This document shows positions 1-39,405 of a DNA stretch of 39,405 nt, one piece after another. A program made the position numbers and the translations under genes. Below the pieces are notes generated by a model. That model was not told where the DNA came from. It did no database searches and saw only the letters and a list, made by a program, of their open reading frames with translations. Numbering within the stretch: position 1 is the first letter of the stretch; each line of letters starts with the position of its first letter. The DNA comes from a virus. The stretch lies in the IMG/VR virus record IMGVR_UViG_3300048586_000935, positions 1 to 39,405 of that record; one strand, 5' to 3'.

Positions 1-204
1 TCATGGCTTGCGGCTGTCCTTGGATGCGGTCTTTTCTGTGGGCAGGAGCCTCGGCTGCTGATGTTCGTCAATGTGATCTTCGGCGGCTCGCACAAACCAG
101 TCTTTGAGCGTGAGGCCTTCCCGTTCAAGAACGCCGTACAGGCGGCGCTTGAGGTCAGCCCCCGCCTCGATCACTACTCTTCCTGAGGCGCCCTTGGGCA
201 TCAC
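1..204 (-). CDS. small ribbon-helix-helix-like protein
   Basis: A 67-residue protein starting at a GTG followed directly by ATG (either could be used) and ending with TGA at the window edge. Residues 9-48 read like a ribbon-helix-helix fold: a short beta strand (RVVIEAG), then an amphipathic helix with KRRLYGVLEREG, then a second helix WFVRAAEDHI. The tail is basic and polar. RHH proteins of this size are usually DNA-binding antitoxins or autorepressors. Two 10-bp direct repeats just upstream (213-236) would suit an autorepressor. It points the same way as the recombinase operon but lies about 100 bp beyond that operon's end, so it may be phage or host. No partner toxin is visible because the window stops here. 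The family assignment is by pattern only. Confidence 0.6.
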   Translation of the reverse strand: MMPKGASGRVVIEAGADLKRRLYGVLEREGLTLKDWFVRAAEDHIDEHQQPRLLPTEKTASKDSRKP

Positions 205-212
205 ACTGGTCC

Positions 213-236
213 TATGTCACATGCCGTATGTCACAT
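213..236. repeat. tandem 10-bp direct repeats, possible operator
   Basis: TATGTCACAT occurs at 213-222 and again at 227-236, a spacing of 14 bp. The pair lies 9-33 bp upstream of the leftward 67-aa gene. On the minus strand a TATGTT hexamer (237-242) just upstream could be a -10 element. Paired direct repeats next to a small RHH-like gene suit autoregulation, but this is inferred. Confidence 0.4.
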
Positions 237-241
237 AACAT

Positions 242-261
242 AGCCGGCAGTTCTCCCGGCT
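242..261 (-). terminator. hairpin after the recombinase operon
   Basis: AGCCGG (242-247) and CCGGCT (256-261) form a 6-bp GC-rich stem with an 8-nt loop. It lies about 45 nt beyond the stop of the last gene of the leftward operon. No clear T-tract follows, so it is only a candidate terminator. Confidence 0.3.
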
Positions 262-306
262 GGCAAGTGTTGCTGGCGGGATCGAGTTCAGGGGTGGAAA
301 GCAGCG

Positions 307-726
307 TTAACCCCGGAAGCCGTGGCGTTCCGCTATTTTGGCGCGAGGCGCCTTTCGTCCAGCGCGTTGGGAATTCCAGTCGAGCGGAATTTTCGTCCCG
401 ATCATCGAAGGATCGATGGGGTCTGGTCCGCCGTTCAGGGCCAGCTCGATGAGCTCCGGCGCGAGAAGCGTCAGTTGCAGAAGCCGTCCGATATAGCCGC
501 GGTCAACCTTCTCGGCCTCCGCCATCTCGGTGATGGACGCGTAGCGCCCCTCGTCCAGCATCCGCTGGTACCGGAACCCCCTGGCCAGTGCCTTCACTAG
601 CGTGGGGTCGGCTCGCGTCGTAACAGGCGCCACGCCATCGGTCATCGGCGTCACAACGGTCTTCCGCCCTGGCCGGTGGCGGATCGCCAAAGGCACCCGG
701 ACGGTAATGCTGGTGGCGGCGGTCAT
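307..726 (-). CDS. recombinase-associated HTH (ParB-like) protein
   Basis: A 139-residue protein whose ATG overlaps the stop of the serine recombinase (ATGA), so it is probably translationally coupled to it. After a basic N-terminal part, residues of about 48-95 form a helix-turn-helix resembling the ParB/KorB DNA-binding region: GFRYQRMLDEGRYASITEMAEAE, then VDRGYIGRLLQLTLLAPELIE. The C-terminus (KIPLDWNSQRAGR) is a short extension. Similar small proteins commonly sit directly downstream of large serine recombinases with DUF2924 neighbours in alphaproteobacteria. It may assist or regulate recombination, but no function is proven. It is the last gene of the four-gene integration operon. Confidence 0.75.
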   Translation of the reverse strand: MTAATSITVRVPLAIRHRPGRKTVVTPMTDGVAPVTTRADPTLVKALARGFRYQRMLDEGRYASITEMAEAEKVDRGYIGRLLQLTLLAPELIELALNGGPDPIDPSMIGTKIPLDWNSQRAGRKAPRAKIAERHGFRG

Positions 727-2075
727 GCCGCTGCCTTCAAGGCGGATGGCGCGATGCCGCCGAGGTCACGGACAAGCCCGCCAAGCCCGTCCAGCCGCAG
801 CCGAATGTCGGCGCCTGCCGGGCCCACCACCACGCGCTCCACCAGCGACCGCACGATCCGTGCCTGCTCTGCAGGGAACAGGTGTTCCCACAGCGGGTCG
901 AGCCGATGCAGCGCATCCTGAGTCTCGGCCTCGGTCAGGTCCGGCGCCTCCCTGCGCGCCGCGCGCCAGGTGCCGACCACGATCTCAGGCTGGCGCAGCA
1001 GCGCCCGCACCTGATCCACAACCGCCGCCTCGATCTCGGCGGCCGACACCCGGCGCACGATGCTGTCGTCACCGGCGGCGTCGCCCTTCAGCACGCGCTG
1101 CGCCACGTAGTATCGGTAGAGCCGACCGTTCTTGCGCGCGTGGGTGGGCGACAGCGCCCGGCCATCCACCCCAAAGATCAGCCCCTTCAGCAGCGCCGGC
1201 GTCTGCGCCCGGTTCATGTTGGCGCGCGCCCGCGGGCTGACCTGGAGGACAGCGTGCGCCCGATCCCATAGCTCCCGCGGCACGATCCCCTGATGCTCGC
1301 CGGCATAGACCTGCCCTTTGTGGGCGGCCTCGCCGACATAGGTCCGGTTGTTCAGCAGCTTGTAGACGTCGCCCTTGTCCAATGGCCGGCCCGCCTTGCT
1401 GGTGGCGCCCTCCGCCCGGAGGCGGGCCACCGTCTCCATGCCCGACCCGGTCTCAGCGAAGATCTCGAACACGCGGCGCACCCGCGGTGCCTCCTCCTCA
1501 TTCACCACCAGCTTCCTCGCCACGACGTCGTAGCCGAGCGGCACCTTGCCCCCCATCCACATGCCGCGGGCGCGGGAGGCGGCGAATTTGTCGCGGATGC
1601 GCTCGCCAATGACCTCACGTTCGAACTGGGCAAAGCTCAGCAGGATGTTCAGCGTCAGCCGGCCCATGCTGGTCGTCGTGTTGAAGCTCTGCGTGACGGA
1701 AACGAAGGTCACGCCGTGCGCGTCCATCACCTCCACCAGCTTGGCGAAATCCATCAGCGAGCGGGAGAGCCGGTCAATCTTGTAGACCACGATGACGTCA
1801 ACCAGGTCGGCCTGGATGTCGCGCAGCAGGCGTTGCAGCGCCGGCCGCTCCAGGGTCCCGCCGGAAAAGCCGCCATCGTCGTAGCGATCGCGCACCAGCA
1901 CCCACCCCTCGGCGCGTTGGCTGGTGATGTAGGCCTCGCAAGCGTCGCGCTGCGCGTCGAGGGTGTTGAACTCCTTCTCCAGCCCCTCGTCGGTGGATTT
2001 GCGCGTGTAGACCGCGCAGCGCAGCTTTTTCGTCGTGGCCGGCATGGCCGGCTCGATGCTGGCGCGGCGGGTCAT
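723..2075 (-). CDS. large serine recombinase (integrase)
   Basis: A 450-residue site-specific recombinase that would integrate and excise this element by serine-mediated double-strand strand exchange. The N-terminal resolvase domain (about residues 19-165) has the nucleophile region YTRKSTDEG (Ser27), the RYDDGGFSGG loop and the VVYKIDRLSRS segment with the catalytic arginines. FAQFEREVIGERIRDKF begins the long E helix. The recombinase domain follows (about 175-300; KVPLGYDV, LNNRTYVGEAAHKG). The C-terminal third is shorter than in classical phiC31-type integrases and has no evident Cys-rich zinc ribbon or long coiled coil, so it belongs to the shorter alphaproteobacterial branch. Start and stop both overlap neighbours by ATGA. 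Its position at the left edge of the phage genes suggests an attachment site nearby, which I could not identify. Confidence 0.95.
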   Translation of the reverse strand: MTRRASIEPAMPATTKKLRCAVYTRKSTDEGLEKEFNTLDAQRDACEAYITSQRAEGWVLVRDRYDDGGFSGGTLERPALQRLLRDIQADLVDVIVVYKIDRLSRSLMDFAKLVEVMDAHGVTFVSVTQSFNTTTSMGRLTLNILLSFAQFEREVIGERIRDKFAASRARGMWMGGKVPLGYDVVARKLVVNEEEAPRVRRVFEIFAETGSGMETVARLRAEGATSKAGRPLDKGDVYKLLNNRTYVGEAAHKGQVYAGEHQGIVPRELWDRAHAVLQVSPRARANMNRAQTPALLKGLIFGVDGRALSPTHARKNGRLYRYYVAQRVLKGDAAGDDSIVRRVSAAEIEAAVVDQVRALLRQPEIVVGTWRAARREAPDLTEAETQDALHRLDPLWEHLFPAEQARIVRSLVERVVVGPAGADIRLRLDGLGGLVRDLGGIAPSALKAAA

Positions 2076-2569
2076 GCGTCACCCCGCGCGCGCAGCCCGA
2101 AGAACGTCCAGCCGTTCCAGCGCGTGCCGGTGATGTGGCGCGCGATGGCAGACAGCGACTGGTATGGCCGCCCCTCGAATTCGAAGTCGTTGGTGCGCAC
2201 GGTGACCGCGTGCTGCACGCCCTGCCATTCCCGGATGAGGCGCGTGCCGGCCAGTGGACGACTGTCGGCGCGGATGCGACGCAGGACGACGTTGCCGCCA
2301 TCCAGTTGCTCACCCAGCGCCACCAGCCGATCGACGGTCTCGGGTTTCAACCCACCATAGGCAAGTTCCTGGATGCGATAGGCCAGCCGGCTCTGGATAT
2401 ACGCGCGGTTCCACGGCGGCGGCTCTTTCCCGAACAACTCCCGCCACTGCTCCTTCAGCGTGGCGGTGGGCGCCGCCTGCAGCGCGGCGAGCCGGCTCAG
2501 CACCTGCGTCGGCGGGATCTTCGGGATGGTGGGTGCCGCCACCGGCGCGGCGGATGATCGTCTGGTCAT
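2072..2569 (-). CDS. DUF2924 family protein
   Basis: A 165-residue protein matching DUF2924 in pattern: LKEQWRELFGKEPPPWNRAYIQSRLAYRIQE in the N-terminal half, a basic middle with LAGTRLIREWQGVQHAVTV, and a C-terminal FEFEGRPYQSLSAIARHITGT. The last motif is the one shared with proteins that read modified or AT-hook-like DNA, but its role here is unknown. The family is typically encoded immediately upstream of large serine recombinases, as it is here, with a 4-bp ATGA overlap on both sides. An accessory role in integration or excision is inferred from this linkage only. Confidence 0.9.
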   Translation of the reverse strand: MTRRSSAAPVAAPTIPKIPPTQVLSRLAALQAAPTATLKEQWRELFGKEPPPWNRAYIQSRLAYRIQELAYGGLKPETVDRLVALGEQLDGGNVVLRRIRADSRPLAGTRLIREWQGVQHAVTVRTNDFEFEGRPYQSLSAIARHITGTRWNGWTFFGLRARGDA

Positions 2570-2784
2570 GCGAGTCCCTTCCTGTTGGGTTTCGCATGCA
2601 GGCGCTGCTCGGCGGTCGAGTGTAGGCGAATGTCTCCCGCCCCCCGACCCTGGGCGGCATCGCGCGCATCATCTTCGGCAGCGCGGCTGCGCAGCCGCAC
2701 CAGGCCCCTGGCCAGGATGCCGCAGACCTCGCGAAGGTGCGGCGGAAGGTGGGCGTTGCCGGAAAGGGTGGATCGAGGCGCCAT
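2566..2784 (-). CDS. small conserved protein of the recombinase operon
   Basis: A 72-residue protein that begins the leftward integration operon. The core LPPHLREVCGILARGLVRLR, followed by SRAAEDDARDAAQ and GDIRLHSTAEQRLHA, matches in pattern a short, widely distributed but uncharacterised alphaproteobacterial protein that accompanies DUF2924 and serine recombinases. I chose the ATG at 2784 because it leaves about 12 residues before the conserved LPP. A GTG at 2853 would add 23 residues of low-complexity sequence and read through the 2830-2845 inverted repeat. Its stop overlaps the DUF2924 start by ATGA. Confidence 0.7.
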   Translation of the reverse strand: MAPRSTLSGNAHLPPHLREVCGILARGLVRLRSRAAEDDARDAAQGRGAGDIRLHSTAEQRLHAKPNRKGLA

Positions 2785-2829
2785 GCCATTGATTACCGGC
2801 GCCGAGGTCGAAGTGTTCCACGCCCATAG

Positions 2830-2845
2830 GTCGATTAGATTCGAC
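2830..2845. promoter_or_regulatory. inverted repeat in the divergent intergenic region
   Basis: GTCGA (2830-2834) and TCGAC (2841-2845) are mirrored around a 6-bp AT-rich centre. The site lies between the leftward integration operon and the rightward unknown module, where both promoters should be. It is a candidate operator, possibly for the winged-helix protein encoded at 4090. The arms are short, so chance is not excluded. Confidence 0.3.
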
Positions 2846-2897
2846 AGCGGCACGCCTCATGATGTACCTGCTTCGTTCCCCATTACAGGACCGTCAC

Positions 2898-4130
2898 GTG
2901 CAGAAGGACTTCACCAAGTTCGCCAACCAGCGGTTTCTCAAGACCGTGGACTGGGAAGTCCTGGGCAAGCTGCTCATGGAGCATCAGGCAGGCCTCAAGG
3001 ATCTCGACCTGGCTGCCCTCCTGGCCGATGAGGCTGAGGGGCGGATGCGGATCACCGAGTACCTCCTCGGCTCGAAGGAGTCCTACCCGGACGGCCTCAT
3101 CCAGGACCTGCATCGCATCGTCCGCCTCGACAGCCCGACCGGGATGCGGTTGCTCCAGGAGGAAGCGGAGCGTCGGGGGGTCGTGATCATCGACCCGGCA
3201 GAGCGCCCGACCGCCACGCCGCGCGACTATGCCCTGGTCGCCTTCGTCGAATTCCCGGACGTGTTTCGGGAGGCCGAACACACCTCCGTCTTCATCGCGC
3301 CCACCAGCGTCACCGAATTCGACGCGGGTGAGGATGGGATTGCGGCCAGCGTGACCAACGAGGCGCTCGAGGCGCTGCGCGTTCGCGCGTCTGGGATTTT
3401 CGCCGCGGATCTGCGCGGGAAGTTCTGCCGCGTCCGCGACTACGTGGATGATGGCGAGCTTTGCATCGCCGTCCGCCATGGCGCGCCGCCAGTCTCGACC
3501 GAGGTCGTTCGCGGCGACGAAGACGAGGTGATCGGCTTCCAGGAAGTCGACACCGCGGTGATTTCCTTCGTCGAGGCCACCGGGCGCCTCACCGTTTGGG
3601 GCTGCGCGAAGAAGCGCCGCGGCGACCTGGCAGAAGCATTCGCCACTGAAATCCTGGGGCGCCCCGGGGTCTTCAAGGCAGCCAGCGCACAGAACCTCTA
3701 CACGCTGGCTCCGGCCGAGAACTCGAATGGTGCCTTCGCTTTCCGAATCGGTGATCTGGACCACATCGAACGGGTCGAAATCACGGAGGCGCAGGCCAAC
3801 CGCGTATCCACAAATGTCCGCACCGGGCGCGAGAAGACCCTGTTCTCGGTGCGGGTGAAGGATTCCGAGGGCAGCGCCCTGCGCCGGCTCCACGAGAGCC
3901 GGACCGATATCAGCTATGGAGACGATTCTTGGCGCCTCGACCACATCATCGCGCGCGTGGTGCTGAAGACGCCGGGCGGCCGCGCGCCCACGATCAGCGT
4001 CACGATCAAGCCGCCCGGATCGGCCAGCTTTCCGAGGGTCCGGCACAAGAAGCTGGTCATGGCGCTGCTCAAGCTGAATGCGCTGACGAATGACCGGCGG
4101 CCTATCGCAACGGCTCTGGCGGCTGAGTGA
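2898..4130 (+). CDS. unrecognised 410-aa protein, first gene of a two-gene module
   Basis: I do not recognise this family. The chosen start is GTG 2898 because AGGA (2887-2890) lies 7 nt upstream; an ATG at 2859 in the same frame has no ribosome-binding site and adds 13 unconvincing residues. The N-terminal 60 residues are helical (FTKFANQRFLKTVDWEVLGKLLMEH). A middle mixed region includes LVAFVEFPDVF and a short FCRVRDYVDDGELCIAVRHG. A C-terminal part has AFRIGDLDHIERVEITEAQ and a final beta-rich GRAPTISVTIKPPG ending in VRHKKLVMALLKLN. No transmembrane helix, signal peptide or obvious catalytic motif is seen. It overlaps the winged-helix gene by 41 bp, so the two are probably co-translated. 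Its place beside the integrase is where phages often carry defence or lysogeny-conversion genes. Confidence 0.8.
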   Translation: MQKDFTKFANQRFLKTVDWEVLGKLLMEHQAGLKDLDLAALLADEAEGRMRITEYLLGSKESYPDGLIQDLHRIVRLDSPTGMRLLQEEAERRGVVIIDPAERPTATPRDYALVAFVEFPDVFREAEHTSVFIAPTSVTEFDAGEDGIAASVTNEALEALRVRASGIFAADLRGKFCRVRDYVDDGELCIAVRHGAPPVSTEVVRGDEDEVIGFQEVDTAVISFVEATGRLTVWGCAKKRRGDLAEAFATEILGRPGVFKAASAQNLYTLAPAENSNGAFAFRIGDLDHIERVEITEAQANRVSTNVRTGREKTLFSVRVKDSEGSALRRLHESRTDISYGDDSWRLDHIIARVVLKTPGGRAPTISVTIKPPGSASFPRVRHKKLVMALLKLNALTNDRRPIATALAAE

Positions 4131-5058
4131 GGCCGGCGAGCCGATCGTCATGCGCGGCCGGCAGCATGCCCCCGCAGAAGATGCTGCCTTCGAGCGCCTG
4201 CTTCAACTTGGCATCCTGCTGCATCGCGGGCGTGAAACATCCTGGGATATCTGTGGCGACTGCGACTGCGGCGCGGATGAACGCGCAGTCGTGTGGGAAG
4301 GCGATGTCGCGACTGCCAAATGCACAGTTGATTGCAGGCGGGATGAACGCCTGGACGCGGATGACGTGCGCAGTTTCAGCATCGTCCTCCATTCCTTCAT
4401 GGAAGGCGTCGCCGCGGCGATGGGCTTGGGCCGTCCGGAGCAGATAGCGCCAGGGCTGTGGGGCCTCGGCATGCTGGCTGACGGCCGGATCATCGTGGCT
4501 GCCCCCACCCGGGCCGGCATTCGGCAGCCGGGCTTGGTCGGCACCCTTCGCCTCGCGCACAGAGAGGGCACCATCGTCCTGGTCGGGCCGGAACTGCCAG
4601 CTCTGACGCGCGGGAACCTGGCCGCGCAGAACATCCACCATGTTCAGCCGATCCATGCCCTGCTGCCATCCACCGGCGACATTCCTCTGGCCCTGGATAT
4701 CGCACGCCTGCCTGACGGGCGTGCTGGCAATTATCGACTGGTCCTGACGACTGAGGCACGAGCGGTTCGCCTCGGGGGGAAGGAAGCGTCCCTGCCCCCA
4801 CGGCCATTCCAGCTGCTCCGGCTCCTGGCGCTGCAGCACCGACGTGGAAAACCAATCGTGAGCCGGCACGTCCTACTCGACAAGATCTTCACGGCCAGCA
4901 CGGCCGAAGCGGCAGTCCGCGATCTGGTGTCGGAGACACGCCGGCAGCTGAAGCAGGCATTTGGCGATGCCGATGAGGTAGCGCAGCTGATCACGACCCA
5001 CACCACCGCCGGCTACGCCATCAACCTCCCCCCTCTCACCGTATCAGTGGTGGAATAG
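4090..5058 (+). CDS. winged-helix protein with Cys-rich N-terminal half
   Basis: A 322-residue protein. The C-terminal ~95 residues look like an OmpR/PhoB-type winged helix: SLPPRPFQLLRLLALQHRRG, a recognition helix around AVRDLVSETRRQLKQAFGDA, and a closing wing with ITTHTTAGYAINLP. No receiver domain is present. The N-terminal part instead carries five cysteines (C55, C58, C60, C78, C82) in a CxxCxC...CxxxC arrangement, possibly a metal site, followed by a beta-rich domain (LWGLGMLADGRIIVAAPT). It starts inside the preceding gene (41-bp overlap) and ends 5 nt before a strong hairpin. It could be a sensor-regulator for the 410-aa protein or a phage regulator. The winged helix is supported by pattern; the ligand and targets are unknown. 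Confidence 0.8.
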   Translation: MTGGLSQRLWRLSEAGEPIVMRGRQHAPAEDAAFERLLQLGILLHRGRETSWDICGDCDCGADERAVVWEGDVATAKCTVDCRRDERLDADDVRSFSIVLHSFMEGVAAAMGLGRPEQIAPGLWGLGMLADGRIIVAAPTRAGIRQPGLVGTLRLAHREGTIVLVGPELPALTRGNLAAQNIHHVQPIHALLPSTGDIPLALDIARLPDGRAGNYRLVLTTEARAVRLGGKEASLPPRPFQLLRLLALQHRRGKPIVSRHVLLDKIFTASTAEAAVRDLVSETRRQLKQAFGDADEVAQLITTHTTAGYAINLPPLTVSVVE

Positions 5059-5062
5059 ACGG

Positions 5063-5080
5063 CGGGCCCAGTGGGGCCCG
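5063..5080 (+). terminator. GC-rich hairpin ending the two-gene module
   Basis: CGGGCCC (5063-5069) and GGGCCCG (5074-5080) form a perfect 7-bp stem with an AGTG loop. The stem starts 5 nt after the TAG stop of the winged-helix gene. Only two T residues follow, so termination may be imperfect. Confidence 0.5.
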
Positions 5081-5170
5081 TTCCCACAACTCTCCCACAC
5101 CTGTCCCACCCCTGTGGGAAAGCCGCCCCGGCAGTTTCGGCTGGTCATCACCGACCAGCCGGAGCCATTC

Positions 5171-5731
5171 ATGCCCTCGATTACCTTCGCCGAATTTGAG
5201 CCGCTTCACCGCATGGCCAAGCGCATGTCGCATGGCCTGTGCCGCCGCCTTGGGCTTCCCGCGCATGACGCCGAGGATTTCGCCCAGGACCTCCTGACTG
5301 ATTTCCTCGCCCGGCTGCCGGGCTTCAACCGGGCCCAGGGCGAGCTGGGCGCCTTCGCGCTCACCTGCTTCCGGCACCATGCCGCCCTGCTGGCGCATCG
5401 CACCCACCGGCACCGGGCACTCCACCACCCTGCCTCCCTCGATGATCCGTTGCCTGGCGGTACCACGGTCGGCGCCGTGCTGTCGGAGGCCGACGGCTAC
5501 GGCGCGTGGATGGGGCAGCAGATCGACGCCTTCGCAGACGTGAATCGCCGCCTGGACCTGGAGCGAGTCGCGGGGGTTCTGACGGAGGAGGACGCGCCGC
5601 TCTGCGCTGCCCTGGCGCGAGGCGTTGCCGACCCCGCCCGTCACGCCGGCCTGTCCCGCACGACAGCGTTCCGGCGCCTGCGCGAGATGCGGCTGCGGCT
5701 GTGCGCCGCCGGCATCACCCCGGCGGCGTGA
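5171..5731 (+). CDS. sigma-70-family-like protein
   Basis: A 186-residue protein similar in layout to small phage-encoded sigma-70-like factors. Region 2-like sequence occupies about residues 8-75 (HRMAKRMSHGLCRRLGLPAHDAEDFAQDLLTDFLARL, then GAFALTCFRHHAALLAHRTHRHR). A region 4-like helix-turn-helix is near the C-terminus (LARGVADPARHAGLSRTTAFRRLREMRLRL). The middle is a variable linker. I chose ATG 5171 because GGAG (5161-5164) is 6 nt upstream; an in-frame GTG at 5114 gives a poor N-terminus. As the first gene of the rightward early region it may control early or middle phage transcription, but divergence from canonical sigma factors is large. Confidence 0.7.
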   Translation: MPSITFAEFEPLHRMAKRMSHGLCRRLGLPAHDAEDFAQDLLTDFLARLPGFNRAQGELGAFALTCFRHHAALLAHRTHRHRALHHPASLDDPLPGGTTVGAVLSEADGYGAWMGQQIDAFADVNRRLDLERVAGVLTEEDAPLCAALARGVADPARHAGLSRTTAFRRLREMRLRLCAAGITPAA

Positions 5732-5737
5732 AACAGA

Positions 5738-6106
5738 ATGACCTCAGCCTCGGTAATCATGGTCATGGACAAACCCATCCCCGACATCCGCGCAGTGGCG
5801 AAGCCTCTCAACGAGGCGTCGCTCTGCACCTGGCTTGGCGCCGCGGCCCCCGGCGACAGCATCACCTACCACCGCGGCGCGCTCGCCCGGCAGGTCTGCC
5901 CGCAGTTGCAGTGCCTGCCCGAGGATGAGCGCACCGCGCTGCAGCGCCTGGCGGCACGCGCCTGGAAGCTGGCCGAGCTCGGCCTCGCCGACATCGTGCA
6001 GCGCCGGCACGGCTATGAGGACTACGCCTATATCCTCGTCGCCCGCCACCGTCCGCGCCGCTACGCGTCGTCCATCCTGCCGCTGTTGCTCGCGGAGGCC
6101 GCGTGA
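5738..6106 (+). CDS. hypothetical phage protein, 122 aa
   Basis: A 122-residue soluble protein of unknown function. The N-terminal half has LCTWLGAAAPGDSITYHRGALARQV and the C-terminal half is helical with LAARAWKLAELGLADIVQRRHGYEDYAYILVAR. The pattern resembles small phage early proteins, but I cannot name a family. Several ATGs are possible (5738, 5759, 5765); none has a clear ribosome-binding site, and the first follows the sigma-like gene by only 6 nt. Its stop overlaps the next gene's GTG/ATG start, so it is part of the early operon. Confidence 0.7.
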   Translation: MTSASVIMVMDKPIPDIRAVAKPLNEASLCTWLGAAAPGDSITYHRGALARQVCPQLQCLPEDERTALQRLAARAWKLAELGLADIVQRRHGYEDYAYILVARHRPRRYASSILPLLLAEAA

Positions 6107-6648
6107 TGGACGCGCAACGCACCAACCGTCCCACCCTCGACGCGCTGCGCCACATGCCGGTGAGCGACATCATCGCGCTACCGGCCGAGCATCTGGCGCT
6201 GCTGCAGACCGATGCGCGCGAGGCGCTGGACGCCGCCAAGCGCATGCAGGACTGGATCGAAGCCGCGATCGCCCTGCGCTACGAGCAGCGCGCCGTCGGC
6301 GCCCGTGCTGCAGCCGGCAAGGATACCGGCACGGTCCGGTTCCAGGACGGCGCCGTGGAGATCGCGGTCGACCTGCCGAAGCGGGTGGAATGGGATCAGG
6401 CAGGGCTCGCCACGCTGTCGGAGCAGATTCGCGCCGGCGGCGAGGATCCCGGCCAGTACGTCGAGGTCAGCTTTAAGGTCTCGGAGCGGGCCTATACCGC
6501 CTGGCCCGAGCGCATTCGTGCAGCCTTCGAGCCGGCCCGCACAGTGCGCACCGGCCGCGCCACCTATCGCCTCGCCATCCTGTCCGAGGCCGCGTTGCGC
6601 GACAGCCAGCATGGTCCCGGCATCCGCACGACGCAGGGAGGCCGCTAA
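6103..6648 (+). CDS. hypothetical early phage protein, 181 aa
   Basis: A 181-residue protein, function unknown. Residues 10-65 form helices (LDALRHMPVSDIIALPAEHLALLQTDAREALDAAKRMQDW). A central beta-like part has VRFQDGAVEIAVDLPKRVEWD. The C-terminal part includes YVEVSFKVSERAYTAWPERIRAAFEPARTVRTG, a pattern seen in small phage proteins encoded next to RecA-like ATPases. Start is GTG 6103 or ATG 6106, both overlapping the preceding stop. The stop overlaps the ATPase start (TAATG). Position suggests a role in the replication or recombination module. Confidence 0.75.
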   Translation: MMDAQRTNRPTLDALRHMPVSDIIALPAEHLALLQTDAREALDAAKRMQDWIEAAIALRYEQRAVGARAAAGKDTGTVRFQDGAVEIAVDLPKRVEWDQAGLATLSEQIRAGGEDPGQYVEVSFKVSERAYTAWPERIRAAFEPARTVRTGRATYRLAILSEAALRDSQHGPGIRTTQGGR

Positions 6649-7502
6649 TGGCACTCCGCATCGTCACGGCCGATGAGCGCCTGTCGCGCGCGGCCAACAA
6701 GACCACCATGGCGCTGTTCGGTCCCAGCGGCGTGGGCAAGACCACGCAGCTCAAGACGCTTCCCGCGGCAGAAACCATCTGCATCGACCTCGAGGCCGGC
6801 CTGAAGTCGGTGCAGGACTGGCGTGGCGACAGCATTCCCGTCCGCTGCTTCGAGGACGCGATCGACATTGCCTGCCTGATCGGCGGCGTGAACCCAGCAG
6901 CCGGCGAGCACGGCGTGTTCTCCGTCGCGCACTACCAGCACCTGGCGACCGCGCATCCCGATCTGGTGCAGCTGATCGCCAGCAAATCGATCGTGTTCCT
7001 GGACAGCATCACCGATCTCACGCGGCAGGCGATGGCCTGGGCCAAGACCCAGCCGGACGCCTTCTCCGAAAAGACCGGCAAGCCGGACACGCGCGGTGCC
7101 TATGGCCTGCTCGCCCGCGAGGTCATCGGCCTGCTGAAGCACCTGCAGCACGCGCCAGGCAAGACCACGATCATGGTCGGCATCCTGGAGAAGGTCACCG
7201 ACGAGTTCGGCAAGGTCACCTGGCAGCCGCAGATGGAAGGCAGCAAGGCGGCGCGGGAACTGCCCGGCATCGTCGATCAGGTCGTCACCATGGGGCTGTT
7301 CAGCCGCGAGGGCGAGAGCTGGCGCCACGACCCAGAGCGCGGGACCGAGCGCCGCCTCGTCTGCCGTGCTGGCAACAGCTTTGCCCTGCCCGCGAAGGAT
7401 CGCTCCGGCCGTCTCGATGAGACCGAGCCCGCGGACCTCGCCGCCCTGCTCCGCAAGATCAACGCAACCAGCACCAACGCCACCAAGGGGGTGATGCCAT
7501 GA
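6648..7502 (+). CDS. RecA-like phage ATPase (AAA_24 type)
   Basis: A 284-residue P-loop NTPase. Walker A is GPSGVGKTT (residues 25-33). The following ICIDLEAG strand and a Walker B-type IVFLDS (115-120) give the AAA_24 layout found in many phage nucleotide-binding proteins. Later segments such as TIMVGILEKVTDEFGK and the C-terminal sensor-like DQVVTMGLF support a RecA core. Proteins of this type lie next to SSB-like and nuclease genes and are thought to act in phage DNA recombination or replication, as here with the 7499 and 8706 genes. It could load a recombinase or act as a UvsX/Sak4-like annealing ATPase (inference). Confidence 0.85.
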   Translation: MALRIVTADERLSRAANKTTMALFGPSGVGKTTQLKTLPAAETICIDLEAGLKSVQDWRGDSIPVRCFEDAIDIACLIGGVNPAAGEHGVFSVAHYQHLATAHPDLVQLIASKSIVFLDSITDLTRQAMAWAKTQPDAFSEKTGKPDTRGAYGLLAREVIGLLKHLQHAPGKTTIMVGILEKVTDEFGKVTWQPQMEGSKAARELPGIVDQVVTMGLFSREGESWRHDPERGTERRLVCRAGNSFALPAKDRSGRLDETEPADLAALLRKINATSTNATKGVMP

Positions 7503-8233
7503 CCTACGACATGAACGATGCCGAACTGCCGCGCGGCTCCGACCTCATCCCGGACGGCAGCTTCGTGAAGGTCATCATGCACCTGCGCAAGGGTGGGCTG
7601 GATGGCCAGGGCGAGGCGGATCGCGGCCTGCTCAAGGCGACGAAGACGCAGGGCAGCGACGTGAAGATGCTGGACTGCGAATTCACCGTCACGGCCGGCC
7701 CGCATATCCGGCGCAAGTTCTGGCAGACCTTCACGGTCGTCGGCGGCAAGGTGGACGAGCAGGGTGTGTCGATCGGCTGGAAGATCTCCAAGGGGGTCTT
7801 CCGGGCGATGATCGACAGCGCGCTCGGCCTGGATTCTCAGGATATGAGCGAGGCGGCGAAGGGCAAGCGCCTGCTGCGCGGCCTCTCCGACCTGCACGGC
7901 ATCACCTTCGCCGCCAAGGTGCGCGTCGAGCCCGCCACTGACCCACGCTACTCTGACAGCAATCGGCTGGACCGTGTCGTGCTGCCGGGTGAGCCGGAAT
8001 ACGCCAAGGTCATGGCCGGCGAAGGGGTCGCGGCTGCCCCCAGCAACAGGCCGGCGCGTCCGCCCGCTGCCGCAGCCGCCACGCCGCCCGCCTGGTCGGG
8101 TCAGGCCGCTGCCACGCCGGCAGCACCGGCGCCCCGCATGTGGGAGCGCCCGGCCGCCGCCAGCCCTGCCGCGCCGACCCCCGCGGCACCGTCTGCACCC
8201 GCCGCCGGCGGCCCGTCCTGGTTGAACGGGTGA
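7499..8233 (+). CDS. putative ssDNA-binding (DUF669-like) phage protein
   Basis: A 244-residue protein whose first ~165 residues form a beta-rich domain (GSDLIPDGSFVKVIMHLRKGG; VKMLDCEFTVTAGPHIRRKFWQTFTVVGG; LHGITFAAKVRVEPATDPRYSDSNRLDRVVLP). This resembles DUF669-type phage proteins and other OB-fold-like DNA binders. The remainder is a long Pro/Ala-rich linker ending in a short GGPSWLNG tip. The layout (folded domain, flexible tail, conserved tip) resembles single-stranded DNA-binding proteins, although the tip is not acidic. It overlaps the ATPase by 4 bp and precedes the nuclease, which fits a recombination module. The SSB role is inferred. Confidence 0.65.
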   Translation: MTYDMNDAELPRGSDLIPDGSFVKVIMHLRKGGLDGQGEADRGLLKATKTQGSDVKMLDCEFTVTAGPHIRRKFWQTFTVVGGKVDEQGVSIGWKISKGVFRAMIDSALGLDSQDMSEAAKGKRLLRGLSDLHGITFAAKVRVEPATDPRYSDSNRLDRVVLPGEPEYAKVMAGEGVAAAPSNRPARPPAAAAATPPAWSGQAAATPAAPAPRMWERPAAASPAAPTPAAPSAPAAGGPSWLNG

Positions 8234-8240
8234 TGCGCCG

Positions 8241-8696
8241 ATGGTTCGTCGCCGCTGGACGCGGCCGGCGCAGCCGCGTGCTGCGGCCAAGTCCTTGCCA
8301 CCGCCGCGCGGCTGCTCGCCCGAGGATCAGGTTCGTCGCCTCACCTGCGCGCTCTGCGGGCGGGAGGCGAAGGGCTTTGGCTACATCCATGAGCTTCGCT
8401 GGGGCGAGTTCCCGCATCACCGCTTCTGCTCGATGCGGTGCTGCGAGGCGGGCGGCGCGCTGGGCCGGAGGTCAAACGGCGTGATCGACAAAACGCAGAT
8501 GGAGGAGCGTGCGGTGAAGGACGCGCGCCGGCCGCTTGCCGAGGTGCTGGTGGAGCTGAACCTCATGGCGCCGTTCCACGACCGCAGCGCAGCGGAGATC
8601 GACCGCATCATCGAGGCCTGCGTCGACGGCTTCCAGGCATCGATGCAGCGCCAGGCCGCCGAGCGGGATCCGCTCGACGACCCGATCCCATTTTAG
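8241..8696 (+). CDS. small zinc-finger-like phage protein
   Basis: A 151-residue protein with a basic N-terminus and a probable zinc-binding segment: CALCGRE, then a WGEFPHHRFCSMRCC segment, giving a CxxC...CxxxC arrangement. The second half is acidic and helical (LAEVLVELNLMAPFHDRSAAEIDRIIEACVDGF). The Cys pattern resembles DUF6511-type phage proteins, though I am not certain. Together with the flanking SSB-like and nuclease genes it may take part in DNA processing. It follows the 7499 gene by 7 nt. Confidence 0.65.
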   Translation: MVRRRWTRPAQPRAAAKSLPPPRGCSPEDQVRRLTCALCGREAKGFGYIHELRWGEFPHHRFCSMRCCEAGGALGRRSNGVIDKTQMEERAVKDARRPLAEVLVELNLMAPFHDRSAAEIDRIIEACVDGFQASMQRQAAERDPLDDPIPF

Positions 8697-8705
8697 GGGG
8701 TGGCC

Positions 8706-9479
8706 GTGATCCTCGACCTCAACCACCAATCCGGCCTGGTCTATGGACGCGCCGCACACGGCGTGGCCGACACCACCGCGCTCATCAATGCGCAGGTCGA
8801 TGCCGCGCTGGTCGCGCGCAACCAGCGGCAGCGCCCCCGCGACTATCTCGGTGGCAGCCGCATCGGCGAGGCATGCGCCCGCAAGCTGGTCTACGAGGTG
8901 GCCCACGCGCCGAAGGATGCCGGCCGCGATTTCGATGGCAGCATTCTGCGCATCTTCGATGCGGGGCACCAGTTCGAAACGCTGTCCATCCGTTGGCTCC
9001 GCCAGGCCGGGTTCGATCTGCGTGACCGCGGCGCCGATGGTGAGCAATTCGGCTTTGCCGCCGCCGGCGGAAAGCTGCGCGGCCATGCCGATGGCGTCAT
9101 CGTCGCGGGGCCCGATGTCGGCATCCGGTGGCCCTCTCTCTGGGAGCACAAGGCGCTCGGCCAGAAATCGTGGAACGACCTGGTCAAACACGGTCTGCGC
9201 CAGTCCAAGCCGATCTACTTCGCGCAGGTGCAGCTCTACATGGCCTACCTCGAACTCGAGGTGGCGCTGCTCACCGCGCTGAACCGCGACACGCTGGCGC
9301 TGCACCACGAGGCCATCCCCTTCGACGCTGTCGAGGCGCAGCGCCTGTCCGATCGAGCCGTCGACATCCTGCGCGCTGCCGAGGCCGGGGAGCTGCCGCC
9401 ACGCATCGCAGCACACGCCGATTTCTACCTCTGCCGCTTCTGTCCCTACGCGGCCCGCTGCTGGGAGGCACATGCATGA
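8706..9479 (+). CDS. PD-(D/E)XK nuclease of the Cas4/AddB type
   Basis: A 257-residue exonuclease-like protein. The PD-(D/E)XK core is visible as GHADGVIV (Asp of motif II) and WEHKALG (Glu-x-Lys of motif III), followed by the QVQLYMAYL helix typical of the superfamily. Four cysteines (C57; C243, C246 and C252 in CRFCPYAARC) match the Cas4/AddB iron-sulfur arrangement of one Cys before the core and three after it. I chose GTG 8706 because AGGGGG (8695-8700) lies 5 nt upstream; GTG 8700 is 2 codons earlier. It probably resects DNA ends for phage recombination with the ATPase and SSB-like protein. It is not linked to any CRISPR array here. Confidence 0.85.
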   Translation: MILDLNHQSGLVYGRAAHGVADTTALINAQVDAALVARNQRQRPRDYLGGSRIGEACARKLVYEVAHAPKDAGRDFDGSILRIFDAGHQFETLSIRWLRQAGFDLRDRGADGEQFGFAAAGGKLRGHADGVIVAGPDVGIRWPSLWEHKALGQKSWNDLVKHGLRQSKPIYFAQVQLYMAYLELEVALLTALNRDTLALHHEAIPFDAVEAQRLSDRAVDILRAAEAGELPPRIAAHADFYLCRFCPYAARCWEAHA

Positions 9480-10246
9480 CCAATGACGTGACCCAAGGCA
9501 TCCCCTCCGCCTATGAGCTGAAGCGGCTCGTCGCGCTGAATCGACCGCCCTTCTGGCGAGCGAGTTTTCTCAGCGGCCTGGCTGCAGCGCCGATCTATGT
9601 CTTTCCCGACCAGGACGCCTTCGACGGCGACGACGTGGGTTTCCTGACGCGCAAGATGGTGGCCGGCCAGCTGAGGCTCCCGCACAGCGAGGTCATCTTC
9701 GAGATGATTGATGCGCAGCATGGTCATCGGTCCAGCGTCATCTATGCCACGGAAAGGGAGCATGTGATCCATGCCTTTCTCTTCGCGCGGACCATCGTTC
9801 GCAAGCGGTGGACCGACGCACTGTGCCACGCGCGCTACAAGCCGGATGGATCGGGAGCCTGCGAGGTAAACCCGAGCGCGAAGGCTCTCAACGACGCTGA
9901 TATCTTCACCGTGATTCATGGAATGATCCTGCGCGCGACAGCGCTGATCATGGCGGAAGCCTGCAGCCGAGAGACGCAGGTCTCGCGGATGCGCCGATCC
10001 ATGCTGGCAAAGCATGGTGTCAGCGGCTGGAGCTACCGGGTCGCCACGATCGACATCGCCAACATCCGCAGGCTGGCCGAACCAGCGGGCGGCACGCACG
10101 CCTCCCCGCGCTGGCACATCCGTCGCGGGCACTGGCGCACGCTGAGCAATGGCCAGCGGGTTTTCGTGCGGGAATGCGCGGTGGGCGACCAAGCCCGAGG
10201 CGGCGTCGTCAAGGATTACCGCATCGAGCTTGGGAGCGCCGCATGA
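9476..10246 (+). CDS. hypothetical phage protein, 256 aa
   Basis: A 256-residue protein of unknown function. Its ATG overlaps the nuclease stop (ATGA), and its own stop overlaps the helicase start. The C-terminal motif SPRWHIRRGHWRTLSNGQRVFVRECAVGD followed by GGVVKDYRI is characteristic of a group of phage proteins from replication regions. The earlier half has VFPDQDAFDGDD and a helical middle (ALIMAEACSRETQVSRM). The basic, aromatic C-terminus suggests nucleic-acid contact, but no catalytic motif is evident. Confidence 0.75.
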   Translation: MTNDVTQGIPSAYELKRLVALNRPPFWRASFLSGLAAAPIYVFPDQDAFDGDDVGFLTRKMVAGQLRLPHSEVIFEMIDAQHGHRSSVIYATEREHVIHAFLFARTIVRKRWTDALCHARYKPDGSGACEVNPSAKALNDADIFTVIHGMILRATALIMAEACSRETQVSRMRRSMLAKHGVSGWSYRVATIDIANIRRLAEPAGGTHASPRWHIRRGHWRTLSNGQRVFVRECAVGDQARGGVVKDYRIELGSAA

Positions 10247-11568
10247 GCAGCGACATCACGCCCTCTGACACACAGCACCGCGCCATTGCTGCGATCCGCT
10301 CCTGGTACGAGCAGGACACTGAGAAGCAGCAGGTGTTCCGCCTGTTCGGCTATGCCGGAACCGGTAAGTCCACGGTGCTGCGCTTCGCGCTGGAGGAACT
10401 CGACCTCGAACCGCATCGCGCCGGCGGAGATGGCGAAGGCTGCGTGCCCGGAGTGGTCACCGCCACCTTCACGGGCAAGGCCGCGCTGGTGCTGCGCCGC
10501 AAGGGCACGCCAGCACGCACCATCCACAGCCTGATCTACAGCGTCATCGAGGCGACCGAGGAGGAGGTCGAGGCCGCCGAGAAGAAGATCACTGAGGCGA
10601 TGGCCGGCGCGCGGCAGCTCTCGGGCTTCGACCGCACCACCGCCGAGGCGACGATCGAGGCCATGCGCCAGGCCGTCTCCGAGATGAAGCGGCCGCGCTT
10701 CGCGTTGAACCCAAAGAGCGACGCGGCGCATGCCGAGCTCATCGTGCTCGACGAGGTCTCGATGGTCGGTGAGGACATGGCGCGCGACCTCATGAGCTTT
10801 GGCAAGCCCATCCTGGTTCTCGGCGATCCCGGTCAGTTGCCCCCCATCCAGGGCGAAGGCGCCTTCACCAAGGATGCGCCGGACATCATGCTCACCGAGA
10901 TCCACCGACAGGCCGCGGAGAGCGCGATCATCCGCCTCGCCACCATGGCCCGCGAGGGCGTGGCGATCGGCTTCGGCCAGTACGACACGCATGTCTGGAA
11001 GATGCGCAAATCCGACGTGACGCCGGAGCAAGCGCTCCGCGGTGGCCAGGTCATCTGCGGCATGAACGCGACCCGCCTGCAGCTGAATAACGCCATGCGC
11101 CAGGCTGCCGGCTTCGGGCCGGGCTGGCTGCCGACCGGCCCGGCCGAGAAGATTGTGTGCCTGAAGAACCAGAACGACCTCGGGCTCATCAACGGCATGT
11201 TCCTCTCGCTGGAGGATGTTGTTGACGAGGCCAGCCATTACTTCTCCGCCGTCGTCACCGACGAGGATGGCAATCGCATCGGGCCACCGCAGCAGGATGG
11301 CAGCCGCGGCAGGCTGCGCATCTACAAGGGCCATTTCGAAGATCACATCGCCTTCGACAAGCATCGGCACGATCGCGATTGGAAAACCAAACGCCCGCTG
11401 ACCGAGGCGACCTACGGCTGGGCGATCACGGGTCACAAGAGCCAGGGCTCGCAGTGGGAGAACGTGGTGGTCTGGGACGATGGTCTCGGGCGCACGGAGC
11501 AGGATCGGCGCCGCTGGCTCTACACCACCATCACCCGCGCCGAGCAGGGCCTGGTGATCCTGGCATGA
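10243..11568 (+). CDS. RecD-like ATP-dependent DNA helicase
   Basis: A 441-residue SF1B helicase similar to RecD2/Dda-type phage helicases. Walker A is GYAGTGKST (residues 36-44). Further motifs are TFTGKAALVLRRKG (Ia), LIVLDEVSMVGED (Walker B), VLGDPGQLPPIQG (III), EIHRQ (motif IV region), TYGWAITGHKSQGSQW (V) and RRWLYTTITRAEQGLVIL (VI). It would unwind or translocate 5'-to-3' on DNA during replication or recombination. The start ATG overlaps the previous stop, and its stop overlaps the primase start, both ATGA. No extra N-terminal domain is present, so it is a minimal helicase. Confidence 0.9.
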   Translation: MSSDITPSDTQHRAIAAIRSWYEQDTEKQQVFRLFGYAGTGKSTVLRFALEELDLEPHRAGGDGEGCVPGVVTATFTGKAALVLRRKGTPARTIHSLIYSVIEATEEEVEAAEKKITEAMAGARQLSGFDRTTAEATIEAMRQAVSEMKRPRFALNPKSDAAHAELIVLDEVSMVGEDMARDLMSFGKPILVLGDPGQLPPIQGEGAFTKDAPDIMLTEIHRQAAESAIIRLATMAREGVAIGFGQYDTHVWKMRKSDVTPEQALRGGQVICGMNATRLQLNNAMRQAAGFGPGWLPTGPAEKIVCLKNQNDLGLINGMFLSLEDVVDEASHYFSAVVTDEDGNRIGPPQQDGSRGRLRIYKGHFEDHIAFDKHRHDRDWKTKRPLTEATYGWAITGHKSQGSQWENVVVWDDGLGRTEQDRRRWLYTTITRAEQGLVILA

Positions 11569-14183
11569 ACGTTGAACCGCATCCGCCCGCCACCATCATG
11601 TCGGCGGCGGCCAGCGCGCTGCCAGCGCTGATCGACCTGAATGACGTCTGGCCCCTGCTGCCCGCTCGGCACGACCTGGCGGAAGTACGTCGCAGGCTGG
11701 CGGATACGGCGCGCGACTGGCTGCCGGCGCTGTTTCCGCAGGCGGTCCGCTCCCCGGACCGCAAGACGCTGCGCTGCGCCGACCTGTCCGGACGCCGCCC
11801 TCGTGGCGAGGGCTCCTGCGTCCTGCACCTCGAGGGTCGCTTTGCAGGATGGGGCTTCGACCATGCCACCGGCGAAAGCGCCGGGCCGATCGACATGGTC
11901 TATCACGCGACCGGCCTGACAGAGGTGCGGCTCTTCGCGGAGGCCGCGCGGCTGGCCCACATGGATCAGCCGGCGCCCAGCCCGCGGCCGCAGGAGCCGA
12001 GGCCTGACCATAGCCGCGAGGTGGCGCGCCTGCTGGAAGGCTGCCTGCCGCTCGCCGGCACGGTGGCGGAGGCCTATCTGCGCAGCCGCGGGTTGGCGGT
12101 GCCAGACAGCCCAGATCTGCTGTTCCACCCCGACCTGACTGACTTCGACACCAAGCGCGGCTGGGCCGGGATGGTGGCGCTCGTCCGCGACGGCGCTGGC
12201 GAGCCCACCGGCGGTATCCATCGCACCTACCTGTTGGACGATGGCTCCGCGAAGGCGCCCCCCGGCAAAAAGATGCTAGGGCCGATCGCCGGTGGCGCGG
12301 TCGCGCTCGCGCCCATGCCGGAGGACGGGAAGATCGGTGTCGCCGAGGGCATCGAGACGGCGCTCTCGGCCCAGGCGATTTTCGCCATGCCCACCATGGC
12401 GGCGCTCTCCGCGGATGGGCTGCGCCGCTGGCAATGGCCGGCCGGTACCACCCACGTCACCATCTTTGCCGATGCAGGTTTGCCCGGCATGCAAGCCGCG
12501 GCCACGCTCGCGGACCAGCTGAACCTGGCCAACATCCCCTCCCGCATCATCGCGCCGCTGCATGGGGACGACTTCAACGACGACCTGCTGCATAGCGTGA
12601 CGGCCGAGGATTATGCCGCGGCGCCGGCCCCTGATGACCAGGCACCACCACCTGCCACCGCCGAGGAGTTGCTGGCGGTCGCGGCCACACTGACGAACCC
12701 GCCCGACATGGCGCCGCTGTCCAAGCTGCTGGGCCGCCTCGTCACCCTCCGCCTAGAGCCATTGCCCGAGCGCCAGGTCCTGGGAGCCATCAAATCCGCC
12801 ACCGGCATCGCTGTTTCCATTCTGGAGAAGCATCTCGGCGAGCTGCGCCGCCGCCTCAACACCACCGGCGATGTGAACCAGGCAGCGGTCCGACCGCGGT
12901 GGGCTGCTCTGCTGCGCCTCGATCCGGGCGGCACGCCGGAGCGAAACGAGGCGAACGTCATCACCGCGCTGTCGCTCGACGCAGCCCTGGCCGGTGCCCT
13001 GGTCTTCGATGAATTCGCGCAGGAGATCCTGGTCACTCGCGCCCTGCCCTGGGAGCCCGCCGCCAGCACCCTGCCGCGGGCCTGGGGCGACGCGGATGAT
13101 GTGCGCTGCGCCGAATGGCTGCAGCGGCACGAGATCAACGTCCCGCCCGTCGTCGTGGGCCGCAGCGTCGTAGCCGTCGCCCGCAACATCCGGATCCACC
13201 CGGTGCGGGATTATCTCACGGCGCTCGCCTGGGATGGCACGCAGCGCCTCGGCGCATGGGCGGTGACCTATCTCGGCGCCACAGACACGCCGCTGAACCG
13301 AGCCATGGCCGCGCTGTGGATGATCTCCGCCGTCGCGCGGATCATGCGGCCCGGCTGCAAGGCCGACCACATGCTCATCCTGGAAGGGCCACAGGGCATC
13401 CGGAAATCGACAGCTCTGAAAGTGCTCGCCTCCGATGCCTGGTTCACAGACGAGCTGGCGGAGATCGGCTCGAAGGACGCGGCGCAGCAGATGCGCGGCG
13501 TGTGGATCATCGAGATGGCCGAGCTAGATGCCATCGGCAGGGCCGAGGTTTCGCGGATCAAGGCCTTCCTCACCCGCACTTCCGACCGCTACCGCCCCCC
13601 CTATGAGCGCTACGTGGTCACCGTGCCGCGGCAGTGCGTCTTCGCCGGCAGCGTGAATCCCGACACCTACCTGCGCGATGAAACCGGCAATCGCCGCTTC
13701 TGGCCGCTGCGATGCGGGGAAATCGATCTCGACGGTCTGCGCCGTGACCGCGACCAGCTTTGGGCCGAGGCCGTCGCGCGGTTCAACGCGGGTGCGCCCT
13801 GGTGGCTGGAAGACCGCGTTCTCATCGCCTCCGCCACCGCCGAGCAGGAGGCTCGCTATGAGCCGGATGCCTGGGACGCGCTGATCGAGCGCTGGCTGGT
13901 CTCCGAGCGGCGCAGCGTGAATGTCGGCTTCGGCAACTATGACGACTGGCAGGACCGCCACGTGCCGCGGCAGCAGGCGCTCACGGATATTTCTGTCGGC
14001 GAGGTGCTGGAGAAGGCCCTGGGCATCGAGCCGGCGAAGTGGACCAAGGGCGACCAGATGCGGGTCGGGAACTTCTTCAAGGCGAAGAAGTGGGAGCGCT
14101 ACAAGACCAAAGGTTCGGTCAGAGACGGTATCGAGCGGGAGTGGCGGTATCGCCGCACAGGCACCCTGGTGCCCACGCCATGA
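11565..14183 (+). CDS. Toprim primase / VapE-type helicase fusion
   Basis: An 872-residue replication protein. The N-terminal part holds a primase-like region and a Toprim domain near residues 255-330 (VAEGIETALSAQAIF, then IFADAGLPGMQAAATLADQL). The C-terminal part is a VapE/VirE-type P-loop domain (about 560-790): DYLTALAWDGTQRL, LILEGPQGIRKST, a Walker B-type GVWIIEMAELDA, TSDRYRPPYER, and the arginine-rich NRRFWPL. Two departures are notable: Walker A has Arg before the Lys (GIRKST), and the usual DND of the Toprim site reads DAG. It probably primes and unwinds phage DNA, and the origin-like repeat block follows at 14206-14496. Start overlaps the helicase stop by ATGA. Confidence 0.85.
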   Translation: MNVEPHPPATIMSAAASALPALIDLNDVWPLLPARHDLAEVRRRLADTARDWLPALFPQAVRSPDRKTLRCADLSGRRPRGEGSCVLHLEGRFAGWGFDHATGESAGPIDMVYHATGLTEVRLFAEAARLAHMDQPAPSPRPQEPRPDHSREVARLLEGCLPLAGTVAEAYLRSRGLAVPDSPDLLFHPDLTDFDTKRGWAGMVALVRDGAGEPTGGIHRTYLLDDGSAKAPPGKKMLGPIAGGAVALAPMPEDGKIGVAEGIETALSAQAIFAMPTMAALSADGLRRWQWPAGTTHVTIFADAGLPGMQAAATLADQLNLANIPSRIIAPLHGDDFNDDLLHSVTAEDYAAAPAPDDQAPPPATAEELLAVAATLTNPPDMAPLSKLLGRLVTLRLEPLPERQVLGAIKSATGIAVSILEKHLGELRRRLNTTGDVNQAAVRPRWAALLRLDPGGTPERNEANVITALSLDAALAGALVFDEFAQEILVTRALPWEPAASTLPRAWGDADDVRCAEWLQRHEINVPPVVVGRSVVAVARNIRIHPVRDYLTALAWDGTQRLGAWAVTYLGATDTPLNRAMAALWMISAVARIMRPGCKADHMLILEGPQGIRKSTALKVLASDAWFTDELAEIGSKDAAQQMRGVWIIEMAELDAIGRAEVSRIKAFLTRTSDRYRPPYERYVVTVPRQCVFAGSVNPDTYLRDETGNRRFWPLRCGEIDLDGLRRDRDQLWAEAVARFNAGAPWWLEDRVLIASATAEQEARYEPDAWDALIERWLVSERRSVNVGFGNYDDWQDRHVPRQQALTDISVGEVLEKALGIEPAKWTKGDQMRVGNFFKAKKWERYKTKGSVRDGIEREWRYRRTGTLVPTP

Positions 14184-14311
14184 TCATCCTTTCGCTCCCG
14201 AACCTGTCCCACTGTCCCACCTGGAGGCCGTCGGCGGCTCAGGTGGGACAAGAAAAAATCCAGGAATTCTGCGGGTCTCCGGCTGCTCGTCCCACTGTCC
14301 CACCTGTCCCA

Positions 14312-14328
14312 CTAGGTCTGAAACCTAG
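14312..14328. repeat. 6-bp inverted repeat within the repeat block
   Basis: CTAGGT (14312-14317) and ACCTAG (14323-14328) mirror each other around a 5-nt CTGAA spacer. It sits just after three tandem GTCCCAC repeats. Confidence 0.4.
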
Positions 14329-14366
14329 ATGCGGGATGTTGGTCGCCGGGCCGGGACATACATTTT

Positions 14367-14383
14367 CCTATAGGGGGTATAGG
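14367..14383. repeat. 6-bp inverted repeat with G5 loop
   Basis: CCTATA (14367-14372) and TATAGG (14378-14383) flank a run of five G, forming a perfect stem-loop at DNA or RNA level. It separates the forward and reverse repeat groups of the origin-like block. Confidence 0.4.
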
Positions 14384-14637
14384 GCGGCCCTGTTTGGTGG
14401 GACAGGTGGGACAGATCGCGTCAACCATCTGAACCATAACAATAAATCCTGTCCCACCAGTTTCTCCAAGGTGGGACAGGGCCGGTCAGGTGGGACGGCA
14501 CGCCGTCAGCGCAAAGGCTGGCCATCCACCGGCCCGCCCACACCACGGTGCGCCCCAAGCCGGGCAGCGACGGCGAGCTCCGCCAAGAACCGCGCCGTCG
14601 CCGCCCTCACCAGGATCATCCCCTCTCGGAGACCACC

Positions 14638-15186
14638 ATGGCACCCGCGACTCTCACCATGCCCGCAGCCCATGCAAGCGGCCCGCCCATCGCTCTCCCA
14701 CCCGCGATCAGCCTGGCGCACCACGCCGTCCTCGCCCTCGATCTCGGCACCACCACCGGATGGGCACTGCGCGGCCAGGACGGTGGCATCACCTCGGGGA
14801 CCATGACGTTCCGCCCCAGCCGCTTCGAAGGCGGCGGCATGCGCTTCCTGCGCTTCCGTGGCTGGCTGGCGGAGGTCGCCGTCCTGTCCGGCGGTGTGGC
14901 GCGGATCGTGTTCGAGGAGGTCCGCGCGCATGCCGGCACCGACGCCGCACACCTCTACGGGGGTTGGCTCGCGCATCTGGCGGCATGGTGCGAGGAGGCT
15001 GGCATCCCCTACCAGGGCGTCCCGGTCGGCACGATCAAACGCTACGCCACTGGCAAGGGCAACGCCGACAAGGCGAAGATGATCGCCGCCATCCAGGCCC
15101 GTGGCTTCCGCCCCGCTGATGACAACGAGGCTGATGCCATCGCTCTGCTGCTCTGGGCGACCGACCCCACCGGAGGCCGCGCATGA
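14638..15186 (+). CDS. RuvC-like Holliday junction resolvase
   Basis: A 182-residue RNase H-fold resolvase of the phage RuvC type. The first catalytic Asp lies in VLALDLGTTTGWAL, the second acidic residue in IVFEEVRAH, and the C-terminal acidic pair in DDNEADAIALLLWA. It would cut branched phage DNA before packaging. ATG 14638 was chosen because CGGAG (14627-14631) lies 6 nt upstream; longer versions read into the repeat block. It is the first gene after the origin-like block and overlaps the next gene by ATGA. Confidence 0.85.
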   Translation: MAPATLTMPAAHASGPPIALPPAISLAHHAVLALDLGTTTGWALRGQDGGITSGTMTFRPSRFEGGGMRFLRFRGWLAEVAVLSGGVARIVFEEVRAHAGTDAAHLYGGWLAHLAAWCEEAGIPYQGVPVGTIKRYATGKGNADKAKMIAAIQARGFRPADDNEADAIALLLWATDPTGGRA

Positions 15187-15413
15187 GCATGCACGGCGCA
15201 CCGCAACCGCCTCGATCCTGCCTCGACCGCGGCACGCGCAGCCCGACCAACGATGCCGAGGTGAACGCCATGCGTGCTGCCGCATGGCATCGGCATGGTG
15301 TCGCGGCCCTGCCGATCGCCGAGATCACCGACGACTGGCTGCGCCAAGCCATCACCAACGAAGCCAATCGGCGCTGGGGGCGTCGCAACGGGGAGAACCA
15401 CCATGGCCGGTAA
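15183..15413 (+). CDS. small phage protein, 76 aa
   Basis: A 76-residue protein that starts inside the resolvase stop (ATGA) and ends 11 bp inside the next gene. The conserved-looking part is WHRHGVAALPIAEITDDWLRQAITNEANRRWG, a short helical region. An internal ATG would shorten it by 29 residues. Function unknown; the double overlap suggests a real, co-translated gene. Confidence 0.6.
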   Translation: MSMHGAPQPPRSCLDRGTRSPTNDAEVNAMRAAAWHRHGVAALPIAEITDDWLRQAITNEANRRWGRRNGENHHGR

Positions 15414-15957
15414 GCGCAAGACGAAGGCGGCGAAGGCGAAGCCCGACGATCTGGCGAAGCCTTCGAAGTGGCGGCTGCAGCATGGTGGCTTCTCGGACCC
15501 GATCCGTGCGGCCGATCCCGAAACCGGTACGCCCGTGCAGCATCGCCGCGCCGTGGACACGCTCGGCCTCATGCTCGCCAACGGCAGCATCACGCCGCAG
15601 ATGCACGAGGCGGGCTGCATCTTCCGGACGCTGTTCCGCAGCGCCGCGATCGACAGCATGTCCACCTCGCAGCTGATCTACCTGCCCGGATCGACCGCAG
15701 GCACGATGTCGAACCGCCAGGTCGATGCGCGCCGCCGTGTGCTCGCGGCGATGGATGCGCTTGGCGGGCACGATAGCCCAGCCGGCTCCTGCGCATGGTT
15801 CGTCGTGGGCCTCGAAATGTCGGTCCGCGAATGGGCGGCCCGTCGAGGCTGGAGCGGCAGGCCAGTGCCGCAGCCAATCGCGGGTGGCATGCTGGTGGCG
15901 GCACTCGGAATCCTGGCAATGCACTTCGGGCTGATGCCCCGGTCGCAGGCCGCATGA
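15403..15957 (+). CDS. hypothetical protein with DUF6456-like C-terminus
   Basis: A 184-residue protein with a very basic N-terminus (AGKRKTKAAKAKPDD). After PVQHRRAVDTLGLMLANGSITPQMHEAG it has a helical C-terminal half: VDARRRVLAAMDALGG...CAWFVVGLEMSVREWAARRGW...GGMLVAALGILAMHFGL. This order resembles DUF6456-type proteins, in which a short HTH-like segment follows a helical bundle; the match is by pattern only. It may be a phage DNA-binding regulator. It closes the early operon; the next rightward gene has its own promoter region. Confidence 0.65.
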   Translation: MAGKRKTKAAKAKPDDLAKPSKWRLQHGGFSDPIRAADPETGTPVQHRRAVDTLGLMLANGSITPQMHEAGCIFRTLFRSAAIDSMSTSQLIYLPGSTAGTMSNRQVDARRRVLAAMDALGGHDSPAGSCAWFVVGLEMSVREWAARRGWSGRPVPQPIAGGMLVAALGILAMHFGLMPRSQAA

Positions 15958-15969
15958 GGCTGAGCGTCG

Positions 15970-16182
15970 TCACTCGGAGCCAAGGACGTATGCGACGGCC
16001 TCGGTGATCATCGTAGCGGGCAAGGCTGGGTGGTGTGCCAGGACGACGTCGCGCACAGCCCTGCTATCGCTTTCACCTGTCCAGACAAGCGCCCCAGGCG
16101 GGCGTCGCGCAGCACGGGCAGCCGCCAGCGTGGCCCGACTGAGCCACGGAAGCGCGGGGCGGGGCTGATCACCGTCAGGCAT
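15970..16182 (-). CDS. small divergent protein near a LexA box
   Basis: A possible 70-residue leftward gene filling most of the gap 15958-16257. Codon third positions are mostly G/C. A GGGGGAG (16195-16201) lies 12 nt upstream of the ATG, slightly far for a ribosome-binding site. The C-terminal part (AVRDVVLAHHPALPATMITEAVAYVLG) looks helical. Its 5' side faces the LexA-box-like site at 16207-16221, shared with the rightward 111-aa gene. It converges on the 15403 gene with a 12-bp gap. No family recognised, and it may be non-coding. Confidence 0.35.
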   Translation of the reverse strand: MPDGDQPRPALPWLSRATLAAARAARRPPGALVWTGESDSRAVRDVVLAHHPALPATMITEAVAYVLGSE

Positions 16183-16206
16183 CCCCGACGATAGCTCCCC
16201 CTATGA

Positions 16207-16221
16207 GAACAGGATAAGAAC
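16207..16221. promoter_or_regulatory. alphaproteobacterial-type LexA (SOS) box
   Basis: GAAC at 16207-16210 and GAAC at 16218-16221 are separated by exactly 7 bp. This is the GAAC-N7-GAAC / GTTC-N7-GTTC direct repeat known for LexA in alphaproteobacteria. A TATACA hexamer (16226-16231) follows, then an AAGGAGAGGA ribosome-binding site for the ATG at 16258. The site lies between two divergent genes. Confidence 0.6.
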
Positions 16222-16257
16222 ATGCTATACAGGCCGTGAACCGAAAGGAGAGGAACC

Positions 16258-16593
16258 ATGGCCGCTCGGAGGCAGGCACGGGTGCGTCCCGTTGACGCTG
16301 CAATTGTCCGATTGATGGCGCTCGCTGCGAAGGGCGTGCCGCCGCACCGCGTCGCACGCGAGGTCGAGGTGATCGTCGCCGAATGGCTGCGCGAGCCCGA
16401 TGCCGATCCATCCGATGCAAAGACGTGGCTGGACGAGCTGCGCGAGCAGATCGTCGCGGGCGTTGCTGACGCTGAAGAGCAGGTGACCTACGTCGATCCT
16501 GGCGAAGCCGCCGCCGTGAAGCAGGCTGGCCTCACCCTCGCTGCGCTGCAGGCGTCGCGTGACGCGGTCGAGCGAGCGTCGGCATCGCTCTGA
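16258..16593 (+). CDS. hypothetical protein, 111 aa, possible SOS gene
   Basis: A 111-residue mostly helical protein: IVRLMALAAKGVPPHRVAREVEVIVAEWL, then KTWLDELREQIVAGVADAEEQVTYVDPGEAAAVKQAGLTLAALQASRDAVERAS. The start is well supported by a strong ribosome-binding site (AAGGAGAGGA, 16245-16254). The LexA-type box 37 bp upstream suggests induction by DNA damage. No family is recognised and there is no membrane segment. It stands alone between intergenic regions of 300 and 368 bp, which is unusual in this compact genome and fits an independently regulated accessory gene. Confidence 0.7.
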   Translation: MAARRQARVRPVDAAIVRLMALAAKGVPPHRVAREVEVIVAEWLREPDADPSDAKTWLDELREQIVAGVADAEEQVTYVDPGEAAAVKQAGLTLAALQASRDAVERASASL

Positions 16594-16685
16594 CATTTCG
16601 GCTGCGCTGTTACAATAGACCCCATGGCGGCGCGCAAATCGAGTTGGCTATGATGATGACACGTCGAGAAGGTGCGTCGAGCACC

Positions 16686-16737
16686 GCGGCTCCCGAGCCA
16701 CTCGCCAGCTGATCAGCCACTGTGGCTCTCGAGCCGC
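16686..16737. repeat. 16-bp near-perfect inverted repeat upstream of the first small terminase gene
   Basis: GCGGCTCCCGAGCCAC (16686-16701) pairs with GTGGCTCTCGAGCCGC (16722-16737) at 14 of 16 positions around a 20-nt loop. It lies in the 368-bp gap 16594-16961. The same gap has GGGCACCA repeated at 16810 and 16820 and a GGGCGA/TCGCCC hairpin (16829-16845). No T-tract follows, so it looks more like a structured RNA leader or a packaging/recombination site than a terminator. Confidence 0.45.
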
Positions 16738-16961
16738 AGGGTCCTTCCTGGCCCCGCTGTATGCGGGGGGCGGAAGCGCGCAAGGTCGCTAGCGCCAGGC
16801 GAAAATTATGGGCACCATCGGGCACCACGGGCGATGATTTCGCCCAACAACGCATTGATAAATTGACGCTTTGTCGCGTCGACCGCTGGTGCCCTCGCGG
16901 GACGCAGGCACCGGCCCGGCACCGGGCTGCGCGCCAGGCGATGCCATTGCCGGAGATACCC

Positions 16962-17447
16962 ATGACAGAACGCACCAACTCCGGCCGGGAACTGGCTCGC
17001 CGCCTCGGGCTCAACCATACCTCCATCCTGAAGGCCGAGCGCGCGGGCCGTATCAGCCGCGACGCAGATGGCAGTTGGGATGTTGTGCGGGTACGCCAGG
17101 ACATGCTGGCCACGGCGACGCCGGGCCGCTCGCCGCTGGCGTCGCCGGCCGAGACAACCGCGATCGAGCGGCTCGCCCTGGCCCGCCTGGCACTCAGCGT
17201 CGAGGCGCAGCGCGTCGCGCTGGACCAGGAGAAGGGGCGGCTGATGGATGTCGTCACCGCCGACCATCGCATCGATGAGTTTGCCGCCGGCATGCGCGAT
17301 GCGGTGCTGAACTGGCCGGCGCGCGTGTCGGGGCTGATTGCTGCCGAGATCGGCCGCGATCCGCATCTCGTCCAAACCATCCTCCAGGAGCAGATGAACG
17401 CGCTGCTGCTGGAGGTCGCCGATCGGCTTGCTCCGCCTGCAGGATAA
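16962..17447 (+). CDS. terminase small subunit-like protein (copy 1)
   Basis: A 161-residue Nu1-like DNA-packaging protein. The N-terminal winged HTH is SGRELARRLGLNHTSILKAERAGRISRDADGSWD. A helical middle (RLALARLALSVEAQRVALDQEKGRLMDV) precedes the C-terminal NWPARVSGLIAAEIGRDPHLVQTIL. Roughly half of its residues match the second copy at 22237, which lies directly before the large terminase. Start ATG 16962 has GGAG at 16952-16955, spacing 6. It could be a second packaging-site recogniser, a regulator derived from TerS, or a relic of recombination with a related phage; both copies keep all conserved segments. Confidence 0.8.
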   Translation: MTERTNSGRELARRLGLNHTSILKAERAGRISRDADGSWDVVRVRQDMLATATPGRSPLASPAETTAIERLALARLALSVEAQRVALDQEKGRLMDVVTADHRIDEFAAGMRDAVLNWPARVSGLIAAEIGRDPHLVQTILQEQMNALLLEVADRLAPPAG

Positions 17448-17483
17448 ATCGCGCGGATAAATCGGGCGGCCGTGCCCGATTTA
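17442..17483. repeat. tandem 13-bp repeat plus 10-bp perfect hairpin
   Basis: GGATAAATCGCGC (17442-17454) is followed immediately by GGATAAATCGGGC (17455-17467), one mismatch. The second unit contains TAAATCGGGC (17458-17467), which forms a perfect 10-bp stem with GCCCGATTTA (17474-17483) around a 6-nt loop. The hairpin begins about 10 nt after the terS copy 1 stop. It could terminate transcription, but repeats next to a small terminase gene also suit a packaging-recognition site. Confidence 0.45.
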
Positions 17484-17514
17484 CCGCACCCCACCCCTGA
17501 CCTTGGATGGCCCC

Positions 17515-18984
17515 ATGACGCTCCCCTGGATGGCGGCGAAGATCCTGCTGCGTCCGGTGGCGGAGCTGCACCCGCATGCCGGCAATGCCCGCGTGCACAG
17601 CGCCGAGCAGCTGGAGCAGATCAAGGCCAGCATGCTGGCCTTCGGCTTCACCAATCCGCTGCTGGTGGATGAGGACGGTGTGCTGATCGCCGGGCACGGG
17701 CGGCTTGAGGCGGCGTCGGCCCTCGGCATCGCCAAGGTGCCGGTGATCGTGCTGCGGCATTTGTCCGCGGCGCAGAAGGAGGCGCTGCGGCTCGCCGACA
17801 ACCGCATCGCGGAGAATGCGACCTGGGACCAGGCGCTGCTGCGTGACGCGCTGGCCGCGGTGCAGGCAGCGCCGGACATCGACCTCGGCGCGCTCGGCTT
17901 CTCGGCGGATGAGCTCGCGGACATCCTCGCGGCGGCTGGAGAGGCCGTGTCCCACGGCGAAGCGCCCGAGGCTCTGTCCGCGGATCCCGCCGAGGGGGGC
18001 GGTGCGGCTGGCGCGGCGGTGACGGAGGAAGGGCCGGCGGAGGATCCCGCAGACGCCGATCCGGAGCCGCCGCGCCAGCCGGTCACCCGCCCTGGCGACC
18101 TGTGGCTGCTGGGCGAGCATCGCCTGCTCTGCGGCGACAGCACCGACGCCGCCAGCGTGGTGCGCGTGATGGGCGAGGACCGCGGCGCGCTGCTGTTCAC
18201 CAGCCCGCCCTATGGGAACCAGCGCGACTATACGACCGGCGGCGGCACGGATTGGGATGCGCTGATGCAGGGCGTGTTCCGGCATCTCGACGCGGCCATG
18301 ATGCCGGACGGCCAGGTGCTGGTGAACCTCGGGCTGATCCACCGCGACAGCGAATGGATCCCGTACTGGTCCGGCTGGCTCGACTGGATGCGCGCCCGCG
18401 GCTGGCGCCGGTTCGGCCTCTACACCTGGGACCAGGGGCCCGGCCTGCCCGGCGACTGGAACGGTCGCCTCGCCCCCGCCTTCGAGTTGGTCTTCCACTT
18501 CAACCGCCAGGCCCGCCAGGCGAACAAGATCGTGCCCTGCAAATGGGCCGGCACGCCGAACAAGGGCAGCGGGCTGCGCGCGGCCGACGGGACCATCTCG
18601 GAATACCAGCATGCCGGGCTGCCGGTGCAGGACTTCCGGATCCCGGACAACGTGCTGCGCCTGACCCGCCACAAGGGCCGCGGCATCGAGACCGAGCACC
18701 CCGCGGTGTTCCCGGTGGTGCTGCCGGAGTTCCTGATGCGGGCGTACACGGACGATGGCGAGGTGGTGTTCGAGCCTTTCGGTGGTTCGGGCACCACCAT
18801 CCTGGCGGGCCAGCGCACCAGCCGCCGCGTGCGCGCCATCGAGCTCGCGCCCGCCTATGTCGACCTGGCGATCGCCCGCTGGCGGATGCTGCATCCCGAC
18901 CTGCCGGTCACGCTGGCCGATGAAGGCCGCGACTATGACGCCGTGGCCGCGGCGCGGATGGAGGTCGCCGCCGATGCAGCCTGA
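17515..18984 (+). CDS. ParB-domain / SPPY DNA methyltransferase fusion
   Basis: A 489-residue protein. The N-terminal ParB-like domain (about residues 10-100) has NARVHSAEQLEQIKASM, the GHGR motif (60-63) and KEALRLADNRIAENATWD. The C-terminal DNA methyltransferase has motif IV TSPPYGNQ (SPPY at 230-233) before motif I FGGSGTT (from 422), the beta-class order. SPPY is common in N4-cytosine and some N6-adenine enzymes, so the target base is open. A Pro/Glu/Ala-rich linker joins the two. ATG 17515 is preferred (GGA 7 nt upstream) over a TTG at 17503. It overlaps the next ParB-methyltransferase by 11 bp. Such enzymes may protect phage DNA from host restriction; no cognate endonuclease is present. 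Confidence 0.9.
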   Translation: MTLPWMAAKILLRPVAELHPHAGNARVHSAEQLEQIKASMLAFGFTNPLLVDEDGVLIAGHGRLEAASALGIAKVPVIVLRHLSAAQKEALRLADNRIAENATWDQALLRDALAAVQAAPDIDLGALGFSADELADILAAAGEAVSHGEAPEALSADPAEGGGAAGAAVTEEGPAEDPADADPEPPRQPVTRPGDLWLLGEHRLLCGDSTDAASVVRVMGEDRGALLFTSPPYGNQRDYTTGGGTDWDALMQGVFRHLDAAMMPDGQVLVNLGLIHRDSEWIPYWSGWLDWMRARGWRRFGLYTWDQGPGLPGDWNGRLAPAFELVFHFNRQARQANKIVPCKWAGTPNKGSGLRAADGTISEYQHAGLPVQDFRIPDNVLRLTRHKGRGIETEHPAVFPVVLPEFLMRAYTDDGEVVFEPFGGSGTTILAGQRTSRRVRAIELAPAYVDLAIARWRMLHPDLPVTLADEGRDYDAVAAARMEVAADAA

Positions 18985-20242
18985 TCTCGTGGTGAGCAGC
19001 CTGCCAGTGGCGGCGCTGGTCCCCTACGCCGAGAACGCGCGCACGCATTCGCCCTCGCAGGTGGCGCAGATCGCGGCGTCCATCGCCGAGTTCGGCTTCG
19101 TGAACCCGGTGCTGGTCGACGCCGAGGGCGTGCTCATCGCCGGCCACGGCCGCGTCATGGCGGCAAAGCAGCTCGGGCTCGCCTCCGTGCCGGTGCTGCG
19201 GCTCGGTCATCTCTCCCCCGCGCAGGCACGGGCGCTGCGGCTGGCGGACAACCAGATCGCACTGAACTCCGGCTGGGACGAGGCGCTGCTCGCAGCCGAG
19301 ATCGCCCGCATCCGCGACGAGGCGGTGGTCGACCTGGACGTGCTCGGCTTCTCCGGCATGGAGCTGGACCGGCTGCTGGCGGCGGCGGATGCCGGACTCG
19401 GCGACGATGCCGATGAGGCCCCGCCACCGCCGGCGGTGCCCGTCACCCGGACCGGCGATCTCTGGCGCTGTGGCGACCACCGCCTGCTGTGCGGCGACGC
19501 GACGAAGCTGGCCGACGTGCAGCGTGCGCTTGGTGCCGGCCATCTGGCGGACATGGCGTGGCAAGACCCTCCGTATAATGTTGCGTATGTGGGCGGCACC
19601 GCGGCGCGCATGACCATCGCGAACGATGCGCTGGGTGCTGACTTCGCCGACTTCCTGCGGCCGGCCCTGGCCAACATGCTCTCGGTCACCAAGGGCGCCT
19701 GCTACGTCTGCATGTCCTCCTCCGAATGGCCGACGCTGCATCGCGTCTGGCAGGAGGCGGGTGGCAAATGGTCGAGCACCATCATCTGGGCGAAGAACAC
19801 CTTCGCGCTTGGCCGCGCCGACTACCACCAGCAGTTCGAGGCGATGCTCTATGGCTGGAAGGCCGGGGCGCAGCACTACTGGTGCGGCGCGCGCGACCAG
19901 GGGAATGTCTGGCATTTCGACAAGCCGGCCAGGAACGACCTGCATCCGACGATGAAGCCGGTGGCGTTGGTCGAGCGCGCCATCCGCAACAGCAGCAAGC
20001 CGCGCGACACGGTGCTCGACTGCTTCGGTGGCTCGGGCACCACCATGATCGCCGCGGAGCGCACCGGGCGCCGCGCCGTGCTGCTGGAGATCGATCCCGC
20101 CTATGCCGATGTGATCGTGCGACGCTGGCAGGACACGACCGGCGAGGCGGCCGTGCTGGAGGGCGATGACCGCATCTATGCAGATGTCGCCGCGGCGCGC
20201 GGCGTTGTCGATCATGATGTGATCCAGGGTGCCGAATCATAG
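18974..20242 (+). CDS. ParB-domain / DPPY DNA adenine methyltransferase fusion
   Basis: A 422-residue protein with the same design as its upstream neighbour. The ParB-like domain has NARTHSPSQVAQIAASIAEF, GHGRVMAAKQLG and ALRLADNQIALNSGWD. The methyltransferase has motif IV QDPPYNVAY (DPPY 198-201) and motif I CFGGSGTTMIAAERTGR (from about 350), beta-class order. DPPY suggests N6-adenine methylation. It starts 11 bp inside the preceding gene, so both are translated from one mRNA. The ParB part is similar between the two, suggesting duplication followed by divergence of the catalytic motif. Confidence 0.9.
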   Translation: MQPDLVVSSLPVAALVPYAENARTHSPSQVAQIAASIAEFGFVNPVLVDAEGVLIAGHGRVMAAKQLGLASVPVLRLGHLSPAQARALRLADNQIALNSGWDEALLAAEIARIRDEAVVDLDVLGFSGMELDRLLAAADAGLGDDADEAPPPPAVPVTRTGDLWRCGDHRLLCGDATKLADVQRALGAGHLADMAWQDPPYNVAYVGGTAARMTIANDALGADFADFLRPALANMLSVTKGACYVCMSSSEWPTLHRVWQEAGGKWSSTIIWAKNTFALGRADYHQQFEAMLYGWKAGAQHYWCGARDQGNVWHFDKPARNDLHPTMKPVALVERAIRNSSKPRDTVLDCFGGSGTTMIAAERTGRRAVLLEIDPAYADVIVRRWQDTTGEAAVLEGDDRIYADVAAARGVVDHDVIQGAES

Positions 20243-20281
20243 CAATCGCACGACGCTGCATCTTGCTTGGCTCGTGCGCGC

Positions 20282-20342
20282 CACAGCGCGAATGGTCCGT
20301 CACACGCAGGGGATGCCCTGCACCACGACGGAGACGACCATG
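20282..20342 (+). repeat. conserved leader, copy A
   Basis: The segment from CACAGCGCGAAT (20282) to the ATG at 20340 is closely repeated at 21654-21715 before another small gene. Shared blocks are CACAGCGCGAAT, GTCCGTCAC, CGCAGGG and GACGGAGACGAC, ending at ATGACC. It contains the GGAG ribosome-binding site. Confidence 0.5.
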
Positions 20343-20576
20343 ACCGACCGCGAAGCCCGCGCCGCCCGCAACCAGGAAAACAGCCTGGCCGCCTTCCTGG
20401 CGAAGAAGGCCGAGTTCGATGCCCTCCTCGCGGAACTTCAGCAGGCCAGCGAGGACCATTTCGGCGCGGATCCCGAGACGGTGCTCTGGGGCGAAGCGGC
20501 CTGGCTTTCCGATGCCACCGCGAAGCTGAAGGACATCGCAGACCAGCATTTCCGCCGCGGCGAATACGCAGCCTGA
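20340..20576 (+). CDS. small hypothetical protein, 78 aa
   Basis: A 78-residue acidic helical protein (AFLAKKAEFDALLAELQQASEDHFG, then WLSDATAKLKDIADQHFRRGEYAA). The ribosome-binding site GGAG lies in the duplicated leader 7-8 nt before ATG. An in-frame upstream ATG in the leader would add 16 residues, but the other copy of the leader is not in frame with its gene, so the shorter start is preferred. No family recognised. It stands between the methyltransferases and a strong hairpin at 20583. Confidence 0.65.
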   Translation: MTDREARAARNQENSLAAFLAKKAEFDALLAELQQASEDHFGADPETVLWGEAAWLSDATAKLKDIADQHFRRGEYAA

Positions 20577-20582
20577 CGGGAC

Positions 20583-20606
20583 CCCATCGCAGCTTGCTGC
20601 GATGGG
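20583..20606 (+). terminator. perfect 10-bp hairpin with CTTG loop
   Basis: CCCATCGCAG (20583-20592) and CTGCGATGGG (20597-20606) pair perfectly around CTTG. G(CUUG)C is a known extra-stable RNA tetraloop. It starts 6 nt after the stop of the 78-aa gene. No T-tract follows, so it may be an mRNA-stabilising or processing structure rather than a terminator. Confidence 0.45.
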
Positions 20607-20708
20607 AACCCGATGCGGGTCACTCCCGCACCGCCCCGACCGGCAGCGCCGGCGGGGCTCCCGGCAGTAGGGGCCGATGACCGGCGCCCGGAACCGGAGA
20701 CCACCACG

Positions 20709-21566
20709 ATGAACAAGCTTTCCGACACCCAGCGCGTGATCCTCAGCGCCGCCGCGCAGCACGAGATGGGCCTCGCCCGCGCGCCGAAGACCCTGCCCGC
20801 CGCGGCCCGCAACGCGGTCTTCCGCAGCCTGATCAAGAACAACCTGCTGACCGAGATCAACGCCCCGCGGGACTTCGTCGGGTTGGGCTGGCGCCAGGAC
20901 GAGGAAGGCACCTGGATCGTGGCGCGCATCACCGACGACGGGCTGCGCGCGATCGGCATTGACCCGAACGAGGGCGACGCGGGGGCCGGCGAGCCCGACT
21001 GCTCGGGCATCGAAGGCAGCGTGCCCCACACGGCGACGACGGGCGCGGAGGACTCGGCGCCGCAGGGTGAGGGCACCCCGCCGCCCGAAGCCGCCCAGGC
21101 CGCGCCCCTGGCGGAGGAAATCGCTCTGCTCGACCAGGCGCTCGCCGCACGCGCCGCCACCCCGCGGACCAGCCTGCGCGACGCGGCTGCCACGATCCTC
21201 GCCGCCTGGGACGACGAAGCCAACCGCGCGGGCGACATGATCGGCGCCCTGGACGCGCCGATGGAGGCCCTGCGCATTTTGCTCACCGGCAAGCCTGCCC
21301 GCATCGCGCGCGAACCCGGCGCGCCGCGCAAGCCGCGCGAGGGCACCAAGCAGGAGCAGGTACTGGCCATGCTGCGCCGGCCCGAGGGCGGCACGGTCGC
21401 GCAGATCGCCGAGGCGACGGGCTGGGCGCAGCACACGGTGCGCGGCTTCTTCGCGGGGCTGAAGAAGAAGGGCCACGCGGTCGAGGTGCGCGAGCGCATC
21501 CGCCAGGTCGGCCCGAACAAGACGGGCGCGAAGGGCTCCTTCACGATCTACGCCCTCGCGGAGTGA
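20709..21566 (+). CDS. DUF3489 domain protein
   Basis: A 285-residue protein. The N-terminal part is MNKLSDTQRVILSAAAQHEMGLARAP, a helix-turn-helix-like start typical of DUF3489 proteins. A long acidic Pro/Ala linker follows. The C-terminal DUF3489 domain (about residues 230-285) is a winged HTH: GTKQEQVLAMLRRPEGGTVAQIAEATGWAQHTVRGFFAGLKKKG. It likely binds DNA. Start ATG 20709 has GGAG at 20696-20699 (CCGGAGACCACC leader). In many alphaproteobacteria DUF3489 genes neighbour DUF2924 and serine recombinases; here it is about 18 kb from them. Confidence 0.85.
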   Translation: MNKLSDTQRVILSAAAQHEMGLARAPKTLPAAARNAVFRSLIKNNLLTEINAPRDFVGLGWRQDEEGTWIVARITDDGLRAIGIDPNEGDAGAGEPDCSGIEGSVPHTATTGAEDSAPQGEGTPPPEAAQAAPLAEEIALLDQALAARAATPRTSLRDAAATILAAWDDEANRAGDMIGALDAPMEALRILLTGKPARIAREPGAPRKPREGTKQEQVLAMLRRPEGGTVAQIAEATGWAQHTVRGFFAGLKKKGHAVEVRERIRQVGPNKTGAKGSFTIYALAE

Positions 21567-21600
21567 AGCATCTCAGCCACGCCACTGAACATCATCGGAA

Positions 21601-21629
21601 GCGCCGGGGATCATTCAGATGCCCGGCGC
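21601..21629. terminator. GC-rich hairpin after the DUF3489 gene
   Basis: GCGCCGGG (21601-21608) and CCCGGCGC (21622-21629) form an 8-bp stem with a 13-nt loop, 35 nt after the DUF3489 stop. It is followed by TTATCGAGTT rather than a T-run, so termination is plausible but unproven. Confidence 0.4.
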
Positions 21630-21653
21630 CTTATCGAGTTGGCTGCTCTCCGA

Positions 21654-21715
21654 CACAGCGCGAATCGTCCGTCACGCGCAGGGCATCCCGCCCCGCCGAG
21701 ACGGAGACGACGATG
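21654..21715 (+). repeat. conserved leader, copy B
   Basis: This is the second copy of the leader at 20282-20342. It differs by a few substitutions and one extra base, so the reading frame is not conserved while the DNA is. It ends at the ATG of the 66-aa gene. Confidence 0.5.
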
Positions 21716-21913
21716 ACCACCACCATCCTCCCGCACCAGACTGCCGAAGGCCCGCAGGATCGGGCCGCCTGGCAGCAGCTTCTCGCCACCGCGCCGCGCA
21801 GCACCGACAGCGTGGGCCGCGCGACCATCCAGGTCTGCACGGCCAGCGACGGCCGCGGGATTTACGCCACGGTGGAATACGCCAACTGGCAGACCGGGAA
21901 GGAGGAGGGTTGA
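21713..21913 (+). CDS. small hypothetical protein, 66 aa
   Basis: A 66-residue protein preceded by the duplicated leader with GGAG 7 nt before the ATG. The second half (SVGRATIQVCTASDGRGIYATVEYANWQTG) looks like a small beta sheet. It overlaps the next gene's ATG by one base. No family recognised. Confidence 0.65.
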   Translation: MTTTILPHQTAEGPQDRAAWQQLLATAPRSTDSVGRATIQVCTASDGRGIYATVEYANWQTGKEEG

Positions 21914-22194
21914 TGCCCTCCGAACGGCGCTGGATCATCCTGGCGCAGGACGGCCGCCACGTGACGATGGGCCGCGCCGCACCGCCGAGTGAGACGGAGA
22001 TCGAAGCCGCTGCCGCGGCGCTCGCCGCGCAGGGCCTCGCCGGTTGGCTCGCCACGCTGGACGGAAACTACTGGTCGCGCCGCCGCGTGGCGCTCACGCC
22101 GTTGCAGATGCTCGGCGACGGCGCCGCGCTGGATTGGCCCGCTGCCATCACCGCCTTTGAAGCCGCCCGCCAGCGCGCCCTTCGTCCCCTCTGA
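21913..22194 (+). CDS. small phage protein, 93 aa
   Basis: A 93-residue protein starting RRWIILAQDGRHVTMGRAAPPSETEIEAAAAALAAQGLAGWLATLDGNYW. This pattern recurs in small proteins located shortly upstream of terminase genes in alphaproteobacterial prophages. A strong ribosome-binding site GGAGGAGGG (21901-21909) precedes the ATG, which shares its A with the previous stop. Function unknown; co-transcription with the packaging genes is likely. Confidence 0.65.
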   Translation: MPSERRWIILAQDGRHVTMGRAAPPSETEIEAAAAALAAQGLAGWLATLDGNYWSRRRVALTPLQMLGDGAALDWPAAITAFEAARQRALRPL

Positions 22195-22236
22195 CAAGGC
22201 CGGCATCGCCATCACGCGCGGCGGGAGGTCGCCGCC

Positions 22237-22752
22237 ATGCCGGAAATGACCGCCTCCACGCGCGAGGTCGCGCGCCGCCTCGGTGTCAGCGACACCGCCA
22301 TCCACAAGGCCGAACGGTCGGGCCGCATCGCCCGCGAGCCGGACGGCCAATGGGATATCGACAAAACCCGCCGCCGCCTGACCGAGACTGCCGATCCCAT
22401 CCGCTCGCCCCTGGCGAATGGCGCCAACGCCGAGGGCACGCCCTTCGCCCGGCTGAAGGTCGCCCAGCTCGCGCTGAAGGTGGAGGCGCAGCGCCTCTCG
22501 CTGGACGAGACCAAGCGCCGCCTGCTCGATGTCAACGAGGCTAATGCCGCGCTCGATGAGATCGGCAGCACCATGCGCGACGCGCTGCTGAACTGGCCGG
22601 CCCGCGTCTCGGGCCTGATCGCCGCCGAGACCGGGGTCGACCCGCATCTGCTGCAGACCATCCTGCAGAGCCACATCAACCACCTGCTGACGGAGGCGGC
22701 CGATCGCTTCGATCCAGCAGGCCTCGGAGGGGATCGGTCTCCGCAGCCGTGA
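22237..22752 (+). CDS. terminase small subunit (Nu1-like, copy 2)
   Basis: A 171-residue packaging-site recognition protein. The N-terminal winged HTH is STREVARRLGVSDTAIHKAERSGRIAREPDGQWD. A helical dimerisation-like middle (AQLALKVEAQRLSLDETKRRLLDV) and C-terminal NWPARVSGLIAAETGVDPHLLQTIL follow. It lies immediately before the GpA-type large subunit, the standard place for the functional TerS. GGGAGG (about 22222-22227) precedes the ATG. It is homologous to the protein at 16962-17447 over its full length. Confidence 0.85.
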   Translation: MPEMTASTREVARRLGVSDTAIHKAERSGRIAREPDGQWDIDKTRRRLTETADPIRSPLANGANAEGTPFARLKVAQLALKVEAQRLSLDETKRRLLDVNEANAALDEIGSTMRDALLNWPARVSGLIAAETGVDPHLLQTILQSHINHLLTEAADRFDPAGLGGDRSPQP

Positions 22753-22756
22753 GCAT

Positions 22757-24682
22757 GTGCGCCGGCGTGTCGGCGCGATGCTCCGCCCGCCGCCGCAGCT
22801 CACCGTCTCGGAATGGGCCGAGCGCCACCGCATGCTTGGCAGCCGCGCCTCCGCGGAACCCGGTCCCTGGCGCACCAGCCGCACGCCCTACCTCAAGGAT
22901 GTGATGGACGCGCTGTCCGCGGTGCATCCCGCCCGCCGCGTCGTGTTCATGAAGGGCGCGCAGGTCGGGGCCACGGAAAGCGGAAACAACTGGCTCGGCT
23001 ACATCATGCATCACGTGCCGGCACCGGCGCTGGCAGTGCAGCCGACCGTGGAACTGGCCAAGCGTTTCTCCCGTCAGCGCATCGACCCGCTGCTGGAGGA
23101 GACGCCGGCCCTGCGGGAGCGGGTGGCGCCGGCCCGTGCGCGCGATAGCGGCAACACCATGCTGTCGAAGGAATTCCCCGGCGGCATCCTGGTGCTGACC
23201 GGCGCCAACAGCGCGGTCGGGCTGCGTTCGATGACGGCGCGGTTCCTGTTCCTCGACGAAGTGGACGCCTATCCGGGCGACGTCGCCGGCGAGGGTGACC
23301 CCATTGCCCTGGCCGAGGCGCGGGCTCGGACCTTCGGCTGGCGCCGCAAGGCCTTCCTGGTCAGTACGCCTACCATCTCTGGCCGCAGCCGGATCGAGCG
23401 GGAGTATCTCGCCTCCGACCAGCGGCGCTTCTTCGTGCCGTGCACGGCCTGCGGCGAGATGCAGTGGCTGCGCTTCGAGCGGCTGATCTGGGAGAAGGGT
23501 GCGCCCGCTACAGCGCGGTATCACTGCTCGGCCTGCGACCATCCCATGCAGGAGCACGACAAGACCGCCATGCTGGGTGGCGGGGAATGGCGCGCGACGG
23601 CCGACGGCCAGGACCCGCACACCATCGGCTTCCACATCTCGGCGCTCTACTCGCCGGTGGGCTGGCTGTCCTGGGAGCAGATCGCCCGGGATTGGGAGGC
23701 GGCGCAAGGCAAGCCCGAGGACATCAAGACCTTCAAGAACACGGTCCTGGGCGAGACTTGGCAGGAGCAGGGCGAGGCCCCGGATTGGGAGCGCCTGTTG
23801 GAGCGCCGCGAAGATTTCGCCATGGGCGTCGTGCCGACCGGCGCGCTGGTACTCACCGCGGGCGTGGATGTGCAGGAGGATCGCCTCGAATGCGATGTCT
23901 GGGGCTGGGCGGAGGGCTTCTCGTCCTGGCTGGTCGACCATGTGGTGATTCCCGGCAACCCGCGGGACCGCGAGCCATGGGACGAATTGGCCCGCCTCTT
24001 GGGCCGCGACTGGCCACGCCAGGGTGGTGGCGCGATGCGCATCGCCCGGCTCTGCGTCGACACCGGCGGCCGCGACACCGCTGCCGTCTATGGCCACCTG
24101 CGCCGCCTGCGGGATCCGCGCATCGCGCCCACCAAGGGCATCGACGGCTGGAACCGGGCGCAGCCCGTCCAGGGCCCGACGCCGGTGGATGCGCTGGTCA
24201 ACGGCCAGAAGCTCCGGCGCGGCCTCAAGCTCTGGACCGTCTCGGTCTCCACCTGGAAGGCCGATCTCTATCGCCGGCTCTGGCTGGGCCGCGGCGACGC
24301 GGAGGAGCTTCCACCCGGTTGGGTGCATCTGCCGCGCGCGATCGAAGTCGAATGGGTCAAGCAGCTGGTCGCGGAGCAGCTGCGCACCACGAAGGACCGC
24401 CGCGGCTTTGCCCGGCAGGAATGGGCCAAGCTGCGCGAGAGGAACGAGGCGCTGGACTGCGCGGTGCTGGCCCGCGCCGCGCTGTGGCTGCTCGGCGCCG
24501 ATCGCTACGGCGATCGGTTCTGGCAGCAACTGCGCGACCAGATCGCCGATGCGCCCCTGCGGCCGAGCGAACTTCCCGCCGTTGGGAATGTCGCTGCTCA
24601 GTCGCCACCACCTGCGCCAGCCGCATCCGACAGCCAGCGCCCGCGGGGCTGGCTCACGCCACACAACGGCTGGCTTCGCTGA
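22757..24682 (+). CDS. terminase large subunit, GpA family
   Basis: A 641-residue packaging motor and nuclease. The ATPase has a Walker A-like KGAQVGATE (residues 66-74) and Walker B FLFLDEVD (163-170). A zinc-ribbon-like insertion has C229-x2-C232 and C257-x2-C260. The C-terminal nuclease region has LCVDTGGRDTAAVYGHL and later LDCAVLARAALWLLG. It would translocate DNA into proheads through the portal and cut the concatemer. Start is GTG 22757; ATG 22778 seven codons later is also possible, and neither has a clear ribosome-binding site. It follows TerS by 4 bp. Confidence 0.95.
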   Translation: MRRRVGAMLRPPPQLTVSEWAERHRMLGSRASAEPGPWRTSRTPYLKDVMDALSAVHPARRVVFMKGAQVGATESGNNWLGYIMHHVPAPALAVQPTVELAKRFSRQRIDPLLEETPALRERVAPARARDSGNTMLSKEFPGGILVLTGANSAVGLRSMTARFLFLDEVDAYPGDVAGEGDPIALAEARARTFGWRRKAFLVSTPTISGRSRIEREYLASDQRRFFVPCTACGEMQWLRFERLIWEKGAPATARYHCSACDHPMQEHDKTAMLGGGEWRATADGQDPHTIGFHISALYSPVGWLSWEQIARDWEAAQGKPEDIKTFKNTVLGETWQEQGEAPDWERLLERREDFAMGVVPTGALVLTAGVDVQEDRLECDVWGWAEGFSSWLVDHVVIPGNPRDREPWDELARLLGRDWPRQGGGAMRIARLCVDTGGRDTAAVYGHLRRLRDPRIAPTKGIDGWNRAQPVQGPTPVDALVNGQKLRRGLKLWTVSVSTWKADLYRRLWLGRGDAEELPPGWVHLPRAIEVEWVKQLVAEQLRTTKDRRGFARQEWAKLRERNEALDCAVLARAALWLLGADRYGDRFWQQLRDQIADAPLRPSELPAVGNVAAQSPPPAPAASDSQRPRGWLTPHNGWLR

Positions 24683-24695
24683 AGGGAGGACGACC

Positions 24696-24932
24696 ATGGA
24701 CCCGACCGTCCTCGCCTGGGCGCTCGCCCAGCCTGCTGGCACGCGCGCCGCCGTCCTGGCGGCTGCCTTCACCGGCGGCACCACGCGCGTGACCTTCGAC
24801 GGACGCACCGTGGAATACCGCTCGCTGGATGAGCTCGGCCGCGCGCTGTCGGTGCTCCACGCCGCCGAGAACAGCGCCGCCCGCCGCCCCAGCGTCACCT
24901 TCGCCAGCTTCTCTCGCGAAGGAACCAGGTGA
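24696..24932 (+). CDS. gpW-like head-tail joining protein
   Basis: A 78-residue protein of the size and place of lambda gpW, between the large terminase and the portal. The sequence has a helical start (LAWALAQPAGTRAAVLAAAFTGG), then TRVTFDGRTVEYRSLDELGRALSVLHAAENS. This helix-hairpin-helix order is typical of gpW. It would help complete the head after packaging. GGGAGGA (24684-24690) supports the start, and the stop overlaps the portal start. Confidence 0.8.
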   Translation: MDPTVLAWALAQPAGTRAAVLAAAFTGGTTRVTFDGRTVEYRSLDELGRALSVLHAAENSAARRPSVTFASFSREGTR

Positions 24933-26419
24933 TGGGGCGCCTTCGTGATGCCTGGCACGCGCTGCGTGGCTATACCGCCGCCCAGGACAGCCGCGCCTCC
25001 TCCTGGGCCGCCTCGGGGAGCAGCGCCACGGCCGAGGTCGGCGCGGCGGCCCCCACCGTGGCACGCCGCGCCCGTGATGCCGTGCGCAACGACCCCTACG
25101 CCGCCCGCATCGTCGATCTCTGGACCGGCAACGCCGTCGGCGCCGGCATCACCACCCGTTGGCCCGACAAACCTCATGCCGAGGCCTGGCGCCGTTGGTC
25201 CGACAGCACCGCCTGCGATGCCGAGGGCCGGCTCGACCTCTACGGCCTCCAGGCGCTGGTCATGCGCGCGGTGGTCGAGAGCGGCGAATGCTTCGTCCGC
25301 CTGCTGCCGGCCGACATCACGCCGGCGAATCCCATCGGGCTCCGTCTCCAGGTGCTGGAGAGCGACCACCTCGACACGGCCCGCCAGGGCGTCATCGAGG
25401 GCATCCCCACGCTGCAGGGTATCGGCCTGGGCGAGGCCGGTGAGCCGGTCGGCTACTGGCTGCATCGCGTGCATCCCGGCGCGTCCTGGGTGCTGCCGGG
25501 CGGCGCCACCTGGCTGAGCAGCCAGCGCGTGCCCGCACGCGACGTGCTGCACATCTACCGCAAGCGGCGCCCCGGCCAGCTGAGGGACGTGTCCTGGCTG
25601 GCGCCGGTGCTGACCCGACTCCGGGATCTCGGCGATTACGAGGCTGCGCTGCTGATGAAAGCCAAGATCGAGGCCTGCCTCGCCGCAGTGGTCTCGGAGG
25701 ATGGCGACGACGCCATGACCGGGCCCGCCTCCGGGCTGCTGCGCGATGCCCAGGGCCGTACGGTGGAGAGCTTCGAGCCGGGCATGATCCTCTACCGCCG
25801 GGGCATGGGATCCGTGGAGGTGGTGAACCCCTCGGGGGGTGGCAGCCACGCCGCCTTTGCCCGCCGCGCGCTGGAGGCCTCTGCGGTGGGCACCGGCCTG
25901 ACCTACGACCAGGTCGCCGGCGACCTCACCCAGGCGAACTACTCCTCGCTCCGCGCCGGCAAGATCGAGTTCCGGCGCCTCTGCGAACAGGTGCAGTACG
26001 GCATGCTCATTCCGATGCTGGTGCGACCGATCGCGGATCGCTTCCACGCGCAGGGTGCGCTGCTCGCGCTCTGGGGTGCCGCGGTGCCGGACGGCCTGTC
26101 GCACGTCCCGCCAGCGCACGAGATGATCGACCCGTTGAAGGATACCACCGCCCTCATCGCGCAGGTCCGCGCCGGCTTCGTCCCGCAGCCCGAGGCAGTC
26201 GGCGCCTTCGGCTACGACTTCCGCCAGGTGGTGGAGATGATCCGCGAGGCCAATGCCCTGCTCGACGAGGCGGGCCTGTCGCTCGACAGCGATCCACGCC
26301 GCGTCGCGAAGTCGGGCGCGGCCCAGGACGCGGCCCAGCTCGCCGCCATCGAAATCGCCGCCACCGGTGCCGCATCGCCCCGCGCGGATGCAGGCGCTGC
26401 CCCAGGAGCACAGCCGTGA
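24929..26419 (+). CDS. portal protein, lambda gpB family
   Basis: A 496-residue portal. Recognisable segments are a Ser/Ala-rich N-terminus, RDAVRNDPYAARIVDLWTGNAVGAGI, ALVMRAVVESGECFVRLL, VLESDHLDTARQ, DVLHIYRKRRPGQLRDVSWLAPVL, and YDQVAGDLTQANYSSLRAGKIEFRRL, the clip/stem region signature of lambda-type portals. It forms the dodecameric ring through which DNA enters and the tail attaches. Start is GTG 24929 or ATG 24932, overlapping the gpW-like stop. The C-terminal ~60 residues are Ala-rich. Confidence 0.95.
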   Translation: MMGRLRDAWHALRGYTAAQDSRASSWAASGSSATAEVGAAAPTVARRARDAVRNDPYAARIVDLWTGNAVGAGITTRWPDKPHAEAWRRWSDSTACDAEGRLDLYGLQALVMRAVVESGECFVRLLPADITPANPIGLRLQVLESDHLDTARQGVIEGIPTLQGIGLGEAGEPVGYWLHRVHPGASWVLPGGATWLSSQRVPARDVLHIYRKRRPGQLRDVSWLAPVLTRLRDLGDYEAALLMKAKIEACLAAVVSEDGDDAMTGPASGLLRDAQGRTVESFEPGMILYRRGMGSVEVVNPSGGGSHAAFARRALEASAVGTGLTYDQVAGDLTQANYSSLRAGKIEFRRLCEQVQYGMLIPMLVRPIADRFHAQGALLALWGAAVPDGLSHVPPAHEMIDPLKDTTALIAQVRAGFVPQPEAVGAFGYDFRQVVEMIREANALLDEAGLSLDSDPRRVAKSGAAQDAAQLAAIEIAATGAASPRADAGAAPGAQP

Positions 26420-27909
26420 TCGCAGGCGCCTACGACTGGACCGACGACATGCTCAAGATCAAGAGCATGCAGAAGAAGTTCCGCGACAGCTTCAACGGCA
26501 CCGAGATCAATCCGGCGCGGTGGGAGATCGCGGCCAACGGCGGCGGCATCGCCCACACAGTTGCCGATGGCGCCGTCACCATCTCCACGGGCATCACGCT
26601 TGATGACGAGCTGACGCTCACCAGCCGCACCACCTTCACCATCCCGCTGCGGGTCATGGTGGCGGTGAACATGAGCCAGCGTATCGTCGGCCAGTCCGTC
26701 TGGCTCGAGCTGGTCAGCATCGACCCCACCACCGCCCAGCCAGACGGGCGCAGTGCCGCGGCATGGCGGCTGGACGGCGCCAGCGCCACGCTCGCCAACT
26801 ACGAGGTCGCCAGCGAGGGCGCCCCGCGGTTGGGCAGCGCCTCCGGCAGCACCATCCCGACCACCGCGCCCGCGGGCTGGTCGGTGCTGGAGCTCGAGCC
26901 GACCAATGACGAATGCTACTTCCATGGTCGGCTGCTCGACACCACGGCCGCGCGGTCGAACTCCTATGTCCGCCACCAGCAGATCCCGGAGCCGAACGCG
27001 CTGTATCGTTTTCGGATCCGCGTACGGAACCGGCAGTTCATCAGCGGTATCTCGGCGGTGGCGAACAACGGCGGTGGCGCGGTGCGCATCACGCGCGCGG
27101 CGCATGGCTTTGCCACGAATGACTTGGTCACGGTCGCCGACGTCTCGGGCGTGCCGGGGGCGAATGGGACCTTCACGATCACGGTGATCGACGCGAACAG
27201 CTTCGATCTGGTGGGCTCGACCTTCACCGGCGCCTATCTGAACACCGGCTGGGCCTCGGTCTCGCGCAACCTCGCGCCGGTCTCGAACACGGACATCAAG
27301 GTCCAGTTCGTCACCATCGCCGACTATGCCGAGCTGACGACGGAAATCACCGCCGGCCGCGGGCAGTCGGTCGCGGGCCAGGGGCTGGGCGTGAACGTCC
27401 TCAGCACCATCCCGCCGGCCGTCACGCCGGTGGGCGGCCAGGCGCGCAACACCAGCGGCGCCGTGCCGGTCCTGGCCGCCACCGGCTATTCGGCCAACCC
27501 GGTCGCCGTCACGACAGCGCGCGGCGTCGATCTGCTGGCGACGCTGATCGGCGCGCTGGTCACCAAGCCCTACGCCATCCCTGAGGCGGACTGGCAATAC
27601 GCCGCGGCGGCGGGCGGAATCATCAACACCACCGACGTGGTGCTTCGGGCGGCGGCCGCAGCCGGCATCCGGAACTACGTGACCTCGATCGATATCCGCA
27701 ATGCGCACGCGACAGTGGCAACGGAAGTGGTGATCAAGGACGGCGCCACGGTGATCTGGCGACAGCTGCTTCCGGCAGCGATGGCGGCTCCGGTGGAGAT
27801 CACCTTTCCCACCCCGCTGCGCGGCACCGCCGCCACGGCGATGAACGTCGCCTGCATCACCACCGGCGCGCAGGTCTACGTCAACGCACAGGGCTTCGCC
27901 GCGCCCTGA
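26416..27909 (+). CDS. LamG-like virion protein, 497 aa
   Basis: A 497-residue protein starting at a GTG that overlaps the portal stop. The N-terminal ~190 residues look like a concanavalin/LamG-type jelly roll: FRDSFNGTEINPARWEIAANGGG, TISTGITLDDELTLTSRTTFTIPLR, WSVLELEPTNDECYFHGRLLDTTA. A middle beta domain (VRITRAAHGFATNDLVTVADVSGVPGANGTFTI) resembles repeats in phage tail or fibre proteins. The C-terminal ~100 residues (YVTSIDIRNAHATVATEVVIKDGATVIWRQLL) form another beta fold. It is probably a virion surface or decoration protein that may bind glycans. Its position between portal and capsid protease, where lambda has none, is unusual. No enzymatic motif is evident. Confidence 0.7.
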   Translation: MIAGAYDWTDDMLKIKSMQKKFRDSFNGTEINPARWEIAANGGGIAHTVADGAVTISTGITLDDELTLTSRTTFTIPLRVMVAVNMSQRIVGQSVWLELVSIDPTTAQPDGRSAAAWRLDGASATLANYEVASEGAPRLGSASGSTIPTTAPAGWSVLELEPTNDECYFHGRLLDTTAARSNSYVRHQQIPEPNALYRFRIRVRNRQFISGISAVANNGGGAVRITRAAHGFATNDLVTVADVSGVPGANGTFTITVIDANSFDLVGSTFTGAYLNTGWASVSRNLAPVSNTDIKVQFVTIADYAELTTEITAGRGQSVAGQGLGVNVLSTIPPAVTPVGGQARNTSGAVPVLAATGYSANPVAVTTARGVDLLATLIGALVTKPYAIPEADWQYAAAAGGIINTTDVVLRAAAAAGIRNYVTSIDIRNAHATVATEVVIKDGATVIWRQLLPAAMAAPVEITFPTPLRGTAATAMNVACITTGAQVYVNAQGFAAP

Positions 27910-27934
27910 TCGGCGCTGCCCAGGAGAACGCCTT

Positions 27935-30049
27935 ATGACCGAGCCGATCGAACCGGAGGGGCCCAGCCCCGCGCCGGAGCGAGAACCTGCGTCGGATCGA
28001 CTTCCCCCCGCTGGGCAGTCGATCACCGCCTGCCGAGCTCTCGCCGCGCCCGTCACCGTCAATCGCGCAGCCCGCACCGTCGAGGTGGTGTGGAGCACCG
28101 GCGCGCGGGCCCGCAACTTCGTGCCGCCTTACGGGCCGATCCTCGAAGAGCTCGACATGGCGCCCTCAGCGGTGCGCATGGACGCGCTGCGCTCGGGCCG
28201 CGCCCCCGTGCTGGACACCCATCGCCGTGCCGGGACGCGCGACGTGCTGGGCCGCGTCACCGCCGCCCGGCTCGAGGCCGGTCGTGGCTACGCCACGCTG
28301 CAATTTAGCGGCGCCGATGACGTCGAGCCGGTCTGGCAGCGCGTCGCCGACGGCACGCTGCAGTCGGTCAGCGTCGGCTACCGGGTCCATCGCTACGACC
28401 CGCGGCCCGACGCAGCGACCGGCCAGACCATCCACCGCGCCGTGGATTGGGAGCCCTACGAAATCTCGATCGTGCCCGTCCCGGTGGACGCGGCCGCCGT
28501 CGTCCGTGGCGAGGGGGACCAGGGCGCCCCCGCCACCGCCATCGAACCCGCCCTGACCATCCCCGAGGAACCACCCATGCCCGAGACGACGCCGGCTTCG
28601 CCGGATCCCGCGCCGGCGCCGCCCGCGCCGCCCACCATCCCGCACCAGGAGGTCCCCGTGACCACGACGCCCGCCAGCACCCCGCCCACCGCCCCGCCCG
28701 AGCCGACCCGCGCCGTGTCGCCGGCCCCCGACCTGGACGCCATCCGCGCCGAGGCCGAACGCGCCGCGGTCGAGCGCATCGCCGGCTACGAGCCGGTGCT
28801 GGCCGCCGCCCGCGGCCTGGTGACCGCCGACATGCTCGACACCATGCGCGAGGCCGCCATCCGCGACCGCGTCTCCCCGGAAGTGCTCCGCGGCCGGCTG
28901 TGGGAGGCCTTCACCAGCGGTGCCGCGCGTCCCTCCCTGCCGGCGCGGCCGGACACCGGCCCCTCCAACGACGATCCGTCGCAGCTGCTCGACGCGATGG
29001 CCGAGGCGCTCGCGGCCCGCACCATGCCCGGCTACCAGGCGCCGGCCACCGGCCGCCACACCGAGTTCCTCGGCTGGCGCCCCTCCGACATGATCGGCGA
29101 GCTTCTGCGCGCCCGCGGCGAGCGCAACGTGCCGCGCAACCCGACCATCCTCGCCGAGCGCGCCTTCCACACCACCTCCGACTTCCCCGCGCTGCTCTCG
29201 GCCGCGGCGAACAAGATGCTGCTGGCGGCCTATGCGCCGGCGGCGCCCACCTACCGCACCCTGTTCCTTCGCCGCGACTTCCGCGACTTCAAGCCGCACC
29301 GGCATCTGCGTGTCGGTGACTTCCCGACGCTGCTGCCGCTGTCGGAGAACGGCGAGGTGCAGGCGGGCACGATGTCCGAAAGCCAGGAGCTGGTCTTCCT
29401 GCAGACCTTCGCGCGGCGCATCCGCGTAACGCGGCAGATGCTGGTGAATGACGACCTCGGGGCCTTCACCGACTTCGCCTCCATGATCGGCCGGCGCGTC
29501 GCCGACTTCGAGAACGCAACGGCCTATGCGCTGGTGAACAGCGCCGCCGGCGACGGCCCCACGCTCACCACCGGTGCCGCGGCGGTGTTCGGCACCGCGG
29601 CGGCGCGGGCCAATAAGGCGGGTGCGGGCACCGCGCTCGACCTGCCGAACCTGGCGCTGGGCCGTGCCGCGGTGATGCGCCAGAAGACCCTGGACGGGCT
29701 GCCGATCGCCGTCGGCGCGCAGATGCGCCTGTTGGTCGGGCCGAACCAGGAGCTGGCGGCGCGGCAGCTCACCGTCTCCGTCCAGGCAACGCAGACCTCG
29801 AACGCCAACGTCTACGCCGGCTTCGTGCAGCCGCTGGTGGAGCCGCTCATCCCGGCCAACCGCTGGTACCTGTTCTCGGATCCCATGGCGGCGCCGGTCT
29901 ACGTCTACGGCTACCTCAACGGCGCCGAGGGGCCGCAGGTCACCACCGGGAACGTCCAGGGCGTGGATGGCGTCGAGGTCTCGGTGATCTTCGACTTCGG
30001 CGTCGGCGCCATCGACTGGCGCGGCGCCTGGTTCAATCCGGGCACCTGA
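27935..30049 (+). CDS. prohead protease / major capsid protein fusion
   Basis: A 704-residue fusion. Residues of about 30-175 form an HK97-type (U35) prohead protease with the catalytic His in VLDTH (H96) and Ser in SVSVGY (S146), followed by EPYEISIVPVPVDAAAV. A Pro/Thr-rich linker (about 180-260) and a helical delta-like region (AIRAEAERAAVERIAG) lead to the major capsid protein (about 390-704: FHTTSDFPALLSAAANKMLLAAY, FRDFKPHRHLRVGDFPTLLPL, and the C-terminal FDFGVGAIDWRGAWFNPGT). The protease would process the scaffold region and release the capsid subunit. Two in-frame internal starts with good ribosome-binding sites (28577, 28658) could give protease-free capsid precursor. Confidence 0.95.
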   Translation: MTEPIEPEGPSPAPEREPASDRLPPAGQSITACRALAAPVTVNRAARTVEVVWSTGARARNFVPPYGPILEELDMAPSAVRMDALRSGRAPVLDTHRRAGTRDVLGRVTAARLEAGRGYATLQFSGADDVEPVWQRVADGTLQSVSVGYRVHRYDPRPDAATGQTIHRAVDWEPYEISIVPVPVDAAAVVRGEGDQGAPATAIEPALTIPEEPPMPETTPASPDPAPAPPAPPTIPHQEVPVTTTPASTPPTAPPEPTRAVSPAPDLDAIRAEAERAAVERIAGYEPVLAAARGLVTADMLDTMREAAIRDRVSPEVLRGRLWEAFTSGAARPSLPARPDTGPSNDDPSQLLDAMAEALAARTMPGYQAPATGRHTEFLGWRPSDMIGELLRARGERNVPRNPTILAERAFHTTSDFPALLSAAANKMLLAAYAPAAPTYRTLFLRRDFRDFKPHRHLRVGDFPTLLPLSENGEVQAGTMSESQELVFLQTFARRIRVTRQMLVNDDLGAFTDFASMIGRRVADFENATAYALVNSAAGDGPTLTTGAAAVFGTAAARANKAGAGTALDLPNLALGRAAVMRQKTLDGLPIAVGAQMRLLVGPNQELAARQLTVSVQATQTSNANVYAGFVQPLVEPLIPANRWYLFSDPMAAPVYVYGYLNGAEGPQVTTGNVQGVDGVEVSVIFDFGVGAIDWRGAWFNPGT
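28565..28579 (+). promoter_or_regulatory. internal ribosome-binding site and ATG in the capsid fusion
   Basis: GAGGAA (28565-28570) precedes an in-frame ATG at 28577 by 6 nt. Initiation here would begin at residue 215 of the fusion, just after the protease domain. Confidence 0.4.
28647..28660 (+). promoter_or_regulatory. strong internal ribosome-binding site and GTG in the capsid fusion
   Basis: AGGAGGT (28647-28653) precedes an in-frame GTG at 28658 by 4 nt. A product of 463 residues would lack the protease and resemble a scaffold-plus-capsid precursor. Confidence 0.45.
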
Positions 30050-30054
30050 TCAGG

Positions 30055-30098
30055 CAACCCTTCGTCACCGTCACAGCTTGGTGGTGGCGAAGGGGTTG
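30055..30098. terminator. hairpin between convergent capsid and toxin genes
   Basis: CAACCC-TTCG (30055-30064) pairs with CGAAGGGGTTG (30088-30098) with a one-base bulge. It lies between the rightward capsid gene (stop 30049) and overlaps the 3' end of the leftward toxin gene, so it could act on both strands. There is no long T-tract. Confidence 0.35.
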
Positions 30099-30490
30099 TG
30101 GACCGTGACGCCACGCCAGGTGAAACCGTGCTGCATGTCCTCGGAGAGCAGCATCCGACAGTCCGCCTGCGCGGCCGCCGCCAGCATGACGGAATCCCAC
30201 AGCGCCAGGCGATGGGTGGTGGCGATCTCCATCGCCTCCACCATCACGGCCGGCGTGGTGCCGATCACCGGATAGCTGTCGGACCAAGCCAGGACCGCGG
30301 TACGGGCATCGGCAGCTTCACGCCGTGCCTTGCGTGTCAGCACCACGAACAGCTCGCCGAGTGCCTGTGCGGGGACCAGCACATCCGCGCCGTCGAATCC
30401 ACGCAGGATATCGAGCGCGATGGCGCGCCGATCCTCGCCGTTCACGCCCTCGGCGTAGGCCAGGACATTGGTATCGAGCGCCAGACGCAT
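30071..30490 (-). CDS. PIN-domain toxin (VapC-like)
   Basis: A 139-residue PIN-domain ribonuclease. Acidic active-site residues are visible: D6 in LALDTNVLAYA, E46 in ALGELFVVL, D99 in LWDSVMLAAAAQADC, and E117/D118 in LLSEDM. It probably cleaves RNA when freed from its antitoxin. Start ATG 30490 lies 1 nt after the antitoxin stop, so the two are coupled. It is encoded against the direction of all surrounding late genes, directly after the capsid gene. Confidence 0.9.
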   Translation of the reverse strand: MRLALDTNVLAYAEGVNGEDRRAIALDILRGFDGADVLVPAQALGELFVVLTRKARREAADARTAVLAWSDSYPVIGTTPAVMVEAMEIATTHRLALWDSVMLAAAAQADCRMLLSEDMQHGFTWRGVTVHNPFATTKL

Positions 30491-30491
30491 C

Positions 30492-30734
30492 TCAGCGCTC
30501 GTACAGCTCGTCGCGGCTCCAGCGGCCGACATCGACCACGGGCTGCGCGGCAAGCCGTGCCAGCAGCTCGGCTCTCGCCGCGCCGCGTGCGGCATCGGCG
30601 GCGTCACAGGGCACGAGCCGCGCCACGGGCTTGCCGTGGGCGGTCACGACGAAGCTGCGGCCCTCCTCCCTGACCTCACGGAGCAGGCGGGAGAAGGCGC
30701 GATTAGCGTCGGCGGCGGAGATGGCGGTGTCCAT
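30492..30734 (-). CDS. Phd/YefM-type antitoxin
   Basis: An 80-residue antitoxin. The N-terminal MDTAISAADANRAFSRLLREVREEGRSFVVTAHGKPVARLVP is the Phd/YefM DNA-binding fold. The C-terminal RAELLARLAAQPVVDVGRWSRDELYER would neutralise the PIN toxin. The ATG at 30734 coincides with the predicted +1, so the mRNA may be leaderless; the GAGGG lies directly against the start codon. It likely represses its own promoter through the inverted repeats at 30745-30765. Confidence 0.9.
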   Translation of the reverse strand: MDTAISAADANRAFSRLLREVREEGRSFVVTAHGKPVARLVPCDAADAARGAARAELLARLAAQPVVDVGRWSRDELYER

Positions 30735-30740
30735 CCCTCG

Positions 30741-30769
30741 ATAATAGTGAAATGCACTACTTCACGCAA
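30741..30769 (-). promoter_or_regulatory. promoter and operator of the toxin-antitoxin operon
   Basis: Read leftward, TTGCGT (30769-30764) and TATTAT (30746-30741) are separated by exactly 17 bp, a sigma-70-like promoter. Within or touching the spacer lie TAGTG/CACTA (30745-30749 and 30755-30759) and GTGAA/TTCAC (30747-30751 and 30761-30765), two overlapping inverted repeats suited to an autorepressing antitoxin. The stretch is more A/T-rich than its surroundings. Confidence 0.6.
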
Positions 30770-30840
30770 CCCCGATGCCGGGCCTCGGCCGCTGCGTCCG
30801 GGCTCGCACCACCCCAACCACCACTGGAGACCTCATCCCC

Positions 30841-31188
30841 ATGCGCAACTATGTGCAGCCCGGCGACAGCCTGGCGCTTGCTGTGCCCTATGCGGGCGGC
30901 GTCACCTCCGGCCAGGGCGTGCTCGTCGGCGCACTTTTCGGTGTGGCCGCCGTCGACGGCGCGCAGAATGCCGTCATCGAATGCCAGACCAAGGGCGTCT
31001 TCGACATCACCAAGGAGCCGGCGCTGGCCATCACCGCCGGGGCGCGGCTCTTCTGGGACAACACCAACCGGCGCCTCACCACCACCGCCACCGGCAATTT
31101 CCAGGTGGGTCTCGCCACGGTGGCGGCGCTGGCTGCCGACACCACCGTCCGCTCTGTGCTCCTCCGTGTTCCGGCGTCCGGGGCATGA
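30841..31188 (+). CDS. DUF2190 capsid protein (decoration-like)
   Basis: A 115-residue protein of the DUF2190 family: MRNYVQPGDSLALAVPYAGGVTSGQGVLVGALFGVA, TKGVFDITKEPALAITAGARLFWDN, and a C-terminal ATGNFQVGLATVAALAADTTVRSVLL. These all-beta proteins sit next to capsid genes and are thought to be capsid decoration or cement proteins. Its start has no strong ribosome-binding site but fits the family N-terminus. It overlaps the endolysin gene by ATGA. Confidence 0.85.
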   Translation: MRNYVQPGDSLALAVPYAGGVTSGQGVLVGALFGVAAVDGAQNAVIECQTKGVFDITKEPALAITAGARLFWDNTNRRLTTTATGNFQVGLATVAALAADTTVRSVLLRVPASGA

Positions 31189-31823
31189 GCATCGATCCCA
31201 AGGCCACGCGGGGCTATCGCAACCGCAACCCGGGCAACATCGAGCACGTCCCCGCCAACAAGTGGCAGGGGCTGGCCGATCCCCCCTCGGATGGGCGCTT
31301 CTGCCGCTTCACCAGCCATGAGTTCGGCATCCGCGCACTCGCGGCGCTGCTGGTCACCTATCAGGACCGGCACAAGCTGCGCACGCCCCGCGCGATCATC
31401 GGGCGCTGGGCGCCCAAGGTGGAGAACGACACCGCCGCCTACATCGCGGTGGTGGCGCGTCGGATCGGTGTCGGGCCGGATGATGCGATCGACCTGCATC
31501 GGCACGATCACCTGCGCCCCCTGGTCGAGGCCATCATCCACCATGAATGCGCCGGCCTGTCCTATCCGGCCGCGGTGATCGATCGCGCCCTGACCCTGGC
31601 CGGCGTACCGCCCGCGCCGCCGGTGACGCTGCGGGAGGTCGCCGCCGTCACGGGCACCGGTCGCGGTGCCGTGCTGGTGGGTGCGGCGGGCGTCGCCACC
31701 GCCGTGGCGCAGGCGGCCCCCACCATCCAGGCGCTGGGCACGCTCGTACCAGCCGTCGCTATCGCGGTCATCGTCGCTGCGGTGGTGGGCGTCCTCGCCT
31801 GGCGGCTGCGGCGGCCAGCATGA
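31185..31823 (+). CDS. endolysin-like (P5-type) protein with C-terminal membrane segment
   Basis: A 212-residue protein. The first ~110 residues (GYRNRNPGNIEHVPANKWQGLADPPSDGRFCRFTSHEFGIRALAALLVTYQ, then YIAVVARRIGV) match the structural protein P5 / phage lysozyme-like family, with the NPGNI motif. The C-terminus has hydrophobic stretches (GAVLVGAAGVATAVAQAA and LVPAVAIAVIVAAVVGVLAW) followed by RLRRPA, probably one or two membrane helices. It may be a membrane-anchored endolysin or a virion-associated murein hydrolase. It overlaps both neighbours by ATGA and sits among head genes. Confidence 0.75.
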   Translation: MSIDPKATRGYRNRNPGNIEHVPANKWQGLADPPSDGRFCRFTSHEFGIRALAALLVTYQDRHKLRTPRAIIGRWAPKVENDTAAYIAVVARRIGVGPDDAIDLHRHDHLRPLVEAIIHHECAGLSYPAAVIDRALTLAGVPPAPPVTLREVAAVTGTGRGAVLVGAAGVATAVAQAAPTIQALGTLVPAVAIAVIVAAVVGVLAWRLRRPA

Positions 31824-32128
31824 GTGCTTTCGCCGCGGCCATGGACGCGCTGGCCGCCGACCCGAACATCGGCGCGGATGCAAGCTTTCGCGCGGGTGGG
31901 ACCGGGGCGCCGGTCCTGCTTCGCGTGGTTCGCTCTGCGCCGGACCGGCTCGGCGATGCGTTTGGGACCAGCGTGATCCAGGCCAGCGACGTCCTGACGG
32001 TGGCGATCGCCGCGCTGCCCGTCGTGGACGCCGACGACACCTTCACCCTCGGCGCCGACACCCTGACCGTCCAGCACGCCGAGCGCGACGCCCCCGGCAT
32101 CGCTTGGCGCGTCTTTTGCCGCCGATAG
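31820..32128 (+). CDS. head-tail joining protein
   Basis: A 102-residue protein: SAFAAAMDALAADPNIGADASFRAGGTGAPVLLRVVRSAPD, then VLTVAIAALPVVDADDTFTLGADTLTVQHAERDAPGIAWRVF. The order (helix, then a beta barrel of GDTF.LG...Y.V patterns) matches small head-tail joining or connector proteins of siphophages, comparable to lambda gpFII in role. The start overlaps the endolysin stop by ATGA. Confidence 0.75.
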   Translation: MSAFAAAMDALAADPNIGADASFRAGGTGAPVLLRVVRSAPDRLGDAFGTSVIQASDVLTVAIAALPVVDADDTFTLGADTLTVQHAERDAPGIAWRVFCRR

Positions 32129-32138
32129 GAGCACCGCC

Positions 32139-32438
32139 ATGATCGACCCCGAACGCATCGGCGGCATCGTCGGCGAGGCGCTGCTCGCCGGCGCGCTGGG
32201 AGCGCTCGGGGCGATGGCCCGCTTCTCCTCCACTGACCGGCCGCTGCTGACCCGCGCCTATCTGCTGCACGCGCTGGCCGGCGGCAGCCTCGGCACCGGC
32301 GCCTGGCTGATCGCGCATGCCTTCGAGCTGGATGGCTGGTGGCTCTTCGCGGTGGCGTGGTTGGCCGGGACGCTGGGCTATGCCGCACTGCACGACCTGC
32401 TGCTGCGCATCCTCAGCCGCAGATTTGGTGGGCACTGA
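32139..32438 (+). CDS. holin-like membrane protein
   Basis: A 99-residue protein with three hydrophobic segments: residues of about 9-28 (IVGEALLAGALGALGAMARF), 40-62 (YLLHALAGGSLGTGAWLIAHAF) and 66-88 (WWLFAVAWLAGTLGYAALHDLLL), then a basic tail SRRFGGH. Size and topology suit a class I holin that would release the endolysin encoded at 31185. GGAG (32128-32131) precedes the ATG. The family is not certain; a small structural membrane protein is an alternative. Confidence 0.6.
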   Translation: MIDPERIGGIVGEALLAGALGALGAMARFSSTDRPLLTRAYLLHALAGGSLGTGAWLIAHAFELDGWWLFAVAWLAGTLGYAALHDLLLRILSRRFGGH

Positions 32439-32441
32439 TCC

Positions 32442-33167
32442 ATGCGGCTTGGCGCCAGCATCGTGGGCGATCTGCGCAAGGTGCTGGCTGACGAGGTGCG
32501 GGCTGGTGAGCGGGCCGCGATAACCGCCATCCGTGCCGAAACGGAGCAGGTGAAGGCCGAGCTGCGGCGGCAGGTCACCACCGCCTTCTCCGGCAACGCC
32601 CGCGGCATCGCCAATGCTTGGCGGTCGATGATCTTCCCGCGGACCGGGCAGTCGCTGCGGCCGGCGGGGCTGGTCTTCACCAAGGTGCCGAATGTCATCG
32701 ACGCCTTCGAGCGCGGCGCGCTAATCCGGCCCAAGGGTGGCGGGAAGTTCCTGGCCATCCCGACCGGCTTCAACGCGGCGCGCGGCAGGCGCGGTCGCGG
32801 TGAGAAGGGCATGCGCGTGACGCCGGCGCAGATGGTCGCTTCCGGCCAGGCTTTCCTCCGGCCCTTCAAGTCAGGGCGCGGCTCCGTGTGGTGCCTGCCG
32901 CTGCGGCCGGGCGAGCAGACCGGGCGGCGGCGACGGACGCGTCTCGTCGCCGGCGGCGTGACGGAAGTCGGCACCGCCAACCGCAAGGGCCGCGAGGCAT
33001 GGGCCCGCGGTCTGCTGGAGCAGGGGATGGTGCCGATGTTCCTTCTGCTGCCCCAGGTGAAGCTCGCGAAGCGGCTTGACGTGCGGGGTGCGGCCGAGCG
33101 CGGCCTGCGCCGTCTGCCGGGCCGCTTCGTGGCAGCCTGGGAACGCGAGAGCGGGAGAACGGCATGA
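32442..33167 (+). CDS. DUF6441 phage protein
   Basis: A 241-residue protein matching DUF6441 in pattern: DLRKVLADEVRAGERAAITAIRAETEQVKAELRRQV, IANAWRSMIFPRTGQSLRPAGLVFTKVPNVIDAFERGALIRPKGGGKFLAIPTG, and a basic C-terminal half with LLPQVKLAKRLDV. The family occupies the position of neck or tail-completion (HK97 gp10-like) genes in alphaproteobacterial siphophages. It starts 3 nt after the holin-like gene, and its stop overlaps the next ATG. Confidence 0.85.
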   Translation: MRLGASIVGDLRKVLADEVRAGERAAITAIRAETEQVKAELRRQVTTAFSGNARGIANAWRSMIFPRTGQSLRPAGLVFTKVPNVIDAFERGALIRPKGGGKFLAIPTGFNAARGRRGRGEKGMRVTPAQMVASGQAFLRPFKSGRGSVWCLPLRPGEQTGRRRRTRLVAGGVTEVGTANRKGREAWARGLLEQGMVPMFLLLPQVKLAKRLDVRGAAERGLRRLPGRFVAAWERESGRTA

Positions 33168-33736
33168 CCATGCGCGAACGCTTCCTCTTGCTGCTCGGGC
33201 TCGTCGTGCTGTCCTGGGCCGCCGTGCCCCTCGGCCTGGCGCTCACCTGGGTCACGGGCCGCTTCTTCGCATCGATGTTGGGGGGGGGTATGAGCATCCG
33301 CGAGACCGCCATAGCTGCACTGCACAGCAGGCTCGTCACCTCACTGGCCGCTCGCAACCCGGCGCCGATCGTGCTGCGAGGCGAGACCATCCCGCAACGC
33401 ATCCCGGCTGGCGGCCTGGTGGTCGTTCGCGACGGCGAAGCGGTGGAGGAGACGCCCATCCTCTCCCCGCTCGCATGGCAGATCGAGTATCGCGCCGAGG
33501 TCGAGATCACCGTCGCCGGCGCCACACCGGCCGGACGCAACACCCTGCTCGACGCGTTGCTGGTGGATATCGCCGCGGCCATCACCGCCAACCGAGCCCT
33601 CGGTGGCGCCGTCGAATGGGCGCAGCCCGGCGGCGCGTCCTTCGAGGATGTCGAGTTCGAGGGCGCCGCCGCGGCCCGCGCCGCCGCCATCCCCGTCACC
33701 CTCTGGTTCACCGTCGCCGGCTCGCCGCTGGCCTGA
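33164..33736 (+). CDS. tail terminator-like protein, fused to a membrane mini-ORF
   Basis: As sequenced, one 190-residue frame. Residues 1-42 are a hydrophobic segment (RFLLLLGLVVLSWAAVPLGLALTW) ending in MLGGG. Residues 43-190 (SIRETAIAALHSRLVTSLAARNPAPIVLRGETIPQRIP, YRAEVEITVAGATPAGRNTLLDALLVDIAAAI) look like a complete tail terminator protein starting at its own ATG (33290). A run of nine G (33280-33288) sits exactly at the junction. With one G fewer, the membrane ORF would stop at a TGA overlapping that ATG, the usual arrangement here. The mature product is therefore probably 33290-33736, with a separate membrane peptide encoded upstream. Confidence 0.7.
   Translation: MTMRERFLLLLGLVVLSWAAVPLGLALTWVTGRFFASMLGGGMSIRETAIAALHSRLVTSLAARNPAPIVLRGETIPQRIPAGGLVVVRDGEAVEETPILSPLAWQIEYRAEVEITVAGATPAGRNTLLDALLVDIAAAITANRALGGAVEWAQPGGASFEDVEFEGAAAARAAAIPVTLWFTVAGSPLA
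33280..33288 (+). other. G9 homopolymer at an ORF junction
   Basis: Nine consecutive G precede TATGAGC. The count decides between fusion (9 G) and separate ATGA-overlapping genes (8 G). It could be a slippage site, a phase-variable tract or a sequencing or assembly error. Confidence 0.6.
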
Positions 33737-33757
33737 TCCCCCTCCAGGAGAAAGCCC

Positions 33758-34711
33758 ATGCCCCGTGCCATCGGCGCGAATTGCCGCCTGCTCATGCTGC
33801 CCGAAATCACCTATGGCACCGCGCCCGGCAGCAACTGGCGGCGCATGCCGTTCCTCTCCTGCGATCTCGGTGCGGAGCAGCCGTTGCTCGATGCCGACGT
33901 CATCGGCGTCGGCAGCAACCGCGATCCGGCCGCGCCCTTCCTCGACACGGTGACGGTCGCCGGGCAGGCGGTGGTGCCGGTGGACCTGATCAACATCGGC
34001 CACTGGCTGCGGCTGCTGCTCGGCGCGCCGACCACCACCGGCACCACCAACTTCATCCACACCTTCGGCTCGGGTGCGGCCTCGCTGCCCAGCAACGCGA
34101 TGGAGATCGGCTATCCGGATGTGCCGAGCTTCGACGTCTGCACCGGCGTCCGTGCCGACACACTGGAGATGGACTTCACGCCGACCGGCGCTGCGACCGC
34201 GACCTTCGGGCTGTTGGGCCAGGGCTCGGCGCGCACTGGTGCCACGTCAGGCGGCACGCCGACCAGCGCCGCCTACACCGCCTTCAACAAGGCGCAGGGA
34301 TCGATCACTCGCAGCGGTTCTGCGCTTGCCCAGGTCACTGGTGCGCGGCTCACCTACGCCAATGGGATGGAGGCGGTGCGCACCATCCGCGCCGATCGCC
34401 GCGTCGAGGGCGTGGATCCCGGTATTGCGCGCTGCACGGGCCAGATCACCGTCCGCTTCGAGAACACCACGCTGCTCGCCCAGGCACAGGTCGGCACCTC
34501 TGCGGAATTCGCCATGGCCTTCACCATCGATGCCAACCGCAGCCTCACCATCACACTGCACGAGGTCTATCTGGCGCTGGCGAAGACGCCGATCGAGGGG
34601 CCGGCTGGCGTCGAGGCCAGCTTTGATTTCCGCGCCGCGTTCAACGCGACGGCGACGCGCATGATGACCGCGGTGCTGCGGAACCAGCAGGCCGGGACGG
34701 AGTACGCGTGA
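33758..34711 (+). CDS. major tail tube protein
   Basis: A 317-residue tail tube protein. The N-terminal half (LMLPEITYGTAPGSNWRRMPFLSCDLGAEQPLLDADVIG, TVTVAGQAVVPVDLINIGHWLRLLLGAP) and the C-terminal half (GQITVRFENTTLLAQAQVGTSAEFAMAFT, ITLHEVYLALAKTPIEGPAGVEASFDFRAAF) have the beta-rich pattern of siphophage tube subunits that stack into the tail tube. CCAGGAGAAAGCCC precedes the ATG. It should be followed by tail chaperone genes, but a MerR/glutaredoxin cassette intervenes. Confidence 0.85.
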   Translation: MPRAIGANCRLLMLPEITYGTAPGSNWRRMPFLSCDLGAEQPLLDADVIGVGSNRDPAAPFLDTVTVAGQAVVPVDLINIGHWLRLLLGAPTTTGTTNFIHTFGSGAASLPSNAMEIGYPDVPSFDVCTGVRADTLEMDFTPTGAATATFGLLGQGSARTGATSGGTPTSAAYTAFNKAQGSITRSGSALAQVTGARLTYANGMEAVRTIRADRRVEGVDPGIARCTGQITVRFENTTLLAQAQVGTSAEFAMAFTIDANRSLTITLHEVYLALAKTPIEGPAGVEASFDFRAAFNATATRMMTAVLRNQQAGTEYA

Positions 34712-34774
34712 ATCTGGTCGGTGATGATGCGAGTTTGCGTTGGGCGGAAGGATGACAGGGGTGCCACGCCCGTC

Positions 34775-35188
34775 TCAAACGTCGAAGGAAGCCAAGATTG
34801 GGCACGGCCCGGCGCTTCCCTCGGCACACTCCCGCGCCAATCGTCGGAGGGCGTCTCGGGCGCGCTGAAGATCGGCAATCTTGCGGTCGAGCGCCTCGAT
34901 GCGTGCCTTCGAAAGCTCGCGGGCGCGGCTGCGATCCTCGCCGGCATCCAGGTCTAAAAGCTCCCTGATCTCCTCCAACGTGAATCCCGCCGCTTGTGCC
35001 TGCCGGATGAAGCGAAGGCGCCGTAGATCGGCTTCGTCGTAGTGCCGGATCCCATCTCCTCGCACAGGCGTCCTGAGCAGCTCCTTGCGCTGGTAGAAGC
35101 GGATCGTCTCGACGCCCACGCCACCAGCGCCGGCAAGCTCGCCAATGGTCAGCGATCCGGCCCGTTTGGGCTTGCCGTCGGAAGGCAA
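34775..35188 (-). CDS. MerR-family regulator (mercury MerR-like)
   Basis: A 137-residue regulator if started at TTG 35188. The winged HTH is LTIGELAGAGGVGVETIRFYQRKELL, followed by GIRHYDEADLRRLRFIRQAQAAGFTLEEIRELLDL and the dimerisation helix. The C-terminus ECAEGSAGPCPILASFD keeps two cysteines in the spacing of the mercury-binding Cys117 and Cys126 of MerR, but the third (Cys82 region) is replaced by DRSRA. The inducer may therefore be another thiophilic metal or oxidant. An upstream ATG at 35212 lies inside the operator, so TTG with AAGGG about 6 nt upstream is preferred. It is divergent from the glutaredoxin gene it probably controls. Confidence 0.85.
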   Translation of the reverse strand: MPSDGKPKRAGSLTIGELAGAGGVGVETIRFYQRKELLRTPVRGDGIRHYDEADLRRLRFIRQAQAAGFTLEEIRELLDLDAGEDRSRARELSKARIEALDRKIADLQRARDALRRLARECAEGSAGPCPILASFDV

Positions 35189-35197
35189 TCGAGACCC

Positions 35198-35229
35198 TTG
35201 ACTCTGTACCATGGTACGGAACCTATATT
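35198..35229 (+). promoter_or_regulatory. mer-type promoter/operator
   Basis: TTGACT (35198-35203) is followed by a perfect 12-bp palindrome GTACCATGGTAC (35206-35217), then GGAA and a -10 of CTATAT (35223-35228) after a 19-bp spacer, or TATATT after 20. A 19-20-bp spacer with a central palindrome is characteristic of promoters untwisted by MerR proteins, and the sequence closely follows the classical mer operator. It drives the gene at 35260. Confidence 0.8.
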
Positions 35230-35259
35230 CGGGCCGACCGGATTTCAAGGAGCCCGAAC

Positions 35260-36072
35260 ATGTCGGCCACAACCACCCTCTCACCTGCGTCGAGCCGCCC
35301 AGCGTTGGCGAAAACGGCTGTCATCCACCGCATGGTGATGGCGCACCACACCTGCCCCTACGGCCTGAAGGCCAAGGACCTACTCGAACGCTCCGGCTAC
35401 GAGGTCGAGGACCGCCACCTCACCACGCGCGAGGCGACTGACGCCTTCAAAGCAGAGCACGGCGTGGCGACGACGCCCCAGGTCTTCATCGGAGGCGAGC
35501 GCGTCGGCGGCTACGACGATCTGCGCCGGTTCCTCAGCAAGCCCGTGGCGGACCCAAAGGCGACGAGTTACCGCCCAGTCGTCGCGCTATTCGCCATGAC
35601 CGCCCTAATGGCCATGGCGGCGAGCTACGCCGTGACGGGGAGCGCCTTCACCCTCCGCGCGGCGGAGTGGTTCATCGGCTTCTCGATGGTCGTGCTGGCG
35701 CTGCTGAAGCTCCAGAACATCGAGAGTTTCTCGACGATGTTTCTGAACTACGACCTGCTCGCCAAGCGGTGGGTGCCCTACTCCTACATCTACCCCTTCG
35801 CTGAGGGCTTAGCCGGAGTACTGATGGTCGCGAGTGCACTCACTTGGCTGTCGGTGCCGATCGCACTCTTCATCGGAACCATCGGCGCGGTCTCGGTATT
35901 CAAGGCCGTCTACATCGACCGGCGCGAGCTGAAGTGCGCCTGCGTCGGCGGGTCGAGCAATGTCCCCCTCGGCTTCATCTCCCTGACCGAGAACCTGATG
36001 ATGGTCGCCATGGCGCTGTGGATGGCGCTTGCCGCGTTCGGCCTCCCGGCCGGCGCGGGCCATGCGATGTAA
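35260..36072 (+). CDS. glutaredoxin-MauE/DoxX membrane fusion protein
   Basis: A 270-residue inner-membrane redox protein. Residues of about 20-95 form a glutaredoxin domain with a monothiol active site TCPYG (C32) and the TTPQVFIGGERVGGYDDL glutathione-site region. The rest is a MauE/DoxX-like membrane part with four hydrophobic stretches (about 106-126, 134-152, 178-196, 199-216) plus a last one near 240-262, and a conserved CxC (C226, C228) in LKCACVGG. Similar fusions occur beside MerR regulators and are linked to metal or thiol stress. The start has AAGGAG 7 nt upstream, and the mer-like operator lies just before. It is cargo between tail tube and tail chaperone genes. Confidence 0.85.
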   Translation: MSATTTLSPASSRPALAKTAVIHRMVMAHHTCPYGLKAKDLLERSGYEVEDRHLTTREATDAFKAEHGVATTPQVFIGGERVGGYDDLRRFLSKPVADPKATSYRPVVALFAMTALMAMAASYAVTGSAFTLRAAEWFIGFSMVVLALLKLQNIESFSTMFLNYDLLAKRWVPYSYIYPFAEGLAGVLMVASALTWLSVPIALFIGTIGAVSVFKAVYIDRRELKCACVGGSSNVPLGFISLTENLMMVAMALWMALAAFGLPAGAGHAM

Positions 36073-36124
36073 GCCGGCGCTCCGCTTCCAGGAGTTCACC
36101 TCTTTTTTCCAGTCAAATGGGCCT

Positions 36125-36143
36125 GCCCGGGCTTTCCCCGGGC
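36125..36143 (+). terminator. hairpin downstream of the glutaredoxin gene
   Basis: GCCCGGG (36125-36131) and CCCGGGC (36137-36143) form a perfect 7-bp stem with a CTTTC loop, about 52 nt after the stop of the glutaredoxin gene. An outer GCCT/AGGC pair may extend it. No T-tract follows. Confidence 0.45.
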
Positions 36144-36187
36144 GGCCGCAGGCTCGGCCTTCACTTCTTGTCGTCGCAAAGGGGCAA

Positions 36188-36241
36188 GTGATGATCGCCC
36201 TCGACGACACCATCGCGAACATCGCCCTGCCAAGCACCTAG
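36188..36241 (+). pseudogene. 5' remnant of an MFS (DHA2-type) transporter
   Basis: The frame from GTG 36188 reads VMIALDDTIANIALPST and then stops. This resembles the first membrane helix of EmrB/QacA-type drug transporters, where a LD-x-TIVN-x-ALP signature is conserved. The rest of a transporter is absent. It lies at the end of the MerR/glutaredoxin cassette and suggests that a longer resistance island was truncated when it entered the phage. The match is short (17 residues). Confidence 0.45.
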
Positions 36242-36338
36242 GCCTTGGTTTTCAGGTAGGGCCGGGCGCTTACGCGGCCGACGACATCGCTGGGTGCGGC
36301 GGCTGTCCCGGCCACACAATCACGCAACGGAGAACCAC

Positions 36339-36716
36339 ATGCTCACCCTCGACCTCCCGGTCGAGCCGTACTGGCTCGACCTGCCCCGCGGTGTCCGCGT
36401 GGAAATCCGCCCCGTCACCACCGCCGTCATGGCCGCCGCCCAGGCCGGCTCCGCCCGCCGCCTCGGCGCGCTGCGGGCCGCCGAGGCCGATCTCGATCCC
36501 GACATGGCGCGCGGCCTGGCCTTCGCCTTCCTGGTCAAGGCGCTCGCCCGCCACGCCGTCACCGCCTGGGAGGGCGTGGGCGACGCCGCCGGCAAGCCAC
36601 TGCCGCTCTCGCCTGAGGCCGTCGAGCGCCTGATGGACATGGACGAGATGGCCGCCGCCTTCTGGGACCGCGCCACCGGTCCGGTCGCCGCAGTGGCGCT
36701 GGAGGGAAACGGCTAA
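36339..36716 (+). CDS. tail assembly chaperone (gpG-like)
   Basis: A 125-residue chaperone, equivalent in position to lambda gpG, between the tail tube and tape measure genes. It begins LTLDLPVEPYWLDLPRGVRVEIRPVTTAVMAAAQAGSARRLGAL and continues with helices (GLAFAFLVKALARHAVTAWEGV; EAVERLMDMDEMAAAFWDRATGP). GGAG (36329-36332) supports ATG 36339. It stops at TAA 36714, but six bases earlier a GGGAAAC slippery heptamer in the zero frame can redirect ribosomes into the overlapping frame to make the longer G-T form. Confidence 0.85.
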   Translation: MLTLDLPVEPYWLDLPRGVRVEIRPVTTAVMAAAQAGSARRLGALRAAEADLDPDMARGLAFAFLVKALARHAVTAWEGVGDAAGKPLPLSPEAVERLMDMDEMAAAFWDRATGPVAAVALEGNG

Positions 36717-36750
36717 GGGCCCGGGCCGAATGGCATTTCGGCCAGGGCCC
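36704..36750 (+). promoter_or_regulatory. -1 programmed frameshift signal
   Basis: The heptamer G GGA AAC (36704-36710) is in the zero frame of the chaperone gene. It is followed by a 6-nt spacer containing the stop codon, then a hairpin: GGGCCC (36717-36722) pairs with GGGCCC (36745-36750), and GGCCGAA (36724-36730) with TTCGGCC (36737-36743), with one G/A mismatch between the two helices and a 6-nt loop. This is the classic heptamer-spacer-stem arrangement of the lambda G/GT type. Confidence 0.85.
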
Positions 36751-37033
36751 TGATTACTGCCGCGGCTGCGCGGCGCTCGATCGCGACTGCGGCCTCGCCT
36801 GCCCCTATGCCGCCCACGCGCCCGCCAGCGTCGAGGGCGCCGCATGCTGGGCCGCCGGCACCACCTGCGCCACGGCGACCATGGCGGGCCTCGATCTCTA
36901 CATGCCGGCCGCGCTCGCCATCGCCCGCGAGATGGGCGCCTCCGGCTGGGCCGCCGCGGAACTGCTGCTCGCCATGCGCATGGGCCTCGCCGCTGGCAGC
37001 GCCGCGCGGCGCACTGAGTCCCCCGGACCCTGA
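36710..37033 (+). CDS. tail chaperone extension (GT-like), made by -1 frameshift
   Basis: The -1 frame continues from the slippery site for 107 codons to TGA 37031-37033, giving a 231-residue fusion with the upstream 124 residues. It has no start codon of its own near the beginning, which supports expression by frameshift. The extension starts RLRARAEWHFGQGPDYCRGC and holds six cysteines (including CRGC, RDC, LAC), then MAGLDLYMPAALAIAREMGASGWAAAELLLAMRMG. In lambda the T domain links chaperone to tape measure and tube; the Cys-rich part may bind metal. It ends 29 nt before the tape measure gene. Confidence 0.8.
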   Translation, partial: RLRARAEWHFGQGPDYCRGCAALDRDCGLACPYAAHAPASVEGAACWAAGTTCATATMAGLDLYMPAALAIAREMGASGWAAAELLLAMRMGLAAGSAARRTESPGP

Positions 37034-37062
37034 CCATCCCACCGACGCAGGAGGCGTGACGC

Positions 37063-39219
37063 ATGGCTGACGCCACCCGCCGCGTCTCGGTCCGGCTGTC
37101 GCTGGACGACGCCGCCCGCGTCAAGCAGGAGCTGCGCGAGGTCGGCGAGACCGGCCAGCGATCCCTGGAGCGCATCCAGGGTGGGGCCGACCGCGCCTCC
37201 CGCGCGCTGGACCTGCTCGACGTCGCGGTGCGCGGCGTGCAGATCGCCGGTCTCGCTGCCGGGCTGCGCGCCGTCGTGGTGGCGGGTGATGCGCTCACCC
37301 AGTCCATGGGCCGGCTCAACACCGCGCTTGGTTCGGTCGAGCGCGCCGGTGAGATCTACGACCGGCTATATCGCGACAGCCTGCAGACCGGCGTTGCAGT
37401 CCGCGAGAGCGTGGACGCCTTCGCCCGATTCTCAATCGCCGCCCGCGAGATCGGCGCCACCTCCGACCAGGTCGCCACCCTGGTGGGCGGGCTGCAGCGC
37501 ATCGCCATCGCCTCCGGTGCCAGCCAGCAGGAAATCGCCTCCTCCACTCAGCAGCTCGCCCAGGCGCTGGCCTCGGGCACGCTGCAGGGCGACGAGCTCC
37601 GCTCCATCCTGGAAGGCCTGCCCACACTGGCGCAGGCGCTGGCGCGAGAGCTCGGCATCTCCATCGGCGAGCTGCGCAAGCTCGGCTCCGAGGGCAAGCT
37701 CACCGCGGACACGGTGTTCCCGGCGCTGCTGCGCGCCGTCGAGCGGCTGAATGGCGAGTTCGAACGCGCGCCGCTCTCCGTCGGCCGCGCCTTCGGCCAG
37801 CTCACCGCCGCAGCCGACCAGTTCCTCGCCCGGCTCGACCAAGCGATCGGCCTGTCCAACGCCCTGGCACGCGCACTTTCCGGTGCCGCGCGCGTATTGG
37901 ACGGCGTGCGCCGCGGCTCCGGCCTGCTGCTGCCCTCCGAGCAGGAGGCCGATCGTCGCGCGCAGGCCGAGGCGCTGCGTGCGCAGATTGCCCGCCTCGA
38001 GGCGGAGAGCGACGGTCGCGACAGCCTGCGCTCCCAGCCCCGCCGTGGTTCGATCCGCGGCGGGCTGGTCGGCACCGCCCAGCAGCAGGCGGGCGTGGAT
38101 CGCGCCGCGCGGCTGGAGGAGCTGCGCCGCCAGTATGCGGAACTGCAGGAGGAGATCACCCGCGGCGAGCAGGCTGCCGGCGAGCGCCAGCGCACAGAGC
38201 AGGAGACGGCAGCCGGCCAAGCCGCCGATGCACGCCGTCGCCGCACCGCCGCGGATGCCGAGGAACTCCGCAAGGCGCTCGACGACCGCTTTCGGATCAA
38301 CAGCGAATACGACGACCGCGTCCGCCGCCTGCGCGAGGCCGAGGCCGCTGGCGGCATCACCGCCGCGGATCGCACCCGCCTCGAAACCCTGGCGCTGCGC
38401 GAACGCGACGAGGCGCTTCGCCGCATCGAGGGCACCACCCGACGTGTCGCCGCCATCCCGCGCCCCGACCGCGAGGCAGAGCGCGAGATCAACGACATCA
38501 TCCGCGAGCGCGAGCGGCTGATCCAGAACAACGAGAACGCCCAGGAGCGCTACACCCGGCGCCTCGAAACCCTCGGCCGGCTGGTGGAGCGCTCCGAGCG
38601 CATCGGCCAGCCGATCCCCGACGAGACGATCTCGCGTGAGGCCAATGCCGCGCTGGAGGAGCTGGAGCGCAGCCAGCAGCGCGTCCAGCAGGCGACCGAG
38701 CGTACCAGCAACACGGCGCGCGAGCTGGGCCTGACCTTCTCCTCTGCCTTCGAGGACGCGATCATCAAGGGCGAGAATTTCTCGAAGGTCCTCCAGGGCA
38801 TCCTGCAGGACATCGCCCGCATCGTGGTCCGGCGCACCATCACCGAACCGCTGGGCACGGCGGTCACCTCCAGCCTGAGTGGCTTTGACTTCGGCTCGAT
38901 CTTCTCGGGGATTGGCTCGGCGCTGGGCGGGCTGTTCCGAGCCGAGGGCGGGCCGGTGGCGGGTGGCCAGCCCTATATCGTCGGCGAGCGCGGCCCCGAA
39001 TGGTTCGTGCCGAGCTCCGCAGGCACGGTGCTGCCCAACGGCATGGCGCCGGGTGGGCCCGTGATCAACCAGAGCATCACCATCGATGCGCGCGGCGCCG
39101 ATGCCGGTGTCGAGGCGCGGCTGCGCGTGCTCTCGGCACAGATTGTCCGCCAGGCCAGTGCGGCGACGCTCGACGCCATCCGCCGCGGCGGCAGCGCCAC
39201 CTCCATCGTGCGGGGATAG
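37063..39219 (+). CDS. tape measure protein
   Basis: A 718-residue tape measure protein. The N-terminal part has helical segments (RVSVRLSLDDAARVKQELREVGETGQRSLERI) and a tape-measure domain (SMGRLNTALGSVERAGEIYDRLYRDSLQTGVAVRESVDAFARFSIAAREIGATSDQVATLVGG, GDELRSILEGLPTLAQALARELGISIGELRKLGSEGKLTADTVFPALL). A coiled-coil-rich middle (RAQAEALRAQIARLEAES; RRQYAELQEEITRGEQAAGERQR) follows. The C-terminal FRAEGGPVAGGQPYIVGERGPEWFVPSSAGTVLPNG is typical of tail tape measures. Using the usual ~0.15 nm per residue, the tail would be about 110 nm (inference). Confidence 0.9.
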   Translation: MADATRRVSVRLSLDDAARVKQELREVGETGQRSLERIQGGADRASRALDLLDVAVRGVQIAGLAAGLRAVVVAGDALTQSMGRLNTALGSVERAGEIYDRLYRDSLQTGVAVRESVDAFARFSIAAREIGATSDQVATLVGGLQRIAIASGASQQEIASSTQQLAQALASGTLQGDELRSILEGLPTLAQALARELGISIGELRKLGSEGKLTADTVFPALLRAVERLNGEFERAPLSVGRAFGQLTAAADQFLARLDQAIGLSNALARALSGAARVLDGVRRGSGLLLPSEQEADRRAQAEALRAQIARLEAESDGRDSLRSQPRRGSIRGGLVGTAQQQAGVDRAARLEELRRQYAELQEEITRGEQAAGERQRTEQETAAGQAADARRRRTAADAEELRKALDDRFRINSEYDDRVRRLREAEAAGGITAADRTRLETLALRERDEALRRIEGTTRRVAAIPRPDREAEREINDIIRERERLIQNNENAQERYTRRLETLGRLVERSERIGQPIPDETISREANAALEELERSQQRVQQATERTSNTARELGLTFSSAFEDAIIKGENFSKVLQGILQDIARIVVRRTITEPLGTAVTSSLSGFDFGSIFSGIGSALGGLFRAEGGPVAGGQPYIVGERGPEWFVPSSAGTVLPNGMAPGGPVINQSITIDARGADAGVEARLRVLSAQIVRQASAATLDAIRRGGSATSIVRG

Positions 39220-39234
39220 GCCAAGGAGGGCGTC

Positions 39235-39405
39235 ATGACGGAATACGCTTGGCCCGCCGTGCTACGGCCGTCGCGGCTCAGCTTCTACCTGCAGCACAAC
39301 ACCCTGCGCTTCGTCTCCCCCGTCACCCGCGCCACGCAGGTGCTGCGGCGCGAGGGCGCGCGCTGGGTGGCGGAGGCGAGCTTCGAGCCGCTGGGGCGGG
39401 TGCAG
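39235..39405 (+). CDS. tail protein, truncated by the window end
   Basis: The first 57 codons of a gene starting at ATG 39235 with an AGGAGGG ribosome-binding site (39224-39230). The visible part is TEYAWPAVLRPSRLSFYLQHNTLRFVSPVTRATQVLRREGARWVAEASFEPLG. Position after the tape measure suggests a distal tail or minor tail protein. The C-terminal part is outside the window. Confidence 0.65.
   Translation, partial: MTEYAWPAVLRPSRLSFYLQHNTLRFVSPVTRATQVLRREGARWVAEASFEPLGRVQ

Follow-up and report, generated by a model that had tools for sequence, protein, structure and literature searches.

How is the 107-codon reading frame between a tail-chaperone gene and the tape measure gene of a viral genome translated, when it has no start codon of its own? 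The locus lies in IMG/VR record IMGVR_UViG_3300048586_000935, of which we analyzed the whole stretch of 39,405 nucleotides (here called the window). A first-pass annotation, made from the letters alone, had read it as a lambda-type -1 frameshift that fuses two tail chaperone frames. Our analysis supports this reading and makes it very probable that the tail-chaperone gene at this locus, which belongs to a temperate siphophage of Acetobacteraceae, contains a programmed -1 ribosomal frameshift of the lambda G/GT kind. The relevant features, in order along the window, are as follows.

33758 to 34711, plus strand: tail tube protein (Pfam Phage_tube_2, 5.7e-49)
36339 to 36716, plus strand: gene G, the zero-frame tail assembly chaperone of 125 aa (PHROG 313 match and AF2 model)
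36704 to 36710, plus strand: slippery heptamer G_GGA_AAC (register read directly; conserved codon position)
36710 to 37033, plus strand: T domain in the -1 frame, 107 codons followed by TGA, without a start codon of its own (AF2 model, pLDDT 92.9)
36714 to 36716, plus strand: zero-frame stop TAA, one codon past the heptamer (relatives have TAA or TGA)
36716 to 36751, plus strand: predicted stimulatory hairpin of 14 pairs with one mismatch and a 6-nt loop (folding and synonymous-codon shuffles)
36758 to 36802, plus strand: Cys4 module, codons C19, C22, C29, and C33 of T (C-x2-C-x6-C-x3-C-P)
37063 to 39219, plus strand: tape measure protein (Pfam TMP_3, 1.2e-50)

Checked base by base, the 3' end of G reads ...GAG GGA AAC GGC TAA. 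GGGAAAC at 36704 to 36710 sits in the X_XXY_YYZ register that tandem -1 slippage needs, and GGCTAA forms a 6-nt spacer between the heptamer and the stem. The -1 frame stays open up to the TGA at 37031 to 37033, which gives 107 codons after the slip and a predicted fusion of 231 aa (124 + 107). The tape measure ATG at 37063 follows 29 nt past the end of the T frame. The first-pass annotation had described the same zero-frame heptamer, the spacer with its stop, and the start-less -1 frame with its distance to the tape measure gene, all of them correctly; its 13-bp hairpin with a single mismatch also holds, and folding adds one A-U pair. The gene order is tail tube, G/GT, and tape measure, with 1.6 kb of cargo splitting the tube gene from G. 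GGGAAAC occurs once in the window against about 2.2 occurrences expected by chance, which gives the heptamer by itself no significance; what is significant is its position and conservation, not its frequency. A Shine-Dalgarno-like GGAGG overlapping the heptamer was considered and set aside, as it is too close for a standard stimulator.

The conservation of the slip site was followed in three scans. Searching viral contigs with the T sequence yielded 80 loci, and GGGAAAC, then one codon, and then a TAA or TGA stop were found in 79 of 81 loci (window included). Two wider scans started from an alignment with Rhodobacter, Nostoc, and gut phages among its members and required only the pattern WHFGxG..Y. 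This pattern holds neither the heptamer nor the cysteines, and its residues are conserved by ascertainment in the relatives so collected. Over all scans, an in-register slippery heptamer lay exactly 27 nt 5' of the Trp codon in 277 of 280 distinct loci, and the open -1 frame was kept along with it, so that the frameshift reading survives a check for loss of either element in relatives. The heptamer was GGGAAAC in 163 loci, AAAAAAC in 78, AAAAAAA in 22, and AAAAAAG in 14; the type varies between loci yet stays slippery, and the 280 loci are not independent lineages. All 163 GGGAAAC members kept GGA, a codon that makes up 5.9% of their other Gly codons. The zero-frame stop lies 20 to 57 codons past the heptamer in distant relatives and one codon past it in the Acetobacteraceae clade, where the early stop results in a shorter G. 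For the Rhodobacter phage RcKemmy, the database record already joins the two frames. So conserved a signal is very unlikely to have arisen by chance.

Three of the 280 loci were exceptions. In L025 (positions 3001 to 3030), GTGAAAC puts a stop inside the heptamer, and L022 (positions 1 to 110) carries T without G and is apparently rearranged; both are likely dead prophages. Among the distant loci, only L235 has an intact T without a standard heptamer. It has an ACAAAAC-type sequence (GGAACAAAACG at the site) and may use a different shift site.

A 60-nt RNA of the window with the hairpin had a folding energy of -34.4 kcal/mol and, relative to dinucleotide-shuffled sequences, a z value of -2.7. 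We also kept the T protein fixed, redrew its codons from local usage, and folded the 42-nt stretch. The window hairpin was more stable than these synonymous-codon shuffles (z = -3.1; p = 0.003), and mean z values were -2.45 for 26 near loci and -2.30 for 40 distant loci, with p < 0.05 in 48 of the 66. The hairpin was also lower in energy than other T-frame windows in 98% of loci. Column-by-column covariation was weak (22 of 500 shuffles reached the score in 36 close sequences), and RNAalifold did not return the hairpin from 36 close sequences. Both outcomes are explained by relatives shifting the register of the stem: in a group with Arg in place of Gln at T residue 14 (CGC-GGG-CCC), the stem pairs one base out of register. 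As these two analyses are unsupportive by themselves, the synonymous-shuffle test was used instead.

The zero-frame product belongs to the tail assembly chaperone family (PHROG 313, HK97 chaperone-like). G matched PHROG 313 with an E value of 1.6e-13, and its AF2 model had a pLDDT of 95.6. The best two solved folds were the HK97 chaperone 2ob9 (Z = 5.3) and YqbN 3klu (Z = 5.0), at about 8 to 13% identity to G; in absolute terms, this similarity of fold is weak (Foldseek E value of 0.28; Z of 5.3). We take YqbN to be a phage-element chaperone as well.

T was also modeled with confidence (pLDDT of 92.9). Sequence and fold searches of the PDB gave chance matches only and no solved structure resembling T. 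Among named viral models, a tape measure chaperone of a Serratia phage scored best, without significance (E = 0.88). A tblastn search of named phages with the window T as the query gave no match, and the link to them came through G. The residues invariant in a 68-row diverse alignment were K2, W10, H11, F12, G13, G15, Y18, C19, C22, C29, and C33. Invariance of W, H, F, G, G, and Y stems partly from their being search terms, and K2 falls within the slip site, where it is the heptamer rather than the protein that is conserved; the cysteines lie outside the wide pattern. All 277 loci have the four cysteines, with variable spacing (C-x2-C-x3..6-C-x2..16-C), including 22 loci that a narrow pattern missed, in which the third gap is longer. 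The first-pass annotation had pointed to a Cys-rich T domain with six cysteines. All six are present in the window, but only four are conserved, as T residues 48 and 55 vary in relatives. Their number, which it had called unusual for a chaperone extension, is so when compared with lambda T, which has no cysteine, but is normal within the T family. The Cys4 module is most likely a compact, zinc-binding first part of T. Metal binding is suggested by the four invariant cysteines, and the module would then serve as a structural zinc site that stabilizes the start of T beside the junction.

Other accounts of the two frames also have to be considered. T could be a separate protein made from its own start by reinitiation after the G stop, with no fusion. 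The G stop does overlap the T frame, and Nostoc and Synechococcus phage records annotate a small separate coding sequence here. However, in 249 of the 277 loci the T frame has no ATG, GTG, or TTG between a point 90 nt 5' of the heptamer and the Trp codon, and the median position of the first usable start is T residue 60. Start-to-stop calls lose at least the first conserved Cys in 274 of 277 cases, much as the first-pass annotation had expected of conventional gene calling, and separate translation would leave the conserved heptamer and hairpin unexplained. We give this account very little credence, and T probably cannot easily be made by a route other than frameshifting. The frame might instead change by transcriptional slippage on an A/G run, and runs of 7 to 8 A do occur in some relatives. 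The run is only GGGAAA in the window and in 162 further loci, too short for typical polymerase slippage, and the hairpin about 5 to 7 nt downstream is the usual ribosomal signal, so that a transcriptional origin is scarcely credible. That the two frames reflect a sequencing error or a decaying gene, as the stop in the L025 heptamer and the missing G of L022 would allow, has next to no chance of being true, since 277 distinct loci, as well as records of cultured phages, show the same intact arrangement.

A further alternative accepts the frameshift and concerns the cysteines, which could hold an iron-sulfur cluster or disulfides instead of zinc. Three members show a very weak similarity to Fer4_4 (E = 0.04), and the spacing in the window clade ends in C-x3-C-P. 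The wide variation in spacing (x3-6 and x2-16), however, suits structural zinc sites better, and reliance on disulfides is unlikely for a protein in the cytoplasm. We regard this alternative as less probable than zinc.

The programmed frameshift can be compared with that of lambda (J02459), where the tape measure protein is bound by many copies of G and few of GT, and the major tail protein by T (PMC5009743). The two share the order of tail tube, G, T, and tape measure and a GGGAAA-type heptamer for the -1 slip, close to the 3' end of G (PMC5009743). They differ in the heptamer itself (GGGAAAG in lambda and GGGAAAC in the window), in the strong hairpin 5 to 6 nt downstream of it in the window, and in the Cys4 module of T. 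A comparison of lambda T with window-family T profiles was insignificant (hhalign probability of 3% over 18 columns). The GGGAAAC slip site is not itself new, as G_GGA_AAC is listed for the haloarchaeal virus HCTV-1 (PMC5009743), which has it in common with the window but infects an archaeal host. The Rhodobacter phages RcKemmy, RcOceanus, and others have homologous G (34 to 36%) and T (about 35%) and the same heptamer, hairpin, and Cys4 as the window. Their zero frame continues past the heptamer, whereas that of the window stops after one codon, and the Cys spacing of their T is shorter. The usual frameshift in such phages has been noted, with the cysteines unmentioned (PMC8601537).

We infer from these signals that frameshifting occurs and that it is the less frequent outcome. 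Most ribosomes would terminate at the TAA at 36714 and yield the 125-aa G chaperone, while a minority, paused by the hairpin, would slip from GGA-AAC to GGG-AAA and read 107 more codons, which would make GT a protein of 231 aa. On the lambda model, the tape measure protein would be coated by the G part, and the rarer GT would use its T part to recruit the tail tube protein; G and GT would then both leave.

Close relatives on genome contigs belong mainly to Acetobacteraceae (Roseomonas, Falsiroseomonas, Neoroseomonas, Siccirubricoccus, and others), and these closest relatives in sequenced genomes point to a host in this family. Genomes G002, G003, G004, G006, and G008 carry four to six T copies per Acetobacteraceae genome, probably as multiple prophages of the same type. 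The junction between the tail tube gene and G (34712 to 36338 in the window; loci L002 to L161) holds 0.67 to 4.25 kb of cargo in 103 of 111 close relatives, which falls into 63 nucleotide clusters. Six close relatives have no cargo (TAATG overlap), and the junction measures at most 432 nt in 88 distant relatives. In the Acetobacteraceae relatives, this junction is a hot spot of accessory and defense genes. Among the cargo genes are a type III-A retron pair (L090), Septu PtuA (L094), and GmrSD (L072), along with methyltransferase-like proteins, transporters, regulators, and metabolic genes. The hot spot is similar to those of P2 and P4 (PMC9122126) but sits inside the tail operon. The cargo of the window, which is possibly related to metal or redox functions, and a toxin-antitoxin pair elsewhere in the window are as follows.

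30071 to 30734, minus strand: toxin-antitoxin pair (PIN-domain toxin, Phd/YefM antitoxin), flanked by the genes for the major capsid and cement proteins and on the opposite strand to them
34775 to 35284, minus strand: MerR-family regulator of the window cargo, divergent from the glutaredoxin-MauE gene
35260 to 36072, plus strand: glutaredoxin-MauE membrane protein of the window cargo

T also bears on existing protein families. Among 66 diverse T members, 60 matched DUF7697 (PF24752), 51 matched PHROG 11212, and 17 weakly matched DUF1799; the window T itself falls below the curated cutoff of DUF7697, although most relatives match. DUF7697 and PHROG 11212 span only about T residues 58 to 104, without the Cys4 module, and the DUF7697 match starts at about residues 58 to 73; neither family carries a functional assignment. 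Because they start near the first in-frame start codon, the two families look like truncated T calls, and they would be products of gene calling that is blind to the frameshift. No mention of DUF7697 was found in the literature searched. In VarioGold, a DUF1799 protein lies between the chaperone and the tape measure (PMC9658991), which is the position of T.

On balance, we lean slightly toward a broader reading, in which a large chaperone subfamily makes a Cys4-containing T, needed for tail tube recruitment, only by frameshifting, while databases hold a truncated C-terminal half. Such a subfamily would cover hundreds of loci in Acetobacteraceae, Rhodobacter, cyanobacterial, and gut phages. If so, the function and metal site of T would have gone unseen because just the truncated half is in the databases. 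The mechanism is textbook; what would be gained is a role for DUF7697 and PHROG 11212, together with a search definition for the full domain (a heptamer 27 nt before WHFGxG..YC..C). Why T would need a metal site here, which lambda lacks, is a question accessible in cultured Rhodobacter phages.
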